From positions 1 to 39,676 of the IMG/VR virus record IMGVR_UViG_3300037245_002970: DNA of 39,676 bases, one strand, 5' to 3'. This DNA comes from a virus. Both the position numbers and the translations under genes were made by a program. Of the stretch, positions 1 to 39,676 are shown piece by piece; the first letter of the stretch is position 1, and each line of letters starts with the position of its first letter. Under the pieces are notes generated by a model. The model was not told the DNA's origin and searched no databases. It saw only the letters and a program-made list of their open reading frames with translations.

Positions 1-952
1 CTGTACATAACTGATCTCCGTACACCTGCTTCAGTGCGTTTAGTTCCTCCTTGAACTTGTAGAATATACCAATTTTAGATGCACAAAAATTATCGTAAAT
101 AAAATTCGCCTTGCTCAGGTCCAGGATCATGGAGTTGCCACTCTCAAACTTTACTGTTCCGCTGTACATCTGGTGTAGCTTCATCATAAGTTTAACTGGG
201 GTGTCTGCAAGTATCACATCCTCAGTGCCTTCAACCACCAGGTTTTTCTGTAGCTTGGATGTTAGCCTGTATGTCACCTCTTCCATTTCAACCTCCAGCA
301 CCTCCTCCACAATGTTGTTATCAAAACCTGCCTCCTTCTGAGTAAATCTTATGGTGTAGGGGTTCATCTTATCAACGATGGTTTCATGTCCCCTGGAGTA
401 GTCGTTAATCATCATGGAGTTTATCATTCTCTGCTTAACATCCACGTAGTCCTTTGCGAACTTATAAAAACTAACGTACTTCTTGAATGGGTTGTTAGGA
501 ATACCATACACCTGGTGATACATTTGACTGTAACTCTCAGGTGTTGGTGTCCCAGACATCAAAATAACCTTACTCTTGCTCTTCTTAATCAAAGCCTTCA
601 CATCCTTGGCGCGTTTATTAGGCTTAGGTATAGCACCCAAACTATGCGCCTCGTCAATGATTACTATGTCCCACTTAATATTCTGTGGAAGCTTATGCAT
701 ACTCTCGTAGTTTATAGTGAACAACACGAAAGATGCTGGGCACATGAGGTCATAGTCGCCAACGATGGATGATATAGCCTTCTTTTTTGTAAGGAAAAGC
801 ACGTGCTCCACACCCATCTGGTCTGCAATACCTAGGCTAGTCTATGTTTTTCCTGTCCTAACCTCCATGGCTAGGTACAGGAATCCATTTTTTTTCAACA
901 CATCAGTCCCTCGACCTATAATGTCCTTCTGATAGTCTCTAAATTTTATCAT
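1..952 (-). pseudogene. DEAH-box SNF2-like helicase fragment, amber-interrupted, truncated by window edge
   Basis: Reading leftward from an ATG at 952, one frame runs to the window edge with a single interruption, a TAG at 842-844 (codon 37). Visible helicase motifs are RTGKT (Walker A) just before the stop, VIIDEAH (motif II) and LMSGTPTPE (motif III), as in superfamily 2 / SNF2-type DNA-dependent ATPases, which remodel or unwind DNA. The C-terminal helicase lobe lies outside the window. The TAG replaces the residue directly after GKT, where Leu or Gln is usual, so this is a one-base nonsense change, a sequencing error, or a recoded codon. Only one TAG occurs in about 315 codons, and genes in the main genome stop normally at TAG, which argues against recoding. 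The GC content and the CTG/GTG/AAG-rich codon use differ sharply from the rest of the window. Confidence 0.75.
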
Positions 953-978
953 AGCTTATTTATTAGTTGATGTTATAC

Positions 979-1105
979 GGTGTTAGCAACTATAAAAGGC
1001 TTTTTAAGTAACCTTCTGCCAGCTTTTGTGTCATACTAATATATCCTGTTTCTTCTTCGTGCTTAGTGTATAAAGCCTTTAACAGTTCACTTTGTTTGCT
1101 AACAC
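979..1105. repeat. 127-bp direct repeat, copy 1 (circular-closure overlap)
   Basis: This stretch is identical base for base to 39550-39676, and identity stops at 978 (C here, T at 39549). The length of 127 is a common maximum k-mer size of de Bruijn assemblers, so the pair most likely marks closure of a circle, with 1-978 as an alternative path into the same k-mer. The segment is also bounded by 10-bp inverted repeats, GTGTTAGCAA at 980-989 and TTGCTAACAC at 1096-1105. It covers the 3' part of the gene at 990-1244. Confidence 0.95.
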
Positions 1106-1244
1106 GTAATATAATTAATTGCTCAATTTCTGCTACACTATCAAGGGCATCTAAAACGTTCAACTCATTACCCCCAGCAATATCCATTTTGCAAGTTTCT
1201 ATATTTTGTTTAAGCTCTGTAATTAATTCTTTTATATTATCCAT
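990..1244 (-). CDS. Small helical hypothetical protein (84 aa)
   Basis: An 84-residue soluble, mostly helical protein, starting MDNIKELITELKQN and ending TAG; no family recognised. Its 3' part lies inside the 127-bp repeat, so it is the gene through which both the circular genome and the side branch pass. In the circle its stop is followed by a palindrome and a weak terminator (39487-39558); in the branch it is followed about 40 bp later by the helicase ATG. It is one of four short genes separated by GCTAAC/GTTAGC motifs, which suggests a mobile accessory gene (inference). Confidence 0.65.
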   Translation of the reverse strand: MDNIKELITELKQNIETCKMDIAGGNELNVLDALDSVAEIEQLIILRVSKQSELLKALYTKHEEETGYISMTQKLAEGYLKSLL

Positions 1245-1298
1245 AATTTTCGTTTTTAAGTCCGCAACTAATCATATTACCATACGTTAGCGTTAATA

Positions 1299-1496
1299 CT
1301 ATTCCTTTACTATTTCACAATCCCTTTCCGTAAAGTATTCTATTGGGTCAATAAATCCACCACCTTTATCAAAGGCACATTGCCATACTTTTTTATCTTC
1401 ATTCCAAATAACTCTTTTTACAACTCCAAAACGGTGTTTCAATAAGTTACCTTTTACTATCTCTGTTCCGTTTTTATCTTTGTGTCCTGTATTCAT
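1299..1496 (-). CDS. YopX-like small phage protein
   Basis: A 65-residue protein. The N terminus TGHKDKNGTEIVKGNLL followed by a GVVKRVIW strand resembles the YopX family of small beta-barrel phage proteins (typical pattern: TGLxDKNGxxIYEGD, then a GxVxW strand). Function is unknown in the family. It lies between two repeat-rich spacers and is transcribed with its neighbours. The family call rests on the N-terminal motif only. Confidence 0.6.
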   Translation of the reverse strand: MNTGHKDKNGTEIVKGNLLKHRFGVVKRVIWNEDKKVWQCAFDKGGGFIDPIEYFTERDCEIVKE

Positions 1497-1509
1497 AATG
1501 TTATATTTT

Positions 1510-1620
1510 TAGTTAATAATCCGTACTAATGCTAACACTAAATATATGGCATATAAAAAACGCCACATATTCAAAACGTTAGCATTAATTAAAACTACGC
1601 TTCGCTAATGCTAACACGTT
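1510..1620. repeat. Palindromic spacer with alternating GCTAACAC/GTTAGCAT boxes
   Basis: GCTAACAC occurs at 1531-1538 and 1610-1617, with GTTAGC between them at 1578-1583. TAATGCTAAC and GTTAGCATTA are perfect 10-bp inverted partners. Between the first two boxes is an imperfect stem, AATATATGGC against GCCACATATT, with an AT-rich loop. The AAC...GTT pairing around a central stem over about 53 bp recalls the fold of an integron attC site, but the outer boxes do not match the strict GTTRRRY core and no integrase is present. No gene is visible here. Confidence 0.6.
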
Positions 1621-1639
1621 GTAATAATTAATAAAAACA

Positions 1640-1867
1640 CTACTTGGTGCGTTCTTTAGCTCTTCGCTCTCTTCTGTTTTGCTTACCATCTTTTAAGTCT
1701 CCAAAATGCACCTTTGGTAAGTCCTTGTAAGGGTCTGTAATCTTTAGTGCTTCAGTTTTATAATATTCGTTCATTTCTCTTTCTAAGGTAATTTCTTTTT
1801 GAATCTCTTTAGCCCTTGTAAGTATGGCAAAAATTCTCAGTTTTCTAATTAAAATATCTCTTTCCAT
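1640..1867 (-). CDS. Small charged hypothetical protein (75 aa)
   Basis: A 75-residue protein with a helical N-terminal half and a strongly basic C terminus (RRERRAKERTK), which could bind nucleic acid. No family recognised. It is followed downstream by the palindromic spacer at 1510-1620, the arrangement expected of a cassette-like unit (inference). Confidence 0.55.
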   Translation of the reverse strand: MERDILIRKLRIFAILTRAKEIQKEITLEREMNEYYKTEALKITDPYKDLPKVHFGDLKDGKQNRRERRAKERTK

Positions 1868-1898
1868 ATCGTGTTTTTAAAAATCATACAACCATCCG

Positions 1899-2090
1899 TT
1901 ATACAACAGATAAATCACTAACCCACCTTAAACAAGGGTTACCTCCTCCGTTATATTCTTTTGGTGGCTCTTTATCATACATCACCATATAAGCAAATAC
2001 TTTTTTACTTGTCCCTTGTATTATCTTTACTATTACCCCATAGCCTAGAAACTCATCATTTATTCTCTGTCCAACTCGTAATTTATCCAT
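1899..2090 (-). CDS. Small beta-rich hypothetical protein (63 aa)
   Basis: A 63-residue protein starting MDKLRVGQRINDEFLGYGV, probably a small SH3-like barrel (VGQR, GYGVIVKI and AYMVMYD strands). It ends GTTGTATAACGG with the TAA built into the sequence, and the next ATG follows about 30 bp on. No function assigned. Confidence 0.55.
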   Translation of the reverse strand: MDKLRVGQRINDEFLGYGVIVKIIQGTSKKVFAYMVMYDKEPPKEYNGGGNPCLRWVSDLSVV

Positions 2091-2143
2091 TGTATAACAT
2101 TATTTAAAAATCATTAAAACGCTTTTTACATTTAGCGTTATAA

Positions 2144-2848
2144 CTAAAATAATGAATTTAATTTCTCATCATCTTTATTTTCTACTAAATCAACCTCTCC
2201 AATTTCAGTTATATAAATTCCAATTATTCTGTTAAACATACATCTAGCACCAATAGAAGATGTTAATTTGAATGTATCAAAATCTCTGATCAACTTTCTT
2301 ACAATAGCCAACTTTTCAGCAATTTCATTATCTAATAAGCCGATGTATTGAAATTCCTTCTGTATTCCAACATCAACATAATCAGCATATTTTAAACCAT
2401 ATCTCTTAATTAAACCATCAAAATATTGTCTTTCCCTTCCGCCTCCTAATCCATTCCGATTGCAATCGCTTTTTTGAGAATGTATATTGTGAAGATTCCA
2501 AGCTATGCTCATGTTCTTTCCTTTACTATTAAAATGCCCTCCATCCTGCTGCTTACCATAAGGCTTCCCACAATCAATGCAAACATCATAAAAAACATTA
2601 TCAACCATTCTGGCCAACTTCTGTATTTCCTGTGCTAATACATTTTTATATTTTCTAGGATAAAGATATGGAGCTTTTTCTTTTTTCTCTTTTGCCCAAT
2701 CCTGTTTTTGTTTTTTATTTTTCTGATCCAAAAGATGCATTGCTTTTGCTGTTTGACAATCTATTTTTTTACACCAATTATCTAAAGAATTGTAAGGAGT
2801 GTGTTTCTCCTTACAATTTTTACATTTCAATTCTTTTTTTTTCTTCAT
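2144..2848 (-). CDS. ninG: NinG/Rap-like recombination nuclease
   Basis: Resembles lambda NinG (Rap), a structure-specific endonuclease that helps phage recombination. The N terminus has a zinc-knuckle-like set of cysteines (CKNCKEKHTPY ... CQTAKAMH). The middle has CIDCGKPYG, then GGHFNSKG and the WNLHNIHSQKSDCN stretch, giving the cysteine/histidine layout of the family's HNH-like core. At 234 residues it is in the family's normal range. The start overlaps the preceding gene's stop by 4 bp (ATGA type). It belongs with the Rad52-like and YqaJ-like recombination genes upstream. Family call fairly firm; substrate inferred. Confidence 0.8.
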   Translation of the reverse strand: MKKKKELKCKNCKEKHTPYNSLDNWCKKIDCQTAKAMHLLDQKNKKQKQDWAKEKKEKAPYLYPRKYKNVLAQEIQKLARMVDNVFYDVCIDCGKPYGKQQDGGHFNSKGKNMSIAWNLHNIHSQKSDCNRNGLGGGRERQYFDGLIKRYGLKYADYVDVGIQKEFQYIGLLDNEIAEKLAIVRKLIRDFDTFKLTSSIGARCMFNRIIGIYITEIGEVDLVENKDDEKLNSLF

Positions 2849-3225
2849 AACTTTTCCAACTCATTTATAATGTCATCAATATTTTCCTGAGTCATAGATT
2901 CATCACTGCTTTGGTATGATTCTAAATCATAAATCAATTCTTGTCCTTTAAAATAAGCAAAAAGGTTAACTATTTTCTCACTATTAACATCTTCACATTT
3001 TAAATTTACCTCTCCAAAAATTTCTTCTTCTTTCTCCATTACATATTGAACAGCTTCAAACTCTCCAATATCATGGTCTTTTAACCATTCACTTGCTGCA
3101 TGATAACCAACTATAAAATAATCTTCATTAAATAATTTATGATGTAAATCACTTTTGCATTGGTCAATTTGAATTTCATGCATTCCATCAATTGCGTGTT
3201 CAATAATTCCTTTTAAATTTTTCAT
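2845..3225 (-). CDS. Conserved-looking acidic phage hypothetical
   Basis: A 126-residue acidic protein. The core, with FIVGYHAASEWLK, FEAVQYVMEKEEEIFGEVN and KIVNLFAYFKGQEL, has the look of a small protein common in Bacteroidota phages, but I cannot name its function. Its ATG sits directly behind the leader ACTAAAGAGCA, which supports the start. Its end overlaps ninG by 4 bp. Confidence 0.65.
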   Translation of the reverse strand: MKNLKGIIEHAIDGMHEIQIDQCKSDLHHKLFNEDYFIVGYHAASEWLKDHDIGEFEAVQYVMEKEEEIFGEVNLKCEDVNSEKIVNLFAYFKGQELIYDLESYQSSDESMTQENIDDIINELEKL

Positions 3226-3240
3226 TGCTCTTTAGTTTTT
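3225..3240 (-). promoter_or_regulatory. ACTAAAGAGCA leader motif, copy a
   Basis: Read leftward: AAAAACTAAAGAGCAATG, running directly into the ATG of 2845-3225. One of seven copies in the window; five end at or 2 nt before a start codon. Confidence 0.7.
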
Positions 3241-3255
3241 AGGTTTTATATATTA

Positions 3256-3450
3256 TTAATCATTCATTACATCACTTTTTAAACTCAAAAGCAAATTTTC
3301 CTCACTTTCATTTTCCAACTTAAATTCCCAAGTAGTCCAAAAATCTCTTTCTGTTACATTGTGTACTTGATTTATAAAATCAAATTCACATAAAAGGTTT
3401 TCAAATTCTCCGTTTTTACTGTTATCCATTTGTAATATTAAATTTTCCAT
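3256..3450 (-). CDS. Acidic hypothetical protein (64 aa)
   Basis: A 64-residue, strongly acidic protein with no recognised domain. It is the first gene after promoter P2 (3479-3511), and its ATG follows the ACTAAAGAGCA leader. Small acidic first genes of this kind are often host-directed, but nothing in the sequence proves that. Confidence 0.6.
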   Translation of the reverse strand: MENLILQMDNSKNGEFENLLCEFDFINQVHNVTERDFWTTWEFKLENESEENLLLSLKSDVMND

Positions 3451-3463
3451 TGCTCTTTAGTTT
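3450..3463 (-). promoter_or_regulatory. ACTAAAGAGCA leader motif, copy b
   Basis: Read leftward: AAACTAAAGAGCAATGG, ending in the ATG of 3256-3450. It lies about 16 bp downstream of the -7 box of P2, so it is inside the mRNA leader. Confidence 0.7.
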
Positions 3464-3478
3464 AAATTAATAATGACA

Positions 3479-3511
3479 CAAATATAGGATTTTTATTTAA
3501 ACATTATCAAA
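3479..3511 (-). promoter_or_regulatory. Promoter P2 (Bacteroidota type)
   Basis: Leftward -33 box TTTG at 3508-3511, 21-bp AT-rich spacer, and -7 box TATATTTG at 3479-3486, matching the known Bacteroidota consensus. Start of transcription is expected near 3472, ahead of 3256-3450, 2845-3225 and ninG. Confidence 0.75.
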
Positions 3512-3516
3512 TTTAT

Positions 3517-3774
3517 TTAATTATTATAATAAAATTCAATCATTTTATTATCTATCATATTATTAATAGTTTCTTTTTTTACAGGAAATTTTATTGCAGG
3601 GTTTTGAATATCAATCATAAACCAAACAGGAAATTTTAAACCATCTTTTCCTTTTGCATTCCCAAACCCTTCAATCTTATAAAATTCTCCTTTCTTGAAA
3701 TTAACTAAAGTTTTAAGGCACTTCAATTCGCTTTCAAATGATGGGTAAATATTTTTAGCTACTCTCTTTATCAT
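3517..3774 (-). CDS. Small hypothetical protein
   Basis: About 85 residues if started at the ATG reading MIKRVAKN, which leaves a 20-bp overlap with the upstream gene. Earlier ATGs at 3795 and 3807 would lengthen the overlap to about 40-53 bp. The middle, with FKKGEFYKIEGFGNAKG and FPVWFMID, looks like a small beta barrel. No family recognised. It ends just ahead of promoter P2, so it may be the last gene of the replication transcript. Confidence 0.55.
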   Translation of the reverse strand: MIKRVAKNIYPSFESELKCLKTLVNFKKGEFYKIEGFGNAKGKDGLKFPVWFMIDIQNPAIKFPVKKETINNMIDNKMIEFYYNN

Positions 3775-4153
3775 TCTTAATTCTTTTTTTAACATTTTCC
3801 AACTCAATTAATAAATCCTTTTTTTCATCTTCCAACTTTTTGATCTTATCTATTGACCTATTTATTAAATCCCTTTTATCTTGTTCCAAAATCATTATTT
3901 GGCTTTCCATCTTTATAATTAATTTACATTGGAAAACATACATAACATTTTTTAATGTCAATCTCTCCAGAAATTTATCCATCTGCTGAAGGACTGCCAA
4001 TTGCTTCTGTGAGGCGTCATCTTTTTTCAACAGCAACTTATTTACCATCGAGGAAAGTAAAGAGCTAAAAACCTGCTTATTTATATCGTGTGATGATGAA
4101 TAGGATTCACTCTTTGCCATCTCATACAATCTTTGTATTTCTTTATTCTCCAT
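3755..4153 (-). CDS. Coiled-coil hypothetical protein
   Basis: A 132-residue helical protein whose C-terminal half (from about residue 80) is a charged heptad-rich coiled coil. It starts 2 bp after the helicase stop, so it is co-transcribed and may be an accessory factor of the helicase (inference from position only). Confidence 0.6.
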   Translation of the reverse strand: MENKEIQRLYEMAKSESYSSSHDINKQVFSSLLSSMVNKLLLKKDDASQKQLAVLQQMDKFLERLTLKNVMYVFQCKLIIKMESQIMILEQDKRDLINRSIDKIKKLEDEKKDLLIELENVKKRIKNDKESS

Positions 4154-4155
4154 AA

Positions 4156-5148
4156 TTAAAAAGGTGCTGAATCAAAATCATCAAAAGCATTTGCCATTGA
4201 ACTTTCATTTAACTCAATTATATGTTCTTTGTGAGAATAAAAATGCTGTCCTCCAAACTCTGAAATGTTTTCAAAATATCTTCCTGATTTAATATCATAT
4301 CTTAAACAAGCAACTCCTTTTATTCCAACAACTTTTGGTTTAGCTTTTGCAATCTTAACCTCAGTAAGATTTCCATCCCTTGAAACTATTATAATTGTTT
4401 TACCATTGTTATTCCACTCTGAACCTCCTTTCAAATCATTTTCATCTAATGGTATAACCTTGTTATTTTTATCCTTCCTAGCTCCTTTGGGGTGTATTAC
4501 TGTATGAAAATGAAGCCCACTCTCTTCAGCTAATTCATTTCGATAACTCAATGTACTTTCCAACCACTTATCTTCTCTGCTAAATCCTGTTGTATCATGC
4601 TTCATATAATTCCAACTATCTATTACAGCAGAAAATATTCCAAGTTTATCTTTATTCTCAACAGCAAATTCCCAAAATTCAGAAGGAGTTACTGTCTTTG
4701 ACCTTGTTTTATTATCTCCTTTTTTTACTGTTGGATTATAAATCTTAAAAACATCTAAAACCTCTGGCAACATTTTAAACATCTCAGCCTCTGTTATTCT
4801 ATTTTTAATTAATGTTCTTTCTCCTTTGGAATTAAAATAAAACTCCTCAAACTGCTTCCCTGACATTTTATGCATCAATTGACCTATAACCTCCTGAACA
4901 GTTCCAGCATCAGGCATATTTATTAAATGCTTATGGCCATAAAACTCATTCTGATTTCTCAATGTTTCAAGTAAAAGCTCAGTCTTACCACTGCCAGGAA
5001 AACCTGTCCAATCAGTTATGCCTCCTTCTTTAATTGAATAATGTTTTGCCAATCCATTAAATCCTGCATAAAAAGTTTGACCTCCTCCTGTATCATAATG
5101 CTCTGACATTTTATCTCTTATCATTTCCTCTGTTACTATCTGATCCAT
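4156..5148 (-). CDS. RecA/DnaB-fold replicative helicase-like ATPase
   Basis: A 330-residue ATPase of the DnaB/Twinkle (superfamily 4) type, probably the replication-fork helicase. Walker A is GFPGSGKT at residues 49-56, preceded by ITDWT as in gp4/Twinkle helicases; a Walker B strand AVIDSWN lies at about 174-180, and FHTVIHPKG near 213 fits the H/Q motif region. No primase or DnaB N-terminal domain is attached, so it is a helicase core only. The C terminus ends FDDFDSAPF, resembling the acidic tip of single-stranded DNA-binding proteins. It follows the O-like initiator and putative loader, a lambda-like replication order. A recombination ATPase of the same fold is the main alternative. Confidence 0.8.
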   Translation of the reverse strand: MDQIVTEEMIRDKMSEHYDTGGGQTFYAGFNGLAKHYSIKEGGITDWTGFPGSGKTELLLETLRNQNEFYGHKHLINMPDAGTVQEVIGQLMHKMSGKQFEEFYFNSKGERTLIKNRITEAEMFKMLPEVLDVFKIYNPTVKKGDNKTRSKTVTPSEFWEFAVENKDKLGIFSAVIDSWNYMKHDTTGFSREDKWLESTLSYRNELAEESGLHFHTVIHPKGARKDKNNKVIPLDENDLKGGSEWNNNGKTIIIVSRDGNLTEVKIAKAKPKVVGIKGVACLRYDIKSGRYFENISEFGGQHFYSHKEHIIELNESSMANAFDDFDSAPF

Positions 5149-5149
5149 T

Positions 5150-5482
5150 TTAAATTCCTTTATTTAATCGTTTAATCCTATCCTCCATCGGTTCAGCCTC
5201 TGGATTATCTATTATGTATTGTTTAATCCAAATTGAAACCTCCTGAGTACTCATTCTAAAAGTTCTGCCATAATCTCCCAAAGCTCCATTCTTAATAGCT
5301 TGTATTATATGCTTCTCTTCTACATTATTAAACTTATAAACTATATCCTTTGAAATCTCCTCAACTCTTTTAGGTTCTAATCCTACCCTTTCAAATGCTA
5401 AAGAAACAGATAATGATAATTTTTTACATTTCTGGATATTCTTCTCTAATTGATTTTGTGAAATCTGTAAATTGTTTTTCAT
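5150..5482 (-). CDS. Putative helicase loader or replication accessory protein
   Basis: About 110 residues from the ATG of MKNNLQISQNQLE (5482). ATGs at 5503 and 5533 would deepen the overlap with the upstream gene, which is already 59 bp. The C-terminal part, HIIQAIKNGALGDYGRTF followed by SIWIKQYI, resembles a small domain found beside replication genes in Bacteroidota phages. The loader role is inferred only from its place between the O-like initiator and the helicase. Confidence 0.6.
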   Translation of the reverse strand: MKNNLQISQNQLEKNIQKCKKLSLSVSLAFERVGLEPKRVEEISKDIVYKFNNVEEKHIIQAIKNGALGDYGRTFRMSTQEVSIWIKQYIIDNPEAEPMEDRIKRLNKGI

Positions 5483-6089
5483 TTGTTTTGTTTTTAAACT
5501 GTTCATAAAATACGACAATGAATTTGACACCATCTTTATTGTTCTTTCTTAGCTTGGTAAGGCTCATAAAATTTTTACTCCAAAAATCATCAGCCCTTAC
5601 TTTATGTGTAATACTCTCAATTATTCTATAAGGTATTTTATCAATCCTATTTAATTTATCAATAGTATCTAACCATTTAGGCTTCTGTGTTTCATTAGGA
5701 TGTAAATTATCAGGAAAAGAAGTCAAACAATTATCTAAACAATTGTGTATCTCTTTAGAGTACACCTTTTCTTCTTGTTCTTTTACTTGTTCTTTTACTT
5801 GTACTTGCAAAGGGGACCCCTTGAGGGGGTCTACTATGCTTATGGTATCATTGAGCTTTATGCCTGTTGCATCTTCAAACCCCTTAACTTGTTTGTCGAT
5901 AGAATGTTTTTGACTTATGTAAGCAAACTTTGCAATACCTTTTAAATTATCAGGCTCTTTCCCTAAAAATTGTCTATCTAATAATGCATTGATGAAAGGT
6001 ATTTTATCTGAATCTTCAAGCTCATTATAAATATCAAAATAACTCCTAAAGAAATTGAAACCTTTTCTTTTAGTTTTCTTTTCAGCCAT
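5424..6089 (-). CDS. O-like replication initiator (DUF6291-type N terminus)
   Basis: A 221-residue protein. Its N-terminal 90 residues (FNFFRSYFDIYNELEDSDK ... FINALLDRQF ... GIAKFAYISQKHSID) match the pattern of the DUF6291 domain, found in phage replication proteins with a winged-helix-like fold. The linker around residues 85-110 is encoded by repeats and a GC-rich hairpin (see the origin candidate at 5774-5831). The C-terminal part (WLDTIDKLNRID ... FWSKNFMSLTKLRKN) looks like a DnaD/O-type tail. The likely role is origin binding and helicase recruitment. Its start overlaps the stop of 6082-6300 by 8 bp. Confidence 0.7.
   Translation of the reverse strand: MAEKKTKRKGFNFFRSYFDIYNELEDSDKIPFINALLDRQFLGKEPDNLKGIAKFAYISQKHSIDKQVKGFEDATGIKLNDTISIVDPLKGSPLQVQVKEQVKEQEEKVYSKEIHNCLDNCLTSFPDNLHPNETQKPKWLDTIDKLNRIDKIPYRIIESITHKVRADDFWSKNFMSLTKLRKNNKDGVKFIVVFYEQFKNKTNEKQFTDFTKSIREEYPEM
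5774..5831. other. Candidate replication origin inside the initiator gene
   Basis: Two perfect tandem 12-mers CTTGTTCTTTTA (5774-5785 and 5786-5797) and a partial third copy are followed by GACCCC (5815-5820) and GGGGTC (5826-5831), a short-loop GC-rich hairpin in very AT-rich DNA. Iterons next to a structured element within an O-like gene is the arrangement of the lambda origin. Inference; the repeats also encode a VKEQ-rich linker. Confidence 0.4.
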
Positions 6090-6300
6090 TGTTAACCTCC
6101 TTAATCTTATTAATTTCAGACCTTAAAACTTTATGCAATTTAATTGCAGTTGAGACATCTAAACAAATAAAACTTGGAGGATGACCATTTATATCTATTT
6201 CAATATAAATCTCATTTTTTGAATTAGCATAACACTGTAAATAGTGTTCATTTGTTTCACTTTCTTTTGTTCCTAAAAAGGACATTTTTATGTTTGCCAT
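6082..6300 (-). CDS. Small hypothetical protein (72 aa)
   Basis: A 72-residue mixed alpha/beta protein, with no recognised family. It is the first gene downstream of promoter P1 and a long hairpin, and overlaps the initiator start by 8 bp, so its translation may be coupled to the initiator. It could be an expression regulator or leader gene of the replication operon, but only its position suggests so. Confidence 0.55.
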   Translation of the reverse strand: MANIKMSFLGTKESETNEHYLQCYANSKNEIYIEIDINGHPPSFICLDVSTAIKLHKVLRSEINKIKEVNNG

Positions 6301-6342
6301 AATATTGATGGTTTTAAGATTACCATAAACTATTAAATAAAG

Positions 6343-6389
6343 AAGCCTTTAACGGTTCGTTGATTGCAGCAACTCCCCATTAAAGGCTT
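6343..6389 (-). promoter_or_regulatory. Long 5'-leader hairpin (attenuator-like)
   Basis: Arms AAGCCTTTAACGG (6343-6355) and CCATTAAAGGCTT (6377-6389) pair over 13 bp with one wobble, with a 21-nt loop. Read leftward the stem is followed by CTTTATTTAA, a modest T-rich tract. It lies between P1 and the first gene of the replication transcript, so it may attenuate or stabilise that mRNA. Confidence 0.5.
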
Positions 6390-6441
6390 TAAATGTGTTT
6401 GAATATTATAACGACTGCAATTCGTTTTAACTTCGATAGTT

Positions 6442-6474
6442 CAAATATAATACTTTTATTTAATATATATCAAA
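6442..6474 (-). promoter_or_regulatory. Promoter P1 (Bacteroidota type)
   Basis: -33 box TTTG at 6471-6474, 21-bp spacer, -7 box TATATTTG at 6442-6449, leftward. It begins one base after the stop of the HTH gene and heads the transcript carrying the initiator, loader and helicase. Confidence 0.75.
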
Positions 6475-6726
6475 TTATTTAATTTGTTTTATACATATTC
6501 TCGCTTCACTATCCATCCAACAACCAACAGTTTTGTAAATAGGAACTCCATCAAACATTGTCTTGTTAGTTTCTACATGCTTAATAGAGAAAGTATCAGA
6601 TAAAAATTTGCTCACACAACTCTCATTGCAATCAAACATTTCTGCAATTTCTTTTTGTGTAAAAACTGATATTAGCTTTTGTAATTTATCTTGACTTAAA
6701 GCCTTAAAAAAATGTATTCCTTTCAT
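6475..6726 (-). CDS. Small HTH protein
   Basis: An 83-residue protein with a helix-turn-helix at about residues 22-43 (FTQKEIAEMFDCNESCVSKF), followed by a short C-terminal region. Probably a DNA-binding regulator; its stop lies right beside promoter P1, which it could control (inference). It follows the YqaJ-like gene with a TAATG stop/start overlap. Confidence 0.65.
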   Translation of the reverse strand: MKGIHFFKALSQDKLQKLISVFTQKEIAEMFDCNESCVSKFLSDTFSIKHVETNKTMFDGVPIYKTVGCWMDSEARICIKQIK

Positions 6727-7430
6727 TACAATCCTTTTTTTAATTCAACAATCGCCATCTCAACTCTTGCAGTTAATATGTCTTTATCCTCTTGTGGAAC
6801 AACAAATTCCAAAGCATTAATATCATTATATTTTTTGCCTTTAATCAAATAAGGTAGTTCTTCATCCTCTGCCCAATTAATAAAAGCAAACCTATTATTT
6901 TGCTCTCCAATATGCTCCTCAGCCAATACTCTTATATCTTCTAAATCTTCCTTATAGGGAGCAAAACAAACTATCATTGCCTTATCCCTTTCACAAAGTA
7001 TTGCATTTGATACAAGCTGCCAATAATATTCAGGATGGTTTTCTTTAAAAACCTCAACCCCTTTATCCATCGAATCAACCAATTTGCAAAACCCTTTCAA
7101 AGTCCAAGGGCATTTAATATCTCCAACAATCTCATCAGTTAAAAGATCAGGCATTCCACTCCAATGCTCTCCTTTGTAATATCTCTCTTTTGATACTAAA
7201 GAATATTTTAATCCCATCTTTCCAAATGCAAACTCCTCAACAAGAGTACCCCAAGCTGTTGGTCTTGCAGAATTTTCTGTTGACAACTGCCTGCCTAAAT
7301 TATACTCCATTATTTTCTCCTCAATATAAGTTGTAAAAGGCTTCCCTACATTTTCAATTGTGAAATTTCCTCTTCCTTTACTTATTAAATTGTAGATTGA
7401 ACTACTGCTAAATGTTGCTACTCTGCTCAT
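6726..7430 (-). CDS. YqaJ/lambda-exonuclease-like PD-(D/E)XK nuclease
   Basis: A 234-residue nuclease. The catalytic signature is GMPDLLTDEIVGDIKCPW (about residues 92-109), fitting the GxPD...DxK pattern of YqaJ-like viral recombinases, with an upstream glutamate (WGTLVEEFAF) and a downstream YWQLVSNAILCE helix typical of the fold. It would resect double-stranded ends 5' to 3' to make single strands for the Rad52-like annealer encoded directly upstream, the same pairing as lambda Exo and Beta. Gene spacing to that partner is 1 bp. Confidence 0.85.
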   Translation of the reverse strand: MSRVATFSSSSIYNLISKGRGNFTIENVGKPFTTYIEEKIMEYNLGRQLSTENSARPTAWGTLVEEFAFGKMGLKYSLVSKERYYKGEHWSGMPDLLTDEIVGDIKCPWTLKGFCKLVDSMDKGVEVFKENHPEYYWQLVSNAILCERDKAMIVCFAPYKEDLEDIRVLAEEHIGEQNNRFAFINWAEDEELPYLIKGKKYNDINALEFVVPQEDKDILTARVEMAIVELKKGL

Positions 7431-7431
7431 A

Positions 7432-8097
7432 TTATAAAGATTTTAAAAGATTAATTGCTTTTTTATAACTTGTTTTTTCTTCTGTTTCAATTATCCTTTC
7501 AATATTCATTTCATCTTCTGGATTTAAGTTTCCTGACTGCTTATCGAATAATGATTTTAAATTTTCAATAGTTATTTCTGTATTTTCAACATCAACTAAA
7601 ACCTCCCTAAAATCTTCCTTGTTATAAATATCAGCAGCTATTCCTATTTCAGCAGCACACTTCTTTAAACATGAAGTTGCAGCAGCTTTCATATCATTTC
7701 CAATTGATAAAGGAATATAGGTTGGTTTCTTTTTACCATCAACCCACTCAACTCTAAACATAATATCCTTATTACCATATTGCATCTTAACAATTGTTTT
7801 TCCTCCACTCCTACAAGTTAAACGACCTTTAACAATAACCTCCTTTGCCTCAATCATTATTTTTTCATCAACTATCTCAAAATCCCAATCCCATCCAAAC
7901 ATAAGATTTAAACATTTTTTAACATAACCACCTGTCACATAATCCCATGTCCCACCTCCCTTTGCAGGTCTTGTTTTTATATATTGTTTAGGTGTTTTTT
8001 TAAGAATGATTGCAAGTTGTTTTGCATTCAAACTATTATCTTCTACAAGGCTTAACTCTTTTTCGTTAACCAATGCCAATTCATTTTTTGTACTCAT
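7432..8097 (-). CDS. Rad52-like single-strand annealing protein
   Basis: A 221-residue protein. The Rad52/Sak-type core is seen in TWDYVTGGYVKKCLNLMFGW (about residues 50-69, strand-helix with aromatic cluster) and in IGNDMKAAATSCLKKCAAE followed by IGIAADIY, equivalent to the DALKRCA...LG.G..LY motif of Rad52. It anneals complementary single strands in phage recombination and is followed by the exonuclease partner. The C-terminal 60 residues are acidic and probably helical. The ATG follows the ACTAAAGAGCA leader. Confidence 0.85.
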   Translation of the reverse strand: MSTKNELALVNEKELSLVEDNSLNAKQLAIILKKTPKQYIKTRPAKGGGTWDYVTGGYVKKCLNLMFGWDWDFEIVDEKIMIEAKEVIVKGRLTCRSGGKTIVKMQYGNKDIMFRVEWVDGKKKPTYIPLSIGNDMKAAATSCLKKCAAEIGIAADIYNKEDFREVLVDVENTEITIENLKSLFDKQSGNLNPEDEMNIERIIETEEKTSYKKAINLLKSL

Positions 8098-8110
8098 TGC
8101 TCTTTAGTTT
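8097..8110 (-). promoter_or_regulatory. ACTAAAGAGCA leader motif, copy c
   Basis: Read leftward it ends in the ATG of the Rad52-like gene. The 20-bp gap behind it has no room for a promoter, so here the motif must act in mRNA or translation. Confidence 0.65.
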
Positions 8111-8119
8111 TTAATATTA

Positions 8120-8677
8120 TTAATTTAATTTAAATATACTCAATTTATACAGCTTAAACACTATGTCTGCCTCATAAAAAGCATCATCTGCTCCCCTATG
8201 TTTTTCAATGTATTTATTATCTGGAAAGAAGAAATCATAAGCCTCCTGTACCTTTGGCCATTTATAACCTCGACCTCTCGGACTTGGTATTTTACAAATC
8301 TCAGTTGACAACTTCATTGGACAAGGCAACTCTTTTATAAATGTAAACCCTCGACTCTTTAAGAAGTCAAAATCAAACGTATTATTATATGCGGTTGCCC
8401 CTAATGGATGAGAATCTATTAAATCCTGAATTACTTCCTTGTAAAAATATAAGCTCTTAGAAGTCCTAATATCTTCAGTTGTCAAATCAGAGTTTTTAAT
8501 TATCCATGAATTATCGCACTCAACTTTTGAAATTCCTGCTTCAAAACAAACCTCATCAAACAAAACCAACTTCATCCCTGTTTCCAAATTCAATTCAACA
8601 ATTCCAACCTCAACAATCTTTCCTCCTGCTTTTAAAAAACCTGTGGTCTCTATATCTATTATTAAAATCTTTTTCAT
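8120..8677 (-). CDS. DnaQ-like 3'-5' exonuclease
   Basis: A 185-residue DEDD-family exonuclease with all three motifs: DIETTG near residue 7 (Exo I), AYNNTFDFDFL near 96 (Exo II) and HRGADDAFYEAD near the C terminus (Exo III, the DEDDh form). Similar stand-alone enzymes proofread or trim DNA or RNA. It sits 22 bp before the Rad52-like gene and probably serves replication or recombination. Confidence 0.9.
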   Translation of the reverse strand: MKKILIIDIETTGFLKAGGKIVEVGIVELNLETGMKLVLFDEVCFEAGISKVECDNSWIIKNSDLTTEDIRTSKSLYFYKEVIQDLIDSHPLGATAYNNTFDFDFLKSRGFTFIKELPCPMKLSTEICKIPSPRGRGYKWPKVQEAYDFFFPDNKYIEKHRGADDAFYEADIVFKLYKLSIFKLN

Positions 8678-8678
8678 C

Positions 8679-8966
8679 TTATTTAAAATTAGGTCTAAAA
8701 AAATTAATTGCTTCTTTTAATTCCTTAGCTTTTTTAAATTGCCTTTCCTTTTCTTTTATAAAATTATCTCCCCAAGTATTTAATCCCATCACAACACTTT
8801 GTAAAGAGCTTATTAAATCATTTATTACTCCATCACTAACAATAATAAACTCTTTTTTTTCTAAGGCTTTTGCTGCTTTAAAACATTCTGCAGAAACATC
8901 TTTTAATGATTCTCCTTTACTGTAAATTGAACCATAGTTCTTTAATTCTCTAATTGCGTATTTCAT
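8679..8966 (-). CDS. Hypothetical protein (95 aa)
   Basis: A 95-residue, lysine-rich, helical protein with no recognised family. It ends 1 bp before the exonuclease gene and overlaps the XRE gene by 4 bp, so it belongs to a tight operon. Confidence 0.65.
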   Translation of the reverse strand: MKYAIRELKNYGSIYSKGESLKDVSAECFKAAKALEKKEFIIVSDGVINDLISSLQSVVMGLNTWGDNFIKEKERQFKKAKELKEAINFFRPNFK

Positions 8967-9205
8967 AGCTCCATCGGTTTAATTCCAAAAAGGAAGTTTG
9001 CATCAACTTGTGTCTCTTCACATATACTAACAATATGCTCTGGCTTCAACTTTCCCAGATGTTTTCCGTTACTCCAATTTGAAACATAAAAAGCTCCATT
9101 CTTTTCCATGATCAAAGCACCTAAAACAGCACCTGTCATTTTCATTTTGTTTTCTCCTTTTACATTTTCATTGTAATGAGCAATAGCTCCTTTAATTCTA
9201 ATCAT
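8963..9205 (-). CDS. XRE-family (Cro/CI-like) regulator
   Basis: An 80-residue protein with an HTH-XRE-like layout: TGAVLGALIM, then FYVSNWSNGKHLGKLKPEHIVSIC (recognition helix and following helix), then VDANFLFG, which matches the closing VDxNFLFxG motif of XRE repressors. It probably binds DNA as a dimer and controls early genes. Both its ends overlap neighbours by 4 bp. Confidence 0.7.
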   Translation of the reverse strand: MIRIKGAIAHYNENVKGENKMKMTGAVLGALIMEKNGAFYVSNWSNGKHLGKLKPEHIVSICEETQVDANFLFGIKPMEL

Positions 9206-9438
9206 TTTTTATCCTCCTTAATTAAATTGTTTTCTTTACCATAATTAATAATTGTCTCAACAACATCTTTTCCATAAAAACCTTCTAAATGATCTTTGTT
9301 ACCAAATTTGCAATATTGGTCATTAATCATATTTACAAAAGATGATATTTGATTTTTATCATTCATAACCATTTGTGCAGTAAAACCTGTTATTGTTTCT
9401 GACTTTGCAACACTCTCAATTGCTTCTTCTATTCGCAT
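9202..9438 (-). CDS. Hypothetical protein (78 aa)
   Basis: A 78-residue helical protein, with no family recognised. Its ATG lies within the last codons of the 53-aa gene at 9429-9590, and its stop overlaps the XRE gene start, so translation is probably coupled on both sides. Confidence 0.6.
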   Translation of the reverse strand: MRIEEAIESVAKSETITGFTAQMVMNDKNQISSFVNMINDQYCKFGNKDHLEGFYGKDVVETIINYGKENNLIKEDKK

Positions 9439-9590
9439 AATATATCTAGTTTAAATAATTCAATACTAAGTTTTGCTTCTACTATCCTGCTAAACCTTAA
9501 AGCCTCATTAAAATAATATAATCGGTTTGGGTTCTTATCATAATAGAAACAAACTATTTCTATAAATTCAATGTGATCTGCTAATATCAT
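9429..9590 (-). CDS. Tiny hypothetical protein (53 aa)
   Basis: A 53-residue frame starting MILADHIEFIEIVCFYYDK and ending LDILCE, then TAG. It fills an otherwise empty gap of about 130 bp, overlaps the upstream gene by 23 bp and the downstream start by 10 bp. Packing supports it; no function is evident. Confidence 0.5.
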   Translation of the reverse strand: MILADHIEFIEIVCFYYDKNPNRLYYFNEALRFSRIVEAKLSIELFKLDILCE

Positions 9591-9753
9591 TTCTTTGTGA
9601 TTTGGGTATTATTGAAATACGTTTAAATTTCGAGCTGTTAAAATCATTCATTGCCTTTTCTTGCCTTTCTCTTACTCCACGATAGAAATGCTTTTTAAAC
9701 TCCTCATATCGGCTTAATTTCATTTCTTGGAATATATTCAATTGAGTTCCCAT
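9568..9753 (-). CDS. Small basic hypothetical protein (61 aa)
   Basis: A 61-residue basic helical protein, whose ATG overlaps the previous stop (TAATG). No recognised family. Confidence 0.5.
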   Translation of the reverse strand: MGTQLNIFQEMKLSRYEEFKKHFYRGVRERQEKAMNDFNSSKFKRISIIPKSQRNDISRSH

Positions 9754-10061
9754 TAATGGGACTCAATTGTGCAAGTGTCTAAATCATTTTGCATTTCATG
9801 TTTTATTTGATTTGCAATTTCTTTAGATAAATTAATTGGCTCATTTTCTCTATCCCAGATTGTAAGAATAGTTACCTCACAAATATCAATGTAATAACCA
9901 TCTGAATCAATATCAAAATCTAAATCAATATAACCTTCAACTGTTATTTCTTCTTCAGTATCTAATTTAATCTGGATATCTTCAAAATCATAAGTTGTTT
10001 GTGATTGTTTTAAATCATGACCGTTTCTCTGACTGTTCGTTGTAAAATTTAATAATTCCAT
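9753..10061 (-). CDS. Acidic hypothetical protein, first gene of the early transcript
   Basis: A 102-residue acidic protein if started at the ATG of MELLNFTTNSQRNG (10061), which lies 2 bp after the ACTAAAGAGCA leader. A TTG at 10094 would start inside promoter P4 and is rejected. Residues 20-70 form an acidic beta-rich segment (EEITVEGYIDLDFDID). Being first after the promoter, it is likely an early, perhaps host-directed, product; no family recognised. Confidence 0.6.
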   Translation of the reverse strand: MELLNFTTNSQRNGHDLKQSQTTYDFEDIQIKLDTEEEITVEGYIDLDFDIDSDGYYIDICEVTILTIWDRENEPINLSKEIANQIKHEMQNDLDTCTIESH

Positions 10062-10062
10062 A

Positions 10063-10076
10063 TTGCTCTTTAGTTT
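10063..10076 (-). promoter_or_regulatory. ACTAAAGAGCA leader motif, copy d
   Basis: Read leftward it is AACTAAAGAGCAATATG, 2 bp longer to the ATG than the other start-linked copies. It lies about 16 bp after the -7 box of P4. Confidence 0.65.
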
Positions 10077-10091
10077 TTTTTGATTACTTGA

Positions 10092-10124
10092 CAAATATAT
10101 AATAATTATTTAAACATTATTAAA
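10092..10124 (-). promoter_or_regulatory. Promoter P4 (early operon)
   Basis: -7 box TATATTTG at 10092-10099, 21-bp spacer, and a degenerate -33 box TTTA at 10121-10124. The spacer shares ATAATGTTTAAATAA with P2. It lies just past the late terminator and heads the early gene block. Confidence 0.65.
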
Positions 10125-10163
10125 TAAAAGTATATTATTTTCAAATAAATATAAATATATTAA

Positions 10164-10198
10164 AATAAAAAACCCCAATGCTTTCGCAAATGGGGTTT
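10164..10198 (-). terminator. Strong rho-independent terminator, end of late operon
   Basis: Leftward: AACCCCA, a 13-nt loop, TGGGGTT, then TTTTATTTTAA. The stem arms are 10171-10177 and 10191-10197. It separates the lysis genes from the early promoter. Confidence 0.85.
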
Positions 10199-10206
10199 TC
10201 GTAATC

Positions 10207-10220
10207 AACTAAAGAGCAAT
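10207..10220 (+). promoter_or_regulatory. Inverted copy of the ACTAAAGAGCA motif (copy g)
   Basis: AACTAAAGAGCAAT in the opposite orientation, facing copy d across the terminator. A short frame of 11 codons follows (ATG at 10228) but it runs out at TAA. It may be left from an inversion or serve as a two-sided protein or RNA target. Confidence 0.45.
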
Positions 10221-10248
10221 TTAATTGATGGCAGATTCAAATGTACTA

Positions 10249-10668
10249 TTATTTTCTTTGTTTCTTCTTTAAAAATGGCATATCTATATTTTCGGTTACT
10301 TTCTCAGCAACTTTTTCAACACTCCTTCCTGCAATATATCCTCCAATTCCAATTTTAAGAAGCCCCATAAGTTCAACCTCTAACTCCAAAGGTATTTCGC
10401 TATTTGTTAAACCAAACCACTTGCAAACCAGAATAACAACCATCGTTAGCATTGTTAATGGTCTCCAACTTTTTTGCAGCCAATTCCCTTGTAATTCAGT
10501 TTTTACAACTTCGCCTTGTACTTCAGCAATATCATTTAATGACTTCAAAACCACCTCTGATAATTGTTTTTTAGCAATTGATTTCTCTTCATCATTAGTG
10601 AAAACATTATCAACTATACTTCCAACAGCCTCAATTGTATTTGTTTTTAAAAAATCTAAAACTCCCAT
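10249..10668 (-). CDS. Holin, three-TM GTA-like family
   Basis: A 139-residue membrane protein resembling the Holin_3TMs family. The N-terminal amphipathic half precedes GNWLQKSWRPLTMLTMVVIL (about residues 61-80), a signature of the family, and a second hydrophobic stretch through GLLKIGIGGYIAGRSVEK. It would form holes in the inner membrane that time lysis. It is the last late gene, directly before the terminator, after a tiny TM protein and the DUF5675 protein. Confidence 0.8.
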   Translation of the reverse strand: MGVLDFLKTNTIEAVGSIVDNVFTNDEEKSIAKKQLSEVVLKSLNDIAEVQGEVVKTELQGNWLQKSWRPLTMLTMVVILVCKWFGLTNSEIPLELEVELMGLLKIGIGGYIAGRSVEKVAEKVTENIDMPFLKKKQRK

Positions 10669-10669
10669 G

Positions 10670-10780
10670 TTAAAATATTATTACAAATGTTATTATACTA
10701 ATTAAAATTAAGATGATCCACAAACAACCACTTCCTGCATTATCAATATTATTTTCTATTTCCTTAAAATCATCAACCAT
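10670..10780 (-). CDS. Tiny tail-anchored membrane protein (36 aa)
   Basis: A 36-residue protein: an acidic N terminus (MVDDFKEIENNIDNAGSG) followed by one C-terminal membrane span (CLWIILILISIITFVIIF). Its ATG overlaps the upstream TGA (TGATG), so translation is coupled to the DUF5675 gene, and it ends 2 bp before the holin ATG. Position in the lysis cassette suggests a holin regulator or spanin-like accessory; too short for a standard spanin. Confidence 0.65.
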   Translation of the reverse strand: MVDDFKEIENNIDNAGSGCLWIILILISIITFVIIF

Positions 10781-11214
10781 CAAAGCAATCTCTTTTTTTC
10801 ACGATCATAAGTTAATGGCCTATCTTCAATGGAAATTGTAAGATTCTCTCCTTCCTTTAATTTAGCTGTTAATTTCTTCTCAGCAGTTCCCCAAATCTTT
10901 TTGTAATCTGTATTAAACGCAACTAAAGGACACCCATGCGAATCTTTGCTTGTGTTTCCTCCATGAATCCTTATGCCCTTAAACTTAGGTACATCTAATA
11001 ATAGTGGCATAATTCTTTTAAAACGATTAGAACGATTTAAAATAACATTATAAGTTCCAGAAGGAATTGCTGTTTCTCCATAAACCTTTAAACCATCAGC
11101 CCTTTTCTCATCCTCTAATGTGTGGCAAAAAAAAACACCATCAACGAACAAATCGCCAATGATGTTTCTGTCTCCTTTATTATTATAGGTATGTCTATAA
11201 ATATTAACTTCCAT
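10780..11214 (-). CDS. DUF5675-like lysis-module protein
   Basis: A 144-residue protein with the DUF5675 pattern (VDGVFFCHTLED ... GETAIPSGTY ... PLLLDVPKFKGIRIHGGN ... DSHGCPLV). The HGGN (residue 84) and SHGC (92-95) motifs recall the catalytic H...SHGC of L,D-transpeptidase-fold enzymes, so a peptidoglycan role is plausible. Its place just before the holin suggests it is the endolysin or part of it; no other lysin is visible. Confidence 0.75.
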   Translation of the reverse strand: MEVNIYRHTYNNKGDRNIIGDLFVDGVFFCHTLEDEKRADGLKVYGETAIPSGTYNVILNRSNRFKRIMPLLLDVPKFKGIRIHGGNTSKDSHGCPLVAFNTDYKKIWGTAEKKLTAKLKEGENLTISIEDRPLTYDREKKRLL

Positions 11215-11387
11215 TATTCTGTTATTTTAATAGCATTAATTTTATCAATCAACTCAATAGCCTCTTTTAAAATCAATCTGCCTTGTGCTTTTTCTTCAGG
11301 TTTTTGTCCCTGATTAATCGAACCACTAATGGCATTAATTAACATGTCATTTCCTTGCAATAACAATTGTATATCTTTCTCTTTCAT
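11214..11387 (-). CDS. Small helical hypothetical protein (57 aa)
   Basis: A 57-residue protein, MKEKDIQLLLQGNDML to NAIKITE, ending in a TAATG overlap with the DUF5675 gene. It starts 2 bp after the stop of the upstream gene. Tight packing on both sides supports it. No function recognised. Confidence 0.6.
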   Translation of the reverse strand: MKEKDIQLLLQGNDMLINAISGSINQGQKPEEKAQGRLILKEAIELIDKINAIKITE

Positions 11388-11389
11388 AA

Positions 11390-11722
11390 CTAAATAATTT
11401 CTGTTGAACCATTTCCAATTTCAGCATCAATGATATCTTTCAACCATAATTCAACCATTTCAGCAGAACCTGCATCATTCAAAGATGCCCACTCCTCATC
11501 AGTACACTCTTTTAATTGAATATAAATGAAATTTGTTATTGCTTGAACAGGCAACCATCCATCTTCTTTTGCCTTTTCTTTTGCTAATTCATTGAACCAA
11601 TGTGTTAAATTGAATCTAACAATTTTTTTATCTCCATTGAAATTTGTAGTGTAATCAATAATACTACCTGCTGAAAGAGTTCCCTTGTCAGGCCTCTGTA
11701 ATTGTTTGTTAATTTTTATCAT
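11390..11722 (-). CDS. Hypothetical protein between fibre and lysis genes
   Basis: A 110-residue protein, starting MIKINKQLQRPDKGTLSAGS, with a central amphipathic helix region. No family recognised. Position after the fibre gene suggests a small structural or fibre-assembly protein. Confidence 0.65.
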   Translation of the reverse strand: MIKINKQLQRPDKGTLSAGSIIDYTTNFNGDKKIVRFNLTHWFNELAKEKAKEDGWLPVQAITNFIYIQLKECTDEEWASLNDAGSAEMVELWLKDIIDAEIGNGSTEII

Positions 11723-11752
11723 CTTGTTTTTTTTATAAAAGTAATTATTTTT

Positions 11753-12616
11753 TTAAACAATTTTAATTGTTCCCGAATCACTCCACAAATCTCCTGCACT
11801 TAATCCTGCAGAAGAAGTTGGCATTAATGGAATATTTAAAACACCATCATTACTTAAAGCCATTAAAGATGTTAAAGCACCGCTTATTCCTTGCCCCCAT
11901 TCAAATTTAATTCCAGCTCCACTTGGTATTATTGATTCAAATGTACTTGCTTGAACCCCAAGACCATAAATAGAACCACCACCATTATATGTTTCAATCT
12001 TCATTCCAATACCATCATTTGATGTTATTTTGTCTAAATCAAAATTCCATTTTTCATCATTATTAATTCTAATACTTACAGTTTGTCCTGTTCCAGAATT
12101 CAATATTACTCCAGATGTTCCAGAATCAAAAAGAATTGAATAATTAAGAATATTATGTCCTATTTTACCAATCGTTCCTAATCCAGAAATTTTTTTAAAT
12201 TCTATCTCATTAGCGACCTGCAAAACACCATCAGTTGCAGTAAAAAACTCTCCCAAACTATTCTTAATTATCAATTCTCCAGAGTCAACACCTACATCAT
12301 GCCTTAATAAAACTCTGTCAACGATAGAACTATTATATAAACCAAAACTTACATCTAATAAATCTGACTTTAACAACACATCTCCATCTTCAAAATTTAA
12401 CCTAAAACTTGATAAATCAACAAACCTATCCTTAGGCAAAACACCATCTGAATTGTAAATGTTATCAACATTTGTATTAATATAATCTAATATCTGTGTA
12501 AATGTTAGACTCTGAGTTTCATTAAATGTAGTTCCTCCATCCTCAGTATTTGATTTGTCAATTTTATCATTTGCATGTATTGTTAAGGCTGAAGGGTATT
12601 CTGATATTTTAGGCAT
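11753..12616 (-). CDS. Probable tail fibre / receptor-binding protein
   Basis: A 287-residue protein. The N terminus MPKISEYPSALTIHANDKID matches the short beta start found on many phage fibre proteins, followed by Ser/Gly/Asn-rich repeats of beta strands. The C terminus, SSAGLSAGDLWSDSGTIKIV, has the AGDLWxDSGxLKIV ending seen in Bacteroidota phage fibres. The likely role is adsorption at the tail tip. Family inferred from composition and ends, not from a named domain. Confidence 0.65.
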   Translation of the reverse strand: MPKISEYPSALTIHANDKIDKSNTEDGGTTFNETQSLTFTQILDYINTNVDNIYNSDGVLPKDRFVDLSSFRLNFEDGDVLLKSDLLDVSFGLYNSSIVDRVLLRHDVGVDSGELIIKNSLGEFFTATDGVLQVANEIEFKKISGLGTIGKIGHNILNYSILFDSGTSGVILNSGTGQTVSIRINNDEKWNFDLDKITSNDGIGMKIETYNGGGSIYGLGVQASTFESIIPSGAGIKFEWGQGISGALTSLMALSNDGVLNIPLMPTSSAGLSAGDLWSDSGTIKIV

Positions 12617-12626
12617 AGCTTATGTT

Positions 12627-13556
12627 TTAATTATTTCTTTTTCTAATTATTTCGTATTTATCTTTAAAGGTAATATCAAAAGCATCTCTTGTACTTTTGA
12701 CTCCTAAATCTTTCTTATCTATTGAATCAGGGTAAACATTAATTCTTCTAAAAGTATCAACATTTAAAATATTGTAATCAGTAACTAAAAACTCATTAGC
12801 CAAAATACTATCTCTTTGCATCATTAAAGATATCACTCTAGGAACTCTGCTTGTACTTAATGAATATTGAGGGTTTGCTGAATCTTGAATTTGTTTTTTC
12901 TTATAAGAACTATTTAAATAAAATTCTTGTGATAATTCTGGTGCCGACTCTCTAAACATTCCTTTTATCCTGTAAGAATTATAAAGATTTAAACCTGTAA
13001 AATCAAACTCACTACCATAAATATTTCCATTTTGATATGTTTCAATCCTTACAGTTCCGTTTGCATTTATATCAGAATAACCATATAATAAAAACTTTTG
13101 ACTTTCTACTGTAGATGTAGTTCCTAAAATATTCAATTCAGTTGAAATTCTATAATTGCCACCACCCTCAATCTGTAGAACTTTTTGCCAATCTATAATA
13201 AATGAAACATAAAGCTGTTGGTCTGGAGTACCATTTAAAAACCCATCAACATAAACCCCATAAGTATCATCTGTAATTGTAGCAATCTCAACTTCATCTT
13301 TTAAAAGCTTGATCAACACTATATCTGTATTTAATAACCTTCTATATAAAAAAGAATTTTTGTCATTCTTCCAATAATCATTGTCAATTAAATGCCCAAA
13401 AACCTTCTCAATGTATTCGCATTCATATTTACAATAGCAAAATTCTGGAATAGCTGCAACTGAAGGTTCTTCAAATGAATCTCCAACAATCTTTGTTGCT
13501 AATCCTGATTGAATTAAATAAGGTGTAGTATTTGGTAACTGTATAATTATTGACAT
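12627..13556 (-). CDS. Tail-tip structural protein
   Basis: A 309-residue beta-rich protein with a cysteine cluster near the N terminus (CYCKYECEYIEK) and no transmembrane or catalytic motif. It starts at the base that ends the 827-aa gene. Order tape measure, two large proteins, this gene, fibre suggests a tail-tip or baseplate part. Confidence 0.6.
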   Translation of the reverse strand: MSIIIQLPNTTPYLIQSGLATKIVGDSFEEPSVAAIPEFCYCKYECEYIEKVFGHLIDNDYWKNDKNSFLYRRLLNTDIVLIKLLKDEVEIATITDDTYGVYVDGFLNGTPDQQLYVSFIIDWQKVLQIEGGGNYRISTELNILGTTSTVESQKFLLYGYSDINANGTVRIETYQNGNIYGSEFDFTGLNLYNSYRIKGMFRESAPELSQEFYLNSSYKKKQIQDSANPQYSLSTSRVPRVISLMMQRDSILANEFLVTDYNILNVDTFRRINVYPDSIDKKDLGVKSTRDAFDITFKDKYEIIRKRNN

Positions 13557-16039
13557 TATTCTACTATTTTAATTGCCGAAGCTTCTGTTATTTTAACTAT
13601 ATCTTGCTCTGTTATTTTCGCATCAATTGGAACATCTGATGCATTATGATTTAATCTAGCCGATAGATTATAAGATAAACCATTTATTATCTGGCTTCCA
13701 TCAACTAAACATTCTGTTATCAAATTTCCAGATAAAGGATCAATTGTTAATTGAGTTTCTCCAACTGAAGGAATAACCCTGTTTGGGCTTGGATATGGAT
13801 TTATAGTACTTAACTCATCAATAGCATCTCCTAATTGTCCTGTTTCCTCAATACGATGTATTGCCCACATTCCATCAATTGATGTTATTGGAGGTGCTAC
13901 ATTAACCCAAGTTGTTCTCATTATAGTGTTAGTTCCTGATAGAACTTTGCCCTGTAAATTAACTAATGTTGTTGGGTGGAATGTTTCAATTGTTGCACTC
14001 CAAATCGGTGTTACATTTCCATCCTCATCATAATCATAAACATTTACTGCAGGACTTAAAAAGAAATAATTTGTATTTCCAGAAACTCCCAAATCACTCA
14101 CTCCATCAAGATTTGCATAAAATAAACATCTAATGCTATAATCATTCAACAAACTATAATTGCTAGACTTGAAATTTAAATTGTTATTCTCTTCACTTGA
14201 ATTATAAAAAACAGTATCAACATTATTATTAAACAACCAATCTTGCCACTTAATTTTTTGTCCTATTACTCCGCTATAAAATTGGTCTTGTGAAACCAAA
14301 GCATCTGTTTCAATTGAAACCTCATTAAATTGAGAACCTGTTGCTAAATTATAACCTCTATTTGTATTAATATTTAATTGCTGTACTCCTGAAGAAACTA
14401 TTGCTGATCCAATTGATTGATAAACATAATTGTCTAGCTCAAACATCTGTCCTGTTATATCATTATATCCAACCAATCGAAATTCTAAATTATTTAAAGA
14501 TGCTTGTTTAGCTAGATTTAAACTGAACTCATGATCAATAGCAATATTATCCTCATTCCAAGTTATAGAATCTGTTGTTCCGGTATCAACTCCAATAACC
14601 TTATCATGTTGATAAAAATCAAACTTTGTAACATTCATTAAGTCAGGAATATCAGCAGACTCATCATAAAGCTCAACATCAGCTAAAAGCATAACTCTAT
14701 CAGATGCAGCATTTGAATTCGTATTATCTCCAACCTCTAAACCAATTGCATAATAAGTAGGTGCCTGAGAAAACTTTGAAGCTAAAAACGCTTTTTGTGT
14801 TGGACTATATTCACTTTCAACAACAACAACTAATTCTCCAGATACAATTGATGCCACACAAGAAGTAATAAAATCATCTCCAACTACAGGTGCCAAACCT
14901 TCATTATTAATTGCTCTATCAAAAATGAAATTTTCAATTAATGACATTGGAGGGTTCTCGTATTCACTTTGCTCTGGTAGATATGAAAAATAAACTCCAA
15001 ACCTATCTGCAACAGAAAATGGTCCTGATAGCTTTTTGGCAACTATTGTAGTTCTTGTTTTAGAACCTATAAGCAAACCATCTGCTGTATTACTTGTAGC
15101 TGCTTCTTCATAATCAACTGAAACTATTTCATAATCACTTTGATAACCATTAAAATTCTCATCATACCAAGCAACAGAACCTAAATTGTTATCTATGTTA
15201 GATATTTTACTTGTATTTGGGTTTGACCTTACAACTTTAAACTCAGGCTGAAAAACATATTTAACAGTATTTAACCCTAGAAATAATTGAGGGTTTTGTT
15301 TATTCAACATATTAAATAATTCACCTTCTAAATACCATGGTACAATCAAAAAATCATGTTCTATAATAAATGTTTGATGCCCACTTTGTGCTGTTGCAGG
15401 GTTATAATTATCACTAACAAACCTAACTCTCATTGTTCCTGTCTGGAAATCTTTAGGAACTCCCAACCTTATCATGTTAACAAAATTAGTATCTCTAACA
15501 CCTCCCCCAATATCTAATCCAATATCATCTGCATAAAAACCCTGATCTCCTCCGCTTACTTTTGATTGAATATTAAAATTTTCATTATTTTCAATTAAAC
15601 CAAACTTATTATCTAAAGCTGTTAAAGGTTCAACTCCTCTTATTACTGCATCAGTATCTCCAATGTTTATTCTAGAACCTGTAAGCAATGTAAAATAAAT
15701 AGTTAAAGGTTGTATTGCTGTTATTATAGCTGTGAAATTTGTTCCTGCCATAGCAGAAATATCTTCGTAGTAAAATTCATCTCCAACAGCAAAACCATCA
15801 GTAATAAAACTACCTGTATTGCTAATTAAAGTTCCTGCAGTTGTGTCTACACTCCATGTTGCATTGCTTAATTTACTCTTAGAAAACCAACTAACATCAA
15901 CCTGCTGAATAGTTTTCACTCTCTCCATTACTAATCCTGTTAGATTTACTGTAAAATCTGATAGATTAGAAACAAAGCCAACATCATTTTTAAATTCATT
16001 ATAAAACTTACTGCTTGATGTAATTATATTTACCGGCAT
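13556..16039 (-). CDS. Large tail structural protein (827 aa)
   Basis: An 827-residue, beta-strand-rich, Asn/Asp/Ser-rich protein without membrane or enzyme motifs. It lies two genes after the tape measure, where siphophages encode the tail-tip hub or tail-associated appendages. Its stop and the next start overlap by one base. The composition suggests repeated Ig- or jellyroll-like domains; no specific domain is recognised. Confidence 0.65.
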   Translation of the reverse strand: MPVNIITSSSKFYNEFKNDVGFVSNLSDFTVNLTGLVMERVKTIQQVDVSWFSKSKLSNATWSVDTTAGTLISNTGSFITDGFAVGDEFYYEDISAMAGTNFTAIITAIQPLTIYFTLLTGSRINIGDTDAVIRGVEPLTALDNKFGLIENNENFNIQSKVSGGDQGFYADDIGLDIGGGVRDTNFVNMIRLGVPKDFQTGTMRVRFVSDNYNPATAQSGHQTFIIEHDFLIVPWYLEGELFNMLNKQNPQLFLGLNTVKYVFQPEFKVVRSNPNTSKISNIDNNLGSVAWYDENFNGYQSDYEIVSVDYEEAATSNTADGLLIGSKTRTTIVAKKLSGPFSVADRFGVYFSYLPEQSEYENPPMSLIENFIFDRAINNEGLAPVVGDDFITSCVASIVSGELVVVVESEYSPTQKAFLASKFSQAPTYYAIGLEVGDNTNSNAASDRVMLLADVELYDESADIPDLMNVTKFDFYQHDKVIGVDTGTTDSITWNEDNIAIDHEFSLNLAKQASLNNLEFRLVGYNDITGQMFELDNYVYQSIGSAIVSSGVQQLNINTNRGYNLATGSQFNEVSIETDALVSQDQFYSGVIGQKIKWQDWLFNNNVDTVFYNSSEENNNLNFKSSNYSLLNDYSIRCLFYANLDGVSDLGVSGNTNYFFLSPAVNVYDYDEDGNVTPIWSATIETFHPTTLVNLQGKVLSGTNTIMRTTWVNVAPPITSIDGMWAIHRIEETGQLGDAIDELSTINPYPSPNRVIPSVGETQLTIDPLSGNLITECLVDGSQIINGLSYNLSARLNHNASDVPIDAKITEQDIVKITEASAIKIVE

Positions 16040-16284
16040 TATATTGTAATTTTTTTAATTTCTTCCATTGCTTTTTTAGCACTCTCATTAATATTTATCA
16101 AATTAGCTGCATTTGGGTTTTTTGAATCAGTTCCCATTATCGCCATTGCATTATTTAAAAAGGAGGTTGGATCAACATCTTCTTTATTAACTATTTTTTT
16201 TTTAATAACCTTAATAAAATCCTTTAATTCTGGATTATCAATTTTACTAATCATTTCTTCAGTAAGTTCCTCTTCTATATTCAT
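16039..16284 (-). CDS. Small acidic helical protein (81 aa)
   Basis: An 81-residue charged helical protein between two large tail genes, co-translated with both (1-bp overlap and adjacency). Possibly a tail assembly factor; no family recognised. Confidence 0.55.
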   Translation of the reverse strand: MNIEEELTEEMISKIDNPELKDFIKVIKKKIVNKEDVDPTSFLNNAMAIMGTDSKNPNAANLININESAKKAMEEIKKITI

Positions 16285-18054
16285 CTATTCAGGTTCTAAA
16301 AATGTCTCTTTTAAATTGGGAGCATAAATTTCTTTAATCCAATAATCAACAATTGCTGTATCTTTCATTATACTCCAATCAATATTTTTAATCTTTCCAA
16401 TTCTGTTTTGGTTATCGTAAAAGTAAGAATTATCAATTAGCTGTAAAAACTCTCCTAATCCAAATGGTATTTGAACCTGATCATAAACCAATCTCTGTCT
16501 GCCAAAATTATTTTGAACAAATGATTGATGATTATAATATTTAGTATAAACAACTTTAGCACTAAACAATTGCCTATGGTTTGCAGGTAATTTCCCTCCT
16601 CTTAAATAGAGCAGCTTTGCAATGCTATGGTTATTATGAGTAACCTTCAACATTCCCACCTTATTACTAATTCCATTTGCAAAATTAGAAGAACCACCAA
16701 GAGCATTAATTGTATTATCCATGAACTGTGCAATGTTCTTTAAAAGCCTCTCAATACCATTTAATTGATCTTTCCTATTACCTAAAGATACAGGCATTTT
16801 AACCTCATTAATTCCCTTTATAAACTTTGCCTGAGTAATATTTGTTTGGATTGAATCAATGGTTGATACATAAGCTGTTCCCTTATAATTATCAATTGTC
16901 CATTCATCTCTTTGATCAATCGCAAAAGTAAATTCAAATCGACTAAACAATTCATCTGTATTAAATTTTTGTTCTTCAATTAAAACATCTGGCATCTGGA
17001 AAGATGCTTGTTTAATCCAGAAAGGATCATTTTCAGCTCTCAAATGTAACTCTCCATTTATTATCGCAGGTTTTCCATCAATTAAATCCTTACACATATT
17101 AAAAAAACTGCTACAACTATAACCAGAATCTGTAACATTAGGTATTCCAACTGAAGTTCCTTTTAGCTGAGTTATCAAACCACTAACAAAACTAACTTCA
17201 TCTTGATTTGTATTTGAAGGTAAGTAATAAACATTATCAAATTCAGTAGCAATCCCAACAAAACTATATCCTAAATGGTTAGATATAATCTCCAATGCCC
17301 TCCTTAATTGGATAGCCTTGTGAGTTCTTACTTTAGGTAATAATAACTCAAATAATTGCTTCCCTAAATTAAATACAGCTAAAGCAATCAAAGTTGTATA
17401 AAGTATCTGAATAATAATAGCTACAACAGTCCAAGCTGCACCTGCAGCAGGTCCACTCAAACCTCCTGTTGTATGAGCAAAAGCATCATTAACCTGTTTT
17501 GATAAATCCTTTATACTTTCAGTTAATTCCTTAATCAATAAAAACAAAACTATATTGCTCATTACAATTTCAAAGAAATTAAATTTCTTCTCAACTACAT
17601 AATCAACTGATATATAATCTCCAGAACTAACAGCTCCAATATCTTCTAAATAACCCCACGTTAAAGCACCAAGTCTTTCATCTAATGAATTTAATCCATC
17701 TCTCTTTTTTATCTTAGCTATAGTGCTTCCATCTTCCAATAAAGCAACATCATCAGATAAATCAACAAAGCCATCAAAAACACTTAATGAATTTTGATTA
17801 TTATATCCATTAATCAAAAACGGAACTCCTTCCATAATGCCAGGGAAACCATTTGAAATCCAATCTCTCAAAATCTTAGATGATTTTTGATTATCAACAT
17901 TAACAAATCTAAAAGAATCGAAATTTATATTAGCCTGTATATTGTCATTATCAAAAGCAGCATTAACTGATATATCCATCCATTCCTCTGGTGGATTTGT
18001 ATCTTGCCCATTAGTAACAAACTTTAGATTTGTATTTATTGAATTACTCGCCAT
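16285..18054 (-). CDS. Tail-tip protein with internal hydrophobic segments
   Basis: A 589-residue protein just after the tape measure, in the place of a distal tail protein. Residues about 165-185 (MSNIVLFLLIKEL) and 205-240 (AAGAAWTVVAIIIQILYTTLIALAVF) are hydrophobic and long enough to span a membrane, unusual for a tail component. The remainder is beta-rich. It could insert into the host envelope during genome delivery (inference). It begins 2 bp after the tape measure stop. Confidence 0.65.
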   Translation of the reverse strand: MASNSINTNLKFVTNGQDTNPPEEWMDISVNAAFDNDNIQANINFDSFRFVNVDNQKSSKILRDWISNGFPGIMEGVPFLINGYNNQNSLSVFDGFVDLSDDVALLEDGSTIAKIKKRDGLNSLDERLGALTWGYLEDIGAVSSGDYISVDYVVEKKFNFFEIVMSNIVLFLLIKELTESIKDLSKQVNDAFAHTTGGLSGPAAGAAWTVVAIIIQILYTTLIALAVFNLGKQLFELLLPKVRTHKAIQLRRALEIISNHLGYSFVGIATEFDNVYYLPSNTNQDEVSFVSGLITQLKGTSVGIPNVTDSGYSCSSFFNMCKDLIDGKPAIINGELHLRAENDPFWIKQASFQMPDVLIEEQKFNTDELFSRFEFTFAIDQRDEWTIDNYKGTAYVSTIDSIQTNITQAKFIKGINEVKMPVSLGNRKDQLNGIERLLKNIAQFMDNTINALGGSSNFANGISNKVGMLKVTHNNHSIAKLLYLRGGKLPANHRQLFSAKVVYTKYYNHQSFVQNNFGRQRLVYDQVQIPFGLGEFLQLIDNSYFYDNQNRIGKIKNIDWSIMKDTAIVDYWIKEIYAPNLKETFLEPE

Positions 18055-18056
18055 AA

Positions 18057-21000
18057 TTAATCAAATATAGTTCTTTTACCATTACCTGTTTTTGACCTTG
18101 TTTTAATAATCTTTCCTTTTGCATGAGTTGTTATTAAAATCTCATCCAGAATTTTCTTATAAGTTACATCTGTAATAACAGGTTTGTCATTTATAGCCTT
18201 TTTAATTTCTTGGTTAGACTTAATGAAAGAATTTTCTAATGACTCAAACTTGCTTAAAACTGCAATATTTGTATTCCAATTATTATCATGAGCAACATCA
18301 TTAATATTATTATGCTGATGCAAATCATTAAACATTCCTTTGTTATAAGATTCTGCAATGCTTGTAATCTGATCTGTTGTCATATTTCCTGTTCTTTTTG
18401 ATTGACTAGGATTTAAAACCTTTTCCGAACCATCAACCCTAACAACATAACCATCTCTGCTAGTATTCAAATTAGGACTCCCAAGAGCATCAGCAACAGT
18501 TGTGTTTGTACCTTCATAAAATGTAGGTATTGCATCAATAACAGCAGGTAAAGCACCTAATAAAACACCAACTTGAGGAATCGCTTCCTGTGGAGATTTC
18601 CCTTGTTCCAACAAAGCACTCAATATCTTGAAACCTGCAGTTCTTAACTCTTGCTGTCTTGCTTCTTTTTGAGCCTGTCTTTCCAATTCTGCTTGTCTCT
18701 TCTCTTCAGAGGCTAAACTTTTATCAGCATCAAGCACTCCTTTAGCTGCTGAATTCCTCAATTGATCTTGCACTTTCTCTGATTCACTTAATTGTTTATC
18801 AATTTCCTTTAACCTTCGTTCACTTCTCGCAGCAACTGACCTCTCAATAAGGCCTAGAGTTGCTTGTTGAAGCTCACTAAAATCCTTTTGAGTTTGCTTT
18901 TCAAATTCAAACAAAGATGCTCTTTCAGCTTTTAATTGTTCAATTTTTAATTGATCTTTTTCTTGATTTGCAACTTTTAATAATTCAATTTCCTCATCAA
19001 TTGCATTTATCCTTATGGCTTTAAGTTGCTTGGCTTTTTCCTTCTCAAAATCCTCTTCTGTTTTAAAGCCTGATCTTCTTTGATTAAACTCAGCAATTGC
19101 TAAATCTTCCTGCAACTTAATAGAATCTTGCCCTCTATTAATTTCTAAATCAGTAATAAGATTATCCAATTCATTTTGAGCTTTTAATTCTAAATTTTTC
19201 TTTTCCTCTAAAGTAGTTTTTGAATTAGTTCTTATTAATTCAATTGTCTTATCAAACCTATCCTTCAATTTAGCTATCTGTCTATCAGTTCCATTCTCAA
19301 TCAAATCAATTTGTTGCTTCTCAAATTCTTCTCTTGTAGAAGTAGCAATTCTTTTCAATCTTTCCAACTCATCTTTCTCAATTTCAATTTCAAAACTTAT
19401 AGACAAAATCTCTTCTTCAGAAGTTGCTCTTTGTATATCTGTATTTAAATCACTTACAACCTTAGCCTGTTTTTCAATTAACCCTGTCAAACTTCTGGTT
19501 GCCTTAGCACTTTTTTCTTTTGCAGTGGTATTCCCTTCAGTTACCTTTGTGTTAATTACAGTTTCTAAAGATAACTCCTTTTCAGCTTCTGTTCTTTCTC
19601 TAATATATTGAGTAAACAATAATGCTGCATCTGTCCTATCCTCTCCTAATAAATCAATCCATCCCTCTCTAACTTTATCAACATTTTTAGCAATTTTATC
19701 TAAAGGTATTTTGTCAAACTCCTCTCTTATTTTATTTATATTAACACCTGTTTCAGTAACCCATCCTCCATCTAAAGTCCTTGATAATTCTTCATCTCTA
19801 AAATCAATTAAACCTCTAAATGTACTTTTTGCAATTAAATCAAGATTTTGAAAACCTGTTATTGTTTCAGTTAAAAATCCTGTTATATTTCTGGTTAAAG
19901 AACCAATAGCACTATTTCCACTATCTAAAGACAATATGAATTTCTCCCAAGTAGAATCTAATATTTTAAATTGAGCATCTAAACTTTTCAACTGCTCATC
20001 AGTTAACTTTTTCAAACTTCCTTCAGACAAATTATCAAATTCATTAGCCAACTCTGCTGTTCTATCAACATTATCAGCGAGGATCAAACCTAAAGTAAAA
20101 GACTCTTTACCAAATAGATTTGTTGCAGTAGCAATTTTATCTTGTGAATTATTAACTTTTTCCAAAGCCTCATCTAAACTTAAACCCTTCTGAACAAGTC
20201 TTGCAAAAGATGTATTCAACAACCTTCCTGCTCTTGCTGCCTTAATACCATTATCTTGCAAAACACCAATTTGAGCAGAAACTTCTCCTAAACTCAAACC
20301 TAAAGCATTAGCTGTTGGTGCAACAAACCCTAAAGCATCTTTTATTCTCTGGAAATCTAATGATGTGCTTGTTCTTACATTTGCAATAATATCCGCAAAT
20401 TGCTGCCCACTTTCAGCACCTTTTCCAAAAGCATTTAATGTTTGCCCTAAAAAATCAGCAGACTCTTCAGAAGTAGCACCTAATGCAATTGATAGATCAT
20501 TTACAGGCTTTAACAACAACTTAACTTCTTTTTCAGTATTACCTAATGTAAAAAGCGTAGAGGCTAATTGAGCAACTTCATTTGATATTTTGATTGAACT
20601 CCCTGCAACAGATATTATTGACTTCTCTAAACTTTTCAAATCCTTTCTCGCTATCCCTGTTACGCCTGAAATATTTTGTAACTCCTTATCAAAACTTCTA
20701 ATTCTGTCAAAAGTATCTTTTAAAGCCCTACCAATTCCTGCAATACCCAAACCCAAACCAACAGCACCCAAGCTCGATTTTAAACCCACACTTAGCTTAT
20801 TTAAAGCTAAACCATATCTTCCGACATCTCTTCTTCCATCCCTTGCTGTTTCATTTATTCTTCTTAACCTACTATCTAATTTATTGAAAGTAACTAATGC
20901 CTTCCTTGCTCTTATGTCATTTTCTCCATATTGAGCTGCTAGACGTTTAAACCTAGACTGTGCATTGTTTGTTTGCTTTGTTAACTGCTTAAAAGAATTT

Positions 21001-21401
21001 GCACCATCAATAGTTGCCTTTCTTAACTTTTGAGATTCCTTTATAGCCTTCTGCCTTTGCTTCTCAAATTTATCAAAAGCCTTTTCTCTGTCCTTCTGAG
21101 TTTTCAACTCCAAAAGCCTCTCCTTCTGGATTTCCTTTTGTGATGTTATAATTTTCTTATCTAATTTTAATTTTTCTTTAAATATTAAATTAACATCTTC
21201 AACTCCTTTATTTACTTGATCTAATGATTGAATATCTTTTGCCTCAACATTTATCAATTTAGTTGATTTTGCAGATTGTTTAGCAAAAACATTACTTATC
21301 TCTTGTAAAAGAGGTAAAGTTTTTTCAGCACTCTTCCTTAAATCGCCATATAAATCAGATTCATATACATCTCCTGCTCCTTTTATAGTATCATTTGCCA
21401 T
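18057..21401 (-). CDS. Tape measure protein (TP901-type core)
   Basis: A 1114-residue protein, the longest in the window, setting tail length. It opens with coiled coil (to about residue 200), then a glycine-rich hydrophobic stretch (SLGAVGLGLGIAGIGRAL, about 207-224), then the TP901 core region with FDKELQNISGVTGI, ASTLFTLGNTEKEVK and IGVLQDNGIKAARAGRLL, followed by long charged coiled coils to about residue 940 and a globular C terminus. Its length implies a tail in the long siphovirus range. The start overlaps the preceding gene by 11 bp. Confidence 0.92.
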   Translation of the reverse strand: MANDTIKGAGDVYESDLYGDLRKSAEKTLPLLQEISNVFAKQSAKSTKLINVEAKDIQSLDQVNKGVEDVNLIFKEKLKLDKKIITSQKEIQKERLLELKTQKDREKAFDKFEKQRQKAIKESQKLRKATIDGANSFKQLTKQTNNAQSRFKRLAAQYGENDIRARKALVTFNKLDSRLRRINETARDGRRDVGRYGLALNKLSVGLKSSLGAVGLGLGIAGIGRALKDTFDRIRSFDKELQNISGVTGIARKDLKSLEKSIISVAGSSIKISNEVAQLASTLFTLGNTEKEVKLLLKPVNDLSIALGATSEESADFLGQTLNAFGKGAESGQQFADIIANVRTSTSLDFQRIKDALGFVAPTANALGLSLGEVSAQIGVLQDNGIKAARAGRLLNTSFARLVQKGLSLDEALEKVNNSQDKIATATNLFGKESFTLGLILADNVDRTAELANEFDNLSEGSLKKLTDEQLKSLDAQFKILDSTWEKFILSLDSGNSAIGSLTRNITGFLTETITGFQNLDLIAKSTFRGLIDFRDEELSRTLDGGWVTETGVNINKIREEFDKIPLDKIAKNVDKVREGWIDLLGEDRTDAALLFTQYIRERTEAEKELSLETVINTKVTEGNTTAKEKSAKATRSLTGLIEKQAKVVSDLNTDIQRATSEEEILSISFEIEIEKDELERLKRIATSTREEFEKQQIDLIENGTDRQIAKLKDRFDKTIELIRTNSKTTLEEKKNLELKAQNELDNLITDLEINRGQDSIKLQEDLAIAEFNQRRSGFKTEEDFEKEKAKQLKAIRINAIDEEIELLKVANQEKDQLKIEQLKAERASLFEFEKQTQKDFSELQQATLGLIERSVAARSERRLKEIDKQLSESEKVQDQLRNSAAKGVLDADKSLASEEKRQAELERQAQKEARQQELRTAGFKILSALLEQGKSPQEAIPQVGVLLGALPAVIDAIPTFYEGTNTTVADALGSPNLNTSRDGYVVRVDGSEKVLNPSQSKRTGNMTTDQITSIAESYNKGMFNDLHQHNNINDVAHDNNWNTNIAVLSKFESLENSFIKSNQEIKKAINDKPVITDVTYKKILDEILITTHAKGKIIKTRSKTGNGKRTIFD

Positions 21402-21897
21402 TTTCTTCTTCTTTAAATGTTCTCAAATAATTATTGTACTTGTAAACTGTTATAGTCTTAGGGTCAATTGAAAATGATTGTCTTTTTTCTAAAGCCATAA
21501 CAACAGACTCAAAACGTACTTCATCTTTTTTTTCAAACTCATTATTAAAATCAATCTCTTCAATTTCAATTTCATTTAATATAGACCTGTCCCCTGTTTG
21601 TATATACTGATTTTTTAAATTTGCAATGGTTTTTTTAGCTTCAAGTAGTTCTAAATATCTTTTTGATAATCCAAACTCCTCAATAAATTCATTGTAGATT
21701 TCAAACCATAATCTTTCTAATGATTCTGTATGCTCTTTTTTTATATTACGATAAGAGGTTTGCTTTCTGAGAAATGCATAATTACCTGTCTTATGGATTT
21801 GGTTCCAATTCCATTGTGGTAAATCATCTATTGAACTGAACAACTCATGCTGCGATAAGCGTTCGGACTTCTTTTGTGAATTCTTTCTTAATAGCAT
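21391..21897 (-). CDS. Pre-tape-measure protein, possible tail assembly chaperone
   Basis: A 168-residue charged helical protein directly ahead of the tape measure, the usual position of tail assembly chaperones. Its ATG lies 53 bp inside the upstream gene, an unusually long overlap for this compact genome, so a programmed frameshift joining the two cannot be excluded. No family motif recognised. Confidence 0.55.
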   Translation of the reverse strand: MLLRKNSQKKSERLSQHELFSSIDDLPQWNWNQIHKTGNYAFLRKQTSYRNIKKEHTESLERLWFEIYNEFIEEFGLSKRYLELLEAKKTIANLKNQYIQTGDRSILNEIEIEEIDFNNEFEKKDEVRFESVVMALEKRQSFSIDPKTITVYKYNNYLRTFKEEENGK

Positions 21898-22357
21898 CTA
21901 TAACCTTTTGTAAATTTTCACTTTGTAGACCTTCCAAATTATCGCCAAAACTATCCTCTAAATTTTGACCATCTTTTATAGGGTCGGAACTTATTTGAAA
22001 GAAACCATTCCCAACTGTTAATGTGTAACTATCATAATATTCTCCTGTATCTAATAAGAAAGGCGATTGCCCTTCTTCTTTTCCTTTTGAACCTCCTTCA
22101 ACATCTCCAAACTCTGAACTCTTTGGGTTAAATGTAAACCTTACTCCTTCATTTAAAAACTCAGTTGTAAAACTATATCCTCCACCAATATCGCCAAGCT
22201 CTCTTCCTTCTGAATCTTCGCCTTTAAATAATTGACTCCTATTTAAATCTAAAATCCACTTTTTAAAACCATTATCAGTAAGGACTGCATTAAACATAGC
22301 AGTTTCATCTAAGCTAATCGCAGCCCTTACTGATTTAAATAGTTTTAATTGTCTCAC
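21845..22357 (-). CDS. Tail assembly / completion-like protein
   Basis: A 170-residue protein. The layout, with an N-terminal helix, NRSQLFKGEDSEGRELG, and LLDTGEYYDSYTL followed by a short strand and helix, resembles small phage proteins annotated as virion morphogenesis or tail completion. Start follows the 62-aa gene stop by 1 bp. Function inferred from layout and neighbours. Confidence 0.55.
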   Translation of the reverse strand: MRQLKLFKSVRAAISLDETAMFNAVLTDNGFKKWILDLNRSQLFKGEDSEGRELGDIGGGYSFTTEFLNEGVRFTFNPKSSEFGDVEGGSKGKEEGQSPFLLDTGEYYDSYTLTVGNGFFQISSDPIKDGQNLEDSFGDNLEGLQSENLQKVIDAIKKEFTKEVRTLIAA

Positions 22358-22546
22358 TTATCTGTTCTTAACAATCCATTGCCAAGCATGATCCAAATCA
22401 AATGGTAATTTTCCTGAAAAAACTTTTTTAAATCCTTCCAAATCCATATCAATAAATTGAGGAGATTTTGGGTTTAGTGATTTACCAAACTTAACTCCTA
22501 ATTTTTCAATCTGTTCTTCCGTTAATTTATTCTTTCTTTTAGCCAT
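22358..22546 (-). CDS. Small basic hypothetical protein (62 aa)
   Basis: A 62-residue protein, starting MAKRKNKLTEEQIEKLGVKF, with a basic N terminus and an HAWQWIVKNR end. It lies between the putative tail tube and the tail-assembly gene. No family recognised. Confidence 0.55.
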   Translation of the reverse strand: MAKRKNKLTEEQIEKLGVKFGKSLNPKSPQFIDMDLEGFKKVFSGKLPFDLDHAWQWIVKNR

Positions 22547-22558
22547 GATTCAGATTTT

Positions 22559-23524
22559 TTAGTTTACAACATAAGTGAAAGCCTCCATATCATTCCCTGT
22601 TTTGAAGATATCAACACTTATAACATCAGTAGAAACTGCACCTGCAGCTAAAACTAAATCATAAACTCCATCGCTAACTTCAGTAACAGAAGAAATTGCA
22701 ATATTAGCCGACTGACTAACATTAAATACTGCATCAGGAGTAACTCCTCCATCTGGAGAGAAATCAGCAGAAACAGCCCCCTTAAAAGGATTTAAGTTGT
22801 TAAAATCTCCATAGCAATAGTTAAGCTCAATTCTTACAGTTGTAGCTGTATTAGCAACATCTGCATTTTCACTCCCTAAAATATCTAATAAACCTTTCTT
22901 TAAAAGAATGTTACCCTCAATTTGAGAAGAAGAAATCTGCATTAAGTTCTCATCTCTTACTAATTCCTCAATAGCAAAAGTAATTGCTACAGAATTTGGA
23001 TCAGTTTTAGTTTTCTTAACTACAATTGCATTAAGAGTTCCAGATTCAATTGCGATTGGCAATAACTCATCTCCATTAACAATTCCTGCAATTGCTCCTT
23101 CAACAGTAGCCTCAAAATAGCTCATGTCAATACATTGGAAAGAATTAATTACTCCTGCAAATTTTGGACTTCCTTTCTTTGCAAAATATGATCCTGCAAA
23201 TGTTCTTGTTCCTTGATCTACAATAACAGCAATTCCATCAACATCAAATGTGTTGGCCTCAGCCCTTACATCTACAACAGAATTGATTTTTGGAGTTGGT
23301 CTCCACCTTTTTGATGAATCTGTTTCATTGATCTTTCCATCAATAAAAGTTTCTGGTAAAATACCTTGTGAATTAAAATCACTTTTTTTAATAGAATTTA
23401 AGTTCCCGTCCGCATCAAATGTGTGAACGAAAATTGGAAATGCTATTCTTCCGATTACAGGAACGCAAGTAGTTATACCTGTGTTTTTTCCTCCCGAACC
23501 GCATGTACATGCTTCAAAGTTCAT
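22559..23524 (-). CDS. Putative major tail (tube) protein
   Basis: A 321-residue beta-rich protein with an unusual N terminus holding three cysteines (FEACTCGSGGKNTGITTC). The central region and a C-terminal Ig-like stretch (VSQSANIAISSVTEVSDGVYDL) fit a tail tube protein with an added domain. Position, four genes ahead of the tape measure, and a leader hairpin shared with the capsid gene suggest an abundant structural product. Family not proven. Confidence 0.65.
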   Translation of the reverse strand: MNFEACTCGSGGKNTGITTCVPVIGRIAFPIFVHTFDADGNLNSIKKSDFNSQGILPETFIDGKINETDSSKRWRPTPKINSVVDVRAEANTFDVDGIAVIVDQGTRTFAGSYFAKKGSPKFAGVINSFQCIDMSYFEATVEGAIAGIVNGDELLPIAIESGTLNAIVVKKTKTDPNSVAITFAIEELVRDENLMQISSSQIEGNILLKKGLLDILGSENADVANTATTVRIELNYCYGDFNNLNPFKGAVSADFSPDGGVTPDAVFNVSQSANIAISSVTEVSDGVYDLVLAAGAVSTDVISVDIFKTGNDMEAFTYVVN

Positions 23525-23560
23525 AGTTTTTGTTTTTTGGCTTTCGCCTGATTAATTATT
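23525..23560 (-). promoter_or_regulatory. Leader hairpin before the putative tail tube gene
   Basis: Leftward TTAATCAGGCGAAAGCC: stem GGC/GCC (23539-23541, 23546-23548) closed by a GAAA tetraloop, then AAAAAACAAAAACT and the ATG. Nearly the same element precedes the capsid gene. Confidence 0.55.
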
Positions 23561-23566
23561 AATTGT

Positions 23567-24268
23567 TTAATGTTTACATTCTATGCAAGCCTCTTTATTT
23601 ATCGGTAGACTTATCCGAAGTTCAATGCCACTATAATTGTCATTGAAAAAATTCTTTGTATGCCCTAATCTATCATGAAAACCTGCTATTGAATGAGGAA
23701 CAATTGTGTACTCCTCATCTTCAATATCTCCAATCAAACCACTCTCTTGTATTAAACTAACAAAATCCTCAGCAAGATTATCCATTGGATCAATGTATTC
23801 TCTGTACTTATCATTTGTAAGCTCTCCTTTATTCTTTGGAGTAGTTAAAAAGAACATTATTAATTCAACTCTTCGGCCTAAATTAATGCTTTCATCTCTG
23901 TTTCTTTTTTCTCTTAACACTTCGTAAAGGTAGACAATTTGAAATCTTTCTCTATTACTCTTTATAAGTGTCAATTCCTCACTTGATGCTTTTATAGTTC
24001 CATGAAGATAAAAAGGTGCAGGAATTGTCAATTCTGTTTCAATTGGGCAAGATGTTCCTGATATAATAATAAATTCACCATCAATTACATCAACAACTTT
24101 AACCTCTTGGCCTCCTATAATTATTAGTCCATTATCAACTAAACCATGAGTATCGCATACAGTTAATTTAACTTGATTATTTACTAAGACTTCGCAAGCA
24201 ATAATTTCCTCAACAAAAACTAATTCCTTAACTAAATCTCGTACTATATTTACTGTTGCTTTTTTCAT
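23567..24268 (-). CDS. Head-tail connection or tail-terminator candidate
   Basis: A 233-residue protein: an N-terminal small beta domain (residues 20-90, including GLIIIGGQEVKVVDVIDG) followed by a segment with DPMDNLAEDFVSLIQESGL and a C-terminal strand (GIELRISLPINK). The place just before the tail tube gene and this shape fit a tail terminator or neck protein; inference. Confidence 0.55.
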   Translation of the reverse strand: MKKATVNIVRDLVKELVFVEEIIACEVLVNNQVKLTVCDTHGLVDNGLIIIGGQEVKVVDVIDGEFIIISGTSCPIETELTIPAPFYLHGTIKASSEELTLIKSNRERFQIVYLYEVLREKRNRDESINLGRRVELIMFFLTTPKNKGELTNDKYREYIDPMDNLAEDFVSLIQESGLIGDIEDEEYTIVPHSIAGFHDRLGHTKNFFNDNYSGIELRISLPINKEACIECKH

Positions 24269-24703
24269 TTAATCTAAATATTGCTTTTTACCGAACCATC
24301 TAACCGCTTTATATCTTAAATAATTATCTATCAATTTCAATCTATTTTTTCTATTAATAATATTAGACCAAATTAACATCTCATCATCAGCATATTTTTG
24401 TGCAATATAGGTTCCAACTTGACTTCTTAAAAATTTAATTCCATAAAGGTAATCATGCAATGTTGCTGCAAAAGCAAAATCTCCATAAGAAGGAAACAGC
24501 CACCAGATTCCTCTTGGCGAAGAGCTACCATTAAATGTAAATCCTGCAGGAATTATCAATTCTCTTTTATCAGATAAAATTATTTTTATATCATGCAATA
24601 ATTTGAAATGAGATTCTTTTGTAATTGGATAAACTAAAGCAATTTTTATCTCTCCTAATTTCAATAAACTCTCAACATTATGTATGGTAACTTCTAATAT
24701 CAT
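24269..24703 (-). CDS. DUF1353-like protein
   Basis: A 144-residue protein with the DUF1353 pattern: IIPAGFTFNGSSSPRGIWWLF and AATLHDYLY, an invariant HDYLY-type motif, then DDEMLIWSN. The family is common in phages; its biochemical role is unknown. It overlaps the neighbouring gene by 4 bp. Confidence 0.75.
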   Translation of the reverse strand: MILEVTIHNVESLLKLGEIKIALVYPITKESHFKLLHDIKIILSDKRELIIPAGFTFNGSSSPRGIWWLFPSYGDFAFAATLHDYLYGIKFLRSQVGTYIAQKYADDEMLIWSNIINRKNRLKLIDNYLRYKAVRWFGKKQYLD

Positions 24704-25128
24704 CTTGCTAATAATTGCGTAAGCATTCCTTTTATCTCTGAAACTCCATTATTAAGCTCTTTAAACTCCAAATCAGTTTTGTTTGTATATTCTTTTAAAT
24801 CATCTCTGACTGCATCAATTCTTTTATGTGTTATTACATCTTTTTTTTCTATCAACTCAGTTGTTTCTGCTCTCATTGCATTTTTCTTAACCTTAACCTC
24901 AATCAATAATTCTTTTAATGAATCAATTTCCTTGTTATTATCTTTTTCTATTGTTTCAAATCTGACTACAGTTGCTTTTGCTTCTGATCTTTGATCATAT
25001 TGCAACTTAATAAAAGCTGTCAATGTTGCAACCGCTCCTCCTCCGATTGTGATCAAATCTCCAAAATTGAAAGTAACATCATTAATTGCATTAATTGGAG
25101 CTGTTATTTGTAAAAGAGTATCAATCAT
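24700..25128 (-). CDS. Membrane-anchored coiled-coil protein
   Basis: A 142-residue protein with one hydrophobic segment near the N terminus (FGDLITIGGGAVATLTAFI, about residues 22-40) and a long charged coiled coil to the end. The layout recalls XhlA-like or inner-spanin proteins, but it is placed among neck and head genes. Possibly lysis-related or injection-related; undecided. Confidence 0.6.
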   Translation of the reverse strand: MIDTLLQITAPINAINDVTFNFGDLITIGGGAVATLTAFIKLQYDQRSEAKATVVRFETIEKDNNKEIDSLKELLIEVKVKKNAMRAETTELIEKKDVITHKRIDAVRDDLKEYTNKTDLEFKELNNGVSEIKGMLTQLLAR

Positions 25129-25130
25129 AA

Positions 25131-25523
25131 TTAATAATTATTTGAAATATAATTTCCTATATAAATTTGTAATTGATTTTTAAATTCTTCTGTAAATATA
25201 TAATCAGAAACAATTTGAGATAAAACAAATGATGCTGTCATCCAATCTCCTAAAATTATCTTTAAGGTAACAGGTTCAATAATTTCTTCAATATGGAATA
25301 TGTCTGTCAAGCTTATTTGCCCACTTGAATACTGAGAAACTAGCTGCACTCTTATTTGATTAAAATACTCTCTCCCATCAATCTCTCTCTCATCATACTG
25401 TTTCTTTATTAATCTCGCTAAAATTACAGGATCAACCAAAGGAACAAAACCACTAGGTTGTTCTAATCCAAAATATATTGAAGGTATATCTTCATCCTCT
25501 TCTATGTAAAAATTCCTTGCCAT
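25131..25523 (-). CDS. Hypothetical neck-region protein (130 aa)
   Basis: A 130-residue protein with an acidic, Pro-rich N terminus and helical C-terminal two thirds. It follows the fibre-like gene with a 1-bp overlap. No family recognised. Confidence 0.6.
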   Translation of the reverse strand: MARNFYIEEDEDIPSIYFGLEQPSGFVPLVDPVILARLIKKQYDEREIDGREYFNQIRVQLVSQYSSGQISLTDIFHIEEIIEPVTLKIILGDWMTASFVLSQIVSDYIFTEEFKNQLQIYIGNYISNNY

Positions 25524-27139
25524 TATCCTATTCTATTAAAAGGTGTCCATCTTTGCTGAATATGGTCATAAAACCATAAAGCCATCTCATTAGGCTTGAT
25601 GCTTTTGTTATTTCCATCTCTACATAAAAACCTATTTTCCGCTAAACTTCCTGCATTGTTATTTGAAAATCTCAAATCATTTCCAGATTGATTTAAATTC
25701 TTAATTGCAACTATTCTATTTAATCCAATTTCCGGTGCAACTAAACCTGTTATCGCCCTGTTATTCGCATCAACATCAACACGTATTAAATCCGTTTCAT
25801 CATTAAACCCTGTTGGACTCCAATCATCAACATTACCTGTTAATGTTGCAGCTGTAATTACATTCTGTATTAATAAACCTTTGCTTATTGGTAGATCTTT
25901 TACCCCTGCAAACTTATCAACTGCTCTATCTTGTATTGTCCATTCATTATCTTGGCTAGGTGCATCTCTTAAAACTCTAGTTTCAAAACCCTCTCCAGAA
26001 TTAAAAGCTATTTTATTAACATAAACTGCATCGCTTGTTTTCACTATAGCTCCAAATGCAGCAATTGCAGCAGCATTTACAACTCCAACATTGAAGAATG
26101 CACTATTTGATGCAACAGATATAGGCAATGAATCCCTTCCAAAATAATTTGTTGAATGTGCAATTAAATTGTTCTTAATTATTTCAATAGCTCCTCTTAA
26201 ATCTACAGGGGCAGAAACTGTAGTGTACATTCCTGAAGTGAATCCTTGATCATTATCAACAAATAATCCAGATTGATCGCCAGAAGCATTTAAACCTGAA
26301 TTAAAGGCCATGAAAATTGGAGCATTAATTTCTAAATATCTTTCTGAATTTATATAATTAGTGCTTGTGTCAACTTGACTTTCAAACATATAAAGACTTT
26401 CACTTCCAACCCTCCAAGCTTCTCCTGCAGGATAAGTCCTACCCAAATAACCATTAGCAATAGTGTTAATATCACTATTCATTGCAGCCCATTGTATTTC
26501 GGTAGTCCCTCCAAAACCTCCTAAATTTTGAACTGCTGTAACAATAAAAGTTCCATCATTAACTCCTCCTGTTGTCCCTGTAACTTGAATCTGCTGCCCT
26601 ATAGGAAATGAGAAAATTTGATTCCCATTCATTACATAACACATTGTTGATCCTGCAATTATTGTAGAAAGCCTTCCTTCTAAAATCTGAGCAACAAAAG
26701 GTATATTATATTTTTGAAATGCAGGGTCTTTAATATCACTATCTAAAATAATCTTGCCTCCAGAATCAAAAACACTTTTAACAATACTTTTATCTGTAAC
26801 TATTATATCATTTCCTGATGTAACATTTCCTTCAACTAAAACCTCATTCAAATCCTGAGTATTCATGTTGTCAAGTATATTCTGCAATTCTTCTGAAATC
26901 TCATCAACAGAAGAAACCCAATTCACTCCATCAAATAAATAAGAACCTTTGGAATAAAATGTTCCCAATAACGAACCGGGTAACCAAGGAGTTCCTTGTG
27001 AATTTTGAACATAAGCTAATGACATTATCGGAGCTGTAGGATAAGCTGCTATTAAAGCATTATAATTATCAAAAACTCCTAAATAAGCTGTGCCAGAACC
27101 TCCTCCTCCATTACCATCTATATGTATAACCTTACCCAA
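25523..27139 (-). CDS. Fibre-like appendage protein encoded in the head/neck region
   Basis: A 538-residue protein. The N terminus (MGKVIHIDGNGGGG, a glycine linker, then LGVFDNYNALIAAYPTAP and GSYLFDGVNWVSS) resembles attachment ends of phage fibres; residues 90-130 (coiled coil then NVTSGNDIIVTDK) and beta-rich repeats follow; the end reads LWFYDHIQQRWTPFNRIG. The likely role is a fibre or whisker. The gene lies between connector and neck genes, not with the tail fibre, which would suit a head- or neck-attached appendage. Confidence 0.6.
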   Translation of the reverse strand: MGKVIHIDGNGGGGSGTAYLGVFDNYNALIAAYPTAPIMSLAYVQNSQGTPWLPGSLLGTFYSKGSYLFDGVNWVSSVDEISEELQNILDNMNTQDLNEVLVEGNVTSGNDIIVTDKSIVKSVFDSGGKIILDSDIKDPAFQKYNIPFVAQILEGRLSTIIAGSTMCYVMNGNQIFSFPIGQQIQVTGTTGGVNDGTFIVTAVQNLGGFGGTTEIQWAAMNSDINTIANGYLGRTYPAGEAWRVGSESLYMFESQVDTSTNYINSERYLEINAPIFMAFNSGLNASGDQSGLFVDNDQGFTSGMYTTVSAPVDLRGAIEIIKNNLIAHSTNYFGRDSLPISVASNSAFFNVGVVNAAAIAAFGAIVKTSDAVYVNKIAFNSGEGFETRVLRDAPSQDNEWTIQDRAVDKFAGVKDLPISKGLLIQNVITAATLTGNVDDWSPTGFNDETDLIRVDVDANNRAITGLVAPEIGLNRIVAIKNLNQSGNDLRFSNNNAGSLAENRFLCRDGNNKSIKPNEMALWFYDHIQQRWTPFNRIG

Positions 27140-27140
27140 T

Positions 27141-27479
27141 TTATTTCTGTTTAGTAGTTAAATTAAACTCTATTGTACCACTTGATTCTGTATTAGCACT
27201 ATAAACAACCCTCATATAAATCCACGCTAAATGGATATCATCAACTGCATCCTCAATACTTACATCAGTTGATAAATTATTATAGTCAAACCAATTAAGA
27301 TTGTCATTTGAAACCTCAATTGTATATGTTCCATCTGAAGAACTTAAACCACTTGTAACAGGGAACAAACTCCATTCATATTTGTAACAGGAAAGTAAAG
27401 CTTCTGAAATTTCAGAAATTGAAGCATCATGTGTTGTTCCATCTGAAAAAATAAACTTTTGTGTTTTAGCTTCATTCAT
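27141..27479 (-). CDS. Small beta-sandwich structural protein
   Basis: About 112 residues from the ATG at 27479, which overlaps the upstream TGA as ATGA; a TTG two codons earlier is less likely. The sequence (YTIEVSNDNLNWFDY ... HLAWIYMRVVYSANTESSGTIEFNLT) looks like a beta sandwich, as in decoration or fibre-associated proteins. Position beside the fibre-like gene supports a virion role. Confidence 0.6.
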   Translation of the reverse strand: MNEAKTQKFIFSDGTTHDASISEISEALLSCYKYEWSLFPVTSGLSSSDGTYTIEVSNDNLNWFDYNNLSTDVSIEDAVDDIHLAWIYMRVVYSANTESSGTIEFNLTTKQK

Positions 27480-27991
27480 AACCAACTTGTTTTTTTCTTT
27501 TTAATACCATTATAAACAGGATAATCGCTTGAATTATCACATATATAAACCTGTATTGATTGATAACTTTTAATAGCTTGATTGTATATTTGATACAGCC
27601 TTGTTTCTGGAAATGTAGCCTCCCTTGATGCTTCATTTGAATTAACAACATTGCCAGATGTTGTGTCTTTAACCTTTTGATCTCTGATATATTCCCAAAA
27701 AATGAACTTTTCGCACATCTTTACCATCCCTTCAGATACTAACTGAACATGGCAAGCATCTTCATCAATGCAAAACTCATTATATATATCTAAATAAATC
27801 TGGGCTTGTGGTACTCCATTAACTAAATCAGCTAGAAATAGCTCATATAACTCACAACCCAACATAGCTTTTAGAAAAACAACCTCAAACTCATCTATGT
27901 AAGTTTGAAGGTCATTCTCTGTGTGAACATTTGTTGCAATACAAATCAACCCATTCTCAAAATTACTTGGTGTGATGTTTAATATTGACAT
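27476..27991 (-). CDS. Head-tail connector, DUF6712-like
   Basis: A 171-residue helical protein, with FEVVFLKAMLGCELYELFL and FCIDEDACHVQLV...MVKMCEKFIFWEYIRD, the layout of the DUF6712 connector-type proteins of Bacteroidota phages. It follows the capsid genes, where the adaptor at the portal is expected. Function inferred from family look and order. Confidence 0.6.
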   Translation of the reverse strand: MSILNITPSNFENGLICIATNVHTENDLQTYIDEFEVVFLKAMLGCELYELFLADLVNGVPQAQIYLDIYNEFCIDEDACHVQLVSEGMVKMCEKFIFWEYIRDQKVKDTTSGNVVNSNEASREATFPETRLYQIYNQAIKSYQSIQVYICDNSSDYPVYNGIKKKKTSWL

Positions 27992-28066
27992 ACTATTAAA
28001 TGTTATTTCTTTTTAAATCTAATTTGTTTAGACTCTTTATAATTTGCCCCCAAACTTTTTTGAGGG

Positions 28067-28501
28067 TTATACGTTTCCCAATTCTTTCTTTTTAAGCTCT
28101 CCATCCTCATCAAGAACAAAAACACCTTCCGCATCAATCTCAACCTCATCTCCAACAGCTAAATCATGATCTTCAAGTCCATTAGCATCAATATCCTCTT
28201 GGCTTAATACATGGTAAATTGTTTCCTCTTCTTTTGAATCATCACAATCTTTGCATTTTGAACTTCCTTTGCAATCTTCACAATCCCCATTAGAGCTATT
28301 TGCAGCCTCTAAAGCATCTTTGTGATAATCAGGTTTAGTTTCTTCACTTAAAGCACTTCTATACGCTTCTAATTCCTCCTGATTTGATTCTACAGCAAAA
28401 CCCTCTTCGATTAATCTGTTTGCAGTCTTTTCTGCTAAATCTCTAACTGCATCTTTCTTTAATCCTGATGCGTGATCTTTTTTGAATTTGATAATTGACA
28501 T
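28067..28501 (-). CDS. Cysteine-rich acidic protein after the capsid gene
   Basis: About 144 residues from the ATG of MSIIKFKKDHASGL (28501). A GTG 12 codons earlier would begin inside the capsid terminator and is rejected. The middle has CEDCKGSSKCKDC, a zinc-ribbon-like cluster, and the C terminus has a small strand domain (HDLAVGDEVEIDAEGVFVL). Possibly a head or decoration protein; unproven. Confidence 0.6.
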   Translation of the reverse strand: MSIIKFKKDHASGLKKDAVRDLAEKTANRLIEEGFAVESNQEELEAYRSALSEETKPDYHKDALEAANSSNGDCEDCKGSSKCKDCDDSKEEETIYHVLSQEDIDANGLEDHDLAVGDEVEIDAEGVFVLDEDGELKKKELGNV

Positions 28502-28531
28502 GGTATATATTTTTAATGACTTAACGTCTGT

Positions 28532-28577
28532 TACCACAAAAACCTCACTACTTTCGCAGTGAGGTTTTGTTTTTTTA
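28532..28577 (-). terminator. Terminator after the major capsid gene
   Basis: AACCTCACT (28541-28549) and AGTGAGGTT (28558-28566) form a 9-bp stem with an 8-nt loop. Leftward it is followed by TTTTTGTGG, and rightward by TTTTGTTTTTTT, so it works in both directions. It would raise capsid mRNA over the downstream genes. Confidence 0.8.
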
Positions 28578-28583
28578 AACTTA

Positions 28584-30053
28584 TTATGGCTTAGTAATAG
28601 CTGCTATCGCTACAGCAACATCAGTAGACATCATGAAAGCATTTTTCCACTCATTAGGAACTAAAAGATTTAATCTTTCTAATCCTTTTAGAGTAGCAAT
28701 TTCTTTCTCCCAATTATCTCTGTTCTCAAAAGCAACATCTAATTCAACAGATTGTCTGTCTAAGATTTCACCCTTAGAAGTATCCATTACATAAACAGTG
28801 TTTTGAGCAACTATTGGACTCCAAACAACCATCATTCCACCAATAAAAGGAGTTCCTCCTATCATAGTAACTCTAGCATCCAGATAATTGTTATCTAAAT
28901 CTTTTAAAGACTCAACATTTACGAACCAATCACATTTGTTAACTAAAACAACATTTGGATCATATCCATTTTGTTGTCCTAATTCCATGATTTGTGTTTG
29001 CATCCCTAAAATTAAATCAACCATATTAGCTGATTGAATAGAAGCTGCAATATCACAAGCAGGATTATTAGCAGCAAACTCTGAAGAATAAAATGCAATT
29101 CCTGCAATATTCTCTCCTGTTCCATCTCCTAATAATAATTGTGAATCAACCTTTAAAGCTAAAGAAGTATTTATTAATCTGTTAATTCTTGTTTGCATGA
29201 ATGGATAATCAGCAACAAATAATCTACAGAAATCAATCATATCTTTCACGACCTTAGTAGATATAGAACTAACTAACAATGTTTCTTTAGTTGTAGATGT
29301 AATTGCAGCACATTTAACTGCCATTTGAGCATCTCTAATAACTGAATCTTGCTCAACATATTTGAAGAACTCAGTTGATAAAGGTGTAACAGGAAATAAA
29401 CTTCTAATTTTTGGAGTTCTGATTGGTTGATCAATAACTCCAACTCTCATTTGAGCAAAATCCTCTCCTGAATCAACATCTCCATAAGTTTGTGTAGCCT
29501 TACTAACAACAATAGACATGTTTGTTTTATCAGCTAATGCTCTTTTTAAAGCACCCTCCTCAACAGCATCATCCCATGCAGACTTAACTAATCCAGAAAA
29601 TGATTCGTCTTTCATATCAACTCCTAAAGCTTTCATGTTAGCGATTAATTCACCTTGATTCAATTGAGTAGATTTTAATGCTTCAAACATTTGCTCATAC
29701 TGTTTAAGCTGAGATTCTAAATTCTTCGCCTTAGCAGTATCATTGTCAATGTTTTCCATCTCAGTTTTTAAACCCTTAACAGATTCAACTAAGTTTTCAT
29801 GAGAAGCTTTGTAATACATTGACCTTTCCTCAGCAGTCAATCCTTTTATCTCTTCATCTGATAGACTAGAGAATGTTTTTACTTGATCCACCATTTTGAA
29901 CCATACAGGTAAACTTGCAAAAGTTGCTCCTGCACCTCCTGCCCATAATAAACCATCAATTAAATTAGAAGCCTCTGCTCCTACACATGTTGATACAACA
30001 CCGAATGCCAACATGCTTAACATTGAAATTGCGAATACTTTAACTTTTTTCAT
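28584..30053 (-). CDS. HK97-fold major capsid protein with hydrophobic N terminus
   Basis: A 489-residue capsid protein. After a helical delta-like region (about residues 60-130: KGLTAEERSMYYK, KGLKTEMENIDND) comes the capsid fold, with VIDQPIRTPKIRSLFPVTPL, LVNKCDWFVNVESLKDLD and GGTPFIGGMMVVWS. The N terminus is odd: residues 1-27 (MKKVKVFAISMLSMLAFGVV...GAEA) look like a signal peptide, and residues 33-50 are again hydrophobic. The delta region and this segment would be removed by the protease upstream, or the segment anchors capsid assembly to the membrane. Preceded by a leader hairpin, followed by a terminator. Confidence 0.88.
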   Translation of the reverse strand: MKKVKVFAISMLSMLAFGVVSTCVGAEASNLIDGLLWAGGAGATFASLPVWFKMVDQVKTFSSLSDEEIKGLTAEERSMYYKASHENLVESVKGLKTEMENIDNDTAKAKNLESQLKQYEQMFEALKSTQLNQGELIANMKALGVDMKDESFSGLVKSAWDDAVEEGALKRALADKTNMSIVVSKATQTYGDVDSGEDFAQMRVGVIDQPIRTPKIRSLFPVTPLSTEFFKYVEQDSVIRDAQMAVKCAAITSTTKETLLVSSISTKVVKDMIDFCRLFVADYPFMQTRINRLINTSLALKVDSQLLLGDGTGENIAGIAFYSSEFAANNPACDIAASIQSANMVDLILGMQTQIMELGQQNGYDPNVVLVNKCDWFVNVESLKDLDNNYLDARVTMIGGTPFIGGMMVVWSPIVAQNTVYVMDTSKGEILDRQSVELDVAFENRDNWEKEIATLKGLERLNLLVPNEWKNAFMMSTDVAVAIAAITKP

Positions 30054-30100
30054 CTTACTTTGTTTTGTGGCCTTTTTTATTTTCGGCCTGATTAATTTAC
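30054..30100 (-). promoter_or_regulatory. Leader hairpin before the capsid gene
   Basis: Leftward TTAATCAGGCCGAAAATA, then GGCC again (30085-30088 and 30069-30072) and ACAAAACAAAG before the ATG. It shares TTAATCAGGC-GAAA-GCC-AAAACAAA with the leader at 23525-23560. Confidence 0.55.
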
Positions 30101-30116
30101 TTATTTAATTATCGGA

Positions 30117-30932
30117 TTACCAACCAAAAAACTCCTTTTGAGTATCTTTCGATGGCTCAACTTTAGGAGTGATTGAAATCGGCTCCCCTGTTTTATTGTC
30201 AATTAATCCTGTTGAAGAATTTGAAGCTCTTAATACAAGGCTAGACTCTCCAATATTTTTCGCTTCTGTTACAATCCAGAAATAATCTATCTCTTCAAAA
30301 TCTGATTTATTAGCTATTAAGCCAATGTTATCATTATACTTTTTTAAATAATCCTCATCTCCTTTCTCCTCACTTTTCATCGCCAACTCAATGTTAACGT
30401 ATTGCATCCTTACACTCGCCTCAATATCATCTCCAGAATCCAACCAATCTTTCGCCAAATCATTTATTATATCAGTTTTTAAAACTTTATAAATCAATGC
30501 CTGTGTATTACCTTCATAATTCTTTCCAATAGCACTAAATGGAATCTCAGCAATAAACATCTCAACATTCTCCTTCTTAGCTACAACATTAGCCATCTTC
30601 ATCTCATGGTCTGTAACTAGATAATTCTTTCCTTGTTGTTCCTGAACTGATTTAGTCCATATTCCATCTTTGTGTAAATCTCCATGACTATCTAAAATCT
30701 TTGTACTATTCACAACAATGTAATGGTAATTAGAATCAGTCATTAATCCTTTTGATGCAGTACTAAATTTTAAAGGATCAATTGTTTTTAAATTAACACC
30801 TAAACCCTTCTCATGTGATTTGAAAATCTGAGCTTTTTTTAACCCAATTATATCAGTCTTTGATCCTTTCAATGCAGCAAACATTTGAAATTTATTCTCA
30901 AAAGACTTGTTTAATTCTTTACAGTGTATCAT
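30117..30932 (-). CDS. Prohead protease-like protein
   Basis: A 271-residue protein placed between portal and capsid, as in HK97-type phages. Residues around KILDSHGDLHKDGIWTKS, NYLVTDHEMKMANV and DIEASVRMQYVNIEL match the S78 protease pattern: His in TDHE and Ser in EASVRM could be catalytic. It would cut the capsid precursor's N-terminal region. The family match is distant, and a capsid scaffold is an alternative. Its ATG overlaps the TGA of the 41-aa gene. Confidence 0.7.
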   Translation of the reverse strand: MIHCKELNKSFENKFQMFAALKGSKTDIIGLKKAQIFKSHEKGLGVNLKTIDPLKFSTASKGLMTDSNYHYIVVNSTKILDSHGDLHKDGIWTKSVQEQQGKNYLVTDHEMKMANVVAKKENVEMFIAEIPFSAIGKNYEGNTQALIYKVLKTDIINDLAKDWLDSGDDIEASVRMQYVNIELAMKSEEKGDEDYLKKYNDNIGLIANKSDFEEIDYFWIVTEAKNIGESSLVLRASNSSTGLIDNKTGEPISITPKVEPSKDTQKEFFGW

Positions 30933-31054
30933 TTGGTAATTGTTTTATTTCCTTTCAAAATCTTAACTCTGCTTTTTATTGCAGCTTTTGTTTTTTCATC
31001 AAGAGAATTATCTTTCAACCTATCCTCTAACTTTTTAACTAATGGATTACTCAT
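30929..31054 (-). CDS. Tiny charged protein between portal and protease (41 aa)
   Basis: A 41-residue basic helical protein, MSNPLVKKLEDRLKDNSL, ending ITK. Its ATG overlaps the end of the portal gene by 8 bp and its TGA overlaps the protease ATG (ATGA). This coupling supports a real gene, possibly a head assembly peptide. Confidence 0.6.
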   Translation of the reverse strand: MSNPLVKKLEDRLKDNSLDEKTKAAIKSRVKILKGNKTITK

Positions 31055-32351
31055 CTGCTCCTGGTTTAATATTGTCTGCAACCAACTCAATAGCTCTCAT
31101 CTCTGATAAATCAAAAGACTCAATCAATATCTGAGTTGCTGATGCAGGTGTTAATTTTCCTTCTGCAATTCTAATTAAAACATTTGTAATTCCAACTGAC
31201 AACTTAACTTGCTTCTCAGCTTTCTTGTTTTGATCATCTTGTAAAGCCTCTATCTGTGAAATGTCTAATCTAATATCATAAACTTTACCATCAAACTTGT
31301 TCCACCCTTCAAGAACTAACTCCTTATATCCTTGTAAATGTCTTTCAACTACAGGTATAACTCCATTAATATAAAAATTCTTTTGAGCTTCTTTTGCATT
31401 ATTAAATTGCTTATTACTTGGATCATTAAAACTTCCAGAATCAACCCCATAAGCTGAACATAATTGCCTCAATGTTAAAACACCACTTTCAATTAATTTT
31501 AAATCTGAAGGACTCAAACCAAATTGAGTGTATTTTACATTCGCTGTAGTTCCAACAACTCGGTTAAACTTTTCAGATCCTCCTAATTTAGCATTTGTTG
31601 TCTCTTGCAAATCATCACTTTCCTCTTCACTCATTGGCCTATCACTATTTGAAGATAATAAACCATTTGCACCTCTATTCTTCATAGCTGATGCCTGAGC
31701 TGTCATTAATTCATTTGATGTTTCCAATGTGTTATATGCTGCCTGTAATGGACTCAAACCCATTCCAGACCTCAAACCCTCATTTGTTGGGTTGTAATAT
31801 TTTATATGCTTAATGTCATCCTCATTGTAAGTAGTCTCAACTCCTAACCAATTGAATATATAATTTAATGTATTTTCAAAGAAATCCTTCCCTATAACTT
31901 TAACCGTTACCAATTGAGGAGGAACAACAAAAACCTTTCTTTTAACCCCTGTACCTGCAGCTTCAACTCCTAAAAGCATCTCATTACCTGTAGTTAATTG
32001 ATAACCTAAAGCATCTTCTGTAAATTCAAACTTGTTTTGTCTTGGGTTTGGCTTCATTACTGAATCATAAAAAGCACCACTTGTAACAACCTCTTCTGTT
32101 CCATCAGCTTTTATTTCTACAATCTTATAAGGAATTGCAGCACCTGTTCTAATTATTTTAGATATGATTGAGTAAACATCTGTATTTGAAGAATAACCAT
32201 TCTTAATAAGCAACCACAATTTATGTGCCTGATACATGAAACCATTATTGTAAATCTGAGAAGTGAAAATCTTCCCATCCTTGTAGCTATCTAAGGCAAA
32301 ACCTGCTGCCTTGTTAACCCATTGTAATCCTGCACTAAAAAGCTTATTCAT
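31047..32351 (-). CDS. Portal protein
   Basis: A 434-residue HK97-type portal. Visible landmarks are the N-terminal GYSSNTDVYSIISKIIRTGA, PNPRQNKFEFTEDALGYQLTTGNEM, then NEGLRSGMGLSPLQAAYNTLE and a C-terminal PASATQILIESFDLSE. It forms the dodecameric DNA channel at the head vertex. The preceding gene is the large terminase, and promoter P3 lies upstream. Confidence 0.88.
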   Translation of the reverse strand: MNKLFSAGLQWVNKAAGFALDSYKDGKIFTSQIYNNGFMYQAHKLWLLIKNGYSSNTDVYSIISKIIRTGAAIPYKIVEIKADGTEEVVTSGAFYDSVMKPNPRQNKFEFTEDALGYQLTTGNEMLLGVEAAGTGVKRKVFVVPPQLVTVKVIGKDFFENTLNYIFNWLGVETTYNEDDIKHIKYYNPTNEGLRSGMGLSPLQAAYNTLETSNELMTAQASAMKNRGANGLLSSNSDRPMSEEESDDLQETTNAKLGGSEKFNRVVGTTANVKYTQFGLSPSDLKLIESGVLTLRQLCSAYGVDSGSFNDPSNKQFNNAKEAQKNFYINGVIPVVERHLQGYKELVLEGWNKFDGKVYDIRLDISQIEALQDDQNKKAEKQVKLSVGITNVLIRIAEGKLTPASATQILIESFDLSEMRAIELVADNIKPGADE

Positions 32352-32397
32352 TAAGAATAATTGGAATCTTTACGAATTGATTAATTCGCTTTGAAAA

Positions 32398-32430
32398 CAA
32401 ATGTAATGTTATTTTTATTTAATAAACAAA
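32398..32430 (-). promoter_or_regulatory. Promoter P3 (head/tail operon)
   Basis: -33 box TTTG at 32427-32430, 21-bp spacer, and -7 box TACATTTG at 32398-32405, in the 86-bp gap between terminase and portal. Transcription would start near 32391 and drive the structural genes. Confidence 0.75.
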
Positions 32431-32437
32431 CTTTTTA

Positions 32438-33748
32438 TTAAAAACTTTTATAAACAGGTCTTAATGAAAACCAATCTCTCATCATAATGCTATCCCAATC
32501 ATCAGGAGAACGACCAATGATAGCTTTGATTTTATCCTTTGGCACTAATGACATTTTTCCATCTTTCTCAACATCATTTAATTTTACTTGCTCCATCTCT
32601 TCAGATGTTAATTCAATTACTTGATCATCATCGCAAATCTCTCCAACCTTTCCATCTTCAATTCTTTTCGACATTCTTATTGAACATTGATTTTTTAAAT
32701 TGGTGTAATTTACATCTCCATCCTTAGCTTTTGGATCAAATATTGGCTTGCTATTATTTATAAAACCTTTACATCTTAAAACATCAACAACTCCTCCTCC
32801 AACTCCATCTTCATCTGCAATAGTATTTGAATTAGTTATTTTAAAAGCTGCCTGAATACTTCTGGCCTTTTCAACTATTTGAGGTATGCTACTTACTTTC
32901 ATCTCATATCTCTTTACACAAAGCCAACCTCTCCAAACTCTAAAAACTGTTTTATCTTTTCCTTTCCTTGCAACATCTATTGTCAAATAAGTATCATCTC
33001 CTTTCTCAATATGTTTTGCATTCCAATAATTCATGATTGCATCATAAGAAATTAAAGAACTCAAATCATCATCATATTCCCAATCGCCAAACAATAATCT
33101 CCTCCTGCTTGTTTCATCCATTTGATTAAGTGATTCAATATAACTTTCTGGAAGGAATGGATTATCTTTTGGCAATGACTGAACAAAGGCCCTATATTCT
33201 GCTATGTCCTTATTCTTATCAGCTTTATAAAACAATTTATAATTCCAATTCTTAGAAGGGTTACACGTTCCAAATATCTTTGGTATTAAATCATATTCAT
33301 TTAATTTATATCTAATCCTAGATTTTAAAACAGTCCAAGCCTTTAAAACTATTTGTGCTGTCTCATCAACAAAAGCTCCTGTAATTTCCAAAGAACCTAA
33401 ACCATCAAAATTAGGATCAGTTGGTTTTAATTTTAATTCCTTCAATAATATTTGGCTTCCATTACTCCATTGTATTACTCCAGACTGTTGCTTGTATTCC
33501 CATTGGTCACTAATTCCAAGCTCCTTTGATGTTTCAAAGAAAGTATTAAGAGTAGTTTCTTTTAATGCCTTTAGAACCTCTCTAGCCATAACCCATCTTG
33601 TTTCTGGATATGCTTGGCACATCTCAATAAGCCACAAGCATCCAAGCTTTGACTTACCACCACCTGCAGCACCCCCATAAAGTATCTCTGTTGTAACTCT
33701 ATCTTTCAAATAATAAACTGCATTCTCTTGTTTGGGTAGTAGCTTCAT
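32438..33748 (-). CDS. Terminase large subunit
   Basis: About 436 residues from the ATG at 33748 (MKLLPKQENAVYYL); a TTG three codons earlier is a weaker start. Walker A is GGAAGGGKS near residue 25, and VDETAQI near 125 is Walker B. The nuclease half has LTIDVARKGKDKT and ADEDGVGGG, an RNase-H-like pattern, and a late DDWDSI. It packages DNA into the prohead, powered by ATP. A portal gene follows as expected. Confidence 0.92.
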   Translation of the reverse strand: MKLLPKQENAVYYLKDRVTTEILYGGAAGGGKSKLGCLWLIEMCQAYPETRWVMAREVLKALKETTLNTFFETSKELGISDQWEYKQQSGVIQWSNGSQILLKELKLKPTDPNFDGLGSLEITGAFVDETAQIVLKAWTVLKSRIRYKLNEYDLIPKIFGTCNPSKNWNYKLFYKADKNKDIAEYRAFVQSLPKDNPFLPESYIESLNQMDETSRRRLLFGDWEYDDDLSSLISYDAIMNYWNAKHIEKGDDTYLTIDVARKGKDKTVFRVWRGWLCVKRYEMKVSSIPQIVEKARSIQAAFKITNSNTIADEDGVGGGVVDVLRCKGFINNSKPIFDPKAKDGDVNYTNLKNQCSIRMSKRIEDGKVGEICDDDQVIELTSEEMEQVKLNDVEKDGKMSLVPKDKIKAIIGRSPDDWDSIMMRDWFSLRPVYKSF

Positions 33749-33763
33749 AGAATACAAAGTAAG

Positions 33764-34198
33764 TTAATATTTTTTAAACTCTTTAACCTGAACTGTATCT
33801 ATTATATTTTGTGATACTAAATATTGATAAACCATTAGTGTTGAATCTGTAGTCATAACCCCTTTATACTTCTTTTGAATAGGGTTAAAAGCCTCATTAA
33901 AGAAACTGCTATCAATATCGCAACTAGATATCGTTATCATTTGATTTACAGATCCATTGTTCTGGTAATCATTTAAACTGAAATAAATATTATTACCATT
34001 TTGATTTGAGAAGATAATCTCTCTTCTGTGAATCTCGCCTGTTATCTCATCAACTACCCAATCATAACAATTCCAATTTCCTTCAAAACTAAAACTTGTA
34101 CTTGAAACAACCTCACTTAATATTAAGGGTTCTGGTAAATCATTACTTTGTGAACAGCCAATTAGTACTGTAGCTAATATTAAAACTATTTTTTTCAT
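33764..34198 (-). CDS. Phage-encoded lipoprotein
   Basis: A 144-residue protein with a lipoprotein signal: basic start (MKKIVLILATVL), lipobox IGC at residues 13-15, then SQSNDLPEP, acidic residues just after the Cys as in Bacteroidota export signals. The mature part looks like a small beta-rich, lipocalin-like domain (FEGNWNCYDWVVDEITGEI, IYFSLNDYQNN). Its position between terminase genes suggests a late accessory gene; superinfection exclusion or lysis help are possibilities (inference). Confidence 0.75.
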   Translation of the reverse strand: MKKIVLILATVLIGCSQSNDLPEPLILSEVVSSTSFSFEGNWNCYDWVVDEITGEIHRREIIFSNQNGNNIYFSLNDYQNNGSVNQMITISSCDIDSSFFNEAFNPIQKKYKGVMTTDSTLMVYQYLVSQNIIDTVQVKEFKKY

Positions 34199-34260
34199 AT
34201 TTATTTATTTATTGATTATCAATGTTAATTTTTATTAGTGCCTTAATTAATTTTAATCTT

Positions 34261-34755
34261 TTATTCGTTTCTTATATCTTCTGAACCGCAATAATTACAA
34301 GATAAATATTTAACTTGTTTTTCCTCCAACTCTTTAACCCTTTCTTTTAGCTTGGTGTTTTCTTTTTCAAGTTCAACATATCTGATATTTCCTTGAGCAT
34401 TTAACCTTACTGATTTTTCGTAATCCTCCCTCAACTGTTCGTTCTCTTTTTGGAGGGTGTTAATAAAATTAATTATTTCATTTTCATTTTTTAAAAGCCC
34501 ACCGGAAAATTGAAACTCCTTTCGTATTCTTTTTATTATTTCCTCTATTTCCATATCAATATATTTGTTTTTGTGATCTGAATTGCACCTAATTGCAATT
34601 GGTTGATAAATACGCAAAGCCTTTGTTTTAAAAACATAACACTTCTTTAAAGTATCAATCTTCATCTCATCAGATATTTGCTTTGCACTTGGTTGGGGTA
34701 ACTTGACAAACTTTGTTAAACCTGCCATTAAAAAAATAAACATCAATAATTTCAT
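34261..34755 (-). CDS. Signal-anchored coiled-coil protein
   Basis: A 164-residue protein. Residues 1-15 (MKLLMFIFLMAGLTK) are hydrophobic, a signal or membrane anchor. A charged coiled coil spans about residues 65-150, and the end has a CNYCGSED knuckle. The ATG follows the leader TTAAAGAGCA. Together with the lipoprotein it may form an envelope-facing pair; no family recognised. Confidence 0.6.
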   Translation of the reverse strand: MKLLMFIFLMAGLTKFVKLPQPSAKQISDEMKIDTLKKCYVFKTKALRIYQPIAIRCNSDHKNKYIDMEIEEIIKRIRKEFQFSGGLLKNENEIINFINTLQKENEQLREDYEKSVRLNAQGNIRYVELEKENTKLKERVKELEEKQVKYLSCNYCGSEDIRNE

Positions 34756-34768
34756 TGCTCTTTAATTT
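34755..34768 (-). promoter_or_regulatory. Leader motif variant, copy e
   Basis: Read leftward AAATTAAAGAGCAATG, one base different from the main form, ending in the ATG of 34261-34755. Confidence 0.6.
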
Positions 34769-34783
34769 AAAAATTAATATTAT

Positions 34784-34963
34784 TTATAACCACTCAAATT
34801 CTATATCCAAACCATTCAACTCATCCTCTATATCCTCAACCTGCCATTCTTCCAGATTTAATTCAACTTGCGTACTCATTACTAAATCATCAGTAAATCC
34901 CATTTTGCAAATTACCTCCTGTCCTTTCCTCCAATCCCTAATGCTAAATTCTAAAGTTTTCAT
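34784..34963 (-). CDS. Tiny acidic protein (59 aa)
   Basis: A 59-residue protein, MKTLEFSIRDWRKGQEV, ending LDIEFEWL and then TAA. It lies about 20 bp after a terminator hairpin and 15 bp ahead of the next leader motif. Composition fits the genome; function unknown. Confidence 0.55.
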   Translation of the reverse strand: MKTLEFSIRDWRKGQEVICKMGFTDDLVMSTQVELNLEEWQVEDIEDELNGLDIEFEWL

Positions 34964-34979
34964 ATCAATTAATTTTAAA

Positions 34980-35015
34980 ATAAAAAAGGGCTTAACCCTA
35001 GCAGAAGTTAAACCC
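34980..35015 (-). terminator. Terminator / leader attenuator
   Basis: Leftward GGGTTTAAC (35007-35015), a 10-nt loop, GTTAAGCCC (34988-34996), then TTTTTTATTTT. It sits between promoter P5 and the tiny gene, so it stops read-through from the terminase-small transcript or attenuates P5. Confidence 0.75.
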
Positions 35016-35078
35016 TTAATTATGTCTATTAGACAATTTCTTTAATCACTTTTTAACCACTAGGAAAGTAACATGAGA

Positions 35079-35111
35079 CAAATATATATAAATTATTTAA
35101 TAATATTACAA
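35079..35111 (-). promoter_or_regulatory. Promoter P5 candidate
   Basis: -7 box TATATTTG at 35079-35086 with a 21-bp spacer and weaker -33 box TTGT at 35108-35111, in the gap after the 35153-35542 gene. Confidence 0.5.
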
Positions 35112-35152
35112 TTTATTTAAAATACTTATCATTTTACACGCGGTGGAGACAA

Positions 35153-35542
35153 CTATTCCTCTGGCTTCACTCCAGAACCTAAACTGATAACATTAATGTT
35201 TTCTCCATTGGTTGTATGATCAACACTTTCCTTAGCTCTTCCAAAGCAATAATCCCTGTAATCCTGCATTGCTCTTGCTCTAGTCCTAGTATTATTCATC
35301 TCGGAAATTATTATCCTCAAAGCATAGGGCATTGCCTTATCACTTGCAATCTCTTTTAAGCGTTCCTCTGAGGAGTTAAATATTATTTCATACGCTTCTA
35401 CCAGTTCCGACTTTTTAAGCGGTGTAACCCCCTCAGATTTCAATTGAGCGTTAACACTCGCAAATGATTTTGGTGGCCTTCCTTTAGGATTTCCTGATTG
35501 ACCTTTCTTAAATTGATGTTCTTCTATGTCCTTTGCTCCCAT
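35153..35542 (-). CDS. DUF5681-type protein, likely small terminase subunit
   Basis: A 129-residue protein opening with FKKGQSGNPKGRPPKS, the DUF5681 motif of phage DNA-packaging-associated proteins. The C terminus is helical with basic runs (MNNTRTRARAMQDYRDY). Position four genes ahead of the large terminase suggests the small subunit, which recognises the packaging site. Function inferred. Confidence 0.65.
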   Translation of the reverse strand: MGAKDIEEHQFKKGQSGNPKGRPPKSFASVNAQLKSEGVTPLKKSELVEAYEIIFNSSEERLKEIASDKAMPYALRIIISEMNNTRTRARAMQDYRDYCFGRAKESVDHTTNGENINVISLGSGVKPEE

Positions 35543-35567
35543 GCTGTTTGTGTGCTGTTATTTTAAT

Positions 35568-35951
35568 TTATAATCCATGGCTCTCAATCCTTCTCATTGG
35601 CTTTGAATCATTCTTAACTTCTTTTTCAATAACCTCGACTTCCGTAATTGTTAACCTTCCTTTTCCTTTGTTGATTTTAAGGCTTACAACCTCCTCATGT
35701 AATAAAGAGTATGTTTTTCCTCCAAAAGTAATGTACTGGCTATCAACTATTGTTTTGAGTTCTTCCGCCCCTGCATCAACTTCAATTACTTGAGTGTTGA
35801 TCATGAACTTTTGTTTGAGCAGATAAATGGTCATTTTAACCTCATCATGGTGTCGCTCGTTGTATTGCTCCTTTTTCTTTTTCTTATCCTTCTCGAACTT
35901 CTTTTCAGCGTTCTCCAGAAGACTTAATCCAAAATTGGTGTAGTCGCTCAT
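35568..35951 (-). CDS. Charged hypothetical protein (127 aa)
   Basis: A 127-residue protein with a lysine-rich coiled-coil N terminus (residues 10-35) followed by a beta-rich C-terminal part. Its ATG overlaps the upstream stop by 4 bp. No family recognised. Confidence 0.55.
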   Translation of the reverse strand: MSDYTNFGLSLLENAEKKFEKDKKKKKEQYNERHHDEVKMTIYLLKQKFMINTQVIEVDAGAEELKTIVDSQYITFGGKTYSLLHEEVVSLKINKGKGRLTITEVEVIEKEVKNDSKPMRRIESHGL

Positions 35952-36130
35952 CTTGTTTTCTTTTCAATTATTCCTGGAACTATATCCCCTTCTCTGAATT
36001 GCTTATGAGTATGATTCCAAATGTAGACTTTTCCTCCCCATTGGATTCCATCAACTCTGCTTCCTTTTGACTTAATATTGATTTCGGTTAACATTGAACC
36101 GCACTTATCAAATAATTCTACTTTTTCCAT
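35948..36130 (-). CDS. Small beta-rich hypothetical protein (60 aa)
   Basis: A 60-residue protein, MEKVELFDKCGSMLTEI to VPGIIEKKTR, probably a small barrel. It begins about 35 bp after the dioxygenase gene. No function assigned. Confidence 0.5.
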   Translation of the reverse strand: MEKVELFDKCGSMLTEINIKSKGSRVDGIQWGGKVYIWNHTHKQFREGDIVPGIIEKKTR

Positions 36131-36165
36131 TTTTTATATTTAATTATTGTTATAAATTTTAATTT

Positions 36166-36969
36166 TTAATCCAAACCTTTAAAAGCTTTCAAAGGGTAAA
36201 AAATAAGGCTATTCCTGTAACCTCCCTTTTTAGTTTCAATTATTGGGGTTACTCCATGAATGTTTTTCCAAGCAGGATAAACTAATAAAGAATTATTTGC
36301 ACTGTCCATTGTTGCATTATAATCTGGTACATGAAGATTTCCACCCTTAGCATTGAACTTTTTTGTGATTATTACATTAACGCAATTTTTTAGGTTCCCT
36401 GCATCCCTATGAAATGGGGCTGATATGTTATAGTTAGAAATAGAAGATGTAAATAACCTTCCAAACCTATAATGTTCGGGTACTGATTCTTCAATTATAC
36501 TTTTCTGCAATTCAAATTGTTCTGGCATTATTTTTTTAATCAATTCCTCTGATTCTCTACAAGCTAACAACATGGCCTTTATAAATGTTTGAGCACTTTC
36601 CACATTATGAACAGAAGAACGGTTCGCATATTCTCTTCTCATTAATGCCTTTGGAGGTACAGAGCCTATTATACAACTCATTTGTTCAACATCAATTTCA
36701 TTAGCTTCTTTAATGCTTTTTCCCATCTGTAAAGCCCTTAGTTTACCAGCTCTAGCCATTTTAGTTTTAGGTACATTCTTACTTCTGAACTCTTTGTTGG
36801 CAATATCTACGTATTTTTTTAGATTCCCATCAATATTCTTTATGAAAAAACCAATTAAAACTCCATCCTCATAAAAAAGAGAATCTTCCTTAATGTTTGG
36901 CTCTATAAAAGGGCACTCCTTCCCAATTTTAATATTGTGTTCTACTTTTATTAAATCAATTCTCTTCAT
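36166..36969 (-). CDS. TET/JBP-like 2OG-Fe(II) dioxygenase
   Basis: About 267 residues from the ATG of MKRIDLIKVEH (36969), giving a 14-bp overlap with the methyltransferase; an in-frame ATG at 37026 is less likely. The double-stranded beta-helix core shows ISAPFHRDAGN (HxD iron ligands, H187 and D189), GGNLHVP, NIHGVTPI (distal H238) and GGYRNSL (R252, 2OG-binding). This is the pattern of TET/JBP-type oxygenases that hydroxylate thymine or 5-methylcytosine in DNA. The N-terminal region RAGKLRALQMGKSIKEANE is basic. Substrate not shown; a protein hydroxylase is possible. Confidence 0.75.
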   Translation of the reverse strand: MKRIDLIKVEHNIKIGKECPFIEPNIKEDSLFYEDGVLIGFFIKNIDGNLKKYVDIANKEFRSKNVPKTKMARAGKLRALQMGKSIKEANEIDVEQMSCIIGSVPPKALMRREYANRSSVHNVESAQTFIKAMLLACRESEELIKKIMPEQFELQKSIIEESVPEHYRFGRLFTSSISNYNISAPFHRDAGNLKNCVNVIITKKFNAKGGNLHVPDYNATMDSANNSLLVYPAWKNIHGVTPIIETKKGGYRNSLIFYPLKAFKGLD

Positions 36970-37645
36970 AACAAAAAAAATTTGCACAGGCAGGAAACCA
37001 ACTCTTTTGCCAAGTGACGAAATCACTTGAATATGAAGGAGCTTTAACCGTTTTGTAATTATTGTTTAACATTTTAACTAAATTTCTATATCTGTTTAAA
37101 GATTCATCTATATCAAAACTCCATTCAAATACCATTTTCTTAGGAAATATATCCATTGATTCTAATATTGTCATTTCAGCTCCTTCTATATCCATTTTGC
37201 AACAATGTTGACTGTCTGTGAATACTTCTGAAAAATGAATACACTCAACATTGAAAGACTGGTTACCCCAATCTTTATAAAGACTATTTCTCCAAACTTG
37301 ATTATTATTCCCGACGAACATCTTCATTTTTTTGAGATCATTTGAAACTACAGCCTTTTGATGTATCTCAGCTTCAAAATTGTTTGCTTTTAAATTCTTC
37401 TCTATCATCTTGCAATTAAAAGGGTCTGGCTCATATATTTCAACGGTTGCACCTTTTGATAACGCAAGTAATGCGAACGCACCAACATTTCCCCCCAAAT
37501 CAATCCAATGTTCATTCTCTTGGATTTTAAAGTATCTTTTTTCATAAACGTTCCTTACAATAACTTCTTCAAAAGTCTTTTCATCAGAAGTTCCTTTTCT
37601 AGCAAAGAATATAATCCCATTATGTTCAAGTTTTTTTAAAATCAT
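36956..37645 (-). CDS. FkbM-family methyltransferase
   Basis: A 229-residue SAM-dependent methyltransferase. Motif I is WIDLGGNVGAF (47-57), the acidic SAM loop IYEPDP (70-75), and CKMDIEGAEMTILE (149-162) is the FkbM signature. These enzymes usually methylate hydroxyls of sugars or small molecules. The gene overlaps the ParB-like gene upstream by 4 bp and the dioxygenase downstream by 14 bp, so the three are translated together. An O-methylation of a hydroxyl made by the dioxygenase would fit the order (inference). Confidence 0.82.
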   Translation of the reverse strand: MILKKLEHNGIIFFARKGTSDEKTFEEVIVRNVYEKRYFKIQENEHWIDLGGNVGAFALLALSKGATVEIYEPDPFNCKMIEKNLKANNFEAEIHQKAVVSNDLKKMKMFVGNNNQVWRNSLYKDWGNQSFNVECIHFSEVFTDSQHCCKMDIEGAEMTILESMDIFPKKMVFEWSFDIDESLNRYRNLVKMLNNNYKTVKAPSYSSDFVTWQKSWFPACANFFCYEEN

Positions 37646-38268
37646 AACTTCTCTTTTTCTTCTTTTAGTTTTTTAATTAAGAAACCACCAATGTAAAGCT
37701 TCTCATCTCTAAAGAACCTGATTAATTCTGCAGCTGTATTGTAATGGTCATGCTCAAATTCTATTTGAATTGCTTTTTTTACACCTTTGGTCATTGTCGT
37801 TAATTGCTCTTCTAAATCTTCATCATCTAAAATAGAGTAATCAACATCTTCCTCAACAAAAACTTCTAAACCCCAATCATTTAATTCAGAATTATCCCAT
37901 TCACTAGATATTACATCCCAATCATTTTCTCCATTATGATTATTATCCTTAATTGCAATCTCTCTTAAAACTTTTACAGGTGTTGATTCTGGAAGTATTT
38001 TACAAGGTACAGTCTTAAATTTCAACTCTTCCATTGCTCTAAACCTCATGTTCCCAGCAATCACAATGTAATTTTCATTAAATGGGTACACAACAACCTC
38101 TCTAATTTCAGTCATTATCTTACATTCTGAAATAGACTTTTTAAGAGCTTCAAAATTTTCATCCTTAATAAGTCTTGGGTTTTTCGGTAAACCTTCTAAT
38201 TGACCACTATTATTAATAATTTGTATTGGTTTTAGTTGAGCTAACTCAACGCCTTTCTTCTTTGCCAT
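37642..38268 (-). CDS. ParB/Srx-like protein
   Basis: A 208-residue protein with a ParB-type N-terminal domain: PKNPRLIKDENFEALKKSI, and the box AGNMRFRAMEELKFKTVPC (about residues 71-89). Next is NHNGENDWDVISSEW and ELNDWGLEV, a tail typical of phage ParB-like proteins coupled to modification methylases. Such domains bind DNA and may have nucleotide hydrolysis activity. Its neighbours are the methyltransferase and dioxygenase, not a ParA, so partitioning is unlikely. Confidence 0.8.
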   Translation of the reverse strand: MAKKKGVELAQLKPIQIINNSGQLEGLPKNPRLIKDENFEALKKSISECKIMTEIREVVVYPFNENYIVIAGNMRFRAMEELKFKTVPCKILPESTPVKVLREIAIKDNNHNGENDWDVISSEWDNSELNDWGLEVFVEEDVDYSILDDEDLEEQLTTMTKGVKKAIQIEFEHDHYNTAAELIRFFRDEKLYIGGFLIKKLKEEKEKL

Positions 38269-38271
38269 AAT

Positions 38272-38409
38272 TTATCTTTTTATTTTAATATTTGCTTCTG
38301 AATCAATTCTGTATTTGCCAAAATAAAAGAACCCAAAGTTCTGCCAATAATACATTGAGCAGATAAATTCAGTTCTTATTCCTGACCCTAATATTTTTAA
38401 TGCTTTCAT
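38272..38409 (-). CDS. Tiny aromatic-rich protein (45 aa)
   Basis: A 45-residue frame starting MKALKILGSGIRTEFICSM, with an aromatic run (YYWQNFGFFYFGKY), ending KIKR. It fills the gap before the ParB-like gene and overlaps the TM gene's end by about 41 bp. Real or not is uncertain. Confidence 0.45.
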   Translation of the reverse strand: MKALKILGSGIRTEFICSMYYWQNFGFFYFGKYRIDSEANIKIKR

Positions 38410-38596
38410 TTATCCAACTAATTAAGTCTAATACGATCACAATTGCTACAACCAACACTCTAACCAACCCCATAACTATTAATGGAATGAAATATGCCAT
38501 CAATGGAATATCCATCAATGGCATAATATCTATTACAATAAATAATAAAACTATAATTGTTGCTATTTTATCTATTAATAAAAAAGAACCTTTCAT
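38369..38596 (-). CDS. Small two-span membrane protein
   Basis: A 75-residue protein with two hydrophobic segments (about 10-45 and 42-62: IATIIVLLFIVIDIM, LVRVLVVAIVIVLDLI) and a basic C terminus, so it sits in the inner membrane. No family recognised. It lies between two tiny genes ahead of the modification trio; could be a superinfection or host-takeover factor. Confidence 0.6.
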   Translation of the reverse strand: MKGSFLLIDKIATIIVLLFIVIDIMPLMDIPLMAYFIPLIVMGLVRVLVVAIVIVLDLISWINESIKNIRVRNKN

Positions 38597-38784
38597 CTAA
38601 TAATATAATTTACTGTACAATTGAACTTTATTAACTCATCTATTGCTTTTTGAGTTTTTTTTGGTAAGAACTTCTTAGGAGTTTGAGATTTCATATTGAA
38701 CACTCTTAAAAACTTAGTTTTCTCCATGTAATCTGCAACATACTTCCTTTTACTTAGATAATAAATCCTTTGAGTTCCTTCCAT
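38593..38784 (-). CDS. Small basic hypothetical protein (63 aa)
   Basis: A 63-residue basic protein, probably nucleic-acid-binding by charge. It overlaps the TM gene by 4 bp and starts right after the 198-aa gene. No family recognised. Confidence 0.5.
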   Translation of the reverse strand: MEGTQRIYYLSKRKYVADYMEKTKFLRVFNMKSQTPKKFLPKKTQKAIDELIKFNCTVNYIIR

Positions 38785-39381
38785 TTATACAGCCTCTAAA
38801 AGAGCAGGTGCATCTGCAAATAATTCAGGTGCATTTCTCTTCTCTCCATTTAAATACTGCTTAACCTCATCCTCCAAATTGTCAATTATTACCTTAACAT
38901 CTCCTTCAAATTTAAACTCATCTTGATTGAATTTAATTAAAGGACTATTTAATGCAGTTTTTGAACCATTTGCATGGGTAAAAGTTCCTAAAATAATAAC
39001 AGCTCTTTTATCTTTTTCGCCTTGAATTGATCCAGAAACAGAATATCCATTAATTTCTAACTTCATTAACCTTTCTGCAATCATTTTCTCTAAATGAGGA
39101 GATACAGTTTTAAAAGCTGCTTTAGCTCCTGCCTGAAGAGTTTTAGCTTTCATTACTGTACTAACATCTAACATTCCATAACAAGCTGCTAAATACTGCT
39201 TTAAATCATAAAGCCCATCTAACAAATCATTGTGAGGTACTGCTTCATGTTTTAAACTCCAATCTTTATTCTCAACCAACCCATCCTCTTCAACATGTTC
39301 AATAAATTGAATATCTAAACCGCCAGATTTTTTAATTCTTTTAACTCCATTAACTGCTATTTCGTTTCTGATTTTATTCAT
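38785..39381 (-). CDS. Conserved-looking phage hypothetical (198 aa)
   Basis: A 198-residue protein. The region EDGLVENKDWSLKHEAVPHNDLLDGLYDLKQYLA and the beta-strand EKDKRAVIILGTFTHANGSKTALN look conserved in phages of this type, but I cannot name the function. First gene after promoter P6, so it heads the transcript carrying the modification trio. Confidence 0.65.
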   Translation of the reverse strand: MNKIRNEIAVNGVKRIKKSGGLDIQFIEHVEEDGLVENKDWSLKHEAVPHNDLLDGLYDLKQYLAACYGMLDVSTVMKAKTLQAGAKAAFKTVSPHLEKMIAERLMKLEINGYSVSGSIQGEKDKRAVIILGTFTHANGSKTALNSPLIKFNQDEFKFEGDVKVIIDNLEDEVKQYLNGEKRNAPELFADAPALLEAV

Positions 39382-39447
39382 GATGTTTTTTTTTGGAGAA
39401 CCTTAAAACTAACAATCCAGAAGGAATTGCTTTCTATGTTTAATTAA

Positions 39448-39460
39448 TGCTCTTTAGTTT
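39448..39460 (-). promoter_or_regulatory. Leader motif, copy f
   Basis: Read leftward AACTAAAGAGCATTAATTAAA; unlike most copies it does not end in a start codon, and the next ATG is about 67 bp further on. Confidence 0.5.
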
Positions 39461-39462
39461 TT

Positions 39463-39495
39463 CAAATGTAATTAAAATATTTTAAACGCACATTG
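39463..39495 (-). promoter_or_regulatory. Promoter P6 candidate
   Basis: -7 box TACATTTG at 39463-39470; the -33 position has only CAAT (39492-39495), so it is weaker. It precedes copy f of the leader motif and the 198-aa gene. Confidence 0.45.
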
Positions 39496-39504
39496 AAACG
39501 TGCG
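39487..39504 (-). terminator. Weak terminator-like hairpin
   Basis: Leftward CGCAC, an 8-nt loop, GTGCG, then TTTAAAATATTTT. In the circular reading it follows the 990-1244 gene. Confidence 0.4.
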
Positions 39505-39506
39505 AT

Positions 39507-39558
39507 AACAGCCACGATATTTCATGCGAAAAGCACGAAAACATCGTTTGGTGTTAGC
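39507..39558. repeat. Imperfect palindrome at the genome join
   Basis: ACGATATTTCATGC (39514-39527) pairs imperfectly with GCACGAAAACATCGT (39533-39547), and outer AACAGCCA with TGGTGTT extends the stem. It ends on the GTGTTAGC that opens the 127-bp repeat. No gene is visible here. Confidence 0.5.
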
Positions 39559-39676
39559 AACTATAAAAGGCTTTTTAAGTAACCTTCTGCCAGCTTTTGT
39601 GTCATACTAATATATCCTGTTTCTTCTTCGTGCTTAGTGTATAAAGCCTTTAACAGTTCACTTTGTTTGCTAACAC
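39550..39676. repeat. 127-bp direct repeat, copy 2 (circular-closure overlap)
   Basis: Identical to 979-1105. It contains the 3' end of the small gene at 990-1244 (39561 to the window edge) and runs to the last base of the window. Confidence 0.95.

Follow-up and report, generated by a model that had tools for sequence, protein, structure and literature searches.

A predicted phage DNA hypermodification cassette combining a ParB-like protein, an FkbM-family methyltransferase, and a TET/JBP dioxygenase

Background

Three overlapping phage genes encode a ParB-like protein, an FkbM-family methyltransferase, and a TET/JBP dioxygenase, and they raise the question of whether the products act together on DNA and, if so, on which base. 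The genes are found in IMG/VR record IMGVR_UViG_3300037245_002970, and the window analyzed here is the whole of this record, 39,676 bases. The window contains genes for terminase, portal, major head protein, tape measure, NinG, a Rad52-like protein, and a DNA helicase, and on the basis of this gene content it is assigned to a tailed phage. Hydroxymethylated phage DNA is known to be decorated with sugars, amines, carbamoyl groups, and amino acids. A first-pass annotation of the window proposed another possibility, in which the dioxygenase makes a hydroxymethyl base and the FkbM enzyme O-methylates it.

Results

The three genes form a compact cassette that adjoins the packaging genes. On the minus strand, each of the three has an open reading frame. 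The first gene (37642..38268) encodes a ParB_N-domain protein of 208 amino acids, the second (36956..37645) an FkbM-family SAM methyltransferase of 229 amino acids, and the third (36166..36969) a TET/JBP 2-oxoglutarate/Fe(II) dioxygenase of 267 amino acids. The ParB-like and FkbM genes share 4 bp (37642-37645). For the dioxygenase, a GTG at 37026 is an alternative but less likely start; the aligned relatives begin where the window ATG lies (36166-36969, MKRIDL...), and this ATG gives a TET/FkbM overlap of 14 bp. The overlaps of 4 bp and 14 bp given in the first-pass annotation are therefore correct if the dioxygenase starts at the ATG of its relatives. The family assignments also hold, as all three proteins exceed the Pfam cut-offs: ParB_N (PF02195) with 29.9 bits against 26.3, Methyltransf_21 (PF05050) with 48.8 bits against 22.7, and Tet_JBP (PF12851) with 42.8 bits against 34.9. 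The FkbM protein in addition scores 58.7 bits against a cut-off of 37.7 with NCBIfam fkbM_fam (TIGR01444).

Downstream of the cassette is the terminase large subunit gene (32438..33757, minus strand; PF04466, 54.8 bits). Between them lies a gene for a DUF5681 protein (35153..35542, minus strand; PF18932, 40.5 bits), which is small-terminase-like by position and is outside the proposed chemistry. The cassette thus adjoins packaging genes in the window, and it is arranged likewise in phages P-HS2 and MED4-117. The comparison of the window (32438-38268) with L001, L002, L003, and L004 shows a ParB/TET cassette directly preceding terminase in the window and in the Prochlorococcus phages, whereas the ParB-like gene is gene 1, upstream of terminase, in two actinophages, CaiB of Gordonia and Tonitrus of Rhodococcus. 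This proximity may link modification to packaging. As a general rule, terminase adjacency was rejected: TerL was matched in at least 17 of the 67 loci with room for it, a lower bound from a single-sequence search.

The dioxygenase belongs to the TET/JBP family. The HRD, NIHGVTPI, and GGYRN motifs noticed at first reading are present. In an alignment of 34 sequences the residues H187, D189, N192, H238, G239, V240, T241, P242, Y251, and R252 are invariant, and they include the HxD...H iron triad and the 2-oxoglutarate-binding arginine (H187, D189, H238, and R252). The AlphaFold2 model has a mean pLDDT of 91.3 and matches human TET2 with a Z-score of 19.4 (rmsd 3.5 over 246 residues). Other TET-type structures follow, with Z-scores of 18.5 for NgTET1, 17.0 for CMD1, and 16.8 for CcTet, and matches outside the TET group are lower (FTO 15.1, ALKBH3 14.1, and PHD2 12.9). 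The sequence profile alone also retrieves TET2 from the PDB, with HRD aligned on HRD and with the HGVTP...GYR region and the C-terminal histidine and arginine aligned as well. A prolyl hydroxylase or other protein hydroxylase had been considered, and the comparison came out against it, since TET structures outscore FTO, AlkB homologues, and PHD2. The window dioxygenase is predicted to oxidize a 5-methylpyrimidine in DNA.

Database labels for these proteins look wrong in several places. The names "queuine tRNA-ribosyltransferase" and "DpdA-like", found in PHROG 6059 and GenBank, are not supported for the dioxygenase, because Pfam reports only Tet_JBP at E-values up to 1. The same labels are given to TET/JBP proteins in NC_020857, NC_020847, and many actinophages, and the ParB-like gene of MED4-117 is labeled "DNA methylase", which looks equally wrong.

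The methyltransferase belongs to an FkbM subfamily that appears to be restricted to phages. The SAM-binding motifs of the family are conserved (DLGGNVGAF, YEPDP, and KMDIEGAE in the window protein), and within the subfamily WRNS and EWSxD motifs are invariant. The AlphaFold2 model (pLDDT 92.8) has a class I methyltransferase fold. Methyltransferases of tRNA and rRNA are at the top of the fold search, with a best Z-score of 13.9, and these are generic class I matches that do not indicate the acceptor. The sequence profile has a weak match to a solved structure named "Methyltransferase FkbM" (2py6). Cellular relatives, sought in 84,980 bacterial and archaeal genomes, have at most 32% identity among the matches listed.

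The FkbM subfamily appears tied to TET. Approximately 166 viral loci with this FkbM were collected, consisting of 80 from an IMG/VR profile scan, 79 new ones from two further scans after removal of repeats, and seven others including the window. The set was not dereplicated. Similarity to TET-linked FkbM was the criterion for collecting the loci, and they therefore describe this subfamily and not FkbM proteins in general. In every one of the approximately 166 loci a TET gene is found beside FkbM, and the order ParB-FkbM-TET is kept nearly throughout. The exceptions are L126, in which a kinase gene intervenes, and L138 and L315, in which a more distant TET is in front. Of 84 trio loci, 62 have a ParB-like gene that overlaps FkbM by exactly 4 bp. 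The complete trio, with its gene order unchanged, is also present in the cultured Prochlorococcus phages MED4-117, MED4-184, and P-HS2. In MED4-117 and P-HS2 the overlaps between adjacent cassette genes are 1 and 4 bp, the cassette lies just before the terminase genes, and the identity to the window proteins is 48.5% for TET and 43-44% for FkbM. P-HS2 is a siphovirus that is lytic and has been grown on Prochlorococcus MED4 (PMC7852597). The identical gene order thus recurs in other viruses, as does the overlap of the ParB-like and FkbM genes, and the trio is therefore not a product of chance.

L138 and L315 are different from the other loci. The FkbM gene lies behind a distant TET, which scores 67-69 bits with the profile, and the order is reversed (L138:2041-3650 and L315:892-2501). 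In L138 the residue equivalent to N192 is aspartate, which NgTET1 and CMD1 share, and a pair of ORFs resembling DNA methylases of the DPPY/DAPY type comes next. These two loci possibly represent an independent pairing of FkbM and TET that acts on another base.

FkbM occupies a slot that is filled by other tailoring enzymes in sister loci. A survey begun from TET rather than from FkbM covered 69 viral contigs. In about half of these, a glycosyltransferase-like gene of one cluster fills the slot between ParB and TET. Two of these genes were scanned against Pfam and matched TAGT, the TET-associated glycosyltransferase family (PF20691); that of L045 scores 45.6 bits, above the cut-off, and that of L037 scores 24.0 bits, below it. 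A third gives a match of 83 bits to a PHROG of phage glucosyltransferases. Other contigs have in the slot a P-loop kinase alone, or a kinase together with an amino acid:DNA transferase (ADDT, PF18724). FkbM is found in exactly the position that TAGT, kinase, and ADDT use in the sister loci.

The slot also holds some less familiar genes. A glutamine-amidotransferase-like protein is encoded between ParB and ADDT in three loci (L006:1253-1930, L023:6101-6691, and L033:1530-2204), and the one in L006 is GATase_6, just under the cut-off. It is an unexplained addition to thymidine hypermodification in TET cassettes. The slot of L018 (6579-8008) has two ORFs of 327 and 149 amino acids that match no Pfam family above cut-off; by eye they are glycosyltransferase-like and phosphatase-like, and they are a candidate for another type of tailoring. 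In L007 (2080-2985) and L008 (7083-7988) the slot protein has 301 amino acids and no clear family, with a resemblance by eye to GT4-type glycosyltransferases.

Slot genes have been exchanged repeatedly between closely related TET genes. A tree of 128 TET sequences, made by a quick search and with some long branches, shows 25-29 changes of the slot label, and branches with support of at least 95 require no fewer than eight changes involving FkbM. The TET proteins of L009, which has TAGT, and L010, which has FkbM, are 89% identical, and those of L023 (ADDT) and L144 (FkbM) are 80.8% identical. The kinase loci L060 and L066 have TET proteins 97-98% identical to those of the TAGT loci L054 and L063 (98% between L060 and L063), which is a very recent exchange of tailoring genes. 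The simplest reading of these swaps is a single chemical handle with interchangeable caps. O-methylation of the TET product is the best reading of the FkbM function, because the subfamily occurs with TET in all the loci collected and replaces glycosyltransferases and base kinases.

The same observations bear on whether the three genes are merely neighbors. The ParB might be of the partition type, the FkbM enzyme might methylate a host surface or a metabolite, and the dioxygenase might act in repair or on RNA. FkbM-type genes do occur in other phages, such as Pelagibacter phage HTVC112P and Streptomyces phages, although at 25-32% identity. However, the adjacency to TET in approximately 166 loci, the conserved overlaps, and the exchange with TAGT, kinase, and ADDT strongly disfavor unrelated functions, which we regard as very improbable. 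It is instead highly probable that FkbM tailors a DNA base oxidized by TET.

The acceptor of the methyl group would most simply be the hydroxyl made by TET. FkbM enzymes methylate hydroxyls, typically those of sugars or polyketides. A search of 39 FkbM records for two glycosyltransferase families, TAGT and GT2, found TAGT in none and GT2 in one, and ADDT was found in one of the 39. Therefore no other acceptor carried on a base is evident in these records. Methylation of a sugar added elsewhere was rejected on the same TAGT and GT2 counts, within the families searched. A gene of the thymidylate synthase/hydroxymethylase type (PF00303) is absent from 38 of the 39 records, which leaves TET as the sole evident origin of the hydroxyl, and a hydroxymethylase of the thymidylate synthase family was rejected as its source.

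One locus has a more elaborate arrangement. L126 (5819-9977) contains six genes in the order ParB, ADDT, FAD-dependent oxidoreductase, FkbM, P-loop kinase, and TET. Here FkbM coexists with an amino acid transfer pathway, and its acceptor may be a later product rather than the base hydroxyl. In general terms, FkbM could methylate another atom of a TET-dependent product, such as a carboxyl group formed by repeated oxidation (giving a methyl ester) or an amino acid or sugar attached by other enzymes. The combination of FkbM with ADDT, FAD oxidoreductase, and kinase in L126 fits this, as do the usual preference of FkbM enzymes for sugar or polyketide hydroxyls and the ability of TET enzymes to oxidize beyond the hydroxymethyl stage. 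On the other hand, the sister slot enzymes TAGT and kinase require an alcohol as acceptor, and this implies that TET of this clade stops at hydroxymethyl, and the near absence of GT2 and ADDT and the lack of TAGT in the 39 records also argue against it. Methylation of another atom is accordingly judged quite unlikely, and the base hydroxyl is preferred. The O-methylation step of the first-pass annotation is thus retained as the best reading through the TET linkage and slot exchange, and the acceptor itself is inferred.

The ParB-like protein is the most constant partner of TET. It is present in nearly all sister cassettes. The window protein carries GNMRFRA, and a GxxRxxA box is found in 124 of 132 relatives, in which a GNMRxxA or GHGRxxA box is conserved along with a C-terminal region. 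Proteins with ParBc domains also adjoin the enzymes of another phage base modification at many loci, where their role is unassigned (PMC12783734). Recruitment of the enzymes or choice of sequence can be conjectured for the ParB-like protein.

Gene context favors thymine as the substrate. The first-pass annotation named thymine or 5-methylcytosine, and both are kept here, with thymine ahead on account of the sister cassettes and the missing C5-methylase. Thymine is already in DNA, and no extra methylase is needed. Cassettes with kinase and ADDT fall in the same TET clade as those with FkbM, and kinase action followed by amine transfer is known on 5-hydroxymethyldeoxyuridine in phage DNA (PMC6449724). 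No C5-cytosine methylase was found in the window, P-HS2, MED4-117, CaiB, or Tonitrus, nor in 58 of 68 related records searched, many of which are incomplete. The remaining ten records have C5-methylase matches, five of them strong, and these are never inside the cassette. Since the kinase and transferase chemistry encoded in sister cassettes is known on hydroxymethyluracil, and since a C5-methylase is usually absent, thymine is the likelier substrate, and 5-methoxymethyl-dU would be the likeliest product.

Alternatively, TET could oxidize 5-methylcytosine made by the host or by another phage enzyme, and FkbM would then produce 5-methoxymethylcytosine. In TET2, N1387 contacts N4 of 5-methylcytosine and H1904 contacts O2 (PMC11040006). 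The first of these is kept as N192 in the window protein, and the position of the second is L260. The alignment of N192 with a residue that contacts 5-methylcytosine (PMC11040006) fits this alternative. An asparagine pairs with either base, however, and could equally donate to O4 of thymine, so that the pocket residues do not discriminate between the two bases. A published study discusses phages that combine a C5-methylase, TET, and glycosyltransferases (PMC12730594), five of the 68 records have a strong C5-methylase match, and hosts could supply the methylated base. Against this, the C5-methylase is missing from the window, the cultured trio phages, and most records, and is never in the cassette, and TET proteins 81% identical to FkbM-linked ones adjoin kinase and ADDT, whose chemistry is known on hydroxymethyluracil. 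Oxidation of 5-methylcytosine is thus unlikely, and thymine remains the preferred substrate.

Discussion

The trio may be a cassette for post-replicative hypermodification of phage DNA. In the proposed chemistry, the TET/JBP enzyme would act on thymine in phage DNA and hydroxylate its methyl group, giving 5-hydroxymethyluracil, and FkbM would move the methyl group of SAM onto the new hydroxyl to give 5-methoxymethyl-dU. This would be the position where sister phages put a sugar with TAGT, or a phosphate that is later replaced by an amino acid with kinase and ADDT. As a conjecture, the ParB-like protein might bring the enzymes to DNA or set the choice of sequence, and the capped base might block host nucleases. 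The two enzymatic steps taken together, with TET acting on thymine and FkbM on the resulting hydroxyl, have about an even chance of being right. A broader proposal is put forward more tentatively: that TET and FkbM make an undescribed base, 5-methoxymethyl-dU or its cytosine counterpart, that this base is widespread in phages including Prochlorococcus phages, and that the ParB-like protein is a shared recruiter of plug-in tailoring enzymes.

If the proposal is correct, a methyl cap added by FkbM would be a new and chemically simple way of concealing the hydroxyl, both from nucleases and from enzymes that recognize hydroxymethyl bases. Viral metagenomes commonly contain the cassette, and the cultivable phage P-HS2 has it as well. 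The slot between ParB and TET also offers matched tailoring enzymes ready for use, which evolution has already exchanged between nearly identical TET proteins. In a literature search, no paper was found to connect FkbM with TET or with DNA hypermodification, although an earlier mention in a gene neighborhood figure is possible. The remark in the first-pass annotation that no description of the trio was known therefore holds within the literature searched, with the most relevant surveys outside that scope. Provisionally, the cassette belongs to known phage TET hypermodification, with an FkbM tailoring step that is apparently undescribed.

Among the closest known systems are the phage TET/JBP clusters with TAGT (PF20691). 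They share with the window the same ParB and TET clade, with TET proteins up to 89% identical, and the same order, with a tailoring enzyme in between. The window cassette differs in having an FkbM methyltransferase in place of the glycosyltransferase, and its records are usually without C5-methylase. Thymidine hypermodification with a 5hmdU DNA kinase and an amino acid:DNA transferase, as in phages M6, ViI, and phiW-14 (ADDT/aGPT-PPlase), has the handle proposed here, a hydroxymethylpyrimidine in DNA. In the sister loci L006, L023, L033, and L126, ADDT and kinase genes precede a close TET. However, the hydroxymethyl group of M6, ViI, and phiW-14 comes from a hydroxymethylase acting at the nucleotide level, while in the present proposal TET would supply this group and methylation would take the place of phosphorylation. 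Synthesis of base J by kinetoplastid JBP1 and JBP2 and a glucosyltransferase resembles the proposed chemistry in the oxidation of thymine in DNA by TET/JBP enzymes followed by capping of the hydroxyl. In contrast to base J, the proposed cap is methyl rather than glucose, and the dioxygenase is a single-domain protein of 267 amino acids encoded in a phage genome with a ParB-like partner. With the general FkbM family (PF05050, TIGR01444) the window enzyme shares the SAM-binding motifs, the IEGAE signature, and the class I methyltransferase fold, but its subfamily is tied to TET and has no more than 32% identity to cellular relatives among the matches listed. CmoX and CmoY of Synechococcus phage S-B43 also carry out a two-step base modification in a cyanophage, and many of their loci include a ParBc protein (PMC12783734). 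The handle in that system is a carboxymethyl group on cytosine (PMC12783734), whereas the handle proposed here is a hydroxyl made by TET.
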